Source: Bacteroidota bacterium (GTDB taxonomy: Bacteria; Bacteroidota; Bacteroidia; UBA7662; CANHCV01). Taken from it: a stretch of DNA of 64,000 nt. Location of the stretch: assembly GCA_947501265.1 (NCBI GenBank), contig CANMVY010000011.1, positions 1-64,000 on the forward strand, written 5' to 3'. Shown here piece by piece: positions 1-64,000 of this stretch (its first letter is position 1; the number at the start of each line of letters is the position of its first letter). Below the pieces are notes generated by a model. The model was given only the letters and a program-made list of their open reading frames with translations. It searched no databases and was not told the origin of the DNA. Position numbers and translations under genes: made by a program.

Positions 1-344
1 CGATCTTCAAGAGCTTTCTGTTGAACCGTCCGTTTGGACATTTCTGTTTCTTTGAATTGGAGTTCGGTTTTGGAATCGTTCAGATCCTTCTCTGACTTTT
101 TCAACTCCTGTTTTGTATTGGCCAATAATTTATCCAAAGAATCAACCTTGTTTTGAAAAAGAAGAGTGGTGGTTTTCAATTCGTCACTTTTTGAAAGCGC
201 ATTTTTCTTTTCTTCATCCAGCACTCGGTTAAAACTATCCAAACGAGCAGATAACCCTTCAATTTGCTCTTTTTTGGACTGTGCGAAACCTGAAACAAAG
301 GTCATGAGAAGAAGCAGTATACCAACTATTGAACTATTATTCAT
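1..344 (-). CDS. Secreted coiled-coil protein, C-terminus beyond window start (partial)
   Basis: Reverse-strand reading from ATG at 344: MNNSSIVGILLLLMTFVSGFAQSKKEQIEGLSARLDSFNRVLDEEKK...; signal peptide then heptad-rich coiled coil; open to window edge. Confidence 0.7.
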   Translation of the reverse strand, partial: MNNSSIVGILLLLMTFVSGFAQSKKEQIEGLSARLDSFNRVLDEEKKNALSKSDELKTTTLLFQNKVDSLDKLLANTKQELKKSEKDLNDSKTELQFKETEMSKRTVQQKALED

Positions 345-353
345 AATTCTTTT

Positions 354-1205
354 TTATTGTCGTACTCGAATACCAATAACATTGGGCAGCGGCCAAAAAT
401 GATCATTGGTCTTCTTAGGAACTGTTCTTGATACATAATTGCCTGCTTTTTTTATGGTATAATCTCCTACTTTAACAAAAAAACTGGTTTCTGGTCCACC
501 CTCCATGTAAATGGCACTGTTGAGTTTGAACGGCAAATCTGCCAAATAGTGTAACATTTCATTTTGGGTGTAATACGATTCACAGAAAATGAAATAAATC
601 ATGTTTTTTGTATCTTTTGCGCAAATAAGCATGCTACAAGGCTGCTGGTTTTTTGACCAAGAGATGGGAACACCGTTACAATCAATCATCCGCATGCCCT
701 GAATACAGGAAGAATAATTAGAATGAATATAATCCCACGTCCGACAATTTAAATCATAAATATCCATTTGGAGTTGAGAGCCGCGAATGGGATCCAGAAC
801 AATAACCGCATTGTTCATCGGTTTTACGTTTGGATTATTGATGTGATCACCCACTTTCATGTAAGCATGATTCATTAACCGTGAAACATTGTCGTACATC
901 CCAGCATTAATCACTACATTTAAATTAAAAGAATCAGCCCATTGAGTTACCGTTTGTGCTCTCGTTTCAAGTTGACTTGCTGCCAAAAGCTGAAGATCAA
1001 CCAAATTGGGATTAATTTTTAAAAAGCTAACTTTTGAATTACCAATACGGGATTGATATGGGCCATCTAACTCACAATAATCAAGGCCATTAGCTAATTT
1101 AAGCCATTGTTCTGACGAAGGCACATTGGAGTATAATGAATCTTGAGCGCAGCCCCAATGGGCTGAAATGCAAAAGAGAATCAACAGTACTTTGTGTTTA
1201 AACAT
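354..1205 (-). CDS. Phosphodiester glycosidase (NAGPA/DUF2233-like) family secreted protein
   Basis: 283 aa ORF with lipoprotein-like signal; motifs VVINAGMYD, MYMEGGPETSFF-type ending typical of this family. Confidence 0.7.
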   Translation of the reverse strand: MFKHKVLLILFCISAHWGCAQDSLYSNVPSSEQWLKLANGLDYCELDGPYQSRIGNSKVSFLKINPNLVDLQLLAASQLETRAQTVTQWADSFNLNVVINAGMYDNVSRLMNHAYMKVGDHINNPNVKPMNNAVIVLDPIRGSQLQMDIYDLNCRTWDYIHSNYSSCIQGMRMIDCNGVPISWSKNQQPCSMLICAKDTKNMIYFIFCESYYTQNEMLHYLADLPFKLNSAIYMEGGPETSFFVKVGDYTIKKAGNYVSRTVPKKTNDHFWPLPNVIGIRVRQ

Positions 1206-2322
1206 TATTCCAATCGAACTTTTTAGGCATAAATGGGAACAAATCGAACAATTCTCCGGAGTAATAAAATTCGAAAGCTATGGATCCAAAAGAATGTGGT
1301 TTTTCATTGATTTTAATGGTAGATCCCCCCACCTCTGGGTTTTTCTTTGGAACAGATTGCGGATATCCAACATTAAAAAGAGTAGCTAAAATTTCAGGTC
1401 GATGATCGATTGGGAATCCCGCTTTTTCCCATTGTACTTTCATTTGCTTCAGGAATAATGCCGCGTACATGTATGAGTAAAAATGATTCCTGAAACTTGT
1501 TAAACGATTAATTCTTTCAGCAGAGGGATCTGCCGATTGAAGGTCGAGGAGGTGCTCATACTTTTTACCGAGGTAGAAAACGCTTGTATCATTTTTTAAA
1601 TTCGCTTCAATTTGACGAGCCGTATGTTCTTTAATCCCTGTAACTCCAAATGAAAATTGCGTTTCAACCGATAATATTTTAAGTGGACCAATCCATTTTT
1701 TAAACCCTTCTCTGTTTGAGTTGAAAAGTCGAATTTGTTCTCCCACCAAACAGGAAACAATTAGACGGGGTTCAACCCCTGTTAATTGGCCAACAGAATC
1801 AATCATGTTTTTATCTTTTGCAACGGCTTCTTTGAATACTTGCCACTCTGCAATATTCATCCATTCAAAAACACTTCCTTTTTGTGAAGAATTGGGAGAA
1901 AAATTGATTTTTTCCAATTCTTTTACTTCATTCTGGTATGCCGTATTCTCAATTAAATGAATTTCAACCGCAGCAATCATCCGTAAAATCTCATCTTCAT
2001 TTTTCGATTGATTGTAGGCATCCAAGATATATTTGGCATTTTGGGGGTAGTACCGATTTAAGATTAATATACGATGAAATGTTTTTGAATGATTTATTCG
2101 ATCATCTGAAAAGACTTCCTTAAACCCTTGATTGTACTTGTTGTGGATTTCTTGGAAATATCGATTATTCGCATCAACAGCGCCTTTTTCATTAGTCAAC
2201 TTTAGTTTTATGGCGAAGAAGCTTCCAATAAAAAACAAACCTACAATGGAAAAAAATCCAACAAAAAGGTAGAATATTGTTTTAAACCACTTCTTTCTTA
2301 AAAATTCTAAAGTGCCATTCAT
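1198..2322 (-). CDS. Conserved hypothetical membrane-anchored protein, possibly transglycosylase-like
   Basis: 374 aa ORF, N-terminal TM segment; 8-bp overlap with downstream gene; lysozyme-like 'GVTGIKEHTARQIE' segment is only suggestive. Confidence 0.6.
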   Translation of the reverse strand: MNGTLEFLRKKWFKTIFYLFVGFFSIVGLFFIGSFFAIKLKLTNEKGAVDANNRYFQEIHNKYNQGFKEVFSDDRINHSKTFHRILILNRYYPQNAKYILDAYNQSKNEDEILRMIAAVEIHLIENTAYQNEVKELEKINFSPNSSQKGSVFEWMNIAEWQVFKEAVAKDKNMIDSVGQLTGVEPRLIVSCLVGEQIRLFNSNREGFKKWIGPLKILSVETQFSFGVTGIKEHTARQIEANLKNDTSVFYLGKKYEHLLDLQSADPSAERINRLTSFRNHFYSYMYAALFLKQMKVQWEKAGFPIDHRPEILATLFNVGYPQSVPKKNPEVGGSTIKINEKPHSFGSIAFEFYYSGELFDLFPFMPKKFDWNNV

Positions 2323-2512
2323 TTTGAGAAGAATTTATTTTACAAAAATGAGAAATTTTTTGTTTTGTCTTTGCTTTTTAAACTTTTTTTAATTTTCAAA
2401 ACTCAAAAAAACTGATGCACCAAGAAGAAAAAAAATACTTTAGATTTCTTTTTGAAAAATTGCAAATTGAGACCATTTTTCCATATTAATTTTTTAATTT
2501 TAATAACCAAAT

Positions 2513-2851
2513 GTGAATCATTACATCTCCATTACCGGTCTAAAGCCCAAAAATTTTATTTCAACTTTTCGATTTTGGAGTTTAGCAATACCTTGCTTCC
2601 GACTCGCGCAGAAATCGAAGGGAAATGTGTTCTGCGAGACAAAAAAAATACGTGGATTCCAATGCACGTTAACGGCATGGGAAACTAAAGAAGATATGCT
2701 TCGTTTCGTTCATTCTGAGTTGCATTTGAAGGCAATACGCGCGTTCAACAGCATCGCAACCGGCCGTACCTACGGACAAGAATGCGAGGCGATTCCAAAT
2801 TGGGAAGAAGCTTTTCAAATGCTTCAAGAAAAGGGAAAAGAATACAACTAA
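2513..2851 (+). CDS. Small monooxygenase-like (DUF3291/ABM-type) protein, GTG start
   Basis: 112 aa ORF, GTG start; ISITGLKPKNFISTFRFW...FCETKKIRGFQCTLTAWETKEDMLRFVHSELHLKAI resembles dimeric alpha/beta barrel proteins. Confidence 0.6.
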   Translation: MNHYISITGLKPKNFISTFRFWSLAIPCFRLAQKSKGNVFCETKKIRGFQCTLTAWETKEDMLRFVHSELHLKAIRAFNSIATGRTYGQECEAIPNWEEAFQMLQEKGKEYN

Positions 2852-3079
2852 AAAATCAAACCGCAGAGGCGCTTGAAATAAAAAACTACCTATCTGTTTT
2901 CGAGAATTAAAAGAAAACAGATCGAGTATCGGGATAGCCACCCTTCGAATTCGGATTTAACGCATATGCGATACGCACTTCAAAATCGGAGTTAAAGAAA
3001 ACGGGGACTAAGTCCCACCCCTCCCCGGAAGTAAAGTTAACCTGTAGAGCCGTTTCAATCGTTTCCATTTTTTATGCCC

Positions 3080-3112
3080 GTTCAAATTCATGGTCCAATT
3101 TGAACATTTTTT
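3080..3112 (+). terminator. Hairpin GTTCAAATT-N8-AATTTGAAC followed by T-run
   Basis: Perfect 9-bp stem, 8-nt loop, then ATTTTTTTT. Confidence 0.45.
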
Positions 3113-3138
3113 TACACGTCTGCGATCTCTCAGCTAAC

Positions 3139-3172
3139 CGTAAGTGAAACGTTTATAAACGTTTCACTTACG
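3139..3172. repeat. Perfect 34-bp palindrome CGTAAGTGAAACGTTTATAAACGTTTCACTTACG
   Basis: Direct reading; each half is the exact reverse complement of the other with no loop. Confidence 0.95.
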
Positions 3173-3218
3173 ACTAACTCCCCAAAAAAAGCGTAATTTG
3201 CTCTCGGTGGGGGAGGGT

Positions 3219-3287
3219 GGTCCCTGAGTTCCATCGAAGGGCGGTCCCTGAGTTTATCGAAGGGCGGTCCCTGAGTTTATCGATGGG
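3219..3287. repeat. Three tandem ~23-bp units CGGTCCCTGAGTTTATCGAAGGG
   Basis: Direct reading: GGTCCCTGAGTTCCATCGAAGGG / CGGTCCCTGAGTTTATCGAAGGG / CGGTCCCTGAGTTTATCGATGGG. Confidence 0.9.
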
Positions 3288-3601
3288 GATTTATCCCCAT
3301 GATCCCATTCAATTTTTTTCGGCTCGGTGTAGTAATTGTTTCTTAAATAGTTCCTTCGTTATTCAAAGTGCAGCCCCTAAGTCCAATTGAAGGATGATCC
3401 CATTGACATCCAATGATTTTTTTGTAACCCTTTTCAGAACGCGGGACATCGAAGGAAACCAAGTTGTATACCACACCAAAAGAGTTTGTTACCCAAACCT
3501 AAAGACCCAAATCCGTTTGCTGTTTGGGATTCACACCATAAAAAACGAGTGGAATTCAGCACCAAGAAGAGAATAGGCTAACTCAAAATTCAGTAAACAA
3601 A

Positions 3602-3625
3602 AAAAGCCGCCCGAAGGCGGCTTTT
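3602..3625 (-). terminator. Rho-independent terminator of 811-aa T9SS protein gene
   Basis: AAAAGCCGCC-CGAA-GGCGGCTTTT directly downstream of the stop; T-run on minus strand. Confidence 0.85.
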
Positions 3626-3644
3626 GTAAAGATTTAAGCTAAAA

Positions 3645-6080
3645 TTATTTAGCTACGTTGATCTTAGAAACTTGAGTAGTTCCGTTAGCAGAAACTTTCA
3701 CCAAGTACATTCCGTTTTGCAAGAAGTTAGCGTTTACTGACTCAACATTGCTGTTGAAGTTCTTAGCATAAACAACCTTACCTGTCAAATCCAAAATCTC
3801 CAAAGAACCTTCAGTAGCAGTAGAGAAACGAACTTCAAACTGACCGTTAGATGGGTTAGGATAGATAGCTACTGACAAATCGTTCATGTTACGACAAGCA
3901 GCAGTGTTTACAGAAATAGTTCCTGGCTGAGATGTACCACAAGTAGAAGTGAATACGTTAACACCAATTTTACCAGCTACGAAAGCACCGTTGTTGGTAA
4001 TAACCGCAGAGTTGTTTGTTTGGCTAACCAAAGTCAAACCAGCTGGCAAGTTGAAACGGTAACGAGTAGCACCAGCAACAACAGGCACAGTGTAAGTCTC
4101 TTGGTCTCCAGGACAGATACTAGCAGATCCAGTTACAGCTGGCTTTTCCAACAAAGAAATAGTGATGGTCTTAGATGGTGTATTTCCACAGTTAGAAACA
4201 CCAGCAACAGAGATAGTACCTCCAGAGAAACCAGCAGCGAAGTTTACATCGATAGATGTTGTTCCCTGACCAGAAACGATAGTAGCACCAGCAGGAGCAG
4301 TCCAAAGGTAAGAATTAGCACCAGCAATAGCGTTGATAGTATAAGTAGCGTTAGTAGCAGTTCCACGAATTCCGCAAACACCTAAAGTAGATGCAGTGAA
4401 TACTGGAGTTGTTGTTGGAGCAATAGCACGGATAGAGTAGCTACGAGTAGCGTTAGAGCAGAAGTTAGAAACGTTACAAGTAACAGTGCGATTAGCAGCA
4501 CCAGGAGCGAAAATAACATTTACCATTGGAGAACCTTGTCCAGAAACGATGGTTCCACCAGGAATAGACCAAGTGTAGGTAGAGATGTTGTTAACCAAAG
4601 GCATAGTGAAAGTTACGGTATCAGTACCACCGAAAGCTTGACACCAGTTGGTAGTAGCAGTAGAAACTGCAGCACCTGTTACAGAAGCAGTAACACAATT
4701 GGTTTTTCCAGAAATGTAGTTGCTAGAACCAGCATCAGAAACAGAGAAAGTAGATCCGTAGTTCAAGATAGAACCAGCAGCTGGGCGATAATCAGGATTA
4801 GTGAAATCGTAAGGATTAGTCATCAAGCTAAGGTTAGCTTTGATGGTATCATTACGGCTTCCTAAGTAAGCCAAAGAATTGAAGGTAGAACCTGAAGCAA
4901 CTTCACCAACACGAGTTTTGTAGTTAGAAATTACGTTTCCAGAAACCAAAGCAGATGAATCAACGCGGTTAGCTGTGATGTTGTTGGTAACAGCAGAACC
5001 ATCTAACATTACACCAGTAGCCCAATCAGACCAAACTGTATTCAAAATACGAACACCAGTGTTACGACGGATACGAGCTCCACGACGGAAAGCTGGGTGA
5101 ATTGTGCTGTTGTTATTTCCACGGAAAGGACCAATCAAAGTAACGTTAGAGAATGTTCCAAGTGTACGAGGCATAGCAGTAGTTCCGTTAGCATCGTTAT
5201 CACACTCAAAACCTTCAGAAGTAGAAGCACCAGAAGGCAAAGTATAAGAGTTGTCACCAATTGCAGGATCTTTTACAGAAAGAGCAAACTGAACATTTCC
5301 TCTCCATCCGAAATCGGCATCAAAATCGTCGTCCAAGCAACGGTAAGCAACCAAATACTTACAGTTTACAGTTCCACCGAACCACTCGAAAGCATCGTCG
5401 TTGATGAAAGAACACTGAACGTACTCGATTGTAGTTCCGCTACCTACTCCACCCATGGTCAAACCATTGATTTCACGGTTTTGAGCGAATACATATCCAC
5501 CGAATTCGATACGAACATAACGCAAAGAACCAGAGTTATCAGCATCGTTCGATCCACCAAATTTGTGTTTAGCATCATCAGCCAAACCTTCGATGTTAGA
5601 AGAACCTTGGTTTGAAACAGCATTACCCAAAATCATAATTCCACCCCAGTCACCAAGACCACGAGCACCAACCGCTTTATCAGAAGTGAAAACGATAGGA
5701 TTTTGAGCAGTTCCATTTGCTACCAATTTACCACCTTTACGAACCAAGATAGAAGAGTTAGCAACAGAAGAGTTACCACGTAAAACTGTTCCAGCAGGAA
5801 TAGTCAAAGTAACGTTAGAATCAATGTAAACGACTCCAGAAATTGAATAAACGGTAGAAGCGTTCAAAGTTGTGTTTGTGGTGATGTTTCCAGAAAGCGT
5901 AGCAGTTGGAGTACCATAAACAGCATTTTGAGGATCCCAGTTGGTCCAACCTGCAGTCCAAGGAGTAGCTGGAGCTGGAGCGAAAGCCCCGCGGTATCCA
6001 ACCGGAGTAAAGAAGTTTTGCGCGTTCGCCATCATCCCGAAGGCAAACATAAGCGCCGATAAAAACGTAAGTTTTTTCAT
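3645..6080 (-). CDS. T9SS type A sorting-domain cell-surface protein with beta-helix-like N-terminal region and PKD-like repeats
   Basis: 811 aa; signal peptide; YPNPSNGQFEVRF...GKVVYAKNF...NGMYLVKV C-terminal sorting domain; IPAGTVLRGN...GDWGGIMILGNA motifs. Confidence 0.85.
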   Translation of the reverse strand: MKKLTFLSALMFAFGMMANAQNFFTPVGYRGAFAPAPATPWTAGWTNWDPQNAVYGTPTATLSGNITTNTTLNASTVYSISGVVYIDSNVTLTIPAGTVLRGNSSVANSSILVRKGGKLVANGTAQNPIVFTSDKAVGARGLGDWGGIMILGNAVSNQGSSNIEGLADDAKHKFGGSNDADNSGSLRYVRIEFGGYVFAQNREINGLTMGGVGSGTTIEYVQCSFINDDAFEWFGGTVNCKYLVAYRCLDDDFDADFGWRGNVQFALSVKDPAIGDNSYTLPSGASTSEGFECDNDANGTTAMPRTLGTFSNVTLIGPFRGNNNSTIHPAFRRGARIRRNTGVRILNTVWSDWATGVMLDGSAVTNNITANRVDSSALVSGNVISNYKTRVGEVASGSTFNSLAYLGSRNDTIKANLSLMTNPYDFTNPDYRPAAGSILNYGSTFSVSDAGSSNYISGKTNCVTASVTGAAVSTATTNWCQAFGGTDTVTFTMPLVNNISTYTWSIPGGTIVSGQGSPMVNVIFAPGAANRTVTCNVSNFCSNATRSYSIRAIAPTTTPVFTASTLGVCGIRGTATNATYTINAIAGANSYLWTAPAGATIVSGQGTTSIDVNFAAGFSGGTISVAGVSNCGNTPSKTITISLLEKPAVTGSASICPGDQETYTVPVVAGATRYRFNLPAGLTLVSQTNNSAVITNNGAFVAGKIGVNVFTSTCGTSQPGTISVNTAACRNMNDLSVAIYPNPSNGQFEVRFSTATEGSLEILDLTGKVVYAKNFNSNVESVNANFLQNGMYLVKVSANGTTQVSKINVAK

Positions 6081-6233
6081 AAAAAGGGTTTTGTTTTTCT
6101 TGCATCAAAATTCAACAAATGCAGTTACCTAGGCATTAATGGCAATTTAATTTTGTGAGAAAATCACCTTTCCTTAATGTTACCACCTTGCAAGCGCCGT
6201 AAATTTATTGTTAACTCCAAAAATGGGATAAAC

Positions 6234-6260
6234 GAGAAAAGGGCCCGAAGGCCCTCTTTC
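6234..6260 (-). terminator. Rho-independent terminator of 1424-aa T9SS protein gene
   Basis: AAAGGGCC-CGAA-GGCCCTCTTT immediately downstream of stop. Confidence 0.8.
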
Positions 6261-6278
6261 AATCGTGAATGTTTTGAA

Positions 6279-9200
6279 TTAGTGCTTTACAAATTTTCCT
6301 TGAAGAATGCCTTCAGAAGTTTGGATCGAAACGAAATAAATTCCTGCTTTGATGATTTCTACGTTCATAGAAATTTGTTTAGTACCTGGCGATACCAAGG
6401 TGTTGAACATTACTTTTCCTTGAAGATCAAGAATTTGAACATTGCCTTCTGCCTTCATTACCTCGGGAAGAATTAAGGTAACTGATTCTGAAGCTGGATT
6501 AGGATACAAAGACAAACGACCACTCAAGTTTTCAAGAATACCTACTCCCGTAACTTGCAAGGTTAACGACGTTGCACTGCAACCCGCCGCATTAGTTACC
6601 ACAACATAATACAAACCATTTTGGTTAGCATTGATGGTTGAAGATGTTGCACCGGCGATGATGTTCCCGTTGTAGTACCATTGAATCCCCGCCGTTGCAT
6701 TCGTACTTAACACGTTGGCATTTCGGCTGATGCTAGGAGTTGCTGGAAGCGGATTGTTCACCACAGAAATGGAAGAAGATGAATCCGAACAACCGTTGGT
6801 GGTGGTAATAGCTTGGTAAGAACCCGATTGATAAGCTACGTAAGATGTACCTGTTCCAACGGAAGTTGTTGTACGGTACCACGCAACATTAGCTCCCTGA
6901 GTTGTAGCATTCAAAACAACACTGTCGCCATCACAGAACGAAGTTGATCCAACAGCGCTGATGCTGATGTTGAAATTAGGCTTGATGGAAACTGCTCGGA
7001 ACGTAGAGTCGGTACAACCAAAATTGCTGGTTACAACTTGCTTGATGGTGTAGTTACCCGCAGCAGGATAAGCATAGGTCGGTGCAATGGCCGTTGAGGT
7101 AAATCCATTGCTGAAATCGTAAAAATGATTCAAGGTTCCTGTTGCAATGGAAGCTGAATCCGTCACACGCAACACGTGTCCACGGAAACAAACCGAATTG
7201 GTATTCAATCCGAAACGAGCCGATGGTTGATCGTAAACAACCACGGTTGAGGAAGTACTATCAGCACAACCAAAAGCGCTGGAAACAACCAATTTCACTG
7301 TTTTTGTTCCAGATGTAGTGTAGGTAGCATTCGAATTGGTCGTGGAAATCGTTGATCCATTCACCGTCCACGTTGACGTTGTAGTTCCAGAAGCGATGGT
7401 AGAAGTATTCGTGAACGTAAACTGGTTACCTCTCAAACACTGATCAGAATCGTTCACGGTAAACCCAACCGATGGATATGGGTTAATCGAAACGTTCACC
7501 GCAGCAGAAGATGCCGATGAACAACCATTCTGGGTAATAACTGCGGTGTAAGATCCAGCTCCATTCACCGGTAATGTTGCCGTTGTTGTTCCCAAAGCAG
7601 AACCGTTCAAACTCCAAGCTAAACTTCCACCAGCAGGAATGCTGGTTGATAAGTTGGTAGATTGGCCAGTACACAAGGCTACTGTTCCAGAAGGAGAGAT
7701 AGCAGGAGTAGCAGGAATGGAGTTAACGGTAACTAAAATTCGATTGGAGGTATCAGCTCCAACAACGGTGAAATAGGTTCCTGTTTGTGTAGCAGAATAG
7801 GTAGCTGCTGTTGCACCAGAAATGGGTGCATTATTGCGATGCCAAACGTTCCCCGTAGCAGCAGAAGAAGTTAACAATACACTTCCTCCTTGACAAAAAG
7901 TTAAAGCCGTTGAAGTCGTTACAACAGGAGCGGTATTCAATTGAACCAAAATGGAAGACGATGAAGAAGAACATCCACTTGCATTGGTTACGGTAACACT
8001 ATAATTTCCATTTTGAGTTGCAGTGTACGTTGTTCCGGTTGCTCCAGAAATAGCAGAACCATTTAAAAACCATTGGTTTCCCGAAGCTGCAGATGATGTT
8101 AATAGTGCCGCATTTCGAGTGATCGTTGGTGTAGCTGGCAATGCATTTACCGTTACTGATGTAGCGGTTGAAGAATCAACACAACCATTCGTAGTTACCA
8201 CCAAACGGAAAGAACCCGATTGCTTCGCAAAATAAATCGGACTCGTAGCGCCCGAAATTGCGCTGTTGTTTCTCAACCAAGCAATTCCTGAAGTAGCCGA
8301 AGATGAAAAGCGAACGCTATCTCCACTACAAAATGTGGTTGCACCCGTAACTGAAAAACGTGCAGAATCTTGAGCAATCACACGGAGTGATTTAGAAGTA
8401 CTGTCGGAACATCCTGTAGAAGAAGTAGCAACCAATTTAACAACATACGTTCCAGCAGAAGTATAGGTGCGGGAATTATTGGTTGATGTACTTGTTGCCC
8501 CCTGTCCAAAATTCCAGCTCAAGGATAACGTTCCCGAAGAAACGGAAGAGGTGCTGTTAATTTGAAACTGATTTCCAATGAAACATTTAACCGTATCGGA
8601 AAGGGTGAAGTTAACAACCGGTTTTACTCCAGCATTGATCGTTACTGCGTTTGAAGCCGAAGACGTACATCCACTTACTTGAATTTTTGCAGTAAAAGAA
8701 CCCGCTGAATCAGCAGAAAAACTTCCTGAATTGGTCACCGTAGAAACCAAATTCCCGTTTCGGAACCATTGAACAGTGGTTCCAGAAGTCCAAGACGTGC
8801 TTAAATTGATGGCAGTTCCAGCGCATAACGTTAACGGTCCAGCGGGAGAAACAGATGGAGTAGCAGGTGAAGTTACCGCCACCAAGGTGATCCGATTCGA
8901 GGTGTCAGGACCAACTACGGAATAGTACAAACCCGCTTGGGTTGCCGAATACGTTGATGAAGTAGCTCCTGAAATAACAGAACCGTTTCGGTGCCATTGA
9001 TTTCCTGTAGCCGAAGAAGAAGTTAACGTTGTTGATGCTCCTGAACACAAATTGGTTCCAGCAGAAGAAGAAATAGATACTCCTGTTACGAAAACAGAAG
9101 AGTTAATTTTTCCGCCTTGAAGGTATTTGTGAAAAACAGAATCGGCTAAACTGCCAGCAGCTCCTAAAGCGGTATACGTAACCGGAACCTCATAATCGGT

Positions 9201-10553
9201 CGTTCCATTCGGTAAAGTGGTAGAAAGAACATGCGAGGCTGCAGAACCAAAAATGATTTTTCCTTCCATGGCTGTTCCTGCGGTCATATTACGCGCGGTG
9301 GTATAAATCCCAGAAGCCACATCGTAAGCAGCCATCCACCAATCGGGTTTGTTGTTCGTTGAACTCAAAGAACTTTGAGTTTCAAACCAGTTGAAGAAAA
9401 GTTTGTCTCCATTCAGGTTCCGAGACGCACAAGGACGCAAGTCTGAGGTCAATTGACCAGTTGATGAAAGACCAATTAAACCGCGATAAGAATTCGGATT
9501 TCCTAATTTTTTTACGGATAAAACCGTCAAACCATCGGTAACAATGTCTACCAATGCCATGTTCGATGCACCCGAGGCAAGCGTATCAAAAGAATACAAG
9601 CTGCGAGAAACGGAAGTAAGGATGTGCAAATTTCCATTTTGATCAACCGTAGCGCTCAACTCCCAACCACACGTAGGATTCCAAGTAACACCCAATGCGG
9701 TGCGAACCAATGCGGAAATACTCAATTGAGTAGGAGAGCTCCAAGTGTCGCCACCATCAGTACTGCTCATTACGATGGGCAAATATGTAACGCCAGTGTC
9801 GGCTCCAGTGTACGATTGGTGACCCAAACCAACAATAAAACCTTTGTTGCCTGATTCATTGAAGGCCATGGCTACGTCCGGCAAACCGGGTTCATCCAAG
9901 GTGGCAGCCGCAGTCATAGGGATGGATAAAAATTGAGTAGAATAATTGAAACGATTGCCCGAAGGGGTAAGCTTGGTTAACGTAAGCGTATCGGTAAAGT
10001 CAGAGTTCCCAACACCAATCGAACCGTTTTTATCCAACAAAAGCATTCGATCAGATAAAGAAACAACGGAAGAAATAATTTGGCGCAAGGTGTCTTGACG
10101 AGAACGAAGAGGAGTATCAATGTTTAAAACAGTTCCACCCGCGGTTGCTACCGATACTACGGTAGTTCCATAAGAGTTCCTTGCAGTATTGCTCACGATT
10201 GGAATAATTCCGGTAGCCCAAACGTTGGAAGGATTGGTATTTCCAGATGGATTAAAGAAAGCCATTTTGGGCAATCTTCCTCCTGGAGTAACTCCCCAAG
10301 AAGTGATTTTATCTACAACCCATGTGTTTCCACCATCCATGGAAACATCCATTTTAATGGTATTGTTAATAGGACTGGAACGATGAACCCATCCCACTAA
10401 ATTTTGAGCCGGGTAGCAAGCCAACCCTTGACGGGTACCATAGGCATTGGAATAACCGGTTCTAGATGTACCTAGATTTTTTACCACCAATTGCGCATTT
10501 GCTCCATAAGCAAACATCAACAAACAAAAAGAAAATAAGAATTTGGTTTTCAT
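6279..10553 (-). CDS. Large T9SS sorting-domain protein with BNR/sialidase-like N-terminus and Ig/PKD-like repeats
   Basis: 1424 aa; SxDGGxTW motifs; repeated NQWHRNGSVISGATSSTYSATQ modules; LYPNPASESVTLILP...LDLQGKVMFN...GIYFVSIQT C-terminus. Confidence 0.85.
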   Translation of the reverse strand: MKTKFLFSFCLLMFAYGANAQLVVKNLGTSRTGYSNAYGTRQGLACYPAQNLVGWVHRSSPINNTIKMDVSMDGGNTWVVDKITSWGVTPGGRLPKMAFFNPSGNTNPSNVWATGIIPIVSNTARNSYGTTVVSVATAGGTVLNIDTPLRSRQDTLRQIISSVVSLSDRMLLLDKNGSIGVGNSDFTDTLTLTKLTPSGNRFNYSTQFLSIPMTAAATLDEPGLPDVAMAFNESGNKGFIVGLGHQSYTGADTGVTYLPIVMSSTDGGDTWSSPTQLSISALVRTALGVTWNPTCGWELSATVDQNGNLHILTSVSRSLYSFDTLASGASNMALVDIVTDGLTVLSVKKLGNPNSYRGLIGLSSTGQLTSDLRPCASRNLNGDKLFFNWFETQSSLSSTNNKPDWWMAAYDVASGIYTTARNMTAGTAMEGKIIFGSAASHVLSTTLPNGTTDYEVPVTYTALGAAGSLADSVFHKYLQGGKINSSVFVTGVSISSSAGTNLCSGASTTLTSSSATGNQWHRNGSVISGATSSTYSATQAGLYYSVVGPDTSNRITLVAVTSPATPSVSPAGPLTLCAGTAINLSTSWTSGTTVQWFRNGNLVSTVTNSGSFSADSAGSFTAKIQVSGCTSSASNAVTINAGVKPVVNFTLSDTVKCFIGNQFQINSTSSVSSGTLSLSWNFGQGATSTSTNNSRTYTSAGTYVVKLVATSSTGCSDSTSKSLRVIAQDSARFSVTGATTFCSGDSVRFSSSATSGIAWLRNNSAISGATSPIYFAKQSGSFRLVVTTNGCVDSSTATSVTVNALPATPTITRNAALLTSSAASGNQWFLNGSAISGATGTTYTATQNGNYSVTVTNASGCSSSSSSILVQLNTAPVVTTSTALTFCQGGSVLLTSSAATGNVWHRNNAPISGATAATYSATQTGTYFTVVGADTSNRILVTVNSIPATPAISPSGTVALCTGQSTNLSTSIPAGGSLAWSLNGSALGTTTATLPVNGAGSYTAVITQNGCSSASSAAVNVSINPYPSVGFTVNDSDQCLRGNQFTFTNTSTIASGTTTSTWTVNGSTISTTNSNATYTTSGTKTVKLVVSSAFGCADSTSSTVVVYDQPSARFGLNTNSVCFRGHVLRVTDSASIATGTLNHFYDFSNGFTSTAIAPTYAYPAAGNYTIKQVVTSNFGCTDSTFRAVSIKPNFNISISAVGSTSFCDGDSVVLNATTQGANVAWYRTTTSVGTGTSYVAYQSGSYQAITTTNGCSDSSSSISVVNNPLPATPSISRNANVLSTNATAGIQWYYNGNIIAGATSSTINANQNGLYYVVVTNAAGCSATSLTLQVTGVGILENLSGRLSLYPNPASESVTLILPEVMKAEGNVQILDLQGKVMFNTLVSPGTKQISMNVEIIKAGIYFVSIQTSEGILQGKFVKH

Positions 10554-10784
10554 AGTGCAAAGGTATTTCGAGCAAAAAGTTTAAAGGGTGGATTCCAAAA
10601 AATTAATGGTTAATTCGCTTTGAATTAAAATAGCATCAGCGCGAAAGCCACTATAAACCAAAGTGAAAATCAAACAAAAAACACAATACGCCGAAAAAAG
10701 AGGGGTTTTTCCCCAACGAAAGGGAGCAAAAGAACATCAAAAAAAATTAACATGGAATTAATGTAAAGTTGCCTGGTTTCTTTT

Positions 10785-11117
10785 TTAGATCGAAGCGTCT
10801 TTTTGATACTCCGATACCGTGGAAATGGTTGTTACCAAGCTTCGGTAAAAAGAATAAAACTCGCTTTTCCCCAAGTCTTTGGCGCGCCGATGCAAAGTAT
10901 GGTTCTTCCAAATTTCTACAGCGCTCCCATCTTTCCAATAACTGATGAAGATTCCATTGATGCCGTTTCTAACCGAATCCCAACCCAGAAAACCTTCTAT
11001 TTCACTGGCCGACTGTAAGGTAGCCTCGTCGAAAAACGTGTACGTTTCAGACGTTTCAGGCCTTATGCTGATAAAAATTACAGCAATGTTACCCGATTGA
11101 AGGACTTCAGTTTTCAT
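10785..11117 (-). CDS. Antibiotic biosynthesis monooxygenase (ABM) domain protein
   Basis: 110 aa; IEGFLGWDSVRNGINGIFISYWKDGSAVEIWKNHTLHRRAKDLGKSEFYSFYRSLVT is characteristic of ABM-like dimers. Confidence 0.75.
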   Translation of the reverse strand: MKTEVLQSGNIAVIFISIRPETSETYTFFDEATLQSASEIEGFLGWDSVRNGINGIFISYWKDGSAVEIWKNHTLHRRAKDLGKSEFYSFYRSLVTTISTVSEYQKDASI

Positions 11118-12286
11118 TACCCTCCGTACTCGAAAGTTCCATGAGAACTGCTTACGGTAACTTTGCTTCCTTCACTTCCCTCGCAATGACCGATCACCTG
11201 GGCTTCCACCCCGAACGATTTTGCGATCGAAATGAGTTCATGGGCCATTGTTTCTTCTACATAAACTTCCAAACGGTGGCCCATGTTGAAGACTTGGTAC
11301 ATTTCCCTCCAACTCGTTCCCGATTCTTGCTGAATCATGGCGAAAAGCGGAGGCGTTGGAAAGAGGTTATTTTTCACCACGTGAACGTCGTTCACAAACT
11401 TTAATACTTTGGTTTGCGCTCCACCCGAACAGTGAATCATTCCGTAGATGTGGGAGCGCATGGTTTCAAACATGGCTTTCACCACGGGCGCATACGTTCG
11501 GGTTGGAGAAAGAATCAATTTTCCTACATCCAAGGTGGTTCCTGAAACAGGTTCGGTGAGTGATTTAGATCCAGAATAAACCAAATCTGCCGGAGTTAAT
11601 GGATCGTAACTCTCGGGAAAAAGAGCGGCTAGTTTGTTTTCCAACACATCGTGCCGAGCACTGGTCAACCCATTGGAACCCATCCCGCCGTTGTACTCGC
11701 TTTCGTAATTTGATTGCCCAAAACTGCTGAAACCCACCACCACCAAACCTGGGCGAATGCGGGCATTATCAATCACTTCAGAACGGCGCATCCGAACGGC
11801 CATCGTGGAATCTACAATAATGGTTCGAACCAAATCACCCACATCGGCGGTTTCACCGCCTCCAAAATGAATGTCCAAACCGAATGCATTCATCTGATCA
11901 ATGAATTCCTGGGTTCCAGAAATCACTGCTGAAATCACTGCTCCAGGAATCAAATTTTTATTTCTACCGATTGTAGAAGAAATTAAAAAATTTTTTTCGG
12001 CCCCAGCACACAATAAATCATCCAAATTCATCACCACGGCATCTTGAGCTATGCCCTTCCAAACCGACAAATCTCCTGTAGTTTTCCAATACAAATACGC
12101 CAATGACGATTTGGTACCGGCTCCATCAGCATGAATTAAATTGCAAAAGGCGGGGTCGCCAGCTAAAACATCGGGCAAAACTTTGCAAAATGCTTGGGGA
12201 AAAAGCCCCTGGTCCAAGGAAGCGATGGCTGCATGAACCTCTTGTTTATCGGAAGAAACTCCTCGTTGTGCGTAGCGATCAGACAT
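11117..12286 (-). CDS. purM: Phosphoribosylformylglycinamidine cyclo-ligase (AIR synthase)
   Basis: 389 aa; YAQRGVSSDKQEVHAAI, HADGAGTKSSLAY, GGGETADVGDLVRT, GFSSFGQSNYESEYNGGMGSNGLTSAR. Confidence 0.85.
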   Translation of the reverse strand: MSDRYAQRGVSSDKQEVHAAIASLDQGLFPQAFCKVLPDVLAGDPAFCNLIHADGAGTKSSLAYLYWKTTGDLSVWKGIAQDAVVMNLDDLLCAGAEKNFLISSTIGRNKNLIPGAVISAVISGTQEFIDQMNAFGLDIHFGGGETADVGDLVRTIIVDSTMAVRMRRSEVIDNARIRPGLVVVGFSSFGQSNYESEYNGGMGSNGLTSARHDVLENKLAALFPESYDPLTPADLVYSGSKSLTEPVSGTTLDVGKLILSPTRTYAPVVKAMFETMRSHIYGMIHCSGGAQTKVLKFVNDVHVVKNNLFPTPPLFAMIQQESGTSWREMYQVFNMGHRLEVYVEETMAHELISIAKSFGVEAQVIGHCEGSEGSKVTVSSSHGTFEYGG

Positions 12287-12324
12287 GCCACAAAGATAAA
12301 TCTCAAAAAGAGCGGAAGGCGGAA

Positions 12325-13104
12325 TTATTTTACCACCAATATCCCCATTTTACCCAAATCAACCCAACGATCTACCCAGGGCCTTGTTACTAGCTGTTCC
12401 CATGCTTGTTTCATGCTCGGACTCCAACGAATATCATCCAAAACCATCCAACCACCCGACTTCATGTTCCCGAAAATGTCATCGGCATACTTTTGTGTTG
12501 CAAACCCATCGTGATGACCGTCAATAAAAACCAATCCAAAGTCATGATTTTCTTCAAGAACCTGCGGAAGCACATCGGAAAAACGACCGGTGATAAGAGT
12601 CACTTGTTGGGCATCTGAAAAGGCATTCCTTGCTAAATTGGCGGTGTTCGGATCTCCTTCAATAGAAATCCACTGATTTTGGAAATGAGATCCTGTAACC
12701 AAATACCTTAGGCCGATGCCCAAGTTTGTGCCCAACTCCAAATTCACTTTTCCGGATTTCAATTGGGCCAAACGCAACAGCAATCTTCCCCACTTTTCAG
12801 AACTTGCTGTTCGAGAAATCATGGTTTTTACCTGTACCGAACGCACAACCCCAGCATTTGATCCCAATTGAGGTGACATTCCGGAAACAGCTCCAAAATC
12901 CAAAACCTCCAGCACCTCTGAATCGGATTCCAAAATCGTTTGAGTGTGTTTTTGAACCGGCTGAACCGCAGCTCCATGAACGGCAAACGTACGAGCCGCT
13001 CGAATTTGCTCTTGATCTGAAACGTCCCAACCTGCGGAAAACTCACATTTCCAGTACTGATTCCACTGCTTAATTCTCCAAAAAAGCGCTGATAAACTCA
13101 TCAA
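12325..13104 (-). CDS. Class I SAM-dependent methyltransferase
   Basis: 259 aa; NLELGTNLGIGLRYL, SIEGDPNTANLARNAF, LVFIDGHHDGFATQKY. Confidence 0.75.
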   Translation of the reverse strand: MMSLSALFWRIKQWNQYWKCEFSAGWDVSDQEQIRAARTFAVHGAAVQPVQKHTQTILESDSEVLEVLDFGAVSGMSPQLGSNAGVVRSVQVKTMISRTASSEKWGRLLLRLAQLKSGKVNLELGTNLGIGLRYLVTGSHFQNQWISIEGDPNTANLARNAFSDAQQVTLITGRFSDVLPQVLEENHDFGLVFIDGHHDGFATQKYADDIFGNMKSGGWMVLDDIRWSPSMKQAWEQLVTRPWVDRWVDLGKMGILVVK

Positions 13105-14075
13105 TGATCCCGGTGAGCAAAGAGATGAGCCATTTCCTTAAACAAAGAAGTGTCGCCTTCAATCCACGATAACTCCTTCAAAGCTTCGTTGAGAAATTGA
13201 TCTCGAACGGCTTCTGTTTTTTGTTTCGCTTGGGTTGCGTCGTACCAAGCCAAAGTTCTTTCAATTTTTTCAACCGAGGGGGGTAAACTCCAAATGAATT
13301 GGGCATCCTTTTTTTGATCCTCGTTTGAATTCTCCCATGCTAAAATGGTTAGCAAGGTTTTCTTATTGACTAAAATATCGCCACCAGATTGTTTCCCTGT
13401 TTTGGTGGAATCTCCGAAACAATCCAATAAATCGTCTTGAATTTGAAAGGCTAAACCGGCAGCTACCGCAAATTTGTACCAGGTATTTGCAAGATCAGCT
13501 GAAACGCCAGCGACCAACGCGCCCATTCGAGCGGCTTCGCCCAAAAGTACACTGGTTTTAAAACGAATCATCTGCAGGTATTCCGTTGAAGAAACCATTG
13601 CTCGTTCTTGGAATTCCATGTCCCACTGTTGCCCCTCGCACACCTCCAAAGACGTTTGAAGAAAGTGCGACGTTAAAACGCCACATAAAGGATTGGGATA
13701 CTTCATCAATTGCTGGTATGCAACCACCAACATGGCATCACCGCTAAGAATTCCTGTTGCGAGGTTGTTTCTTAAATGAACGGTAGGTTGACCACGACGC
13801 ACCGGAGCTTCATCCATAATATCATCGTGCATGAGTGAAAAATTATGGAAAAGTTCTACGGCAAGGGCGGCGGAAATAGCATCGTTGAATGCTTTTCCAT
13901 GGTGTTGAGCTACCCAAATGGTTAAGGCTGGACGCAAACGCTTTCCGCCAAGAGAAAGCAAATAACGACCGGGTTCATAGAGGCCATCAGGAGAACCCGA
14001 AGGAGTATAAAAAATGGAATTTAATTGTTCCTCGAATAGAGGAAGCGTTGTTTCTACTTGTTGTGAAAAATTCAT
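13101..14075 (-). CDS. Polyprenyl synthetase (trans-isoprenyl diphosphate synthase)
   Basis: 324 aa; GGKRLRPAL, LMHDDIMDEAPVRRGQPTVH, FQIQDDLLDCFGD. Confidence 0.92.
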   Translation of the reverse strand: MNFSQQVETTLPLFEEQLNSIFYTPSGSPDGLYEPGRYLLSLGGKRLRPALTIWVAQHHGKAFNDAISAALAVELFHNFSLMHDDIMDEAPVRRGQPTVHLRNNLATGILSGDAMLVVAYQQLMKYPNPLCGVLTSHFLQTSLEVCEGQQWDMEFQERAMVSSTEYLQMIRFKTSVLLGEAARMGALVAGVSADLANTWYKFAVAAGLAFQIQDDLLDCFGDSTKTGKQSGGDILVNKKTLLTILAWENSNEDQKKDAQFIWSLPPSVEKIERTLAWYDATQAKQKTEAVRDQFLNEALKELSWIEGDTSLFKEMAHLFAHRDH

Positions 14076-14470
14076 TATCCTTTTTCGGTAGCCATGACCA
14101 CCTTAATTTTTAATTTGGTGGTAATTTGAAGAACATCTACTAAATCTTGAACAGAAAGAGATTTTTCGATACGAAGCACAATGGTTGGCTCATCAATACC
14201 AACAATGGCATTGGCCAATGCATTTTCCAATTCAGCGGTGGGAATTTCTACTTTATCGATAAAAATTCGCTTATCGGCCGTAACGGAAAGAGAAATTTGT
14301 TTTTTATTGATTTTTTGGGATGCAGTTGCCTTTGGAAGAAACAATTTGATTACGTTCGGATTGGCAACGGTTGAAATGATCAGGAAGAAAAGAAGAAGAA
14401 AAAACATGATGTCGTTCAGAGCCGACGTAGAGACTTCGGCAGCAAACCGATTTTTGCGGCGAATATTCAT
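14075..14470 (-). CDS. exbD: Biopolymer transporter ExbD/TolR
   Basis: 131 aa; single TM near N-terminus, STSALNDIMFFLLLFFLIISTVANPN. Confidence 0.88.
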   Translation of the reverse strand: MNIRRKNRFAAEVSTSALNDIMFFLLLFFLIISTVANPNVIKLFLPKATASQKINKKQISLSVTADKRIFIDKVEIPTAELENALANAIVGIDEPTIVLRIEKSLSVQDLVDVLQITTKLKIKVVMATEKG

Positions 14471-14472
14471 GA

Positions 14473-15120
14473 TTACAACAACAAGTTTTTGAACTCCAAC
14501 ACTTGGCGTTGCATTTTCAGCAAAAATCCATCAATTCGCCCTTGAAGCAAGTGCAGAAAAGTATAAGCCAATACACCCACAATCAAACCAGCACCGGAAG
14601 TGATCATTTTTTCATAAAGACCACCGGAAATGATCCCGATAGAAATGTTGTCTTCCAAGGAGATTTTGTAGAAGATCTTGATTACCCCAGAAATGGTACC
14701 AATGAAACCCAACATGGGAGCAATACCAGCAATAATTCCCAACACGCCTAATTTCGATTCCATGGCTGATAGTTCAATAGAAGCAGCATCTTCCATGTGG
14801 CGATCCATTTCCGACATGGGCCGGGAAATTACCTTCAACCCTTGACCGTAAATTCGACCCATGGAGCTGCGTTCGTTTTCACACAAAGCTATCGCGCTGT
14901 TCACGTTACCGTCGTTCAAACCCGTTTTTATGCTTCCAATCAAACTGGGGTTTACCTTGCTGTTCTGAGAAATATAAATCCAACGTTCGATGAATAGATA
15001 AAGAGCAATGATCAACAATAAGACGATAGGAATCATGATAGGTCCGCCTTTGGAAACCAATTGAAAGAAGGATAGTTCCTGGCTGGTTGCAATCTGAAGC
15101 ATAGGATTAGTTTTAAACAA
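14473..15120 (-). CDS. exbB: MotA/TolQ/ExbB proton channel protein
   Basis: 215 aa; LGVLGIIAGIAPMLGFIGTISGVIKIF and C-terminal TM pattern. Confidence 0.9.
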   Translation of the reverse strand: MFKTNPMLQIATSQELSFFQLVSKGGPIMIPIVLLLIIALYLFIERWIYISQNSKVNPSLIGSIKTGLNDGNVNSAIALCENERSSMGRIYGQGLKVISRPMSEMDRHMEDAASIELSAMESKLGVLGIIAGIAPMLGFIGTISGVIKIFYKISLEDNISIGIISGGLYEKMITSGAGLIVGVLAYTFLHLLQGRIDGFLLKMQRQVLEFKNLLL

Positions 15121-15190
15121 AGCTATAACGAAAAAAGGAAGGAAAGATTGGATGTGAAAAGTTTCCCAAAGTTGTTTTCAAAAATGTACA

Positions 15191-15424
15191 CTACGATAAG
15201 CGCCCTACCATCTCAAACTTTTCAAACACTTTTTCCGTATGGGGCGCATCTTCAAGTTCTTTCGTTAAATCTTGCCCGGCCCAATGTTCATAATGCTTCC
15301 CATTCTTCCACAGCCGAGAGGAAGTAACATCGTAAACCCGGCCCTGAAACGCCACATAAATGGTTTCTTTGTCTTGGCCGTTATGAAGAGCCAATTCATT
15401 TCTCGAAAAGATACGCATGCACAA
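15191..15424 (-). CDS. Cytochrome b5-like heme/steroid-binding domain protein
   Basis: 77 aa; RNELALHNGQDKETIYVAFQGRVYDVTSSRLWKNGKHYEHWAGQDLTKEL. Confidence 0.8.
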   Translation of the reverse strand: MCMRIFSRNELALHNGQDKETIYVAFQGRVYDVTSSRLWKNGKHYEHWAGQDLTKELEDAPHTEKVFEKFEMVGRLS

Positions 15425-15428
15425 AAAT

Positions 15429-15460
15429 AAAAAGGGGGCTCGTGATTGAGCCCCCTTTTT
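15429..15460 (-). terminator. Rho-independent terminator of 2851-aa T9SS protein gene
   Basis: AAAAAGGGGGCTC-N6-GAGCCCCCTTTTT perfect 13-bp stem. Confidence 0.85.
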
Positions 15461-15476
15461 TTAAGGTATGAACCGA

Positions 15477-18400
15477 TTAATGTTTAACCGTAATCTTTTT
15501 CGTTGTAACTGAATTATTTGAGTGAATGTTCAACAAATAAATTCCGTTCGACAAATCAGACACATTCAAATCAACCGCGTTAGCCAATGAATTGAATTCT
15601 ACACGACGAACTACTTTTCCATCTACAGAAGTTACTTCTACGAACACACCGTTCATGGAAGAAGAAGACTGAAGTGTAATGACATCGTTCGCTGGGTTTG
15701 GATAAACATTGATCAACAATTCGTTGTTTGAACGAACGTTGTTCACCAAATGAGCAGGAGCATTGCTGAAGATTCCGTTGGTTGTTTGCAAACGAACTCG
15801 AACCATCACTTCTCCATTAGCAAGCATAGCACGATCGAAAGATGCAGCATAGGCTTTATCTGATCCATTGGTGTTTACCGTACGGATGGTTGACCAATTG
15901 ATTCCATCTGTGCTTTGTTCAATGATGAACTTGCTGTTAGCAACTTCTTGAGATGCAAACCAACGAACCGTAACTTCTTTATTTCCTAGGGTCAAATCGT
16001 TGGTTAACCAATCTACTTGGAAGGAAGAAATTTCTGGCATATCGGTAGTTGGCAAAATACGAGACGTTAATGCTTCACGCATTTGAGGACCACCAGTCAT
16101 TCCAGAAGCACCTGTCAACAATTTGGTTAAGAACATATCTGTTTGTCCCAAAGAATTTACTGAAGTAGATCCCAAGGTGGTTGTTCCAGCAGAAGTACCT
16201 GTTACGTAAACCGCACCAGAAGTACTAACCGCAACATCTGAACCAGATTTAGCAAAAGAACCAGTAGAAGAAGAACGATTGATCCAATTGGTATTTCCGT
16301 TCATATCAGCAGAGTAAACGAACATATCGCCCAAACCTGTTGAATTCAAGGAATAACCACGGAAGAATGCGTTGTTTTGGAAGAATCCAGATCCAACAAC
16401 ATTGTTAGAAGCATTGTAAGTAGACAATTTACCGAAGTTATCAGAACCTGTTCCACCCATGGAATAAACCCACTGGTAAACACCGGCTGCGGTGAACTTC
16501 GTTACAAAAATATCTTCAGCACCTCGTGTAGGAATCATTCTAGATACAACACGAGCTCCAGGAGCATCGATATGCAAGTTGAATGTACCAGAAACAACTA
16601 CGTTACCAGAAGCATCCAATGCAATACCGTTACCATACTCAGATCCAGTACCAGATAGCGTACGACCCCATACCATAGAACCGTTTGATAGGTTGTGTTT
16701 ACCAACAAACATGTTAAAGATACCGGAAGAAGCCAAGTTGTAAGGACCAGAAATATCACGGTTGTTACAGAAATAACCCGTGGTATAAAGGAAGTTGTTG
16801 TCGATGGCAAGAGCATTGGCCATATCAAAAGAATAACCTCCTTGACTTACTACCCAATTTGCTGCACCAGTTGACAAGTTCATCGAACCAACCATTACAT
16901 CTGATTCACCAGCGGAAGAAATCGTGCTACCAAAAGTCAATGAATTACTGAAGCCACCTGCGAAGTAAAGGTTTGAAGCATCAACTTTAATATCATTGAT
17001 GACTTCGCTACCAGTACCACCAATTTTAATGGCATACTGAACAACACCCGCAGTAGAGTATTTCACCACAAATCCATCGGTAGAACCATTGGAAGTCAAT
17101 GAAACGTTACCCGCTTTGATGGTGCCTTGGAAGCTACCTGCAACATAAATGTTACCAGAAGCATCGGTTGCAACAGCACGAACATTTTCAACATTAGTTC
17201 CTGTAATGGTACGTGCCCAGAAAGCAGTACCCAAAGAATCGGATTTAATAATCATAACATCGGCATTTCCCTGGCGGAAGTCACCTTTCAAGGTATCGCT
17301 ACCAATAACAGCTTGATTGCTGTAAGTACCTACAGAAACAACGTTACCTGATAAGTCAGTTGCAACAGCACGACCTTCATCCAACAAATTGTTACCATAA
17401 GGCTTAGACCAAGAGAAATTCATGATAGAAGAAGTACTGTTGTAAGTAACATTCACCGTGTCATTGCTGCGAACAAAATCACTAACAAAAGAGTGGTAAT
17501 ACTTAACCGTATCAATTGCGTTTAAGGTAGGTGTAAGAGTAGTACCAAAATAAACTGACGTCGTATCTCCAACATTCAAGTTCAATGCTGGTGTAGTAGA
17601 AGAAACAACCGCTCCGTTGCGAGAGAAACTGAATGAAACTCCAGAACCAGAATAGCTTACAGGTCCGTTGTTCTTCACAACAAAACGGATGTTACGCGCT
17701 GTACCAGCAGAACCAGAACCTGTACCCGCTGCAGTAGCAAATACATTCTCAATGCTGATATCACGAATGTCAGGGTGGGTCAAGCTAATGTTAAAGTTAC
17801 CAGTACCACCTTTACCACCTGTTTGGTTGGAAACACGAATGTAATAAACCTGACCAGGAACAAATGCTGTTGAAGTGTAAACTTCTTGAACATTCATCGC
17901 GGCTGAAGTAGCACATGCAACTTGGGTTAATGAACCACAAGAATAAGAGGAATTACCTGTAGTGAACACCTGAATAGCAGGGTTGAACTGAACTCCAGGA
18001 GTTACAGGAGAAACACGAATGGTGTGCGTTGTATAATCTGCGCGGAATGCAAACCATACATCTGCCGCTGCGGTAGCACAGAAAGCAGGCGTAGTGCTGA
18101 TTGTTGCATCGATCACCGAACGTGATGGCAAGTTTGATGGAATCGCAAAACTAGAAGTCAAACGAACAGCTCCAGAACACTCATCGTTCACCGGTGGTGG
18201 TGGCAACAATACGGCAACCAAGTTGAAGTAACCGTTGTTTCCAGAAGGAACAGTGTACAACGAATCGTTTTGATAAACGCGAACGTAATACGTCTGGTTC
18301 TGAGCAGAAACCAAATCCGTGTCTTGAGTAGAACCACCTGTACCATCGTAAATGTGAGCAACGGCTGTTAAACTTCCGCAACCAGTACGAGAAGAATAAA

Positions 18401-21400
18401 CCGCCATTCCAACGTTCGTTCCTGTACCTTGACGCAAATCGAAAGCATATTTCTTATTTGCTAAAGCTGGGAACGAGAACCAAGCATCGCGACCAAATTT
18501 ACGAGCCGTGTTCGATGTAGCATTCGGACCAGCAGCAACAACAGATGTACTAGCAGTAGCTCCTTTCAACGAATACTGAGAACACCACTCGGTTGGAGAG
18601 GAAGTTAATACCGGCAAAACAGTAGCTGTAGAACACTCATTGTTGCTAATGTTTGGTTCCGCAGGACCTGCAACGTATCCGGTTGTACTATTCGGAACAA
18701 AAGAATAACGGGTATAACATGGCATCGATCCAGCCAAGTTCGTAGGATCGGTAGAGCCAAAGTTTTCAGCACCAACAGAACCCAGGGCTACAAGCTGGTT
18801 ACCACTCAAGGTACCTGTTCCCCATGCGTTCAATCCCATAGAGTAAGTATATTGACCGGTTGTTGCACCAGCTGCAGTACCGTCGTAGAAAGAAGAGTTA
18901 CCGTACACAATGTCAATGCGACTTCCGCTTTCGAACAAACGAACCTGAGCATTCAACGAAGGACCTGCATAACCAAATTTCTCCAATCCAATGAACTCAA
19001 TGTACATGATTCGATTTGGTGAGGTTCCCTTGGTTTCGTATTTGAAACCGGTAACCAAACCTGCGGTACTATTACCTGGAGCAACCATATCGTCCCAAAA
19101 AGGAGCAACCATGGCATTTGAACTCGCGCCAGAATTTAAGTTGTTCGTCAAATTAGAACTGGTAACGCCTTTAGCGTTCAAAGTTAACCATCCATTGGTT
19201 GAAACCTTAATGGCTGTTACCTCACGACCAGCATAAGTAAACGCAAAAGGCACTGAAACTGAATCAGACAATACATCGTCACCGCTGAATGGAGTACCCC
19301 AAGTGAACGAAGTTCCTGTGCTAGCAATGGATCCATAAGCAGAACTGTTTATCGGAGTTTTGGTGATGGTGTAGTTCAAGAATTCCAAGTTTGGCGTTAA
19401 ACAAACACGGTAGTTACCTGCACCACCTGTACCTCCTGCACTGTGGTAAACACGTACCGCATACCAGTTACCAGAAGTCAATCCAGAAAGTGTACCAGAT
19501 TCAGCAACGCCCAAACCAACTCCATCGAACGTGCCGATGCGGTTTGCAGCATTCGCAGAATCTACAATTTTGTTTGGTCCCAAGTTGAAAACCTCAACTT
19601 TGGGATTGAACTGAAGAACGGTAGGAGTAACAACAATGTTCACTCCACCAATACCAGCAGAACCCGTAGCTTGGAATACGTGCCAGTTATCTTTCATGTT
19701 CGTTACAGCTGTTGTTGGAGCTGGCAAAGAAGTGAAAGAAGACGCTGTAGAATAAATATCGGAAGTTGGAGAACAAGAAGAAGTTACTGAAATGGTATCA
19801 GCACCGCCCAACGAATCGATCGCTGGAGGAATTACCGCATAAACATCAATACCTACATCACCCAATCCATTGAAGGTACTGGTGGTCGTGTCGCCATGGT
19901 GGTACACACGCAAATAGTAATTACCCGCGGTTGTTGTTGAAGACGTATACGAAGCGATACGGCCCAAGCCATTCGCATTGGTGGTACCAGAAACCGCAGC
20001 AGCAATAAAGGTTAAGCTTGAAGGGTTAGAACCGGAGTACAATTCTACAACTGGACGAACCAAGTTCGAACCAGCAACATCAATACCGAATTGAACTGGA
20101 TTGTTCGCCAAACTAAATTTGTACCAACGGTCACCACCGGTGGTGGAAGCCATCGTTACCCAAGAGGAAACAGCAGCTGGACGAGTGTAGCCTGCTGACC
20201 AGGTTGAACCGTGCGCAGGAAAACGCTGACAGTTTTGAGCAGAGATTTGAGAAGCTGGAGAAACGTCTAAGGTGAGGGCACCGGCTGGCTCATCGTTACC
20301 GGGATTAGCAGCAAAAGTGCCACCTTGGTACGATAATCCTTGACGGAATAAATAACTGGAGAAACATGCAGGAGCAAGATTCAAGGCACCTGAAGCTGTA
20401 GATGTTGGATCAACTTCTTGGAAACGATTGCTTCTTGGTGAAGCCAATGCAAAAACGTCTTTTCCGCCGAAAGTGGTGGCAAAGCTATTTAATCCAATGG
20501 AGTAGGTTAAAGAAATGGAAGCAGCTCCTGTGAATGGAGTCATGTTACCATACACAAACTCAATGTCGTTGGTGGTCTCGTACAACTTCACTTGATAATT
20601 CAAGTTCGGTGAAGATTGGGCAAAAACCTCCATGTTAGCCCACTCAACAGTCATTACACGGTTAGGAGCAGTACCTGTTACTTGGTAAGCAATACAAGAA
20701 TTGATGTTAGCGAAACTATTTCCCAAAACAACCAAATCGTCCCAATATGGAGCAATCGCAGAGCGGGTCGTGGTAGTGGAAAGGTTATTGGTTACACCCG
20801 TTTGAAAAACTGTTGTATCCATCCAAAGTACACCGTTGGTGGTTGCACGGAAATGATTCACCGGTTGACCTTGGTATTCGAACGTAAAGGGCAAAGCAAT
20901 GCCTAAAGAATAGTTGTCGTCTCCACTGGCACTATTCCAACGAGGATTTAGCGCTCCAGCTTTCAAAGACAATCCGTCGAACAAAGAGTTGAAAGATACA
21001 CCACTTGGAGTATACGTAACACGCATCGTGTCTAAGCTTGATGTAAAGAAACGACGAGGGTTGTTCTGAGCAGTTGCCGTGTTGTAGTAGGTATTACCAC
21101 CACCGCAGTCACCGTAGGTATAAGATCGAACCCAATAAGAAGAACCAGGATTCAAACCAGCAATGGTAATTGGGCCCGATGACGAACCTGCAAAAACAAT
21201 TTGTTCTCCAGTACCAGAATAGGTCAAATTTCCCGTGTAATTCTGTCCATCAACAGGATCAGTAAAGCTATTGGTTGTATTGATTTTGATAACACGACCT
21301 GTAACCGCTGAAGCGTTGGTCCAATTGATTCCAAGTGTTCCTGTTGTAGAAGCTGTTGTTGATCCTGGAGTTTCTGGAGATGTTAAAACGAACAAAGAAT

Positions 21401-24032
21401 CTTGTTGAGTTGGAGCTCCAGGACCAGAAATCAAAGATGAGGTTGAATTATCGGTTAGGCTTGAATTCGTACATGTTAATACAGAGCGGTAGTATTGTGC
21501 AATACCGTTGTACGAAGCAATGTTGTAAGAAGGACCACTTGCAACACCATCGGCATATACTTCAAAGTTATCAATGATGTGAGAGGTAGTTTCTAAACCG
21601 GTACGTGCTTTGAAACAGTGTCTCCAGTATTGACGCAATTCCGTTAAATAAGAAGCAGGCAATTGAATGTTGGTTAATCCTGTAACTGGAGTTCCATTCA
21701 TGGAAACCGTTACTTTTCCTGTTGCATCAATATCAATTTGGAATGCCGTGTTTACACCTTTCCACGAAACATCAGAAGAGTAAGCCAACATACCACTTGC
21801 AGAAGGCGTTGATGGTGTTTGCTCGTTAACGGTACAATTGTACATCAGATAGATACCATGAAGGGCTGATCCGTTGGTGTAGGTAACGAAAGCAACTTTC
21901 AATTTAGAACCCGTACCGTTTTCGGCATTCATGTTCGCATCGTTGTTAGGATTCACATCATCCCCGAAAGAATACGAAACCCCATCAGCATAAATGGTGC
22001 TGCTTGGGCGGCTAACGTTCAAATCAAACTTGACGCGGTATTGTGAACTCACTGCTCCCGTACCTGGAATCAATAATGAACCAAAAGTGCTTGATGCCAA
22101 CGGGTTCAATACCATGGTACCACCCGAAATGGCAGCATTTCCTGTAATGGTTGCAGCGCCCAAATTGGGATTGCTGAAGGTGTTTTGGTAAATCAATCCG
22201 AAAGCGTTGGAAATGTTCGACCAAGAACTATTGTTTGGAGATTCTTGCCACTGGTACTGAATTCCAGAAGCAACAGTAGCACCAACCAATGAAATGTTTA
22301 CCCCGGTTCCCACGCAAAGATTCGCAAAAGATGGGTTTGCCGTTCCTCCGGTTGGAGTTCCAGAACAAACTGGCAAAGCCACCAAGTTTACAATGTAGTC
22401 TTCTGTTTCTCCCGAACCCGTAGTATAACAAGGATCGTAATTAAGCGATGTTGTTCTGGTGGATACACGCATGCGAGTTTGTCCAGAAGCCACCCAAACG
22501 GGAGTGAAAATGCTGGTATTGAAAACACGTGGGGCACCTGCCGTAGCAATGGCAGCGATGGAACCAGAGTTGAAAACCTCTTCACCACCATCGGTGAAAT
22601 CGCCATCGCGGTTCCAGTCAATCCAAACCTTCGTGGTGAACGTTTGAGAGAACGTGCTCGTACTGGCAACGGTGATATCTAAGTTGTTCGTTTGAGTTGC
22701 TTGCAAAGATGGAACTGGAACACCTGAAGCTCCAGCGAAATTAGAATACAAGTCGGCAGTACTACCGGAAACAGCTGTTCCTTGTGTACCTGCAAGAGAT
22801 GCAATAGTTGTAGCATTATTGATGGTTCCAAACGAAACGTTTACCACATCATGAGAAGACGTGAAGGCTGCAGCAGAAGGACAATAACAAAACAAAAAGG
22901 AATTCAAGGTTACTTGAAGAGGATTTGAAAATGCAGTTTGAGAAGATAATGTACACGTTACCGAAGCGCGGTAAAACGTATTACTCGTCATAACTCCGGT
23001 GGCATAAGAAGGCGATGTAGCTCCAGAAATATTATTCCATGTGGTTCCATCGGGAGACGATTGCCATTGGTACTGAATACCGGTACCAACGTTGTTTTGC
23101 AAAGAAAGGGTAGTTCCTACGTTTCCGCAGGTTGGGTTAGAAGCAGCAACCGTATTTCCTGGAGTTGGGGTACCTGAACATACTACAGGAGCTGTAAAGG
23201 TGTAACGACGACCCGATGTTGGGGGCGTATTGGTACCTCCAACTGACCAACCAAGGCTAGCGGAAGTATTCGTAAATCCTAGAGAATTACCATTGGTTTG
23301 GGTGGCACCAACACCTAACAATTCCGTTGTTCCATTCGAGTTTCCAGAAATCCCCATGTGAGTTAATGTAGAAGCGGTTGTTCCATACGTCATGGTTCCA
23401 TAAACAATCTCAATGTTGTTGGATCCTTCCAACAAACGAATTTGGAAATTTAAGTTATCTCCAGTACCAGTCGTACTGTACCTCTTAAATCCTAGCCACT
23501 GCACCACCAACACCCGGTTAGGTGCAGAACCAGTGGTTTCAAAACGAAGTGAAGAACCTGTTTGTCCCTGCAAATCTCTAGCAAAACCCGCAATACGAGA
23601 ACGCAGTTGAGCTGGGGTAATGGCGGATGTTGAAGATAAGGCTGTGTAAGAACTTGTTGATGCAGTGTTAACAGCCGTTGCTCCCAAGGAACTTTGACCC
23701 AAGGTAATCCAACCGTTAGCACTGATCGCAAAACGATCAAAAGCATAACCATTGAAATTAAAGGTAAATCCAATAGGTAATCCTATACCTGTTGTGGTAG
23801 TACCTCCACCTAAAGCCGCCGTTGAAACATAACGTTCGTCATCGGCGGTTGTGCCGTTAGTTACGGCTGTACCACCGGTAATGGGCGAAAACGTCGTGGT
23901 CGACGTGTTTTGGGTGTAGAATTGAATCAGCGCCTGAGACCTGGCCTCAAACCCGAACAAACTACAAAGGGCAAACAATAGCCAGAGTCCCCTCCAGCCC
24001 ATTCGCCTTGTTGGTTGATGGTTGTTTTTCAT
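15477..24032 (-). CDS. Giant T9SS type A sorting-domain protein with GEVED-like, fibronectin-like and SBBP-like repeats
   Basis: 2851 aa; signal peptide; GSGETEDYIVNLV (GEVED); repeated GRAVATDLSGNVVSVGTYS/AVATDASGNIYVAGSF units; VYPNPANDVITLQSS...GIYLLNIHSNNSVTTKKITVKH. Confidence 0.88.
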   Translation of the reverse strand: MKNNHQPTRRMGWRGLWLLFALCSLFGFEARSQALIQFYTQNTSTTTFSPITGGTAVTNGTTADDERYVSTAALGGGTTTTGIGLPIGFTFNFNGYAFDRFAISANGWITLGQSSLGATAVNTASTSSYTALSSTSAITPAQLRSRIAGFARDLQGQTGSSLRFETTGSAPNRVLVVQWLGFKRYSTTGTGDNLNFQIRLLEGSNNIEIVYGTMTYGTTASTLTHMGISGNSNGTTELLGVGATQTNGNSLGFTNTSASLGWSVGGTNTPPTSGRRYTFTAPVVCSGTPTPGNTVAASNPTCGNVGTTLSLQNNVGTGIQYQWQSSPDGTTWNNISGATSPSYATGVMTSNTFYRASVTCTLSSQTAFSNPLQVTLNSFLFCYCPSAAAFTSSHDVVNVSFGTINNATTIASLAGTQGTAVSGSTADLYSNFAGASGVPVPSLQATQTNNLDITVASTSTFSQTFTTKVWIDWNRDGDFTDGGEEVFNSGSIAAIATAGAPRVFNTSIFTPVWVASGQTRMRVSTRTTSLNYDPCYTTGSGETEDYIVNLVALPVCSGTPTGGTANPSFANLCVGTGVNISLVGATVASGIQYQWQESPNNSSWSNISNAFGLIYQNTFSNPNLGAATITGNAAISGGTMVLNPLASSTFGSLLIPGTGAVSSQYRVKFDLNVSRPSSTIYADGVSYSFGDDVNPNNDANMNAENGTGSKLKVAFVTYTNGSALHGIYLMYNCTVNEQTPSTPSASGMLAYSSDVSWKGVNTAFQIDIDATGKVTVSMNGTPVTGLTNIQLPASYLTELRQYWRHCFKARTGLETTSHIIDNFEVYADGVASGPSYNIASYNGIAQYYRSVLTCTNSSLTDNSTSSLISGPGAPTQQDSLFVLTSPETPGSTTASTTGTLGINWTNASAVTGRVIKINTTNSFTDPVDGQNYTGNLTYSGTGEQIVFAGSSSGPITIAGLNPGSSYWVRSYTYGDCGGGNTYYNTATAQNNPRRFFTSSLDTMRVTYTPSGVSFNSLFDGLSLKAGALNPRWNSASGDDNYSLGIALPFTFEYQGQPVNHFRATTNGVLWMDTTVFQTGVTNNLSTTTTRSAIAPYWDDLVVLGNSFANINSCIAYQVTGTAPNRVMTVEWANMEVFAQSSPNLNYQVKLYETTNDIEFVYGNMTPFTGAASISLTYSIGLNSFATTFGGKDVFALASPRSNRFQEVDPTSTASGALNLAPACFSSYLFRQGLSYQGGTFAANPGNDEPAGALTLDVSPASQISAQNCQRFPAHGSTWSAGYTRPAAVSSWVTMASTTGGDRWYKFSLANNPVQFGIDVAGSNLVRPVVELYSGSNPSSLTFIAAAVSGTTNANGLGRIASYTSSTTTAGNYYLRVYHHGDTTTSTFNGLGDVGIDVYAVIPPAIDSLGGADTISVTSSCSPTSDIYSTASSFTSLPAPTTAVTNMKDNWHVFQATGSAGIGGVNIVVTPTVLQFNPKVEVFNLGPNKIVDSANAANRIGTFDGVGLGVAESGTLSGLTSGNWYAVRVYHSAGGTGGAGNYRVCLTPNLEFLNYTITKTPINSSAYGSIASTGTSFTWGTPFSGDDVLSDSVSVPFAFTYAGREVTAIKVSTNGWLTLNAKGVTSSNLTNNLNSGASSNAMVAPFWDDMVAPGNSTAGLVTGFKYETKGTSPNRIMYIEFIGLEKFGYAGPSLNAQVRLFESGSRIDIVYGNSSFYDGTAAGATTGQYTYSMGLNAWGTGTLSGNQLVALGSVGAENFGSTDPTNLAGSMPCYTRYSFVPNSTTGYVAGPAEPNISNNECSTATVLPVLTSSPTEWCSQYSLKGATASTSVVAAGPNATSNTARKFGRDAWFSFPALANKKYAFDLRQGTGTNVGMAVYSSRTGCGSLTAVAHIYDGTGGSTQDTDLVSAQNQTYYVRVYQNDSLYTVPSGNNGYFNLVAVLLPPPPVNDECSGAVRLTSSFAIPSNLPSRSVIDATISTTPAFCATAAADVWFAFRADYTTHTIRVSPVTPGVQFNPAIQVFTTGNSSYSCGSLTQVACATSAAMNVQEVYTSTAFVPGQVYYIRVSNQTGGKGGTGNFNISLTHPDIRDISIENVFATAAGTGSGSAGTARNIRFVVKNNGPVSYSGSGVSFSFSRNGAVVSSTTPALNLNVGDTTSVYFGTTLTPTLNAIDTVKYYHSFVSDFVRSNDTVNVTYNSTSSIMNFSWSKPYGNNLLDEGRAVATDLSGNVVSVGTYSNQAVIGSDTLKGDFRQGNADVMIIKSDSLGTAFWARTITGTNVENVRAVATDASGNIYVAGSFQGTIKAGNVSLTSNGSTDGFVVKYSTAGVVQYAIKIGGTGSEVINDIKVDASNLYFAGGFSNSLTFGSTISSAGESDVMVGSMNLSTGAANWVVSQGGYSFDMANALAIDNNFLYTTGYFCNNRDISGPYNLASSGIFNMFVGKHNLSNGSMVWGRTLSGTGSEYGNGIALDASGNVVVSGTFNLHIDAPGARVVSRMIPTRGAEDIFVTKFTAAGVYQWVYSMGGTGSDNFGKLSTYNASNNVVGSGFFQNNAFFRGYSLNSTGLGDMFVYSADMNGNTNWINRSSSTGSFAKSGSDVAVSTSGAVYVTGTSAGTTTLGSTSVNSLGQTDMFLTKLLTGASGMTGGPQMREALTSRILPTTDMPEISSFQVDWLTNDLTLGNKEVTVRWFASQEVANSKFIIEQSTDGINWSTIRTVNTNGSDKAYAASFDRAMLANGEVMVRVRLQTTNGIFSNAPAHLVNNVRSNNELLINVYPNPANDVITLQSSSSMNGVFVEVTSVDGKVVRRVEFNSLANAVDLNVSDLSNGIYLLNIHSNNSVTTKKITVKH

Positions 24033-24110
24033 AATATAAGTTGTTAGTTTTTACTTCATTAACCAAAAAACGAGGTGTACCTTACGGATACAGTACACCC
24101 ACGATTGAGG

Positions 24111-24141
24111 CAAATCTAACGAATTTCTTAAAAAATGCAAA
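24111..24141 (-). promoter_or_regulatory. Bacteroidota-type promoter TTTG-N19-TAGATTTG for the giant T9SS gene
   Basis: Minus-strand TTTGCATTTTTTAAGAAATTCGTTAGATTTG; matches -33 TTTG and -7 TANNTTTG consensus with 19-bp spacing. Confidence 0.7.
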
Positions 24142-24170
24142 GAGGAAAAAGAAAAAAATTAAAATTATTT

Positions 24171-24968
24171 TTAACCCAAATTCACCGCAAGTCCAAACAA
24201 GGCAAAGTCGTACCTACCCACGTCGGTACACTCTCCACCGCTCAACCGATCCCCCAACTCCTCTACATCCGCCCAGCGGTAACTTTTCTTCTGCTTCAAC
24301 AAATCCATCTCCACCGCCACCCGGGAAACGTGAACGTCCAGCGGCAAAAGCAGCCCACTCGCGGGTATTTCGCCCCAAATCCCAAAATCTACCCCCCGTT
24401 CTGAAGAACGAACCATCCACCTCAAGTACATCACCAACCGTTTGCACGTACTCCCACTTACCACACTGGGAACGTGCTTCCAAGTACGTGCCATCAAGCA
24501 GTTCGACCGCTCTACACGCAAATGAAACACTTTTAATGCGTTTCGAGCGGTCCACCCCTCTCCGTCATCCACCAAAAAGGCCGTTTCCAACGATTCATAT
24601 TGGCTATACCACTCTTTTAAAAAACCCAGTAATCCCAGCACATCGTCTTCGTTCAAAGTGCGGTGAACAAATCCACGAAAAACTGCCCATTCGCGCTCGT
24701 TGGAATTCAACAAAAAGTCATACGGTGCATCATCCATTCTTCGCATCAACTCGTTGGCCTTATTGATGATAGTTTTCCGTTGTCCCCACGCAAACAGCGA
24801 AGCGAAAAACCCAGCAATTTCTACATCTTGCTTTTTAGAAAACCGATGAGGGACTTGAATAGGATCGTTATGAATGAACTCCGGTCGTTCGTAACGATCG
24901 GCCAGCTCGTCCAACCAGTCAAAAAATTCGGCATCGCCGAAACGGTATTTTATTGAGCGCGCATCCAC
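24171..24968 (-). CDS. TIGR02757 (DUF2400) family protein
   Basis: 265 aa; DPIQVPHRFSKKQDVEIAGFFASLFAWGQRKTII, CKRLVMYLRWMVR, GVDFGIW, LLLPLDVHVSRVA. Confidence 0.85.
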   Translation of the reverse strand: MDARSIKYRFGDAEFFDWLDELADRYERPEFIHNDPIQVPHRFSKKQDVEIAGFFASLFAWGQRKTIINKANELMRRMDDAPYDFLLNSNEREWAVFRGFVHRTLNEDDVLGLLGFLKEWYSQYESLETAFLVDDGEGWTARNALKVFHLRVERSNCLMARTWKHVPSVVSGSTCKRLVMYLRWMVRSSERGVDFGIWGEIPASGLLLPLDVHVSRVAVEMDLLKQKKSYRWADVEELGDRLSGGECTDVGRYDFALFGLAVNLG

Positions 24969-25765
24969 GCTTCCATCGCCTCCTGAATGTTGCGGGCTTC
25001 CTCTCGTGCAGCTAAAGCAAACTCCTTGCCTTCGCCCGCATACAAAATGGATCGACTGGCATTGATCAACAACCCACCCTCTCCTTCAATCCAGCCCATG
25101 TTCATAACATCTTCCAAATTACCTCCTTGAGCACCAACGCCAGGAACCAAAAAGAAATGACGAGGCATTCGAGCTCTAATTTGTGCCAAATCCGAAGCGC
25201 GAGTGGCCCCAACCACCACCATGATGTTGTCTTCGGTACCCCACCCTTTCAACTTATCCAACACCCGCTCGTACAAATGCATTTCACCGCTGTTGAAATA
25301 CTGAAAATCTTCGGCTCCCGGATTGGAGGTTAATCCCAAAACAATGGCCCATTTCCCATCAAATCCCAAAAATGGCATCACCGAGTCGCTTCCCATATAC
25401 GGATTTACGGTCACCGAATCGAATTCGTAGGTGAAGAAAAACGTACGAGCATACATGGCCGACGTATTTCCAATATCTCCTCGCTTCGCATCAGCAATAG
25501 TAAAACACTCTTTTGGAATGTAATCCAAGGTTTTCCTTAAACTGGTCCAACCACTAACGCCCAAACTTTCGTAAAATGCAATGTTGGGTTTGTAAGCCAC
25601 AGCAAATTCGTGAGTCGCATCAATAATGGCTTTGTTGAAGGCAAAAATGGGATCTTCTTCCAACAACAAATGCTGCGGAATTTTTGCTAAATCAGGGTCT
25701 AAACCCACGCACAAAACCGATTTTTTTGCTTGGATTTGGCGAACCAATTCGGAACGAGTCATCAT
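24950..25765 (-). CDS. pyrF: Orotidine-5'-phosphate decarboxylase
   Basis: 271 aa; VLCVGLDPDL, AYKPNIAFYES, IADAKRGDIGNTSAMYA, VTVNPYMGSDSV, LVPGVGAQGG. Confidence 0.93.
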   Translation of the reverse strand: MMTRSELVRQIQAKKSVLCVGLDPDLAKIPQHLLLEEDPIFAFNKAIIDATHEFAVAYKPNIAFYESLGVSGWTSLRKTLDYIPKECFTIADAKRGDIGNTSAMYARTFFFTYEFDSVTVNPYMGSDSVMPFLGFDGKWAIVLGLTSNPGAEDFQYFNSGEMHLYERVLDKLKGWGTEDNIMVVVGATRASDLAQIRARMPRHFFLVPGVGAQGGNLEDVMNMGWIEGEGGLLINASRSILYAGEGKEFALAAREEARNIQEAMEAWMRAQ

Positions 25766-26016
25766 GAAGGATTGGGAATATTAATGGCTTCTACTTTTTT
25801 TATTTCAGGAATGGCGCGAAGAATGCTTTTTTCAATGCCCATTTTCATGGTCATGGCACTCATGGAACAATCTACGCAGTTGCCTTGCAACTTCACCTTT
25901 ACTACCAAATCGTCGGTAATTTCAACCAATTCTACATCTCCGTGGTCGCGATGCAAGAATGGCCGAATGGCATCGAGGGCGAGGTTAACTTTTTCGTGAA
26001 TCGTTGCGCTTTCCAT
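25762..26016 (-). CDS. NifU-like C-terminal domain (Fe-S scaffold) protein
   Basis: 84 aa; IRPFLHRDHGDVELVEI...VKLQGNCVDCSMSAMTMKMGIE with CxxC. Confidence 0.9.
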   Translation of the reverse strand: MESATIHEKVNLALDAIRPFLHRDHGDVELVEITDDLVVKVKLQGNCVDCSMSAMTMKMGIEKSILRAIPEIKKVEAINIPNPS

Positions 26017-26020
26017 GTTG

Positions 26021-26710
26021 TTATTGTTCGGCTACCAAACCGTCGCGCAAACGCACGATCCGTTTCGCATGTTGGGCAATGTCTTCCTCGTGCGTTACAA
26101 GAATGATGGTATTTCCGTTTTTATGGATTTCTTCAAACAAAGCCATAATTTCATGGCTCGTTTTGGTATCTAAATTTCCCGTTGGTTCGTCGGCCAAAAT
26201 AATGCTGGGGTTGTTCACCAACGCTCGGGCCACCGCCACACGCTGCCGCTGACCACCACTCAACTCGTTTGGCCGGTGACTCATGCGGTCGGCCAATCCC
26301 ACCATGGTTAACACCTGGGCCGCTCTCGCTTCTCGCTCCTCTTTCTTAATTCCTGCATACACCAACGGTAACGCTACGTTTTCCAAAGCTGTATTTCTGG
26401 GCAACAAGTTAAACGTTTGGAAAACGAATCCAATTTCAATGTTACGAACGGCCGCCAATTCATTGTCGGTCATTTTGCTCACGTCTTTTCCATTGAGCCA
26501 ATATTCTCCGCTGGAAGGCGTATCCAAGCAACCCAAGATGTTCATGAGCGTACTTTTTCCCGAACCCGAAGGTCCCATCAGGGCCACGTATTCGTTCTTT
26601 TCAATGGAAAAACTAACTCCCCGCAAGGCGTGAACGGTTTCGGTCCCCATCACATATTTGCGGGTAATATCTTGAAGTTGAATGAGCGATTTATTCACCG
26701 GATTGATCAA
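26021..26710 (-). CDS. ABC transporter ATP-binding protein (MacB/LolD type)
   Basis: 229 aa; [18 protein letters not shown] Walker [16 protein letters not shown] signature, [12 protein letters not shown] Walker B. Confidence 0.9.
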
Positions 26711-26990
26711 TTACTTTGGGTACACGAATGAAATCGGTGTCTTTTTTCGCGGCATTTTGAAGCGCTTCTTGGTGGGTAATCCACGGCTTCGGTTCGTCTT
26801 CGCGAAAAACGTTTTCCGAATCACTCAAGTAAACGAGAGGAGCTACCGAATCGGTGTCCAACTCGTTCAATTTTTCAACAAAAGCCAACATGTTGTTCAT
26901 TTCGCCAACCAATTGCTGCTTTTCATCGGCATTGAACTCCAATCGAGCCAAATGGGCCAAACGATCTACGGTATTTTGATCAACTTTCAT
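26691..26990 (-). CDS. gatC: Asp-tRNA(Asn)/Glu-tRNA(Gln) amidotransferase subunit GatC
   Basis: [51 protein letters not shown]; start placed at internal ATG with TAATG overlap to icmF. Confidence 0.88.
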
Positions 26991-29900
26991 TACATGTTCC
27001 TCCGGTATTGTCCACCCACTTCGAAAAGGGCTTGGGTGATTTGGCCCAACGAACACACTTTGGCGGCCTCCATAAGTTCGTTAAAAATATTGCGGTTTTG
27101 AATGGCCGCCTCTTGAATGTTGCGCAAAGCTACCTGAGCTTTATCTCCTTGGAATTGCTGCAACTGCTGAACGGTTTGAATTTGGAATTCCTTTTCTTCC
27201 GTTGTAGCTCGAATGACTTCTTTAGGAAGCATGGTGGGCGACCCCTTGGAACTCAAAAAGGTGTTCACCCCAATGATGGGATATTCACCGGTATGCTTCA
27301 ACATTTCGTAATGCAAGGATTCTTCCTGAATTTTTCCGCGTTGGTACATGGTTTCCATGGCTCCCAAAACTCCTCCCCTTTCGGTGATCCGATCGAACTC
27401 GGCCAAAACGGCCTGTTCCACCAAATCCGTCATTTCTTCAATGATAAACGACCCCTGCAACGGATTTTCGTTTTTCGCCAAGCCCAATTCTCGGTTGATG
27501 ATCAACTGAATGGCCATGGCTCGACGTACCGATTCCTCGGTAGGCGTGGTAATGGCCTCGTCGTAAGCGTTGGTGTGAAGCGAGTTGCAATTGTCGTAAA
27601 TCGCATACAAAGCCTGAAGCGTGGTACGAATATCGTTGAAATCAATTTCTTGAGCGTGCAACGAACGACCCGATGTTTGAATGTGGTACTTCAACATTTG
27701 AGTGCGCGCATCGGCTCCGTATTTCTGCTTCATGGATTTCGCCCAAATGCGTCGAGCAACGCGACCAATCACGGCGTATTCCGGATCAATTCCGTTGCTG
27801 AAAAAGAACGAAAGGTTCGGCCCAAAATCGTTGATGCTCATGCCGCGGCTGAGGTAGTACTCTACGTAAGTAAAACCGTTGGCCAGCGTAAATGCCAATT
27901 GCGTAATGGGATTGGCACCCGCTTCGGCAATGTGGTAACCCGAAATGGATACCGAATAAAAATTGCGAACCTTTTGTTGGATGAAGTACGATTGAATGTC
28001 GCCCATCAAGCGCAAGGCGAACTCGGTACTAAAAATGCACGTATTTTGCGCTTGGTCTTCTTTCAAAATATCGGCCTGAACCGTACCTCGAACCTGAGCC
28101 AGCGTTTCCGCTTTAATTTTTGCATACACTTCTGCAGGCAACACCTGATCGCCGGTAACGCCCAAAAGCATCAAGCCCAATCCATCGTTTCCTTCAGGTA
28201 AATCGCCGTTGTAAAGCGGACGTGTTATTCCTTTTTCGGTGTAAATTTTATCAATTTTGGCTTGAATTTCGGCTTCCATTCCTTGAGCGCGAATGTATTT
28301 TTCGCATTGCTGATCAATGGCAGCATTCATGAAAAATCCCAACAACATGGGCGCAGGCCCGTTGATGGTCATGGAAACCGACGTTTTGGGATCGGCCAAA
28401 TCAAATCCAGAATACAGCTTTTTGGCGTCGTCCAAGCAACAAATGCTCACGCCAGAGTTTCCAATTTTGCCGTAAATATCGGGGCGGTAACCGGGATCGT
28501 TTCCGTAAAGGGTTACCGAATCGAAAGCGGTTGACAAGCGCTTGGCGGGCATGCCCAAAGAAACGTAATGGAAGCGCTTATTGGTTCGTTCGGGGCCGCC
28601 TTCTCCGGCAAACATGCGGGTTGGGTCTTCCCCTTCGCGCTTGAACGGATAAATTCCTGACGTGTAGGGGAATTCTCCAGGTACATTTTCCTGCAACGTC
28701 CATTTCAAAATATCTCCCCAAGAACTGTACCTTGGTAAAGAAACCTTGGGCACCTGCGTTTTGGAAAGCGATTCCGTATGCGTTTGGATGTTGATCACCT
28801 TATCGCGCACCTGGAAAGAGAATACAGGATCGGTGTACTTTTTCTTCTTTTCTTCCCACTCTTGCAACAATTTCCAATTCTTCGGATCGAGTTCAAGCTT
28901 CATTTTTTCAAAGGTCTCTTGCAGCCCTTTCAACAAACGATCTTGATCTTCGGGGGCAATGCTGCGAACGGCTTCCATGGATTGGTGCAATCCGTATAAT
29001 TTTTCGGCAACAGAAGATTGCTTGTTTACCCAACCATCAAAGTTTCGGTTATTCTCCGAAATCTCGGAAAGGTAACGGGTACGAGCTGGAGGAATGATGT
29101 AAATCTTTTCCGACATTTCATCGGTAATGGTAAAGGTAGATGCCAAGCCGGCACCGGTTTTCTCCACCATTTTATTCATCACGGCCTGGTAAAGCCGGTT
29201 CATTCCGGGGTCGTTGAATTGGGAAGCAATGGTTCCGTAAACGGGAAGGGTTTCCGGATCGGTATCCCACAATTGATGGTTGCGCTGGTATTGTTTTTTT
29301 ACATCCCGAATCGCATCCAGGGCTCCGCGTTTGTCGAATTTGTTCAACGCAATCAAATCGGCAAAATCCAACATGTCGATTTTTTCGAGCTGGGTTGCCG
29401 CTCCGTATTCGGGAGTCATCACGTACAAAGAAACATCGGAGTGGTCTAAGATTTCGGTATCGGATTGGCCGATGCCCGACGTTTCCAAAATGATTAAATC
29501 AAAATTGGCGGCTTTCAAAACGGAAATGCCATCGCCAACGTGTTTGGATAACGCCAAGTTACTTTGGCGAGTGGCCAAAGAACGCATGTAAACCCGTTGA
29601 TTTTTAATGGCGTTCATGCGAATGCGGTCACCCAACAAAGCACCACCGGTTTTTCTTTTCGAGGGATCCACCGAAATAATTCCCAACGTTTTGTCGGGGA
29701 AATCCAAAAGGAAACGACGAACCAACTCATCCACCAAGGAAGACTTTCCGGCACCGCCCGTTCCGGTAATTCCGAGAACAGGAACATGGTTTTGGGCGGC
29801 CAAATCTTCAATGGAAGTTCGGAATTGATCAAACAATTCCGGTTTGTTTTCGGCTGCGCTGATGATGCGTGCCAAAGCGGGTGGATTCTTTTGCGACAAC

Positions 29901-30373
29901 TGCTGAATATCGGATTCCGAAATAGCATTTCCCGTTTCGAAATCGGCTTGTTGCACCAAGTCGTTGATCATTCCTTGTAAACCCATTGAACGTCCATCAT
30001 CTGGGTGGTACAAACGGGTAATGCCGTAAGCGTGGAGCTCTTCAATTTCTTCGGGAAGAATGGTTCCACCGCCACCGCCAAAAATTTTGATGTGACCGGC
30101 TCCTTTTTCCTTCAACAAATCGTGCATGTATTTGAAATACTCGATGTGACCGCCTTGATAAGAGGTCATCGCAATGCCTTGTGCATCTTCTTGAATGGCA
30201 GTATCCACCACTTCTTCCACCGAGCGATCGTGCCCAAGATGAATGACCTCGCAGCCGGTAGATTGAATGATACGGCGCATGATGTTGATGGCAGCATCGT
30301 GCCCATCGAACAAAGAGGCTGCGGTAACAATGCGAACTTTGTTTTTCGGAGTATAGGGGGTTTGATCGATCAT
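26990..30373 (-). CDS. icmF: Fused isobutyryl-CoA/methylmalonyl-CoA mutase (B12 domain + MeaB-type GTPase + mutase barrel)
   Basis: 1127 aa; DGHDAAIN...[11 protein letters not shown] (B12), [20 protein letters not shown] (P-loop), [27 protein letters not shown]...[26 protein letters not shown] (mutase). Confidence 0.88.
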
Positions 30374-30435
30374 GGGAAATCCTCAAAAATTTGGTGCAAA
30401 AATACGCAGGAAATCATGAAGAAAACCCAAGTATT

Positions 30436-31038
30436 TTACTCCTTCGGTTTCCGAATCTGATAGACGACTCCGGCCGACAAAGCCGATGGTCCGAAACCCA
30501 TTTCTGCATACGCCTGAAACTGATCCGTTATCTTCGCTCTCATTCCCAAATTAAACTCAGCCGCTAACCAAATATCGGAAAAAAGGCGTTTGTCAGCATC
30601 GGTTTTAAACTGTGTAATGTGTTCTCCGCGAATTCCTACCCCAAATCCAACATACGTATTTACCCATTTGTTCTTCTTGGAATGGAGTTGAATTTTTGGA
30701 ATAACGGAATAATGATTTGCAGAATATTTTTGAGCATATTCTACAAATGGACCATAAAGTCTAAATATTCTGAAAGAATCCAAAATTTGTGCTGGATAAA
30801 CCGTGTAGCCGTAATAGGTGGCAGAAACCGCTAGTCCAATTCTTGAAGTTATTCCTTTTTCGTATTTAAAATGCAATGCCTGGGTTGGCGTTTTTTTATT
30901 AAATAACTCATGATATGCATCGTTTACAACAATATTGTAGATGCCTCCAAAGTAATAGGAAGCCTGCCCTTTCTGAAAAACTTGGGCGTGAGCGCTCCAC
31001 CCCCACAGGGCAAAGGCCAAAATTAAAATCTTTTTCAT
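30436..31038 (-). CDS. Secreted/outer-membrane beta-barrel-like hypothetical protein
   Basis: 200 aa with signal peptide MKKILILAFALWGWSAHAQ; alternating amphipathic strands; C-terminal GFGPSALSAGVVYQIRK. Confidence 0.6.
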   Translation of the reverse strand: MKKILILAFALWGWSAHAQVFQKGQASYYFGGIYNIVVNDAYHELFNKKTPTQALHFKYEKGITSRIGLAVSATYYGYTVYPAQILDSFRIFRLYGPFVEYAQKYSANHYSVIPKIQLHSKKNKWVNTYVGFGVGIRGEHITQFKTDADKRLFSDIWLAAEFNLGMRAKITDQFQAYAEMGFGPSALSAGVVYQIRKPKE

Positions 31039-31087
31039 GGATGATGTTTATTCTCAAAAATACCGATAGCATTTTAAAAAACAAAAA

Positions 31088-31107
31088 AACGCTTCCGAGG
31101 AAGCGTT
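31088..31107 (-). terminator. Rho-independent terminator of gatA
   Basis: AACGCTTCC-GA-GGAAGCGTT with T-run on minus strand. Confidence 0.8.
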
Positions 31108-31113
31108 AAAATT

Positions 31114-32526
31114 TTAATTCAGGAGAGATGCCGCAGCAAACAACCCCGGCTCATCGAACAAACGACCAATCAGCTGCATGCCCATGGGAAGTTGATTGGA
31201 TGCGGTTCCCGCAGGAACACTAATGGCTGGATGGCCCGTTAAATTCGCCGCTGCCGTGAAAATATCTTCCAAATACATTTCAATGGGATCGGTACTTTTT
31301 GCACCGAACTGAAACGGGAAAGAAGGAGTGGATGGCAATAAAACCACGTCGTATTCTTTCAAAATTTCTTCCATGGAATCGCGCAAAACACGACGAACTT
31401 TTTGGGCTTTGCTGTAATAAGCATCGTAATACCCTTCGCTTAACACAAACGTTCCCAACATGATGCGTCGTTTTACCTCCCGACCAAAACCCAAAGAGCG
31501 GGTTTTCTTGTACATTTCTTCCAAGTCTTTTGCGTTTTCGTAACGATAACCGTAGGTCACTCCGTTGTAACGACTTAAATTGGATGACGCTTCGGCCGTA
31601 GTTAAAACGTAATACGTTGGAATACAATAATCGATGTAAGGGAAAGATACTTCTTCTACCACGTGTCCGGCAGCAAGCAATGATTCAATTTTTCTTTCGA
31701 AAACAGCTTTGATTTCAGGGTGGAGACCCTCAGAATTTCTTACTTCTTTGATGATGGCGAAGCGTTTTTTTCCTGTTTCGGCTGGAATTTGCATGTTGGG
31801 CACCGGTCTTTCAGAAGCCGTCGCATCAAATTCGTCGGAGCCGGAAATGATTTCGGTCATCAAAGCCAAATCCTCCAACGAGCGGGCAAACGGCCCAGCT
31901 TGGTCGAAAGAAGAAGCAAACGCCACCAAACCGTGTCGGGAAACGCGGCCATAAGTGGGTTTCATTCCATAAATTCCACAATAGGCCGCGGGTTGGCGGA
32001 TGGAACCTCCGGTGTCGGTTCCGATGGAAGCATGGCAAAGGTTGGCTGCAACAGCCGCGGCGGAGCCGCCGGAGGAACCTCCTGGTACACGTGAAACATC
32101 CAACGGATTTTTTACGGATCCGTAAAATGACGTTTCGTTGGAAGAACCCATCGCAAATTCGTCGCAATTGGTACGACCGATGATGATGGCATCTTCGTTC
32201 AAAAGGTTTTGAGTTACGGTGGCCGAAAACAAGGATTGAAATCCTTGAAGGATTTTAGAAGAGGCGGTTAATTCATGGCCTTCGTAGGCAACGTTGTCTT
32301 TCAATCCAACGATCAAACCGGCCAACCGACCGGCCTTTCCGGCTTGGATTTTTTCGTCCAACGCTTTTGCTTTTTCGAGTGCTTCTTCAGCAAATACCTC
32401 GATAAAAGCATTTAAATGTTGATTTTGATCAATCCGCTCCAAATACGCCGATACCAGCGCCGCACACGTGATGTCTCCGGCTTTCAAATCGTGCTGGATA
32501 TCGGTTAACTTCCGATATTCCTTCAC
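31114..32526 (-). CDS. gatA: Asp-tRNA(Asn)/Glu-tRNA(Gln) amidotransferase subunit GatA
   Basis: 470 aa; GLIVGLKDNVAYEGHELTASSKIL, GSSNETSFYGSVKNPLDVSRVPGGSSGGSAAAVAA amidase signature. Confidence 0.93.
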   Translation of the reverse strand: MKEYRKLTDIQHDLKAGDITCAALVSAYLERIDQNQHLNAFIEVFAEEALEKAKALDEKIQAGKAGRLAGLIVGLKDNVAYEGHELTASSKILQGFQSLFSATVTQNLLNEDAIIIGRTNCDEFAMGSSNETSFYGSVKNPLDVSRVPGGSSGGSAAAVAANLCHASIGTDTGGSIRQPAAYCGIYGMKPTYGRVSRHGLVAFASSFDQAGPFARSLEDLALMTEIISGSDEFDATASERPVPNMQIPAETGKKRFAIIKEVRNSEGLHPEIKAVFERKIESLLAAGHVVEEVSFPYIDYCIPTYYVLTTAEASSNLSRYNGVTYGYRYENAKDLEEMYKKTRSLGFGREVKRRIMLGTFVLSEGYYDAYYSKAQKVRRVLRDSMEEILKEYDVVLLPSTPSFPFQFGAKSTDPIEMYLEDIFTAAANLTGHPAISVPAGTASNQLPMGMQLIGRLFDEPGLFAAASLLN

Positions 32527-32530
32527 GCGA

Positions 32531-32740
32531 TTACGGTTTATTGGTGGTGTCTTTTACTTCGTTGATTTCTTTCTCAACTTCGTTTTTTACGCCAGCAGCA
32601 GCATCCTTAAATTCACGAACACCACGGCCAAGACCGCGTGCTAATTCTGGAAGCTTTTTACCACCGAAAAACAAAAGAACAATCACCAAGATGATAATCC
32701 AGTCAGAAGGCTGGTTAAGGAAAAGGGGCGTGAAATTCAT
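32531..32740 (-). CDS. tatA: Sec-independent protein translocase TatA
   Basis: 69 aa; WIIILVIVLLFFGGKKLPELARGLGRGVREFKDA. Confidence 0.92.
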   Translation of the reverse strand: MNFTPLFLNQPSDWIIILVIVLLFFGGKKLPELARGLGRGVREFKDAAAGVKNEVEKEINEVKDTTNKP

Positions 32741-32781
32741 AGCCTTAATTTTTTTTCAAAGGTACATGGTTTTTTTTTGTT

Positions 32782-33417
32782 TCAGTTCGCCTCTTTTTCT
32801 GATTTTTGTTGGTTTTCAAGAGGGTTTTTTTCTGGGAAAAACCTTTTCTGAAACAAGAACATCAACCCAATTCCTACGCTAATGGCAGAATCGGCAATGT
32901 TAAACACGGGTTCAAAAAACTCAAAGTATTCTCCTCCTTTGAAAGGAACCCATTCGGGCAAAATACCCTGATAAAGTGGGAAATAGATCATATCGATAAC
33001 TTTTCCGTAACCAAATGGAAAGAGAATGCCCCCTTCTCCTACGGCGTTATCGAACCAAAATCCGTAGAAAAAACTGTCGAGAATATTGCCAACAGCTCCA
33101 GCGAAAATAAGTGCATAGCACCAAACGGCTCCTTTTGTTGCGCCCAAACGAATTTGCTTGAGAAAATACCACGCCAGGGCGCTGGATAAAATCACTCGGA
33201 AAACGGTCAAAAACAGCTTTCCGCTTTCGCCACCGAGGGTAATTCCAAAAGCCATACCCGGATTTTCTACGTAATGCAAACGGAACCAGTGGCCCAAAAC
33301 CAACATTTCTGTTTCTTCCCGCAGAACAAAATAACTCCAAATTTTGGTAGCTTGATCGACCAACAAAACACCCAAAACGATGAAAATGGCCAATTGAACG
33401 GATTTGTTTTTAAGCAT
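32782..33417 (-). CDS. lspA: Lipoprotein signal peptidase (signal peptidase II)
   Basis: 211 aa; DQATKIW, YVENPGMAFGI, GAVGNILDSFFYG, FNIADSAISVG. Confidence 0.92.
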   Translation of the reverse strand: MLKNKSVQLAIFIVLGVLLVDQATKIWSYFVLREETEMLVLGHWFRLHYVENPGMAFGITLGGESGKLFLTVFRVILSSALAWYFLKQIRLGATKGAVWCYALIFAGAVGNILDSFFYGFWFDNAVGEGGILFPFGYGKVIDMIYFPLYQGILPEWVPFKGGEYFEFFEPVFNIADSAISVGIGLMFLFQKRFFPEKNPLENQQKSEKEAN

Positions 33418-33431
33418 AAGACCGAAAAAAA

Positions 33432-34001
33432 TTAAAATTTAAGTTGTAAAACATCGGGATAAAACTGAAGAAATGCCGCTTCTAATTCTGTGCGATGCTG
33501 TTGCAAAAATAAGACTCCCTTTGATTCAAAATAGTTTTCAAACTTGGCTCTTCTTCCTAAACCTTTCATGGCTTTTTGCATTCCCTCATCAAATTGATAA
33601 TGGAAAAGCCAATTTTCCCAAACCATATAAGGCAATACCGATTTTGCTCTGGAAGGGAGTAAATGAAAGTAATCGTGGAAGTTTTTAAAAACCAATTCCG
33701 TAAAAGGATGTAATTCCGAATCGTGATATCGATTCCAGTGTTTTCCCAAAAAATGATCCAAATACAAATCGATCAGCACTGGAGAATACTTTCCGAAAAC
33801 GGGCTGAAGCATTTTCTTTGAATCAAGAATTACCGGATGTTGATCCGTAAAAGCATCGATAGAACGGTGGAATTCTATTCCCTTTCTCACCATTTCGGGT
33901 AAATGGCGGGGTTTTTCACCTCTCAAAAAATCGGCAATAAAATTCCCGATTTGAATTTCGGGATGGTTACCGCTTAATGCTTGATGGGCTAAAAAATTCA
34001 T
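33432..34001 (-). CDS. Acyl carrier protein phosphodiesterase (AcpH/HD-like)
   Basis: 189 aa; MNFLAHQALSGNHPEIQIGNFIADFLRG, FHRSIDAFTDQHPVI, DLYLDHFLGKHW. Confidence 0.85.
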   Translation of the reverse strand: MNFLAHQALSGNHPEIQIGNFIADFLRGEKPRHLPEMVRKGIEFHRSIDAFTDQHPVILDSKKMLQPVFGKYSPVLIDLYLDHFLGKHWNRYHDSELHPFTELVFKNFHDYFHLLPSRAKSVLPYMVWENWLFHYQFDEGMQKAMKGLGRRAKFENYFESKGVLFLQQHRTELEAAFLQFYPDVLQLKF

Positions 34002-34884
34002 CGATTTTAAGGGTGTTCTCTTGCTTTTTTATTTCTAATGGAAAAATTAAAAACGATTGGTTGGACGTATAATATCCAAACGTTGTTTTACCAGAAACGG
34101 CAGGAAATTGTTTGTTTTCCATTGATCTGCAAGTAAACCACTTGCCTTCTCGAAACTCGTAAAGTTTACCGTTCATTTTCTCTAACGATACCACATTGAT
34201 TTTAGCATCCAACAAAGAATCTACGCCAAAAATCTTTTCATCGCCAAAAGGATAGCCCACTTGAATTTCAATAGAAGGACCGGATACAGAAACAAATTTT
34301 GATAGCGTGTCTCCGAATTCTTTCCTTGCAATTTTGGAAGAAGCGCCTTGATAAGAAATATTCCTGAATAGCACAGAACCTTTCTTCTCTATTTTCTTTT
34401 TTCGCAGGAGATGACCAAGGGAATCTGAAATTTCCAACCAAAACGGAAATGCATCAACAGGATCTAAGAACGAAGAAATCGAAATGGAAATAGAATCTTT
34501 GGAGAGTTTGTTTTGAGGATCAATAGGTAGGGTTTCTACTGTAGAAGGGTTTTGGTTGTTCACATCTCGAACGGCATCGGACCAATCGATGATTCCGGGA
34601 AAAAATAAACTGGAATCGAATTCCAATTGAAGCGTTTGTTGATGTACAACCGCTTTACTTGGTTTAAATCCACCTGGAAAGAAATATATGTTGGAGCTTG
34701 GCTTCAATTCAATGTTCTCATCAAATTGAACTTTAAACCGATAACTCTTTTTATTTGAAGAAGAGTCGATGGAAAATCCGCGTAATTGCGGACCTTTTAA
34801 ATCGGGCGGCCCTCCGGTAGGAGGAACGACGTTAGCACAGGCTGCAAAAAAGCAAACAAAGATTAAACCAACAATAGGTCTCAT
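33967..34884 (-). CDS. Lipoprotein with Ig-like (Big_5-type) N-terminal domain
   Basis: 305 aa; lipobox-like FFAAC; PPTGGPPDLKGPQLRGFSIDSSS...VQFDENIELKPSSNI. Confidence 0.75.
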   Translation of the reverse strand: MRPIVGLIFVCFFAACANVVPPTGGPPDLKGPQLRGFSIDSSSNKKSYRFKVQFDENIELKPSSNIYFFPGGFKPSKAVVHQQTLQLEFDSSLFFPGIIDWSDAVRDVNNQNPSTVETLPIDPQNKLSKDSISISISSFLDPVDAFPFWLEISDSLGHLLRKKKIEKKGSVLFRNISYQGASSKIARKEFGDTLSKFVSVSGPSIEIQVGYPFGDEKIFGVDSLLDAKINVVSLEKMNGKLYEFREGKWFTCRSMENKQFPAVSGKTTFGYYTSNQSFLIFPLEIKKQENTLKIDEFFSPSSIKR

Positions 34885-35765
34885 TTCTTTTGGAAAATGT
34901 AGATCACGGATGATGTTTTTCCGGGATTATTCCGGGCTTTCCAATTGCTAAGTAAACCATTTTTAAACGCTCGAATGGGGTTCATCTTACCTGTTCTGTG
35001 TTTTTCAGAAAGCAAACTAACGTAAAACGAATCGAAGGGCATTCCCTTCATTTTTAATAACTTAAATCCTTCCGATTCAAGTAACTGTTGCAAGGTTTTA
35101 GGAGTGAAATGCCACAAGTGTCGAGGTACATCGTATCCAGCCCAAAGAGGACCATAGATTTCTGCATCCAAACTGCCGCAATTGGGTACAGCGATAACCA
35201 AATGCCCTTGATCATTGAGAATGGAGTGAAACTTTGATAGCGTTTCGCGCAAGTTAGAAACGTGTTCTAACACGTGCCACAACGAAATGATGCTAGCAGA
35301 ATTATCGGAAATACTAGGAAATTCCTCGAGAGAAAGCACATTCAATTGGTGGTTCTTAATCGCTTGCTTTCGGGCAAACTCGCTGGGTTCTACACCAAGA
35401 ACCGTTCGTTCGTGCTTTTGAACATATCCCAAAAATTCACCTGTTCCACACCCATAATCGAGAACCAATCCGTTGGAATTCAAACCATTAATCAATTTAA
35501 ATTTAGATTCTATCGCATGATACCTAACCATTTGATAAATTCGATTGAATATTCCTTTTTGATTATTGCTATGAGAAATATAGTCATTTGACTCGTAATA
35601 CTTTCCTAGTTGATCGTCGTTCGGGCGTGGATTCGTAAGGGTAAAAGAACACTGATTACACGTTTGAACCTGAAATGTTTCTTGGGTTGTGGTATGGTCA
35701 ATGCAAGAAAAGGCATTCTTTACGTTTTCAGAATTGCAAACGGGACAGTGGGACAAGGTATGCAT
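34881..35765 (-). CDS. Class I SAM-dependent methyltransferase with N-terminal Cys motif
   Basis: 294 aa; CPVCN...CNQC zinc-ribbon, LVLDYGCGTGEFLGYV, SLWHVLEHVSN. Confidence 0.88.
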   Translation of the reverse strand: MHTLSHCPVCNSENVKNAFSCIDHTTTQETFQVQTCNQCSFTLTNPRPNDDQLGKYYESNDYISHSNNQKGIFNRIYQMVRYHAIESKFKLINGLNSNGLVLDYGCGTGEFLGYVQKHERTVLGVEPSEFARKQAIKNHQLNVLSLEEFPSISDNSASIISLWHVLEHVSNLRETLSKFHSILNDQGHLVIAVPNCGSLDAEIYGPLWAGYDVPRHLWHFTPKTLQQLLESEGFKLLKMKGMPFDSFYVSLLSEKHRTGKMNPIRAFKNGLLSNWKARNNPGKTSSVIYIFQKK

Positions 35766-35776
35766 AACTGTAGGAA

Positions 35777-37639
35777 TTATTTGGTCAAATATACCATTAA
35801 AATGGAGATGTCTGAAGCGGAAACCCCACTAATTCGGCTTGCCTGGCCCAAATTTTGGGGTTGGATGTTCTTTAGTTTTTCTTTGGCTTCGGAAGATATG
35901 GAAGAAACGCGTTCATAATCAAAATCGGGACGAATGACAATATCTTCCAAGTTTTTCATTTTTTCTGCTACAACATGTTCCCGTTCGATGTAGGCTGCAT
36001 ATTTAAATCCTATTTCAACTTGTTCTAAAACTTCATCATCAAATTTGAGGGTTTCGAAGTATTGAGGAATCGCAATGAGCAACTCTTTGATCTGAACCTG
36101 GGGACGCAAAATGATTTGCGACAGTCGTGTTTTTTGAGGAATTGGAGCTGTATCTAATGAAACGAGGTAGGGATTAATATCTTCTGGAACTAGGGATGTT
36201 TCTGTAAAAAACTGAATCATCTGCTGGGTCATCTGTTGTTTCTCCATTACCCGATTCCACCTATTTTCCGGCAATAAACCTATTTCAAATCCGCATTTTG
36301 AAAGGCGAATATCTGCATTATCTTGTCTCAACAAAATGCGGTATTCAGCTCTAGAAGTGAACATTCTATACGGTTCGTCGGTTCCCTTATTTACCAAATC
36401 GTCGATCAAAACTCCAATGTACGCTTCGTTTCTAGAGAGAATGATTGGCGTTTCATTATTAATTTTTCGAACCGCATTAATCCCTGCCATTAATCCCTGG
36501 CAAGCGGCTTCTTCGTATCCTGTAGTCCCATTGATTTGTCCTGCAAAATACAAGTTCGAAATTCTTTTCGTTTCCAAAGACGGAAACAATTGAGTTGGCG
36601 GAAAAAAATCGTATTCAATGGCATAACCCGGCCTAAAAACTTTTACGTTTTCGAATCCTGGTATTTTTTTTAGGGCATCGTATTGAACGTTTTCGGGCAA
36701 AGAAGTAGAAAAGCCGTTCACGTACATTTCCACGGTATCGGCTCCTTCTGGTTCAACAAAAATTTGATGCCTTTCTCGTTCGGCGAATCGATTGATTTTA
36801 TCTTCAATGGAAGGACAATATCGAGGTCCCAATCCTTGGATACGTCCTTGGTACATGGGAGATTGGTCAAAACCTGTTTTTAGAATATCGTGAACTTCTT
36901 GATTGGTGTAAGTAATGAAGCAAGGCAATTGGTTTTGAACGGGAAGAATCTTTGTATCGTAGGAAAATTTCGATGGATTTTCATCGCCGTTTTGAACTTC
37001 CATTTTTGAATAGTCTAAAGAACGACCATCAACACGAGGGGGAGTGCCGGTTTTCATTCGTCCAGCAGTGAATCCTAGAGAAACCAATTGTTCTGTAATT
37101 CCTTTTGCTGCAGCTTCACCGGTTCGTCCGCCGCCGAATTGTTTTTCTCCGATGTGAATTTTTCCGTTTAAAAATGTACCGTTGGTTAGAATAACGGCCT
37201 TTGCATAAAAGGAGATTCCCATGGCAGTGATCACTCCTTTTACGGTATGATCATCGATGATCAATTCAGAAACCATTTCTTGCCAAAAATCTACATTGGG
37301 AATCGATTCTAATTTTTTTCTCCATTCCCAAGCAAATTTATGCCGATCGCTTTGAGCTCTTGGGCTCCACATGGCTGCACCTTTGGATCGATTCAGCATT
37401 CGAAATTGTAACGTTGTTTTATCGGTTATTTCCGCTGAAAAACCACCCAATGCATCAATTTCTCTTAAAATTTGTCCTTTTGCAACTCCTCCCATGGCAG
37501 GATTGCAGCTCATTTGTGCAATGGTTTGCATATTCATGGTTATCAGCAAAACGCTTTTTCCCATGCATGCTGCAGATGCTGCAGCTTCACAACCAGCGTG
37601 GCCCGCACCCACAACGATGATATCGTAATTCTTCTGCAT
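35777..37639 (-). CDS. mnmG: tRNA uridine-5-carboxymethylaminomethyl modification enzyme MnmG (GidA)
   Basis: 620 aa; [60 protein letters not shown]-type [17 protein letters not shown]. Confidence 0.95.
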
Positions 37640-37647
37640 TGCTACTC

Positions 37648-38115
37648 TTATTTTGTTCCACGTGGAACGTTTTCTTTATAAACCTCTTTTTCATGTTCCA
37701 CGTGAAACATAAACATAGCATCCTTTTCTAAGTCACGCATTTTTTTGGATTCAATTTCTGTTTTATCTCCATAACCAATAAGATGAAGAACACCGTGAAT
37801 CATGACTCTTTTCAATTCTTCAAAAAAAGAACAGTTATTTAATTCGGCATGATCTAAAATTCTTTCAATGCTAATGAATAAATCACCCGAAATTATTCCA
37901 TCTTCAATATCACTTGGAAAGGTAATGATGTCAGTAAAGTAATCGTGATCTAAGTATTGCCGATTAATTTTTAGTAAATAATCGTCGTTACAAAAAATGT
38001 AATTCAATTCACCTGCTTTAATGCCGTGTATATTGCATACATCTTTGATCCAATTCTTCCAAGAATTTTTTCTTAATAATTGAAAATCAATTTCTTCTGT
38101 AAAAAAAAGAATCAT
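37648..38115 (-). CDS. ybeY: Endoribonuclease / rRNA maturation factor YbeY
   Basis: 155 aa; [41 protein letters not shown] metal-binding motif (HGVLHLIGY). Confidence 0.92.
37654..37669. promoter_or_regulatory. parS-like site TGTTCCACGTGGAACG
   Basis: 14-bp perfect palindrome GTTCCACGTGGAAC; 15/16 match to the parS form TGTTCCACGTGGAACA. Confidence 0.75.
37694..37709. promoter_or_regulatory. parS-like site TGTTCCACGTGAAACA
   Basis: Matches parS consensus TGTTNCACGTGAAACA at all positions; 40 bp from the first site. Confidence 0.8.
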
Positions 38116-38117
38116 TT

Positions 38118-38149
38118 TTTGGATTTAAGTGACGCATGAATTAGGTTTG
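38118..38149 (+). promoter_or_regulatory. Promoter TTTG-N20-TAGGTTTG for nadD
   Basis: -33/-7 elements in the divergent ybeY-nadD gap; 19 nt upstream of ATG. Confidence 0.6.
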
Positions 38150-38168
38150 CAAAAATATTCTTTTATTC

Positions 38169-38756
38169 ATGAAGCACAAACGAGTTGGATTGTTTTTCGG
38201 TTCTTTTAACCCTATTCATAACGGACATTTAATTCTTGCTGAAATGATTCTTGAAAAAGCTTCACTGGATGAATGTTGGTTTGTTTTATCTCCTCATAAT
38301 CCTCACAAAAAGAAAAGTAGCCTATTGAACCAAAACGATCGGTTATTCTTACTACAAGAAGGGCTTGAAAACCATTCTAACTTAAAAATCAATACCATTG
38401 AATTTAAGTTACCACAACCGAATTACACGTTTAACACCTTGGTTCATCTCAAAGAAAAGTATGCTGATGTTCATTTCTATTTAATCATGGGTATGGATAA
38501 TCTTGAAAATTTCTACCAATGGAAAAACCCTGAAGAAATTCTAGATGCTGCCAACATTCTGGTTTATCCTCGATTAGGACATTCCATTCCAGATTGGGCG
38601 AAGAAAAACCAGAAGGTTTCAATTATTGATACGCCCATCATTGAGCTTTCATCAACACTAATTCGTCATCGAGTAAAGGCTGGATTAAATATTTCTGCTT
38701 TTGTTCCTGAAGTAGTTGCCCAAATGATCGAAAAAGAGGGTTTTTACCGTTCATAA
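38169..38756 (+). CDS. nadD: Nicotinate-nucleotide adenylyltransferase
   Basis: 195 aa; GLFFGSFNPIHNGHLILAE, FVLSPHNPHKKK, ELSSTLIRHRVKAGLNI. Confidence 0.95.
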   Translation: MKHKRVGLFFGSFNPIHNGHLILAEMILEKASLDECWFVLSPHNPHKKKSSLLNQNDRLFLLQEGLENHSNLKINTIEFKLPQPNYTFNTLVHLKEKYADVHFYLIMGMDNLENFYQWKNPEEILDAANILVYPRLGHSIPDWAKKNQKVSIIDTPIIELSSTLIRHRVKAGLNISAFVPEVVAQMIEKEGFYRS

Positions 38757-39088
38757 ACCTGTGGATAAACCGTAGAACTTCCTGTGAATAACTCTTGACT
38801 TAATCAACCAACGAGAATTTAAAGGACGGATTAGGTTTATTTATCCACCATGGTGTTGAAGAAGCCACCTGTTCTTCACGTGCACTTAACATCTACCCTA
38901 AAAGAACTTCTCCATAATACCGTTTTTAACAGTCGTGGAAAACTTCGTTAACTCACTCACTATTTGAATTTTAAAGTGCTCTTTTTTCTGCCAAAATCTT
39001 AAAAACGAGAAATCAAAAGAAAACGCAACCAACTTTTCCCCGTTTCCACAGCCTTAATAATAAGTACTTTCTTTTTAAATAAAGAAGA
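38757..39088. other. Candidate chromosomal replication origin (oriC) intergenic region
   Basis: DnaA boxes TGTGGATAA (38760-38768), TGTGAATAA (38783-38791), TTATCCACC (38841-38849); AT-rich stretches toward 39090; adjacent parS-like sites and gene-strand switch. Confidence 0.65.
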
Positions 39089-39457
39089 TTAATGGGGTGT
39101 TGATGTTGAATAATGAATGGAATACTCTTCCTGGTTTTCCTTGATTAAACTCACGTCGAATACTCCGAAATGATTGGCAGAAACGTGGTGAGTGAAGTAA
39201 GTAAAATTGTACCCTTTTTGAATGAGGTCCGTTCGTTGAATTTTCCGTTGCGTTCTCGTTTGTGCTTTTCTAAAATCTTCAAGAATGAGCCTATTTTTTC
39301 GCAATGCTGCCGAAATGGTTTTTAAATCGGGAACCCGTTCATTGCGTACGCGGTTGTGGAACATAACGCGGCACTGGTCATCGCAAAATTTCTTATCTAC
39401 TCTTCCGACCAAATTTTCGTTGCACATCTGGCAACAACGCTTTTCTTCTGTTTTCAT
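39089..39457 (-). CDS. Small zinc-ribbon-like conserved hypothetical protein
   Basis: 122 aa; CCQMCNENLVGRVDKKFCDDQCRVMFHNRV four-Cys motif. Confidence 0.75.
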   Translation of the reverse strand: MKTEEKRCCQMCNENLVGRVDKKFCDDQCRVMFHNRVRNERVPDLKTISAALRKNRLILEDFRKAQTRTQRKIQRTDLIQKGYNFTYFTHHVSANHFGVFDVSLIKENQEEYSIHYSTSTPH

Positions 39458-39540
39458 GGTTCAATAATTGGTGATTCAAAAATGAAAAGCATTTTTTCTT
39501 CAACCAAGAAATGTGGAAAATGAAAATTGTTCTGAAAAAA

Positions 39541-39990
39541 CTACAGGTTCTTTTTCATTTTAAAATGCGGGATACCAACTTCTAAGAATTCCTCACCCTC
39601 AATACGATAACCTAGTTTTTGATAAAATTTAACGGCCGTTTTTCTGGCGTGAAATTCAATTTTATTAATTCCATTTAAATGAGCTTCATCCTCGTAGAAA
39701 GCAACCATTTCCTTTCCTATTCCGCATTTTTGAAAAGAAGGATGAACAACAAATTGACGCATTTTCCACGTTTTTTCGTCCAGCTTTTTCGCTGAAATAC
39801 TGGCTAAACACCGATCAAAATCAGAAAAACAACCAAAAAAAAGTTCGTTTTCTTCCGATTCAAAATCTCCTTGAACATAATTTTTTCCCAAGGGAAATCG
39901 CAAAACTATTCGTCTTAATTCAACTGCTTTCCAATATTCTGCGCTGTTCCAAGAATAAGACCGCGTATTTTTTTGGGATAATGAACTCAT
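39541..39990 (-). CDS. GNAT family N-acetyltransferase
   Basis: 149 aa; WKMRQFVVHPSFQKCGIGKEMVAFYEDEAHLNGINKIEFHARKTAVKFYQKLGYRIEGEEF. Confidence 0.88.
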   Translation of the reverse strand: MSSLSQKNTRSYSWNSAEYWKAVELRRIVLRFPLGKNYVQGDFESEENELFFGCFSDFDRCLASISAKKLDEKTWKMRQFVVHPSFQKCGIGKEMVAFYEDEAHLNGINKIEFHARKTAVKFYQKLGYRIEGEEFLEVGIPHFKMKKNL

Positions 39991-40016
39991 TTTTTAGTCT
40001 ATTTGGTTAATTTGAT

Positions 40017-40024
40017 TAACTTTG
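40017..40024 (+). promoter_or_regulatory. -7 box TAACTTTG upstream of metK
   Basis: TANNTTTG match 24 nt before ATG; no good -33 element at expected spacing. Confidence 0.4.
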
Positions 40025-40048
40025 CGATTGATTCTAAAAAAAACAAAA

Positions 40049-41326
40049 ATGTCTTACCTTTTTACTTCCGAATCGGTTTCTGAAGGACATCCTGACAAGG
40101 TTGCCGATCAAATTTCTGATGCAGTTCTTGATGCATTTTTAAACTATGATCCTCAAGCAAAAGTAGCATGCGAAACGTTTGTTACGACCGGTTTAGTCGT
40201 AGTTGGGGGTGAAATCAAGTGCAACACCGAAGCGAAAGCCAAGGTAGATGTTCAAGAAATTGCACGTAACGTTATCGATAAAATTGGTTACAACAAATCC
40301 GAGTACCAATTCGATTATAAATCTTGCGGTATTTTGAACGCTTTGCACGAGCAAAGCGCCGACATTAACCAAGGAGTTGACCGAGGAAAGCCTGAAGAGC
40401 AAGGAGCCGGTGACCAAGGAATGATGTTTGGATATGCATCCAACGAAACCGATAATTACATGCCGCTTCCTTTGGCGATTTCTCACTTGCTGTTGCAAGA
40501 ATTAGCTGCCATTCGAAAGGAAGGAAAAGTAATGAAATACTTACGTCCTGATGCTAAATCGCAGGTAACTATTCGTTACAGCGACAAAGGTCGCCCAGAA
40601 GCCATTGATACCATTGTTATCTCAACCCAACACGACGAGTTTGTAGGTGGAGGAGAGAAAACCGCTCAAATGGCTATGCAAGAAAGAATCACCGCAGATA
40701 TTCATAAGTATTTGATTCCTCGCGTAAAAAAAGGAATGAATGCTAGAAATCGTCGCTTGTTTACCGATGCAATTAAGTACCACATCAACCCAACCGGTAA
40801 TTTTGTTATCGGAGGACCGCACGGTGATACTGGACTTACTGGTCGTAAAATTATTGTTGATACGTTTGGAGGTAAAGGTGCTCACGGTGGAGGAGCATTC
40901 TCTGGTAAAGATCCTTCCAAAGTTGACCGTTCAGCTGCTTATGCTAGCCGTCATATTGCCAAAAACCTCGTTGCGGCAGGCGTTTGCTCCGAAATTCTTG
41001 TTCAAGTTTCTTACGCTATCGGTGTAGTAGAGCCTATGGGAATCTATGTGAATACCTACCGCACTTCCAAAGTGAAAATGAGCGATGGTGAGATTGCAGA
41101 AAAGGTTTCTAAAATCTTTGATATGCGTCCTGGAATGATCGAAAAGCGATTGAAATTGCGTAACCCAATTTACTTGGAAACAGCTGCTTACGGTCACATG
41201 GGTAGAACCAATGAAACCGTTAATAAACAAGCTGTTTGTACCGATCCTATTACAAGAGAAGTTGAGTTGTTCACTTGGGAAAAACTAGATTTTGTTGATC
41301 AAGTGAAAAAAGAATTCGGATTATAA
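40049..41326 (+). CDS. metK: S-adenosylmethionine synthetase
   Basis: [61 protein letters not shown]. Start moved from 40022 to family-typical ATG. Confidence 0.95.
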
Positions 41327-41341
41327 TCGGAATTCCATCAT

Positions 41342-41372
41342 AAAAAAAAGGACCCAATTGGGTCCTTTTTTT
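41342..41372. terminator. Bidirectional terminator between convergent metK and glycosyltransferase genes
   Basis: AAAAAAGGACCCAATTGGGTCCTTTTTT palindrome. Confidence 0.8.
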
Positions 41373-42480
41373 ATTCAACCAAGTATCCTCGGGCTATTTT
41401 TTTCCAATCATGGCTCTTTGCCAGTGATGCCCATGCATCGTCGGCAAACTCTTGAATCTCATCCTTATTCTGGCTGGCCCAAATGATTTTTTCTTTCAAT
41501 GAGTCACTATCTCCACTTTCGAAGACCAAACCACTTTTTCCATCCTCAATGATATCTAAATTGGGTGAAAGGTTGGAAATAATCACAGGGATCCTGTAAC
41601 TCGTTGCCATTAACAGAACGCCGCTTTGGTAAATTTTTCGATAAGGAAGCACCAGAACATCGCAGGCTTTGAAAAACAAATCACGTTCATCATCTTCAAT
41701 GAAACGGATGAAACCCAATATTTTTGATTGAATGTTTTTCTGCCGAATTATTTCAGCATACATCTCATAATCGGCTTTCCAAGGTTTTCCTGCAACAACC
41801 AGGACAGCGTTTTCCAAATTAGCTGCTGCAAATGATTCAATGAGAAGGTCCAATCCTTTTACTTGTTTAATCTGCCCAAAAAATAAGAAATACGTTTTCT
41901 CATCATCAAAACCCAGTAAATTTCGAGCTTCTTCCCGATTGGGATGAGGAAATGGCAAGGCATGGAAATGCCCATGTTTCAAGATTTTAGTCTTCTCTAA
42001 TATTTTTTTTGAAACTTTAGTTCCTAATACATTTTTGGAAAACTGATTGTGTACCGATAACTTTTGGATTAACGAACCAAGAATGATTTTTTGGATCCAA
42101 GGTTTATCAGACTCTTCAAATCCTTCAACATCGTGTACAATGGCATGTAGCTTTAAACCCAGTAACTTCAAGATTATTACCGCGATTAAATCTTTGTAAC
42201 CAAATGAAAACAAGTGAATGATTGCTTCATTCGCACCTTCATAACGACTTCGAATACCAGCGAACAAGAACCCGTTGTAAAAATTGAAAGTTTTCTTTAA
42301 AACATTATTCTGGTGCAATCCAAAGTAGGAGAAGCATTTAATTCCCGCTTGTTTGATGCTAAAGTTGGAAATTAAAATGACGTTTACTCCATAAGAAACG
42401 ATTCCCATGGCCAAGGAAGAACTGTAATAATCCAACCCCGCTTTGGCTCCAACGTGATCAATGATGGCAATTTTTCGCAT
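41371..42480 (-). CDS. Glycosyltransferase family 4 (GT-B)
   Basis: 369 aa; FLFFGQIKQVKGLDLLIESF, CDVLVLPYRKIYQSGVLLMATSYRIPVI, SGLVFESGD. Confidence 0.88.
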   Translation of the reverse strand: MRKIAIIDHVGAKAGLDYYSSSLAMGIVSYGVNVILISNFSIKQAGIKCFSYFGLHQNNVLKKTFNFYNGFLFAGIRSRYEGANEAIIHLFSFGYKDLIAVIILKLLGLKLHAIVHDVEGFEESDKPWIQKIILGSLIQKLSVHNQFSKNVLGTKVSKKILEKTKILKHGHFHALPFPHPNREEARNLLGFDDEKTYFLFFGQIKQVKGLDLLIESFAAANLENAVLVVAGKPWKADYEMYAEIIRQKNIQSKILGFIRFIEDDERDLFFKACDVLVLPYRKIYQSGVLLMATSYRIPVIISNLSPNLDIIEDGKSGLVFESGDSDSLKEKIIWASQNKDEIQEFADDAWASLAKSHDWKKIARGYLVE

Positions 42481-42522
42481 TGAATCAAAGATAGTACGGG
42501 GTAATGAATCTTTTTTCCAAAA

Positions 42523-42550
42523 AAAAGCCTCGATGGTTAGTCGAGGCCTT
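42523..42550 (-). terminator. Rho-independent terminator of gdhA
   Basis: GCCTCGA-N7-TCGAGGC with T-run on minus strand. Confidence 0.8.
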
Positions 42551-42567
42551 ATTATTCATAAGTAGGT

Positions 42568-43926
<1,359 letters not shown>

Positions 43927-44004
43927 TTATGGTACAAAATTAGTACTTTAAAAATTGAAGTTATGCACGAAATGTTCCAACTCCTTTACGATGGTATTCA
44001 ACGC

Positions 44005-44041
44005 TTTGATAAGAGAAAATAAATTTTTAGATTTGCCTAAA
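44005..44041 (+). promoter_or_regulatory. Promoter TTTG-N19-TAGATTTG overlapped by DtxR/MntR-like inverted repeat TTTAGATTTGCCTAAA
   Basis: -33 TTTG at 44005-44008, -7 TAGATTTG at 44028-44035, inverted repeat TTTAG-N6-CTAAA at 44026-44041; ATG at 44053. Confidence 0.6.
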
Positions 44042-44052
44042 TTTTTATTTTG

Positions 44053-45762
44053 ATGAGGCGAATTGTTTTTACATTGCTGCTGCTGTTTCAGCTTAATGCC
44101 TTTGCTCAAATTGTAGCTACCACCTCTTTTTTGGCAGACATCACCCAGAACTTGGTAGGAAAGCATAAAAAAGTACTTTCTCTTTTACCGGTTGGATCGG
44201 ATCCACATATTTATGAGCCGGTTCCGGGAGATGTTCGAACGTTGGCCGAAGCAGAGTTCATTGTAAAAAACGGGTTACATTTGGAGGGATGGCTGGATAA
44301 AGTTCTCGAAAATTCGGGAACCATGGCCAATGTGGTTACGGCAACCCAAGGAATTTCTCCGATTTCGGCTCAAGGTTTCCAAAATGCCTATGATCCACAC
44401 GCTTGGATGAGCGTAAAAAATGCAAAGATTTACGCCAGCAATATTGCTCGTGAGTTAAAACGAACCTTTCCAGAAATTCAACAAGAAATCGAAACAAACA
44501 CTAGCGCTTATCTTTCAAAATTAGAAGAATTGGATCGTTGGGTGCGGGATCAAATTCAATCGATACCCATTGAGAAACGGGTATTATTTACGTCTCACGA
44601 TGCTTTTCGGTATTTCGGAAAAGAATACGGCATTCAAGTGGAATCCATCTTGGGAACCTCAACCGATGCCGATGTTCGCATTGAAGATTTGGATCGAATG
44701 ATTTCGAAAATTGATCAAACCGGGGTGGCGGCCATTTTCGTTGAGAGCACCATCAACCCTAAAATGATGCAACAAATTGCCCGAGATTCTGGCGTAAAAA
44801 TTGGTGGAAATTTGTTTGCCGATAGTTTGGGTCCAACGGGCTCTGAAGCAGAAACGTACTTGGGCATGATTCGCCACGACGTTAAAACCTTGGTGGAGGG
44901 ACTTCGGCAGCAGCGGACACAAAACAGCGCTTCTACCTCTTTTACGTTGTTTTTAGTGGTATTAAGTACGTTATTAGCCGCGTCTTGGATTTGGTTAGGT
45001 TCAAAGGTTCGCAAAAAAATAAAGAGTGAAATTGTTCCCCATGCGCAACTTCAGATTTCAAATATTTCGGTTACCTATGATCAGGTTCCTGTGTTTTCAC
45101 ACCTTCATGTAACCCTTCATTCTGGTAGAATTTACGGCATGGTGGGTCCCAATGGTTCAGGAAAAAGCACCTTGGTGAAAGCAATTTTGGGTCATCAACC
45201 ATTAGAATCAGGATCCATCGTTTGGAAAAACGTTCCTTTGCTCAAGCAATCCGGCGAAATTTCGTACGTCCCTCAAAAAGATGAAATCGATTTTTCTTTC
45301 CCGGCTACGGCTTACGATGTGGTAAACATGGGACAATACCGCCGGGAAGTTACGAAAGAAGAAATTCAGGTTCAAATGGAGCGATTGGGCATTTGGGAAT
45401 GGAAGAATCGCCCCATCGGTCAACTCTCAGGTGGACAACAGCAACGGTGCTTTGTGGCTCGTGCCTTGGTTCAAAACGCGCCCATCATCATTTTGGATGA
45501 GCCGTTTGTGGGGATTGATGCCACCACCGAAGCAAAAATTATGGAAGTATTAAGGGCAGAAGCCCAAAGGGGAAAACTCATTTTGGTTATTCACCACGAT
45601 TTGTCCAAAGTGAAGCAATATTTTGATGAAGTTTTGATGATGAATCGGCGGTTGGTGGCAAGTGGTCCTGTAGAAGAAACCTTTACCGCCGAAAACATCG
45701 AAAAAACGTTTTCTGCCCCAGGAATCCATTTTCACCAAGCCCAACAATTGATGAAGTCATGA
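44053..45762 (+). CDS. Fused metal ABC transporter: periplasmic solute-binding domain - TM helix - ABC ATPase domain
   Basis: N-term IVATTSFLADITQNLVG...DPHIYEPVPGDV...DPHAWMSVKNA (ZnuA/TroA type); TM FTLFLVVLSTLLAASWIWLG; C-term GPNGSGKSTLVKAILG, LSGGQQQRCFVARAL, IIILDEPFVGID (ZnuC/TroB type); no stop between. Confidence 0.88.
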   Translation: MRRIVFTLLLLFQLNAFAQIVATTSFLADITQNLVGKHKKVLSLLPVGSDPHIYEPVPGDVRTLAEAEFIVKNGLHLEGWLDKVLENSGTMANVVTATQGISPISAQGFQNAYDPHAWMSVKNAKIYASNIARELKRTFPEIQQEIETNTSAYLSKLEELDRWVRDQIQSIPIEKRVLFTSHDAFRYFGKEYGIQVESILGTSTDADVRIEDLDRMISKIDQTGVAAIFVESTINPKMMQQIARDSGVKIGGNLFADSLGPTGSEAETYLGMIRHDVKTLVEGLRQQRTQNSASTSFTLFLVVLSTLLAASWIWLGSKVRKKIKSEIVPHAQLQISNISVTYDQVPVFSHLHVTLHSGRIYGMVGPNGSGKSTLVKAILGHQPLESGSIVWKNVPLLKQSGEISYVPQKDEIDFSFPATAYDVVNMGQYRREVTKEEIQVQMERLGIWEWKNRPIGQLSGGQQQRCFVARALVQNAPIIILDEPFVGIDATTEAKIMEVLRAEAQRGKLILVIHHDLSKVKQYFDEVLMMNRRLVASGPVEETFTAENIEKTFSAPGIHFHQAQQLMKS

Positions 45763-46997
45763 ACGAGTTTTTGAATTTATTTGAATACGCTTACGTAGGC
45801 AGAGCCCTGATGGCCTCTTCCATGGTTGGCATCATGTGCGGCGTTTTGGGATGCTTTATCGTACTTCGAAACATGTCGCTCATCGGAGATGCGTTGTCTC
45901 ATGCTATTCTTCCGGGCGTTGTTGTTGGTTTTTTAATAGCAGGAGCCCAAACGTTCGCATTTTTTACAGGATCGGTGGTTGCGGGTATGGTGGCTGCGGT
46001 TTTGATAACGGCTTTACAACGGCACGCAAAGACCAAAAACGATGCTGCAATTGGAATTGTATTTACTTCGATGTTCGCCTTGGGAGTAATGGGAATAAGT
46101 GCTCTTACCCGAAAGGAAGGGGTTCATTTGGATTTGAAGGATTTTTTATTTGGAAACGTTTTGGGCATTGGGCCGCAAGATATTTTATTGACCGGTTTGA
46201 TGTTGTTTTTTGTTATTGCTTCGGTGGCATTGTTTTATAAAAGCTTGTTTATTTCCACGTTTCAGCCCAATTTATCAGCAACCTTGGGAGTTCCTTCGGG
46301 ATTGATTCACTATTTTTTGATGTTATTGCTCAGTTTGGCAGTGGTGTCGTCGTTGCAATCGGTTGGAGTTATTTTGGTGGTGGCAATGTTAATTATTCCG
46401 GCTTCAACAGCGTATTTGCTCACCAATCGATTGCCGTGGATGTTGGTTATTTCTGGTTCAATTGGAGCCGTTTCGGCTTTGTTAGGAATGATCTGGGCAA
46501 TCATTTGGGAAACCACACCTGGACCAGCCATGACCTTAACCGGTAGTGCAATATACCTTACCGCACTTCTTTTTTCTCCCCAAAAAGGAATGATCGTTCG
46601 GTTTTTCAGGAAGAAATCTCGTCAAAAAGATCATCAGTGTGAAGATTTATTGAAAGAAGTTTACAAGGTTCAATTTGGAGAGAAGAACGGGAATGGAAGT
46701 TGGTCGGAACAGCAATTTTATGCGTCTAAAAACTCCTGGAAACGGTTGGAAAAAAAGGGCTGGAAAAGATCTGGCCTTCAACAACTAAGCGAAGAAGGAA
46801 TTCTAAAAGCTGAGTCGCTGATTCGTGCCCACCGATTGTGGGAGAGTTATTTGCACCAATTGGGCGTAACCGAAGAAGAATTGCACCCTATGGCCGAATC
46901 GTTGGAACACCATTTGCATGCCGAATTTTTGAAGGAGCTCGACAAAGATTTGGGTCATCCCGATAAAGATCCTCACGGTTCTAGCATTCCAAGATAA
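45759..46997 (+). CDS. Fused metal ABC transporter permease (ZnuB/TroC type) with C-terminal DtxR/MntR-like regulator domain
   Basis: Permease: GVLGCFIVLRNMSLIGDALSHAILPGVVVGF; C-term: LSEEGILKAESLIRAHRLWESYLHQLGVTEEELHPMAESLEHHLHAEFLKELDKDLGHPDKDPHGSSIP; 4-bp overlap with upstream gene. Confidence 0.9.
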   Translation: MNEFLNLFEYAYVGRALMASSMVGIMCGVLGCFIVLRNMSLIGDALSHAILPGVVVGFLIAGAQTFAFFTGSVVAGMVAAVLITALQRHAKTKNDAAIGIVFTSMFALGVMGISALTRKEGVHLDLKDFLFGNVLGIGPQDILLTGLMLFFVIASVALFYKSLFISTFQPNLSATLGVPSGLIHYFLMLLLSLAVVSSLQSVGVILVVAMLIIPASTAYLLTNRLPWMLVISGSIGAVSALLGMIWAIIWETTPGPAMTLTGSAIYLTALLFSPQKGMIVRFFRKKSRQKDHQCEDLLKEVYKVQFGEKNGNGSWSEQQFYASKNSWKRLEKKGWKRSGLQQLSEEGILKAESLIRAHRLWESYLHQLGVTEEELHPMAESLEHHLHAEFLKELDKDLGHPDKDPHGSSIPR

Positions 46998-47031
46998 AAA
47001 GAAAGGAGGCCAATCGGCCTCCTTTCTTTTT
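46996..47031. terminator. Bidirectional terminator between convergent permease and OmpA-family genes
   Basis: AAAAAGAAAGGAGGCC-AATC-GGCCTCCTTTCTTTTT, 16-bp perfect stem. Confidence 0.9.
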
Positions 47032-47043
47032 GATCGTCGGGAA

Positions 47044-49593
47044 TTACGGTTTGTACACCTTCAATTCAACGCGTCTGTTTTTGCGTTTGTTTTCCGCAGT
47101 GTTGTTTGGCGCAACGGGAACAGAAGATCCAAAACCTTTGGCAACAATGCGGTTGGTAGGTACCCCTTTGGAAACGAGGTAGTTTTTCACTTCGGTTGCT
47201 CGGCTTAAACTTAATGCTTGGTTTTTAGCAGCTCCACCTTCGTTATCGGTGTGGCCAGAAACTTGAAGGAAGTAAGCCGGTTTTTGAATCATAATCATCG
47301 CCAAAGAATCCAATCCAACTTTTGATTGGATGGAAATGATGGCTTTCCCGGTTTCAAACGTTAGGGTTTCGAATGCTTTCTTCAAGATTTCTTGCTCTTC
47401 GGTCTCCAAATTAGCCGAAATAACATCTTTTTTCACCACCAACGGACATCCATTATTTTCTTTCGTTCCGTACTCATTCGGGCACTTGTCGTCGGGATCG
47501 GCAATGCCATCCAAATCAGAATCTTTGCAACCTTTGAAAGCCGCCAAACCTGCGATGGTTGGGCATTTATCGTCTTTATCGGCAATTCCATCTTTATCGG
47601 TATCGGGGCAACCTTTGGTTTTGGCGGTACCGGCTTCGGTTGGACAGGCATCTTCTGCATCGGCGATTCCATCTTTATCGGTGTCGGGACAGCCCATCAA
47701 AGATTTTAATCCGGCTACGGTTGGGCATTTATCGTCAACATTGGCAATGCTGTCGTTATCGGAATCAGGACATCCGTTTAAGAAAGCTTTTCCTGCGATG
47801 CTTGGGCATTTATCGTCTTTATCGGCAATTCCATCTTTATCGGTATCGGGGCAACCTTTGAATTCTTTGATTCCCGCAACGGTTGGACATTCATCTTCCT
47901 TATCGGCAATTCCATCCTTATCGGAATCGGGGCAACCTTTGAATTCTTTGATTCCAGCTACATCTGGGCACTGATCGTCTTTATCGACAATTTTGTCGCC
48001 GTCTTTATCGGGACAACCTTTGGTTTCCCAAGGTCCTTTTTCACCATCGCATTTATCCATTTTATTGGAAACGCCATCGTTATCCTTGTCTTTCCAAGCT
48101 TTGTGGTAAAGAGGAATGGTTGCTCCGGCGTAAAGATCGATTCCGTTGAAGGTGGTTTTTCCGAAGAATCCTCCGATGTTATCGGAACCGATGAAAATAG
48201 GTCCGAAACGAGCGAAGGCACCAATTTGGAATTTGGTGTAGTCGAATGCGCTCATCATGGGAAGGGCAAATTCCAAGTGGCGGAATTCAACGCGAGGGCT
48301 GATGGCCAACATGGAAGGGGTGCGAACGGCAATCGCATTGGTTTTGCGAAGACTTTGCACCCAGTTACCGGAAACGTAAAAGAAACGATTGATTCTCCAA
48401 TCGAAATTGATGTTGAAGGTGGTTGGCAAACCAACGGAATAGCTGGTTGCGCTATCGGTATGTTGAATGATTTTACCAACGGCTCCGGCAAAACTAGAGG
48501 TAGTCGTTAGCCCCAAAGTATCCAGTTGTCCCCATTTCACGGTATCGGAATTGGCAAGGAGGCGAAGTTGATATTGGCGCACCCATTCAGAACTGCTGTA
48601 GTTGATGGATCCCAAATCGTTCAAGGAAACACCAATTTTATAGAGGTATTTGTTGCGGTCTCGTTTCCACTTCATTTCGTTATCGATGGATTGGTAGAAA
48701 TCAGACCACTTGGGGCGGAATTCATACACCACACCGAAATCGAATCCAAGTCCACCGCCCAATTGGCGTTTCAATGTTTCACCCAAACCCAACGCTAAGG
48801 TTCGGTTAGAACCGCTTGGAGCAAAAATGCCGTAGTATTGTTCTTTTACATATCCGTATGAAATTTCATTCTGAGTAAGAACCAAAGAGTCGGAGTTGTA
48901 GAAGTTGATGTTAACTCCTTTGTTCTGGATGTACATGTTGTAAATTCCAGTGAGCGATTTAACGGTTACTCCACCTTTCAGAAAGTGTTGTTCTTTGTTG
49001 ATAATAACGCCACCGAATGTGAGCGCATTTTCTGCATAACTGTTCACCATGAGCCCAAATTTGGCATCGGCGTGGAATTCGTTATTCAAATCAGGAAAAT
49101 CCAAACTGTATCGGGCCAATCGAACCAAAGACTCGTTCATTCCATTCAATTGGACCGTAGTTTTTACTCGATTCGAGTAGGCTAAACCGAAGTTTTTTCC
49201 CAATCCAACAAAAAAGCTTGGGCCCATGATATCGTTGGATATGTTCACGGTTTTATCTTTTCCATTGAGCACTTCTTTCAAATAGGAATCTTGCCATACT
49301 GGAGCCCCATTGAAAGAATCGGTAATGGCAGTTGGGTCTTTGATTCCCGCTTTAGCAATTTCATAAAAGGAGTATGGGGTTTCGGTAACGAGGTAATTGT
49401 TGGAGAAATTAAATCCGGCATTGAAGAGGTTCAATTGAAACTTCATTCGGTTATCGGCAGCGTTGGCGGGATTGGTACGGATGCTGGAAACTCCTCCAAA
49501 ATTGGAATTGTAATAACCCAATTGATATTGTGCAATAACGGGGCTTGCGAGCGATAAAAGGAGGAAAAATCCGAGGATTTGCAGTTTTTTCAT
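47044..49593 (-). CDS. OmpA-family outer-membrane protein with beta-barrel-like N-terminus, TSP type-3 Ca-binding repeats and OmpA C-terminal domain
   Basis: 849 aa; repeated DxDKDGIADKDDKCPTxAG units; YFLQVSGHTDNEGGAAKNQALSLSRATEVKNYLVSKGVPTNRIVAKGFGSSVPVAPNNTAENKRKNRRVELK. Confidence 0.92.
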   Translation of the reverse strand: MKKLQILGFFLLLSLASPVIAQYQLGYYNSNFGGVSSIRTNPANAADNRMKFQLNLFNAGFNFSNNYLVTETPYSFYEIAKAGIKDPTAITDSFNGAPVWQDSYLKEVLNGKDKTVNISNDIMGPSFFVGLGKNFGLAYSNRVKTTVQLNGMNESLVRLARYSLDFPDLNNEFHADAKFGLMVNSYAENALTFGGVIINKEQHFLKGGVTVKSLTGIYNMYIQNKGVNINFYNSDSLVLTQNEISYGYVKEQYYGIFAPSGSNRTLALGLGETLKRQLGGGLGFDFGVVYEFRPKWSDFYQSIDNEMKWKRDRNKYLYKIGVSLNDLGSINYSSSEWVRQYQLRLLANSDTVKWGQLDTLGLTTTSSFAGAVGKIIQHTDSATSYSVGLPTTFNINFDWRINRFFYVSGNWVQSLRKTNAIAVRTPSMLAISPRVEFRHLEFALPMMSAFDYTKFQIGAFARFGPIFIGSDNIGGFFGKTTFNGIDLYAGATIPLYHKAWKDKDNDGVSNKMDKCDGEKGPWETKGCPDKDGDKIVDKDDQCPDVAGIKEFKGCPDSDKDGIADKEDECPTVAGIKEFKGCPDTDKDGIADKDDKCPSIAGKAFLNGCPDSDNDSIANVDDKCPTVAGLKSLMGCPDTDKDGIADAEDACPTEAGTAKTKGCPDTDKDGIADKDDKCPTIAGLAAFKGCKDSDLDGIADPDDKCPNEYGTKENNGCPLVVKKDVISANLETEEQEILKKAFETLTFETGKAIISIQSKVGLDSLAMIMIQKPAYFLQVSGHTDNEGGAAKNQALSLSRATEVKNYLVSKGVPTNRIVAKGFGSSVPVAPNNTAENKRKNRRVELKVYKP
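47450..48085 (-). repeat. Tandem coding repeats (TSP type-3, about 8-9 units of ~75 nt)
   Basis: Repeated 'GGGCATTTATCGTCTTTATCGGCAATTCCATCTTTATCGGTATCGGGGCAACC'-like blocks. Confidence 0.85.
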
Positions 49594-49674
49594 AGGATAA
49601 CGATTGTTTTACAAATATAAACGTTTAGATGTGAACTTGGCCGAAGGTTGCAAGAAAACCCAAAATTCGCGTTG

Positions 49675-49682
49675 TACCTTTG
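49675..49682 (+). promoter_or_regulatory. -7 box TACCTTTG upstream of pdxA
   Basis: TANNTTTG match 16 nt before ATG. Confidence 0.4.
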
Positions 49683-49698
49683 TGCAAAATCAGCAGGT

Positions 49699-50742
49699 AT
49701 GATGAAGGTTGGAATTTCAATGGGGGATATGAATGGAGTTGGGGTTGAGGTGGTTTTGAAAACGTTCAAAGACCCCCGAATGCTTCAAAGGATGATTCCC
49801 ATTTTGTACGGTTCTTCGAAGGTGGTTTCCTTCCATCGGAAAGCATTGAATATTGAAATCCCGCTTCAGCACATCAGCAGTGTTGATCAAGCTCAACCGA
49901 GGAAGCTCAATGTGTTTTCGGTAACGCAAGACGAGTTCGCCGTAGAGTTTGGGAAAGAAACTATGGAGGCCGGCCGATTGGCGCGTCTTTCTCTTCAAGC
50001 AGCGGCGGCCGATGTTCGAAACGGGCTGATCGATGTTTTGGTTACTGCACCAATCAACAAACACAACATTCAGGGAGAAGGGTTTTCGTTCGCTGGACAT
50101 ACCGAGTATTTGGCTCAAGCTTTCGGAGGTGCCCCGCTCATGTTGCTTTGTTCCGATGTGATGCGCGTTGGAACCGTTACTGGCCATATTGCATTGCAAG
50201 AAGTCGCACAAAAACTCACATCAGAATTAATCCTTGAGAAATTGCGCATCATGCACCACAGTTTAATTCAAGATTTCGGAATTTCTTTGCCCAAAATTGC
50301 AGTTTTGAGCATTGATCCCCACGCTGGCGACCAAGGAGTTATTGGAAAATTGGATCAATCGTTGTTGCAACCTACGCTTCGAAAAGCTATGGATGAAAAG
50401 ATGGTTGCTTTGGGGCCGTATCCGGCTGACGGGTTTTTTGGCTCGGGGCAATTTCGGGATTTCGATGGAATTTTAGCCATGTACCACGACCAAGGGTTAA
50501 CGCCCTTCAAGGCCATGAATTTTCACTCTGGCGTTAATTTTACAGCCGGTTTATCGGCCATTCGCACTTCACCCGACCACGGAGTTGGGTACGATTTGGC
50601 AGGAAAGGGTGTTGCGAGCGAGCAGTCCTTCCGAGAAGCTATTTTTTCGGCCATGAACATTTACCAAAAACGAAAGGAGCAACTTTCTTTGGAAGCCAAT
50701 GCCCTCATTCCTAAGAAAAAAGGAAAACAAGAAGAAGAATAA
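49699..50742 (+). CDS. pdxA: 4-hydroxythreonine-4-phosphate dehydrogenase
   Basis: MMKVGISMGDMNGVGVEVVLKTF; VTAPINKHNI; HAGDQGVIG; AMYHDQGLTPFKAMNF. Start set at downstream ATG. Confidence 0.92.
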   Translation: MMKVGISMGDMNGVGVEVVLKTFKDPRMLQRMIPILYGSSKVVSFHRKALNIEIPLQHISSVDQAQPRKLNVFSVTQDEFAVEFGKETMEAGRLARLSLQAAAADVRNGLIDVLVTAPINKHNIQGEGFSFAGHTEYLAQAFGGAPLMLLCSDVMRVGTVTGHIALQEVAQKLTSELILEKLRIMHHSLIQDFGISLPKIAVLSIDPHAGDQGVIGKLDQSLLQPTLRKAMDEKMVALGPYPADGFFGSGQFRDFDGILAMYHDQGLTPFKAMNFHSGVNFTAGLSAIRTSPDHGVGYDLAGKGVASEQSFREAIFSAMNIYQKRKEQLSLEANALIPKKKGKQEEE

Positions 50743-50764
50743 TTGGGCATCTGTGGATAAGGTG

Positions 50765-50795
50765 TTGGTGAACTTCGAAAAAAAGTGTACCTTTG
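50765..50795 (+). promoter_or_regulatory. Promoter (G)TTG-N20-TACCTTTG for yceD-rpmF-plsX-fabH cluster
   Basis: -33/-7 match with 20-bp spacing, 18 nt upstream of ATG. Confidence 0.6.
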
Positions 50796-50813
50796 CAATC
50801 CTCTTTGAAATAA

Positions 50814-51338
50814 ATGGTGGTGGATCAAACGTTCAACATACGGATATCGGGCCAGCGACTGGGAATTCACGAGTTTGATTTCTCTGTTGTTGATTCTTTC
50901 TTTTCGGCATTTGAACGATCTCAAATCCAAGTTGGAAACGTTTCGGTACATGCCGAAATGGATCGCAAAGACCGCGAGTTCGATATTCGACTTTCTCTGG
51001 AAGGATGGGTTGAACAATCTTGCGTTCGTTGTTTGGAATTGGGAAGAATAGCTATTGCTGCGGAAGAACGATTGTTTTTCGAACTCCATCCCATCGATGG
51101 AATGGAAGAAACCGACGATGAAATCATCCGTTTACCAATGGATATTTTGGAATTGGATCTGTCTCAACCCATTTATGAGATGATCGCACTCTGTTTACCC
51201 ATGCGATTCACTTGTGAAACCATCGAACAAACCTGTGATCCAGAAATGGAAAAACTCATTCAAGGAGAAAGCAACGAGAAGATGGATGAGAATGACATCA
51301 TTGATCCTCGTTGGGAAGCACTTAAAAAACTGAAATAA
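50814..51338 (+). CDS. DUF177 (YceD-like) protein
   Basis: 174 aa; directly upstream of rpmF; VEQSCVRCLELGRIAIAAEERLFF. Confidence 0.88.
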   Translation: MVVDQTFNIRISGQRLGIHEFDFSVVDSFFSAFERSQIQVGNVSVHAEMDRKDREFDIRLSLEGWVEQSCVRCLELGRIAIAAEERLFFELHPIDGMEETDDEIIRLPMDILELDLSQPIYEMIALCLPMRFTCETIEQTCDPEMEKLIQGESNEKMDENDIIDPRWEALKKLK

Positions 51339-51353
51339 AGACAATAAAAGACC

Positions 51354-51575
51354 ATGGCACATCCCAAAAGTCGAATTTCCAAACAGCGCCGTAACAAGCG
51401 CCGTACTCACTACAAAGCTACTGCTCCTGCATTAACCATCGATGCAACAACCGGTCAGTATCACCTTCGTCACCACGCTCACCAGCACGACGGTAAAGTT
51501 TACTATCGTGGTCGTGTTTTGATTGACAATGGTGCTTCTTCTTCCGAAGAAACGACCGACGAAACAAACGGTTAA
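51354..51575 (+). CDS. rpmF: 50S ribosomal protein L32
   Basis: 73 aa; [58 protein letters not shown]. Confidence 0.95.
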
Positions 51576-51579
51576 TCCA

Positions 51580-52512
51580 TTGAGAATCGGGCTCGATTTG
51601 ATGGGCAGCGATTTAGGTCCACAGCGTGTGCTGGAGGGCCTAAACGTGTTTTTAGGCCTAGGTTTAACTGCTCAAGTAGTGGTTTACGGAAACGTGGAAG
51701 AACACCAAAGTTTGGTTGATTCTTTTTCTTTTCCTGATCACGTCTCCTTCGAGCATTGCACCGAAGCTATTGAAATGGGTGAACACCCTGCTAAGGCCGT
51801 CATGCGAAAAACCGATTCTTCCATTGTTCGTGGATTTGCAGATTTGAAAGCACGAAAAATAGATGCCTTTTCATCAACCGGAAATACTGGAGCGATGATG
51901 ACCGCCGCCATGATGTCGGTTAAAACCATTCCAGGAGTCATTCGCCCAGCAATTGCATCGGCGATTCCCCGCGAAAACGGACAAATTGGCCTTCTAATGG
52001 ATGTTGGGGCCAATGCAGATTGCAAACCCGACTACCTTTTTCAATTTGGAATCATGGGACATTGGTACGCCAAAGCTGTCCTCGGAATTGATTCACCCAA
52101 AGTTGGTTTGATCAACATTGGAGAAGAAGAAGAGAAAGGAAGCTTATTGTGTCAGGCCGCTTATAAAATGATGAAGGAGAATGATTTCTTTCAATTTATT
52201 GGGAACATTGAAGGCCGAGACATGTTTAGTTCAGATGTGGATGTGATGGTGACCGATGGATTCACGGGAAATGTAATGCTGAAGTTAACCGAATCTTTTT
52301 ATCGAATGATTCGCATGCGAAAAATCCAAGACGATTTCTTTAAGCAATTGAATTACGAACTTTACGGCGGAAGCCCCATTCTCGGTGTCAACGGAAATGT
52401 CATCATTGGGCATGGAAGTTCTTCGGCTGTGGCCATTGGAAATATGATAGCACAAGGTTACCATATGGCCCAGCACGGCTTAAGAGAAAAAATTGAAACG
52501 GCGTTTCAGTAA
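51580..52512 (+). CDS. plsX: Phosphate acyltransferase PlsX, probable TTG start
   Basis: (M)RIGLDLMGSDLGPQRVLEGL; FSSTGNTGAMMTAA; LMDVGANADCKPDYLFQF; TDGFTGNVMLK. ORF extends upstream to ATG 51523 but that overlaps rpmF by 53 nt. Confidence 0.9.
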   Translation: MRIGLDLMGSDLGPQRVLEGLNVFLGLGLTAQVVVYGNVEEHQSLVDSFSFPDHVSFEHCTEAIEMGEHPAKAVMRKTDSSIVRGFADLKARKIDAFSSTGNTGAMMTAAMMSVKTIPGVIRPAIASAIPRENGQIGLLMDVGANADCKPDYLFQFGIMGHWYAKAVLGIDSPKVGLINIGEEEEKGSLLCQAAYKMMKENDFFQFIGNIEGRDMFSSDVDVMVTDGFTGNVMLKLTESFYRMIRMRKIQDDFFKQLNYELYGGSPILGVNGNVIIGHGSSSAVAIGNMIAQGYHMAQHGLREKIETAFQ

Positions 52513-52569
52513 AATTGTAGGTTGGGTTTTCCCTTTTTTTTACGAACTTTGCTTATTATTTGAATAACT

Positions 52570-53568
52570 ATGAGTGGAATTAAAGCTGCTATAACAGGAA
52601 TTCATTCTTGGACTCCCGATTACGTATTAACCAATGCAGAGTTAGAAACCATCATGGATACCACCGATGAGTGGATTACTACCCGAACCGGCATTAAAGA
52701 GCGTCGTCTATTGAAAGAACCCGGAAAGGCGACTGCGTATTTGGCGACCAAGGCGGTTGAAGGGCTTTTGGAAAAAACCGGTACAAAACCGGAAGAAGTT
52801 GAATTTCTTATTCTTGCAACGGCTACTCCCGATATGTTGTTTCCTGCAACCGCCAATTTGGTGACTGGAAATTTGGGAATGGTTAATGCCGGAGGATACG
52901 ATATCAGCGCAGCATGCTCAGGATTTTTATTTGCATTAACCACGGCTTCAAAATTAATTGAAGCAGGGATGTACAAAAAAATTATTGTTGTTGGTGCCGA
53001 TAAAATGTCGAGCATCGTTGACCTTTCTGATCGAACAACGGGAATTATTTTTGGAGATGGTGCTGGAGCTGTTCTTTTGGAACCGAGCAAAGATGAAAAT
53101 GGAATCATCGACTGCATCATGAAATCAGATGGCCAAGGCGTAAAGCATTTGCACCAAAAGGCAGGAGGTTCATTGAGACCAGCCACCGCAGAAACAGTCG
53201 CCCGAAATGAACACAAAATTTACCAAGAGGGTCAGGTTGTTTTCAAATTTGCTGTGACTCGAATGGCCGATGTTGCTGCGGAAATCATGGAAAGAAATCA
53301 CCTTACGGCAGATGATATAGCTTTTTTGGCACCACATCAAGCAAACAAACGAATCATTGATGCTACGGCTGCACGCATGGGAATTGGCCCAGAAAAGGTG
53401 ATGCTGAACATTCACAAATATGGAAATACCACGAACGGAACGATTCCTATTGTGATAAATGAATATGAAAACAGACTCAAAAAAGGAGATAACATAATTT
53501 TAGCGGCCTTCGGCGGCGGGTTTACTTGGGGTGCCATTTACCTTAAGTGGGCCTATGATCCAAAATAA
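52570..53568 (+). CDS. fabH: 3-oxoacyl-ACP synthase III
   Basis: 332 aa; TTDEWITTRTGIKERR, DISAACSGFLFAL, APHQANKRIIDA, GNTTNGTIPI. Confidence 0.95.
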   Translation: MSGIKAAITGIHSWTPDYVLTNAELETIMDTTDEWITTRTGIKERRLLKEPGKATAYLATKAVEGLLEKTGTKPEEVEFLILATATPDMLFPATANLVTGNLGMVNAGGYDISAACSGFLFALTTASKLIEAGMYKKIIVVGADKMSSIVDLSDRTTGIIFGDGAGAVLLEPSKDENGIIDCIMKSDGQGVKHLHQKAGGSLRPATAETVARNEHKIYQEGQVVFKFAVTRMADVAAEIMERNHLTADDIAFLAPHQANKRIIDATAARMGIGPEKVMLNIHKYGNTTNGTIPIVINEYENRLKKGDNIILAAFGGGFTWGAIYLKWAYDPK

Positions 53569-53574
53569 ATAGCT

Positions 53575-54144
53575 ATGGCAACAACGGCAGACATTAAAAA
53601 CGGTCTTTGCATCGTCCACAACAACGACATTTATCAAGTGGTTGAATTCTTGCACGTCAAACCAGGTAAAGGACCTGCTTTCGTGCGAACAAAAATGAAA
53701 AGCGTGCGTACGGGAAGATCTTTAGATCACACGTTTCCTTCTGGCCACACCATTGATGTGGTGCGAATCGAAACACACAACTTTCAGTTTTTGTACAAAG
53801 ATGGCACCACCCACCACTTTATGAATTCTGAAACCTATGAACAGATTTCGGTGGAGGAAGCACAAATCAATGCACCTCAGTATTTGAAAGAAGGGCAAGA
53901 GTGCATCGTGCAAATCAAGGCCGACGATGAGTCCATTCTAACCGTAGAATTGCCTCAGTATGTGGTATTGAAGGTTACGTATTCTGAACCCGGTTTCAAA
54001 GGAAACTCAACATCAGGAAACATTACAAAACCTGCCCAATTGGAAACGGGTGCCGATGTTCGCGTTCCCCTTTTCATTGAAACGGACGAAACCATTAAAA
54101 TTGATACCCGAACAGGGGATTACATTGAACGAGTAAAAGACTAA
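53575..54144 (+). CDS. efp: Elongation factor P
   Basis: 189 aa; EFLHVKPGKGPAFVRTKMKSVRTGRSLDHTFPSG; STSGNITKPAQLETGADVRVPLFIETDETIKIDTRTGDYIER. Confidence 0.95.
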   Translation: MATTADIKNGLCIVHNNDIYQVVEFLHVKPGKGPAFVRTKMKSVRTGRSLDHTFPSGHTIDVVRIETHNFQFLYKDGTTHHFMNSETYEQISVEEAQINAPQYLKEGQECIVQIKADDESILTVELPQYVVLKVTYSEPGFKGNSTSGNITKPAQLETGADVRVPLFIETDETIKIDTRTGDYIERVKD

Positions 54145-54155
54145 ACACAACCACT

Positions 54156-54629
54156 ATGGATATTAAAGAAATCCAAGAATTAATCCGCTTCGTCGCCAAA
54201 TCTGGCGTTAATGAAGTTGAATTGGAAAGAGACGGATTTAAATTGAGCATCAAAGCCAACGCACCGGCTCCCGTAGCCCAAGTGGTTGCCGCACCGATGC
54301 CGGTACAGGTTGCCGCTCCAGCTCCCGTTGCTGCAGCCGCACCTGCACCAGATGCTGTTGCCGCAACAGCTGCTTCAAACGAAACCAATTATCTTACCAT
54401 TACCTCTCCGATGATCGGTACCTTTTACCGCACTCCCGGACCCGACAAAGATGCTTTCGTAAACGTTGGCGACCTTGTTGAGCCAGGAAAAGTGGTTTGC
54501 ATCGTTGAGGCCATGAAATTGTTTAACGAAATCGAATCGGAAGTGAAAGGGCGTATCGTAAAAGTATTGGTAGACAATGCATCTCCGGTAGAATACGGCC
54601 AACCCCTATTTTTGGTAGATCCTGCTTAA
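54156..54629 (+). CDS. accB: Acetyl-CoA carboxylase biotin carboxyl carrier protein
   Basis: 157 aa; [32 protein letters not shown] biotinylation motif. Confidence 0.95.
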
Positions 54630-54640
54630 TCCATCCGATT

Positions 54641-55996
54641 ATGTTTAAAAAGATTCTGATTGCTAACCGAGGCGAGATTGCCTTGCGTATTATACGCACC
54701 TGCCGCGAAATGGGAATCAAAACCATTTCCGTTTATTCCACGGCCGACAAGGATTCCTTGCACGTGAAGTTTGCCGACGAAGCGGTTTGCATTGGCCCTC
54801 CCAAAAGCTCCGAATCTTATTTGTCGATGGAGCGTTTGTTGGCAGCAGCCGAAATTACCAATGCCGATGCCATTCATCCTGGCTATGGATTTCTTTCGGA
54901 AAATGCGAAATTTGCCCAAATGTGCCAAAAATACGGCATTAAATTTATCGGCCCTCAACCCGATTCCATCATTCGCATGGGCGATAAAGCTACCGCTAAA
55001 GCGACCATGATTGAAGCCGGAGTTCCAGTAGTTCCTGGTTCAAAAGGGTTGTTGAAAGATGCCAAAGAAGGAATCAAGCTTGCTAAAGAAATCGGCTATC
55101 CCGTTATCATCAAAGCAACTGCTGGTGGTGGTGGACGCGGAATGCGAATCATTTGGAAAGATGAAGAGTTCGAACGCCATTGGGATAGTGCTCGCCAAGA
55201 ATCCATGGCTGCTTTCGGTAACGATGGCATTTACATGGAGAAATACATCGAAGAACCTCGCCACATTGAAATTCAAATTGTTGGTGATCAATTCGGTAAC
55301 GCTTGTCACCTTTCTGAACGCGATTGCTCCATCCAACGCCGTCACCAAAAACTCATCGAGGAATCGCCCTCTCCGTTCATGACCCCAGAACTGCGTCAGC
55401 GCATGGGCGATGCTGCGGTGAAAGGCGCGAAAGCGGTGAACTACGAAGGAGCAGGAACCATTGAATTTTTGGTGGATAAAAACCGCAACTTCTACTTCAT
55501 GGAAATGAATACCCGTATTCAGGTGGAACACCCCGTTACGGAAGAGGTCATCGATTACGATTTGATCAAGGAGCAAATTAAAGTTGCTGCAGGAATTCCA
55601 ATTTCCGGCAAAAACTACGAACCCAACATGCACGCCATCGAATGCCGGATTAACGCGGAAGATCCTTACAACGATTTCCGCCCGAGTCCAGGAAAGATTA
55701 CCACCTTGCACGTTCCGGGTGGGCACGGTGTTCGGGTTGATACGCACATCTATGACGGATATGTGATCCCTCCTTACTACGACTCCATGATTGCAAAGTT
55801 GATTTCCGTTGCTCAAACGCGAGATGAGGCCATTGAAACCATGAAACGCGCATTGAGCGAATTCGTGATTGAAGGCGTGAAAACCACCATTCCATTCCAC
55901 CTTAAAATGATGGATGATCCAAACTTTAGAGCCGGTAATTTCAATACGGGTTATTTGAACAACTGGACCATGGAAGAAGGATATACCGGAAAATGA
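54641..55996 (+). CDS. accC: Acetyl-CoA carboxylase biotin carboxylase subunit
   Basis: 451 aa; [50 protein letters not shown]. Confidence 0.96.
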
Positions 55997-56925
55997 AAAT
56001 AACCTTAATCGACTCTTTGCACCCCGCTTTTGTGGAGGCATTAGAGAAAAACGGAGGATTTGAAATCAACGACCGCTCGGAAATCCCTTCCGATGCGGTC
56101 GTTTCTGTTTTAGCCGATACCGAAGTTCTGGTGGTTCGCAGCAAAATTCGAATCACCCAAGAAACGCTGGATCAGGCGCCACGGTTAAAAGCCATCGCTC
56201 GTGCCGGCGCAGGCATGGACAATATCGATGAAGCAGCTTGCCGGCAACGCGGTATCGCCCTATTCAATTCACCCGAAGGAAACCGTAGGGCCGTGGCCGA
56301 GCATGTTTTAGGAATGATTTTGGCCCTTTTCAATAAGATCATTCCCTCTCATCTTGCTATTGTTCACCATGAAAAATGGAAAAGAGAGGCAAGCAGAGGA
56401 GAAGAGTTGGAAGGAAAAATCATCGGTCTGATTGGTTGTGGACACAACGGTTCGGAAACGGGGCAGTTGTTGTCCCGATTGGGTTGCACTGTTTTGGCTT
56501 ACGACAAATACCGATCGGCGGAAGACTTTCCGCAAGGAATTCAGCCCGCAACCTTGGAGGAGATTGCACAGCATGCCGAGGTTTTGTCGCTACACATTCC
56601 ATTGACGGCAGAAACTCGGGCCTGGGTGAATCAAGAATTTCTGCAAGCGTTTCAACACCCGTTTTGGTTGGTCAATGCCAGCCGTGGAGGGGTGTTGGAT
56701 TGGGCATCGCTCCCAGCGCTGTTGGACTCAGGAAAAATTCGTGGCGTTGCGCTGGATGTTTTTGAACAAGAGCCCCCGTTTGGTCATCCGATTTTTGAAA
56801 ATCTTCAAAAGAGGCAAAACGTTGTTTTTTCTCCCCATGTAGCGGGTTGGACCATGGAATCCTATCAGAAAATTAGCGAAGTACTCGCATCTAAACTCAT
56901 CCACTTCCAAAAAAATGGAATATAG
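55993..56925 (+). CDS. D-2-hydroxyacid dehydrogenase (phosphoglycerate dehydrogenase-like)
   Basis: 310 aa; [50 protein letters not shown]. Confidence 0.88.
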
Positions 56926-56964
56926 GATTGGCAAATCCTTCCTATCTTTCCCACAAATTTAGCC

Positions 56965-58122
56965 ATGCCTTCGTACCAAAGTATCATTTATTCGAAGTTG
57001 CCAAGAGTTGGTGAAAGCATTTTTTCGGAAATGAGCCAATTGGCGTTGAAGCACAATGCGCTGAATGTTTCTCAGGGCTTTCCCGATTTTCCGGTTGATC
57101 CATCTCTCATTTCCTTGGTTCATGAAAAAATGAAACAGGGACACAATCAATACGCTCCCAGTTATGGGTTGCCTTTGTTGCGGGAGAAAATTGCCCAAAA
57201 AATTTGGAATACCACCGGGATCGAATACCATCCAGAAACAGAAATTACCATTACATCTGGGGCTACTCAAGGACTTTACACCGCCATCAGCGCTTTTGTT
57301 CGAGAAGACGATGAAGCCTTGATTTTTGAACCCGCCTACGACAGTTATGTTCCGGCCATCAAGGCAAACGGAGGACTCGCGGTGTATGCTGAATTGGAAC
57401 CCGACACCTTTACGTACGATTGGACCAAGATTAAACGAGCGATTACGCAGCAAACGAAAGTCATCATCCTGAACACGCCCCATAATCCAACCGGAAATTT
57501 ATTGACGGAACACGATTTGGAGCGCTTGGAAAATTTGGTTGATGGTAGTGATATTATCATTATTTCGGATGAGGTGTACGAACACATGACGTTCGATGGC
57601 CGAAAACACGTGAGCCCCACTTCTCGTCCAAAGCTCGCCGAACGCACCGTCGTGGTATCTTCCTTCGGGAAGGTTTGGCACAACACCGGATGGAAGGTGG
57701 GCTATGTATATGGCCCTGCAGAGTTAATTCGTGAGATCCGAAAACTGCATCAGTTTTTAGTTTTTTCCGTGGTTACTCCCATCCAGCACGCCTATGCCGA
57801 ATACATCGATCGGGAGGATACCTATTTAGAATTATCAGATTTTTACCAAAAGAAGCGCGATTTCTTTTTATCTCTCATGGAGGGGAGCCGATTTTCGTTC
57901 CGTCCATCTGAGGGGTCGTTTTTTCAATTGCTGAATTACGAAGGCATTTCAGATTTACCGGATGAGGATTTCGTGAAGGATTTGGTGAAATTAAACGGCA
58001 TAGCAACCATTCCGTTGAGTCCGTTTTATCATTTGAAAACCAAAGGGAAAAACATTCGTGTTTGCTTCGCAAAGAGCGACGAAACCTTGGAAAAAGCAGC
58101 TGAAATTTTATGCAAGATTTAA
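56965..58122 (+). CDS. PLP-dependent aminotransferase (methionine/glutamine transaminase-like, YbdL type)
   Basis: 385 aa; LNVSQGFPDFPVDP, ITITSGATQGLYTAISAFV, NTPHNPTGNLL, SSFGKVWHNTGWKVGYV. Confidence 0.88.
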   Translation: MPSYQSIIYSKLPRVGESIFSEMSQLALKHNALNVSQGFPDFPVDPSLISLVHEKMKQGHNQYAPSYGLPLLREKIAQKIWNTTGIEYHPETEITITSGATQGLYTAISAFVREDDEALIFEPAYDSYVPAIKANGGLAVYAELEPDTFTYDWTKIKRAITQQTKVIILNTPHNPTGNLLTEHDLERLENLVDGSDIIIISDEVYEHMTFDGRKHVSPTSRPKLAERTVVVSSFGKVWHNTGWKVGYVYGPAELIREIRKLHQFLVFSVVTPIQHAYAEYIDREDTYLELSDFYQKKRDFFLSLMEGSRFSFRPSEGSFFQLLNYEGISDLPDEDFVKDLVKLNGIATIPLSPFYHLKTKGKNIRVCFAKSDETLEKAAEILCKI

Positions 58123-58880
58123 CGGTTAGTTTGGTTCAGTTGGATATCTTTTGGGAGAATCCGGAACGAAACATCCAACACATTAACAGTCTCCTAGAGC
58201 GCCAAGCCTTGGGCGAAGTGGTGATTCTTCCCGAAATGTTTGGGTCGGGGTTTTCCATGAATGTGGAGAAAGTTGCCCAACCCATGAGTGGAACTTTGCT
58301 GCAGGCTTTGCGCGGTTGGGCCTTCGATCATCAAAAGCTATTTATGGGCACCATCGCCGTATTGGAAAAAGGGGTGGCGACCAATCGATTGTTTGCCGCT
58401 TTCCCCGATGGAAAATTGCAATGGTACGACAAGCGGCATTTGTTTGCGATGGCGAAGGAGGACCAATTTTACACCGCGGGAAAAGAGCGATTGATCATTG
58501 ACTATTTGGGTTGGAAAATTTGCCCACTGATTTGTTATGATTTAAGGTTCCCCGTTTTTTCCAGAAATACCGATGCGTATGATTTGTTGATTTACGTGGC
58601 GAATTGGCCGGGCAAACGCATTTCGGCTTGGGATGCGCTTTTAACCGCCCGGGCGATCGAAAATCAATGCTACGTGGTGGCCGTAAATCGGGTAGGAGTT
58701 GACGGGAACGGCTGGGAATTTCCGGGGCATTCCCAAATCATCAACCCCTTGGGTGAGAGGATTCTTATGGCCCAGCCCAAGGAAGAAATCGTTCTTGGTA
58801 AAATTTCGGCACAATTGTTGAAAAGCACCCGCGAAAGTTTGCCCTTTCTCCAAGACCGTGATAACTTTGAACTAAAATAA
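58110..58880 (+). CDS. Carbon-nitrogen hydrolase (omega-amidase, YafV type)
   Basis: 256 aa; VVILPEMFGSGFSMN, WYDKRHLFAMAKE, CPLICYDLRFPVFSRN catalytic E-K-C triad. Confidence 0.88.
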   Translation: MQDLTVSLVQLDIFWENPERNIQHINSLLERQALGEVVILPEMFGSGFSMNVEKVAQPMSGTLLQALRGWAFDHQKLFMGTIAVLEKGVATNRLFAAFPDGKLQWYDKRHLFAMAKEDQFYTAGKERLIIDYLGWKICPLICYDLRFPVFSRNTDAYDLLIYVANWPGKRISAWDALLTARAIENQCYVVAVNRVGVDGNGWEFPGHSQIINPLGERILMAQPKEEIVLGKISAQLLKSTRESLPFLQDRDNFELK

Positions 58881-58892
58881 AAACTCTAATAC

Positions 58893-60164
58893 ATGAAAAA
58901 AATCTTTACCACAGTTGCAATCGCTTTATCGGTGATGGCTGCTGTTGCCCAGGATGTTGATCGCAAAGAAATTAAATTCGATTACATTCGCCTTCCGATG
59001 AAACCTTTGGTGAAAGGAACTACCCGCAACGCCCAAGGTGAAATCATTCCCGATTATTTGAAAAAAATTGAAGAGCAAAAAGCAGCTTTTCAGCGCAAAA
59101 AAGACGAAGCCGAGCAAAAGTATTTGATGGACATGGCGCTTTATCAAGACGAAGTAAAGCGGGAAGACGATCGTTACCAAAAAGAGGTGGATGCTTACAA
59201 CAAGAAAACAACGGCTCAAAAAATCATCGATAAGCAATTGTTGGAACAAGGCAAGCCGTTGAAAAAAACCATTTATCCGCCGTCCAAACAATCGGTTGTT
59301 GAAGAAAGAACAGGAAAAGTGTTCAACCACGAAGCGCTAGCTGCAGAATACCTACGCCCAGAGGGCTACTCCTCTAACCGCGACAATGCGGTGATGATTT
59401 CGGTGACTTTGTTGGGCTTTGAAAGCACGGTAGAATTCAAGACAACGACCAAAAATACCATGGTTAAACAATCCAACGGCACCTTCACCAGCGTTCCAAC
59501 CACTACCTATTTCTATGAGTTGAAGTACCGTCATCCCATGCGTTTGAAAGTAGTAAGTCCTACCTTAGGCGTGGTTTCAGATGATTTGATGTTCAACGAC
59601 GACCGCACCACCAAGAGTGCTGAGTATAAATCAGACTACGAAGCTCGCAATGCTTACAACAGTCAAAAAGATGCGATCCTTTCCAAAGCGGAAGATCAAG
59701 TGGTTAACGAAAATTTGGCAAGCATCCGTACCCAATTGAACAACCAACACGGATACGCTAAAACCAATCGCGCAGCTGATTTGTACGATGTTACTTCCAA
59801 GAAACAAGATTATTCCAGCATCAACAAGGCGTATGAATCGGCGTTTGAAGGATTGATGTTGTTGTACGAAAGTGCTAACCCAACGCGTGCAAAAGAGAAA
59901 CTTGCCGCTGCAACGGCGATGTGGGAGAAGGATTTATCCGAATCAAACATCAAGGATAAAAAATCAAGAGTTAATGCTGATGTTACCTTGGCCTTGTTGT
60001 TCAATATTGCTGAAGCAAACATTTGGTTGGGCAACTTCAACCGTGCAGAAGAGTGTTTGAATAAGTTGAATTTGATGGATTTGAACAAAAAAGAGCGCGG
60101 TCGTTTGGAAGAAGAGCGTTCGTTTTTTAAAGACATGAAAGAGCGCGCAAACGCCAATGCATAA
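58893..60164 (+). CDS. Secreted hypothetical protein with coiled-coil and TPR-like C-terminus
   Basis: 423 aa with signal peptide MKKIFTTVAIALSVMAAVAQ; helical repeats at C-terminus. Confidence 0.65.
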   Translation: MKKIFTTVAIALSVMAAVAQDVDRKEIKFDYIRLPMKPLVKGTTRNAQGEIIPDYLKKIEEQKAAFQRKKDEAEQKYLMDMALYQDEVKREDDRYQKEVDAYNKKTTAQKIIDKQLLEQGKPLKKTIYPPSKQSVVEERTGKVFNHEALAAEYLRPEGYSSNRDNAVMISVTLLGFESTVEFKTTTKNTMVKQSNGTFTSVPTTTYFYELKYRHPMRLKVVSPTLGVVSDDLMFNDDRTTKSAEYKSDYEARNAYNSQKDAILSKAEDQVVNENLASIRTQLNNQHGYAKTNRAADLYDVTSKKQDYSSINKAYESAFEGLMLLYESANPTRAKEKLAAATAMWEKDLSESNIKDKKSRVNADVTLALLFNIAEANIWLGNFNRAEECLNKLNLMDLNKKERGRLEEERSFFKDMKERANANA

Positions 60165-60900
60165 ACTCATTTTCCTATTTGGAATGATGATCGCGATAGG
60201 GGGAGGAGACTCCCCCTATCCTTTTTCGTTAGGTGAACGAATCTCGTATTTGGTGGATTACCAAGCAGGATTTTCTTGGCCCGATGCGGGCAAAGTTACG
60301 TTTTCCATTGATTCGGGAACTTACCAAGGAAAAGCGTGTTTCCGATTTAGTGGAATTGGAAGTTCCATGGCTTGGTACGATTGGTTTTATCCAGTTCGGG
60401 ATCAATATTACTCCTGGGCCGATTTAAAAACGTTGCAGCCTTACTGTTTCCAGCGCATCGTTAACGAAGGATCGCATCATTACAAGCAAACGGCTTGGTT
60501 CCATTTTGATGAAGGGTATGCAAACATCGAAACGGAGGAAAAGGGCACAAAAACGAAGACGAAGGTGAAGATTTCGGCTAACGCTACCGATCCGCTTGCG
60601 GGCATTTACCACTGCCGAAACATCGATTGGAAATCGAAAAAACCCGGATTTTCCTTTGTACTTCCCTTACTTCTGGAAGATTCGGTTTATGCCTCTACGG
60701 TTCGTTTCGAAGGAAAAGTGAATCTAACCGTGAATGGAAAAACGGTTCCTTGCTTTAAAATCCGCCCGGCACTGATCGAAGGGTCGTTGTTCAAAGGTGG
60801 AACAGAAATGTCGGTTTACCTCAGAGAAACCGATTTGATTCCTATTCGGGTGGAAGCTCCGATTGTGGTTGGAAAGGTGGTTGCACGGTTGAAAAGGTGA
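60157..60900 (+). CDS. DUF3108 domain protein
   Basis: 247 aa; FSLGERISYLVDYQAGFSWPDAGKVTFSI...VKISANATDPLAGIYHCRNIDW; 8-bp overlap with upstream gene. Confidence 0.78.
   Translation: MHKLIFLFGMMIAIGGGDSPYPFSLGERISYLVDYQAGFSWPDAGKVTFSIDSGTYQGKACFRFSGIGSSMAWYDWFYPVRDQYYSWADLKTLQPYCFQRIVNEGSHHYKQTAWFHFDEGYANIETEEKGTKTKTKVKISANATDPLAGIYHCRNIDWKSKKPGFSFVLPLLLEDSVYASTVRFEGKVNLTVNGKTVPCFKIRPALIEGSLFKGGTEMSVYLRETDLIPIRVEAPIVVGKVVARLKR
60195..60226 (+). terminator. Terminator-like hairpin GATAGGGGGAG-GAGA-CTCCCCCTATC + CCTTTTT inside a CDS 5' end
   Basis: Perfect 11-bp stem, 4-nt loop, followed by T5. Confidence 0.6.
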
Positions 60901-61054
60901 GATGTGGAAACAATGTGACAACATCAATTGTTGCACAAGTTCCTGATTTTAAAAACATTAACCCGATTTATATCATTAATTTTTGCAATGGTAAAAATCT
61001 CCTAAGGTTTTGTTTGAAATTTCTTCCATGTAGAACCAGATAACCAACATCAGC

Positions 61055-62083
61055 ATGACAAACACTCAGCCGAATACTTTGGGAGCGGTAGAGGTGCAGG
61101 AGGAGTTTTTTAGAAATTTGAAGAAGTTTTTTCCAGATGGGAATTATGCAGATCAAGTTGCCGAGGTTTTATGTATTTCTCGAGACCCGGCCTACCGCAG
61201 GATTCGAGGATGGAAAGAAATTACATTGGCCGAAGTTTACAAGTTGATGCGGCACTGCAACGCTCAAATGAGCGAGTTGCTACCCACCAAAGAAACGGTG
61301 CCGTTTCACTTCCGAGCGGTGGATGATAAGAACTACAAATACGCTCAATTTCTACAAGAAGTCTATCGATTTTTGGAGCAATATTACCAACGCGGCATCA
61401 GCCGATTCATCAGTTTTCCGAAAGAAATACCGTTGTTTTATTCGTTGATGTTCGATCGAATAGGATATTTCCGGTATTTTCTCTACCAAAAATCGATGTT
61501 GGGAAACGCAAAATTTCAGAATTTAAAATTCAAGGCCGAACATTATCAGGAACTCAAACCAGAAATCAACCAAAAAATTGTTGATTTGTATTTTCAATTT
61601 GGGTCGGAAGAGTTTTGGGGAGAAGAAATTTTTACCAATTTTCTGAATCAGATCGATTACTACAGCAATGCGGGATATTTTGAATCTTCGGAAGAGGTGA
61701 CGCTTTTGTTGAAGGAGATGGAGGAACTGATTGAGCATTTGGAGATTCAAACCAAAAACAAGGTGAAGTATTTTCGAAATCCCGACGGAAGCAGTACGCC
61801 TTCGGATCAGTCGTTTACCATGTATCATTCCGATTTAACGTTTGGGGACAATACCATTTTAATCCACCTTACCAACGGGTCGAAAGTGGCTTACATTGCC
61901 CCCAATTCCATTTATTTGATGTACACGTCGAGTGAAGAATATGCCAATTATTTGAGTGAATTCATGAGCAACATGGCCCAAAAAGCGATGCCGGTTGGCG
62001 ATGCTTCGGCCAAAGAACAGGGCGATTATTTCAATCGATTGCGGTTATTGATTTACTCTTTCAGAAAGTTGCGCGGTTTTTAG
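61055..62083 (+). CDS. Conserved hypothetical protein with N-terminal HTH-like region
   Basis: 342 aa; YADQVAEVLCISRDPAYRRIRGWKEITLAEVYKLMRHC resembles a phage-repressor-type HTH. Confidence 0.65.
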   Translation: MTNTQPNTLGAVEVQEEFFRNLKKFFPDGNYADQVAEVLCISRDPAYRRIRGWKEITLAEVYKLMRHCNAQMSELLPTKETVPFHFRAVDDKNYKYAQFLQEVYRFLEQYYQRGISRFISFPKEIPLFYSLMFDRIGYFRYFLYQKSMLGNAKFQNLKFKAEHYQELKPEINQKIVDLYFQFGSEEFWGEEIFTNFLNQIDYYSNAGYFESSEEVTLLLKEMEELIEHLEIQTKNKVKYFRNPDGSSTPSDQSFTMYHSDLTFGDNTILIHLTNGSKVAYIAPNSIYLMYTSSEEYANYLSEFMSNMAQKAMPVGDASAKEQGDYFNRLRLLIYSFRKLRGF

Positions 62084-62120
62084 TGTTATGCCGTATTTTT
62101 ACGGCAATAAATACCCGCGC

Positions 62121-63197
62121 ATGAACAAACCGCATAACTTCAGCGCAGGACCATGTATTCTTCCCGAATCGGTTCTGCAACAAGCTTCAGAAGCTGTCAT
62201 CAATTTCGATGGATTGAATCTTTCTTTGATTGAGGTTTCTCACCGAAGTAAGAATTTCGAAGCCGTGATGGAGCGCTCACAACAGTTGGTCAAAGAATTG
62301 TTGGGCGTGCCAGAAGGGTACCAAGTTCTGTTTTTGCAAGGTGGCGCTTCACTTGGGTTTTTGATTTCGGCCTACAACATGATGGGAAATCGCAAGAATC
62401 CCGCCTACATCAATACCGGAACATGGTCGGCAGGAGCCATCAAAGAAGTGTCTTTTACCGGTGCTACGGCCAATGTCATTGCTTCTTCTCAAGATCGCAA
62501 TTTCTGCTACATTCCCAAAGATTATGTGATTCCAATCGACTCCGATTATTTGCACATTACCACCAACAACACCATTGAAGGAACGCAGTTTCATCATATT
62601 CCCGAAACCCATGTTCCTTTGGTTGCCGACATGTCTTCCGATATTTTTTCTAAACAGATCGATGTTTCCAAGTTTGACTTGATTTATGCCGGTGCTCAGA
62701 AAAACCTGGGACCAGCTGGCGCAACCTTGTACATTGTTAAAGAAGAAGCGATGGAGCGCCGCACTTTGGCGATTCCTACCATGCTCGATTTGAAAAAACA
62801 ATACGAGAAAGATAGCATGTACAATACACCTCCGGTTTTTTCCATTTATGTGAGCATGCTTACCTTGGAATGGTTGAAAGACTTGGGCGGTATTGGAGAA
62901 ATGGAAAGAATCAACAACGAAAAAGCCGCGTGCTTGTATGCCGAAATCGATCGAAATTCCTTGTTCAAAGGAACGGCCGACCTTGAAGACCGCAGCAAAA
63001 TGAATGTGACGTTCGTGTTGAACAATGCAGACCTTGAACCCGAATTCGACCGCTTGTGGAAAGAGGCCCAAATTTCAGGAATTCGCGGCCACCGTTCTGT
63101 TGGCGGCTACCGCGCTTCCTTGTACAATGCGCTTCCGCTATCGAGCGTAAAAGCGCTAGTAGAAGTGATGCAAAACTTAGAAAAACAATTCGGATGA
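62121..63197 (+). CDS. serC: Phosphoserine aminotransferase
   Basis: MNKPHNFSAGPCILPESVLQQAS; LFLQGGASLGFLISAYN; YAGAQKNLGPAGATLYIV. Start set at family-typical ATG. Confidence 0.95.
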   Translation: MNKPHNFSAGPCILPESVLQQASEAVINFDGLNLSLIEVSHRSKNFEAVMERSQQLVKELLGVPEGYQVLFLQGGASLGFLISAYNMMGNRKNPAYINTGTWSAGAIKEVSFTGATANVIASSQDRNFCYIPKDYVIPIDSDYLHITTNNTIEGTQFHHIPETHVPLVADMSSDIFSKQIDVSKFDLIYAGAQKNLGPAGATLYIVKEEAMERRTLAIPTMLDLKKQYEKDSMYNTPPVFSIYVSMLTLEWLKDLGGIGEMERINNEKAACLYAEIDRNSLFKGTADLEDRSKMNVTFVLNNADLEPEFDRLWKEAQISGIRGHRSVGGYRASLYNALPLSSVKALVEVMQNLEKQFG

Positions 63198-64000
63198 GCA
63201 AGTTTTACGTTCTCGCCAACGACGGAATTTCTTCCGCAGGTGCCCAAGCAATTTTGCAGAGTTGCCACTTCGATCTCGATTTAAATTCCATTCCTCAAGC
63301 CGATTTGGCAACTTACATTCAAGAGAAAAAGGTTGCCGTTTTGTTGGTACGCAGTGCCACTAAAGTTCGCAAAGACCTCATCGACGCATGCCCTTCCCTC
63401 CAAGTGATCGTTCGTGGAGGAGTAGGAGTAGATAATATTGATGTTGAACACGCCAAATCCAAGGGTTTAACCGTGTACAATACTCCGGCTTCTTCTTCTC
63501 AAAGTGTGGCCGAATTAACCTTTGGAATGATGTTTTCCATGGCTCGTGGCTTGTATGACGCCGATCGAAACATGCCCATTTCTGGAGCCTCGGAATTCAA
63601 TGCGTTGAAAAAGAAATACGGAAAAGGAACCGAACTTCGGGGAAAAACCTTGGGCATTGTGGGCTTTGGTCGCATTGGTCGAAGCTTAGCCCAGTACGCT
63701 CTAGGTAGCGGAATGCAGGTTTTGGCCTACGATCCGTTTGCCACCGAACCCCGTGTTTCATTAGCCATCGGCGGGCAAATCATAACCGTAGAAGTTGAAA
63801 AATTTGACTCTTTAGCAGAACTTTTGCCGCATTGTCACTACGTTTCCTTGCACGTTCCCAAGCAACCCGACGGAAGTGCTGTTTTGGGAGAAAAAGAATT
63901 GGCAATGCTTCCCAAAGGGGCCATGGTTGTGAATTGCGCCCGAGGGGGCGTTATCGACGAAGATGCGCTTTTAGATGCACTGAATTCAGGTCATTTATCG
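63194..64000 (+). CDS. serA: D-3-phosphoglycerate dehydrogenase (partial, runs off window end)
   Basis: ATGA overlap with serC stop; VIVRGGVGVDNIDVEHAKSKGLTVYNTPASSSQSVAELTFGMM; GKTLGIVGFGRIGRSLAQYA. Confidence 0.9.
   Translation, partial: MSKFYVLANDGISSAGAQAILQSCHFDLDLNSIPQADLATYIQEKKVAVLLVRSATKVRKDLIDACPSLQVIVRGGVGVDNIDVEHAKSKGLTVYNTPASSSQSVAELTFGMMFSMARGLYDADRNMPISGASEFNALKKKYGKGTELRGKTLGIVGFGRIGRSLAQYALGSGMQVLAYDPFATEPRVSLAIGGQIITVEVEKFDSLAELLPHCHYVSLHVPKQPDGSAVLGEKELAMLPKGAMVVNCARGGVIDEDALLDALNSGHLS

Follow-up and report, generated by a model that had tools for sequence, protein, structure and literature searches.

The only manganese/iron-type ABC metal importer of the freshwater Bacteroidota bacterium analysed here is encoded by two fused genes (44053-46997 of the window, i.e. 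of the whole stretch of 64,000 nucleotides that was analysed); the first joins a substrate-binding protein (SBP) through one transmembrane (TM) helix to the ABC ATPase, and the second joins the permease to a DtxR-type domain. The former fusion, undescribed as far as we found, is yet the standard form throughout the order. Our tentative reading of the latter, which we hold at a little under an even chance, is that a DtxR-fold repressor has lost DNA binding and may now act as a metal-responsive post-translational brake on an Mn/Fe importer whose SBP is joined to the ATPase.

Gene organization and domain architecture

An earlier note, made from the letters of this DNA alone, had proposed two complementary fusions, and the domain-architecture search bore this out: ORF1 matched PF01297 (ZnuA; residues 20-283, 263 bits) and PF00005 (ABC_tran; residues 350-485, 105 bits), and ORF2 matched PF00950 (ABC-3; residues 10-272, 231 bits) and PF02742 (Fe_dep_repr_C; residues 345-412, 79 bits), the DNA-binding half of DtxR (PF01325) not being recognised in this search of ORF2. 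The features are listed in Table 1. The translational coupling of the two genes suggested in that note is probable from the stop-start overlap. The unit is flanked by a divergent glutamate dehydrogenase gene (42568-43917, minus strand) and by a convergent gene for an OmpA-like protein (47044-49593, minus strand), whose sequence shows thrombospondin type-3-like DxDxDG calcium-binding repeats in series. The Bacteroidota promoter consensus is -33 TTTG/-7 TAnnTTTG, and the promoter ahead of ORF1, with its 19-bp spacing, matches it; the hairpin directly 3' of ORF2 is probably a (bidirectional) terminator.

Table 1. Features of the importer operon and of the TonB-dependent receptor gene
Feature	Position	Strand	Basis
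Promoter: TTTG (44005-44008), 19 bp, TAGATTTG (44028-44035)	44005..44035	+	Read directly
Palindromic operator TTTAGATTTGCCTAAA, overlapping the -7 element	44026..44041	.	Predicted stand-alone DtxR/MntR site
ORF1, SBP-TM-ATPase fusion	44053..45762	+	569 aa; open frame
Signal peptide (MRRIVFTLLLLFQLNAFA-Q...)	44053..44109	+	Sequence; hydrophobic N-terminal helix in model
TroA/PsaA-type substrate-binding domain	44110..44907	+	PF01297; invariant columns; PsaA alignment
Single TM helix, residues 297-319, then basic residues (positive-inside)	44941..45009	+	AlphaFold2 helix
Complete ABC ATPase domain: Walker A GPNGSGKST, signature LSGGQ, Walker B, H-loop	45046..45759	+	PF00005
ATGA stop-start overlap, ORF1 stop/ORF2 start	45759..45762	+	Junction read in sequence
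ORF2, permease-DtxR fusion	45759..46997	+	412 aa; open frame
PsaC/TroC-type permease	45759..46598	+	PF00950; PsaC alignment
Degenerate winged-HTH region	46635..46790	+	No PF01325 match; deletion within HTH
DtxR metal-binding/dimerisation domain	46791..46994	+	PF02742, 79 bits; metal ligands kept
Perfect 12-bp hairpin and T run	47000..47031	.	Directly 3' of ORF2; read directly
TonB-dependent receptor, 702 aa, conserved ETNCQTCNYTQLRMNGL motif	L202:738-2843 (G000 contig C1)	-	

With AlphaFold2, ORF1 was modelled as two confident domains joined by one helix (mean pLDDT 84), and a hydropathy peak supports the TM helix in the orthologue from the congener (L087). This single helix agrees with the topology proposed before (exported binding domain, TM crossing, cytoplasmic ATPase), and the fixed 1:1 ratio of SBP to ATPase, also claimed then, is likewise supported. 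Foldseek matched ORF1 to PsaA, MtsA and AztC and to PsaB, of which 7kyo was the nearest solved chain to the ATPase half; among the best PDB matches, no chain spanned both the SBP and the ATPase domains. The ATPase motifs were intact in the alignment. ORF2, folded as a monomer, gave a permease with an attached C-terminal domain (moderate model; pLDDT 75, pTM 0.65), and was matched to PsaC and, more weakly, to the Mn-dependent repressor DR2539.

The DtxR domain fused to the permease

PF02742 was recognised in 32 of 32 fused proteins and PF01325 in two of them, clearly in the protein of Bacterium HR37 (53.7 bits) and below the cut-off in L146. The columns of MntR D8, H77, E81, E99, E102 and H103 were invariant in all 27 non-redundant fused DtxR domains (27/27), and the conservation of the recognition helix was 0.19 in these 27 domains against 0.72 in 33 stand-alone DtxRs. 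Comparison of the fused and stand-alone proteins within the same nine genomes, which controls for lineage, gave a pairwise identity of 0.19 (fused) versus 0.57 (stand-alone) for the HTH, with the fused value lower in 36 of 36 pairs, and of 0.63 versus 0.68 for the metal domain. As for the window's genus, a deletion was found within the HTH of the fused DtxR. Since the metal ligands are invariant and the recognition helix is eroded, we consider that DNA recognition has gone from the fused domain while the metal site has stayed; DNA binding thus appears to have been lost. Regarded as a DtxR/MntR repressor, the fused domain has PF02742 with its ligands and lacks PF01325 with a conserved recognition helix, and the earlier label of a DtxR/MntR-like domain holds for the metal domain and fails for the DNA-binding half.

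The domain layout, the conservation, the selection (see below), the operator distribution and the eroded HTH with its retained ligands are all read from sequence; a post-translational role of the fused domain, most simply transinhibition, is what we infer. No longer a DNA-binding repressor in this proposal, the domain would bind cytosolic metal and dimerise beneath the permease, and plentiful metal would thereby slow the transporter. Transinhibition is preferred because the cytoplasmic domains of MetNI and ModABC, which are substrate-sensing brakes, give the precedent (PMC10710835). Metal storage, a role in dimerisation or stability, or the binding of a protein partner would fit an eroded HTH with retained ligands as well. 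The main rival to the brake is that the fused DtxR is a passive relic, or serves structurally as a dimerisation clamp and senses no metal for regulation, a reading for which we see perhaps a one-in-four case: dimerisation by itself could stabilise a permease homodimer, and the apparent loss of DNA binding and the missing FeoA/SH3 tail (absent in this genus, present in many relatives) are in keeping with it, whereas the invariant ligands, the dN/dS of the C-domain (0.025) and the residue at MntR position 8, which is D in every fused copy and N in most stand-alone copies, argue against it.

Importer type and transported metal

A functional importer of the PsaABC/TroABCD type (cluster A-I; Mn/Zn/Fe) is well supported by its predicted parts, namely, a ZnuA/TroA-family SBP with a four-residue site, an ABC-3 permease with the Asp/His pair, and an ATPase with its motifs. 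None of the predicted SBP ligands (H52, H116, H182 and D257) varied among 19 fused homologues, and they align with the metal site of PsaA, H182 standing where PsaA has Glu205, which gives a TroA-like set of 3 His and 1 Asp. From the PsaA alignment, the SBP is nearest to PsaA/TroA (Mn/Fe type) and not to classic ZnuA, so that the TroA side of the previous ZnuA/TroA assignment stands and the ZnuA side does not. TroA is a Zn/Mn-binding protein with His at the third ligand place, and the same set in our SBP therefore makes no choice between Zn and Mn. In the permease, D44/H48 were aligned with D46/H50 of PsaC, the residues that coordinate Mn there (PMC11779740).

Among solved structures, the nearest relatives are PsaBC (an Mn transporter), PsaA, and the Mn-dependent repressors DR2539, SloR and ScaR. 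The genome has one SBP, one PF00950 permease and one Fur-family protein, and a search of it for Nramp found none; nearly every genome of the order likewise has one SBP and one permease gene. With a single permease gene per genome, a permease homodimer is the simplest assembly, and one transporter, with two tethered binding domains, would then consist of two chains each of SBP-TM-ATPase and permease-DtxR. The metal is most likely Mn2+ and possibly Fe2+. An importer of unchanged architecture that serves primarily for zinc is, in our judgement, unlikely (about one chance in five); the 3-His/1-Asp site and the zinc protein AztC, which was the top NCBIfam match of the SBP half, albeit below its cut-off, speak for zinc, but the best solved relatives are Mn systems, the candidate stand-alone regulator resembles MntR and not Zur, and, in this genome, the Mn route of the Nramp family is absent.

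Predicted operator and stand-alone regulator

The exact pattern TTTAGN6CTAAA occurred at 3 sites in the 2.33-Mb genome, whereas the reversed control pattern occurred at 20. Besides the operon site, the second exact palindrome lies about 49 bp upstream of the TonB-dependent receptor gene; the third (C2:186894) lies inside a PAS-kinase ORF and was taken as chance. The exact operator was found upstream of the fusion gene in 15 genomes of the order, and, in 20 of 20 loci in which a stand-alone DtxR gene is located directly before the SBP, a site (≤1 mismatch) precedes the DtxR gene, these loci not being phylogenetically independent. Related TonB receptors with an NCQxC motif were preceded by the operator in 11 genomes of the order (five genera), and the receptor behind the palindrome is probably the outer-membrane half of the importer pathway. 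Note that, in three genomes of genus g6 (L194, L195 and L196), the palindrome precedes a conserved predicted lipoprotein of about 173 aa (NGCQ...), which is possibly another metal-regulated gene.

Nearly every genome of the order has one stand-alone DtxR beside the fused one; the stand-alone protein contains PF01325 (60 bits), PF02742 and FeoA. Because it is intact and the operator tracks its gene, the stand-alone MntR/DtxR is the likely repressor of the operon; when loaded with metal, this separate MntR/DtxR-FeoA protein would repress both the operon and the TonB-dependent outer-membrane receptor at TTTAG-N6-CTAAA. The idea in the earlier note that a transcriptional regulator had been compressed into the transporter had to be abandoned, given this separate protein and the lack of a conserved recognition helix in the fused copy. 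In Chlamydia, cleavage separates YtgR from YtgC, and YtgR represses ytgABCD (PMC5599777); a protease could in the same manner free the DtxR part here for metal-dependent repression of the operon. The domain order is identical to that in Chlamydia, an operator is present at the operon, and the fused domain of HR37 has an intact PF01325; however, across the genus and the order the HTH and the recognition helix are eroded or deleted, PF01325 is missing from ORF2, and the operator tracks the gene of a separate, intact DtxR, so we regard such a released repressor as quite improbable.

Conservation and distribution of the fusions

The congener (G002) has the same layout, with products of 570 and 412 aa. 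The dN/dS values between the two species (SBP, 0.055; linker and TM, 0.165; ATPase, 0.010; permease, 0.021; DtxR C-domain, 0.025) indicate that both fusions are under strong purifying selection. In the order UBA7662, the SBP was found in 20 of 21 genomes, 17 of them with an uninterrupted frame of 573-732 codons; the other copies were fragmented, mostly at contig ends, or incomplete. Ten of the long frames were translated, and the ATPase motif was present in all ten. Class-wide, the SBP family was found in 107 of 395 genomes; besides the window's order, families f4, f64 and f76 had the long fused frame, and most others were stand-alone SBPs of about 300-350 aa. On this survey, the SBP-TM-ATPase fusion is the standard form in the whole order and in several other Bacteroidia families. 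That a sequencing or assembly artefact erased a stop, or hid a frameshift, between SBP and ATPase is virtually excluded by the independently assembled congener, the 17 full-length copies of the order and the purifying selection throughout, and the first reading of ORF1 as one continuous frame is sound.

In many Saprospiraceae/Lewinellaceae (e.g. Lewinella cohaerens, Neolewinella), the SBP ends in a TM helix followed by a stop codon (80 named loci), and in many cases an ATPase gene lies within about 100 bp downstream. The SBP tree placed 40 fused and 35 anchored forms, so labelled (like the plain forms) by motif and a hydropathy cut-off, in one clade of 76 (support 100/98) with L022 as the single unanchored exception, and the plain SBPs of Ignavibacteria, Armatimonadota, Symbiobacterium, HR37 and other Bacteroidia fell outside it. 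The base of the clade was poorly resolved; the fused L093 and L094 nest within the anchored SBPs, which requires at least two fusion or fission changes. The forms with SBP-TM and a separate ATPase may mark the way in which the fusion arose, or a reversal of it. The permease-DtxR fusion also occurs in the plain-SBP loci of Ignavibacteria, Armatimonadota, Symbiobacterium and HR37, and by this comparison it is older than the SBP-TM-ATPase fusion.

Several single loci deserve mention. In HR37 (L159), no stand-alone DtxR was seen in the locus of the permease-DtxR with intact PF01325, possibly an ancestral, YtgCR-like state. In G099 (L040 and L086), the SBP-ATPase fusion and the permease-DtxR are on separate contigs (C118 and C81, respectively), and the SBP-ATPase gene has no permease gene after it; the operon appears to have been split though both fusions persist. 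Between SBP and TM helix, L044 and L049 (genus g5) have a periplasmic linker that has grown to dozens of low-complexity residues (e.g. QETGSGALQETGSG), and a long insert also follows the signal peptide. Three MAG records titled Sphingomonadales (L119, L158 and L161) seem to be mislabelled, as their SBP-ATPase fusions fall with those of the window's Bacteroidota order; L158 and L161 cluster among members of this order in the SBP tree.

Comparison with known systems

All three components are homologous to those of the cluster A-I importers PsaABC (Streptococcus pneumoniae), TroABC and MntABC, with a homodimeric permease likely; the present system differs in that SBP and ATPase are one polypeptide connected via a TM helix and the permease bears a DtxR domain. 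The binding proteins of ABC importers have usually been described as free, lipid-anchored or fused to the permease. Importers of the OpuA/GlnPQ type have the SBP as a fusion with the membrane domain and contain two SBPs per complex; the covalent tethering and the pair of SBPs would be shared here, but a TM helix of its own links the SBP to the ATPase and not to the permease. The anchored SBPs of Lewinella, Neolewinella and Flavilitoribacter belong to the same clade and have the C-terminal TM helix, often with the ATPase gene immediately downstream, but a stop codon parts the two.

The closest counterpart of ORF2 is YtgCR of Chlamydia trachomatis, in which the permease and a C-terminal DtxR are also one chain in a metal-importer operon (PMC5599777), although YtgR is a released DNA-binding repressor, whereas the present domain has lost the recognition helix and coexists with a separate regulator, and although the SBP and ATPase of the Ytg operon are separate genes, which are fused here. 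The proposed logic resembles that of the C2 domain of MetNI and of ModABC, in which a cytoplasmic dimerising domain binds the substrate and stops the importer; the transporter studied here carries a cytoplasmic DtxR domain with conserved ligands, for which inhibition is predicted, but this domain has the DtxR fold and sits on the permease rather than on the ATPase. The importer class is ordinary and the permease-DtxR fusion is known in kind, as the earlier note had surmised. That note also took the SBP-ATPase fusion to be the rarer one and considered that the architecture might prove widespread and already characterised; it is widespread (the order and other Bacteroidia families), and no description of an SBP-ATPase fusion through a TM helix was found in the literature searched, most subscription journals lying outside it.

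Taken as a whole, the account of a homodimeric Mn/Fe importer, repressed by the stand-alone protein and braked by the fused DtxR, seems to us somewhat better than an even bet. If it is true, periplasmic substrate loading and the cytoplasmic motor would be on one chain. The eroded fused DtxR, the most testable surprise of this operon, would be a concrete case for metal transinhibition of Mn/Fe importers, and may offer another view of the permease-DtxR fusions in other phyla.
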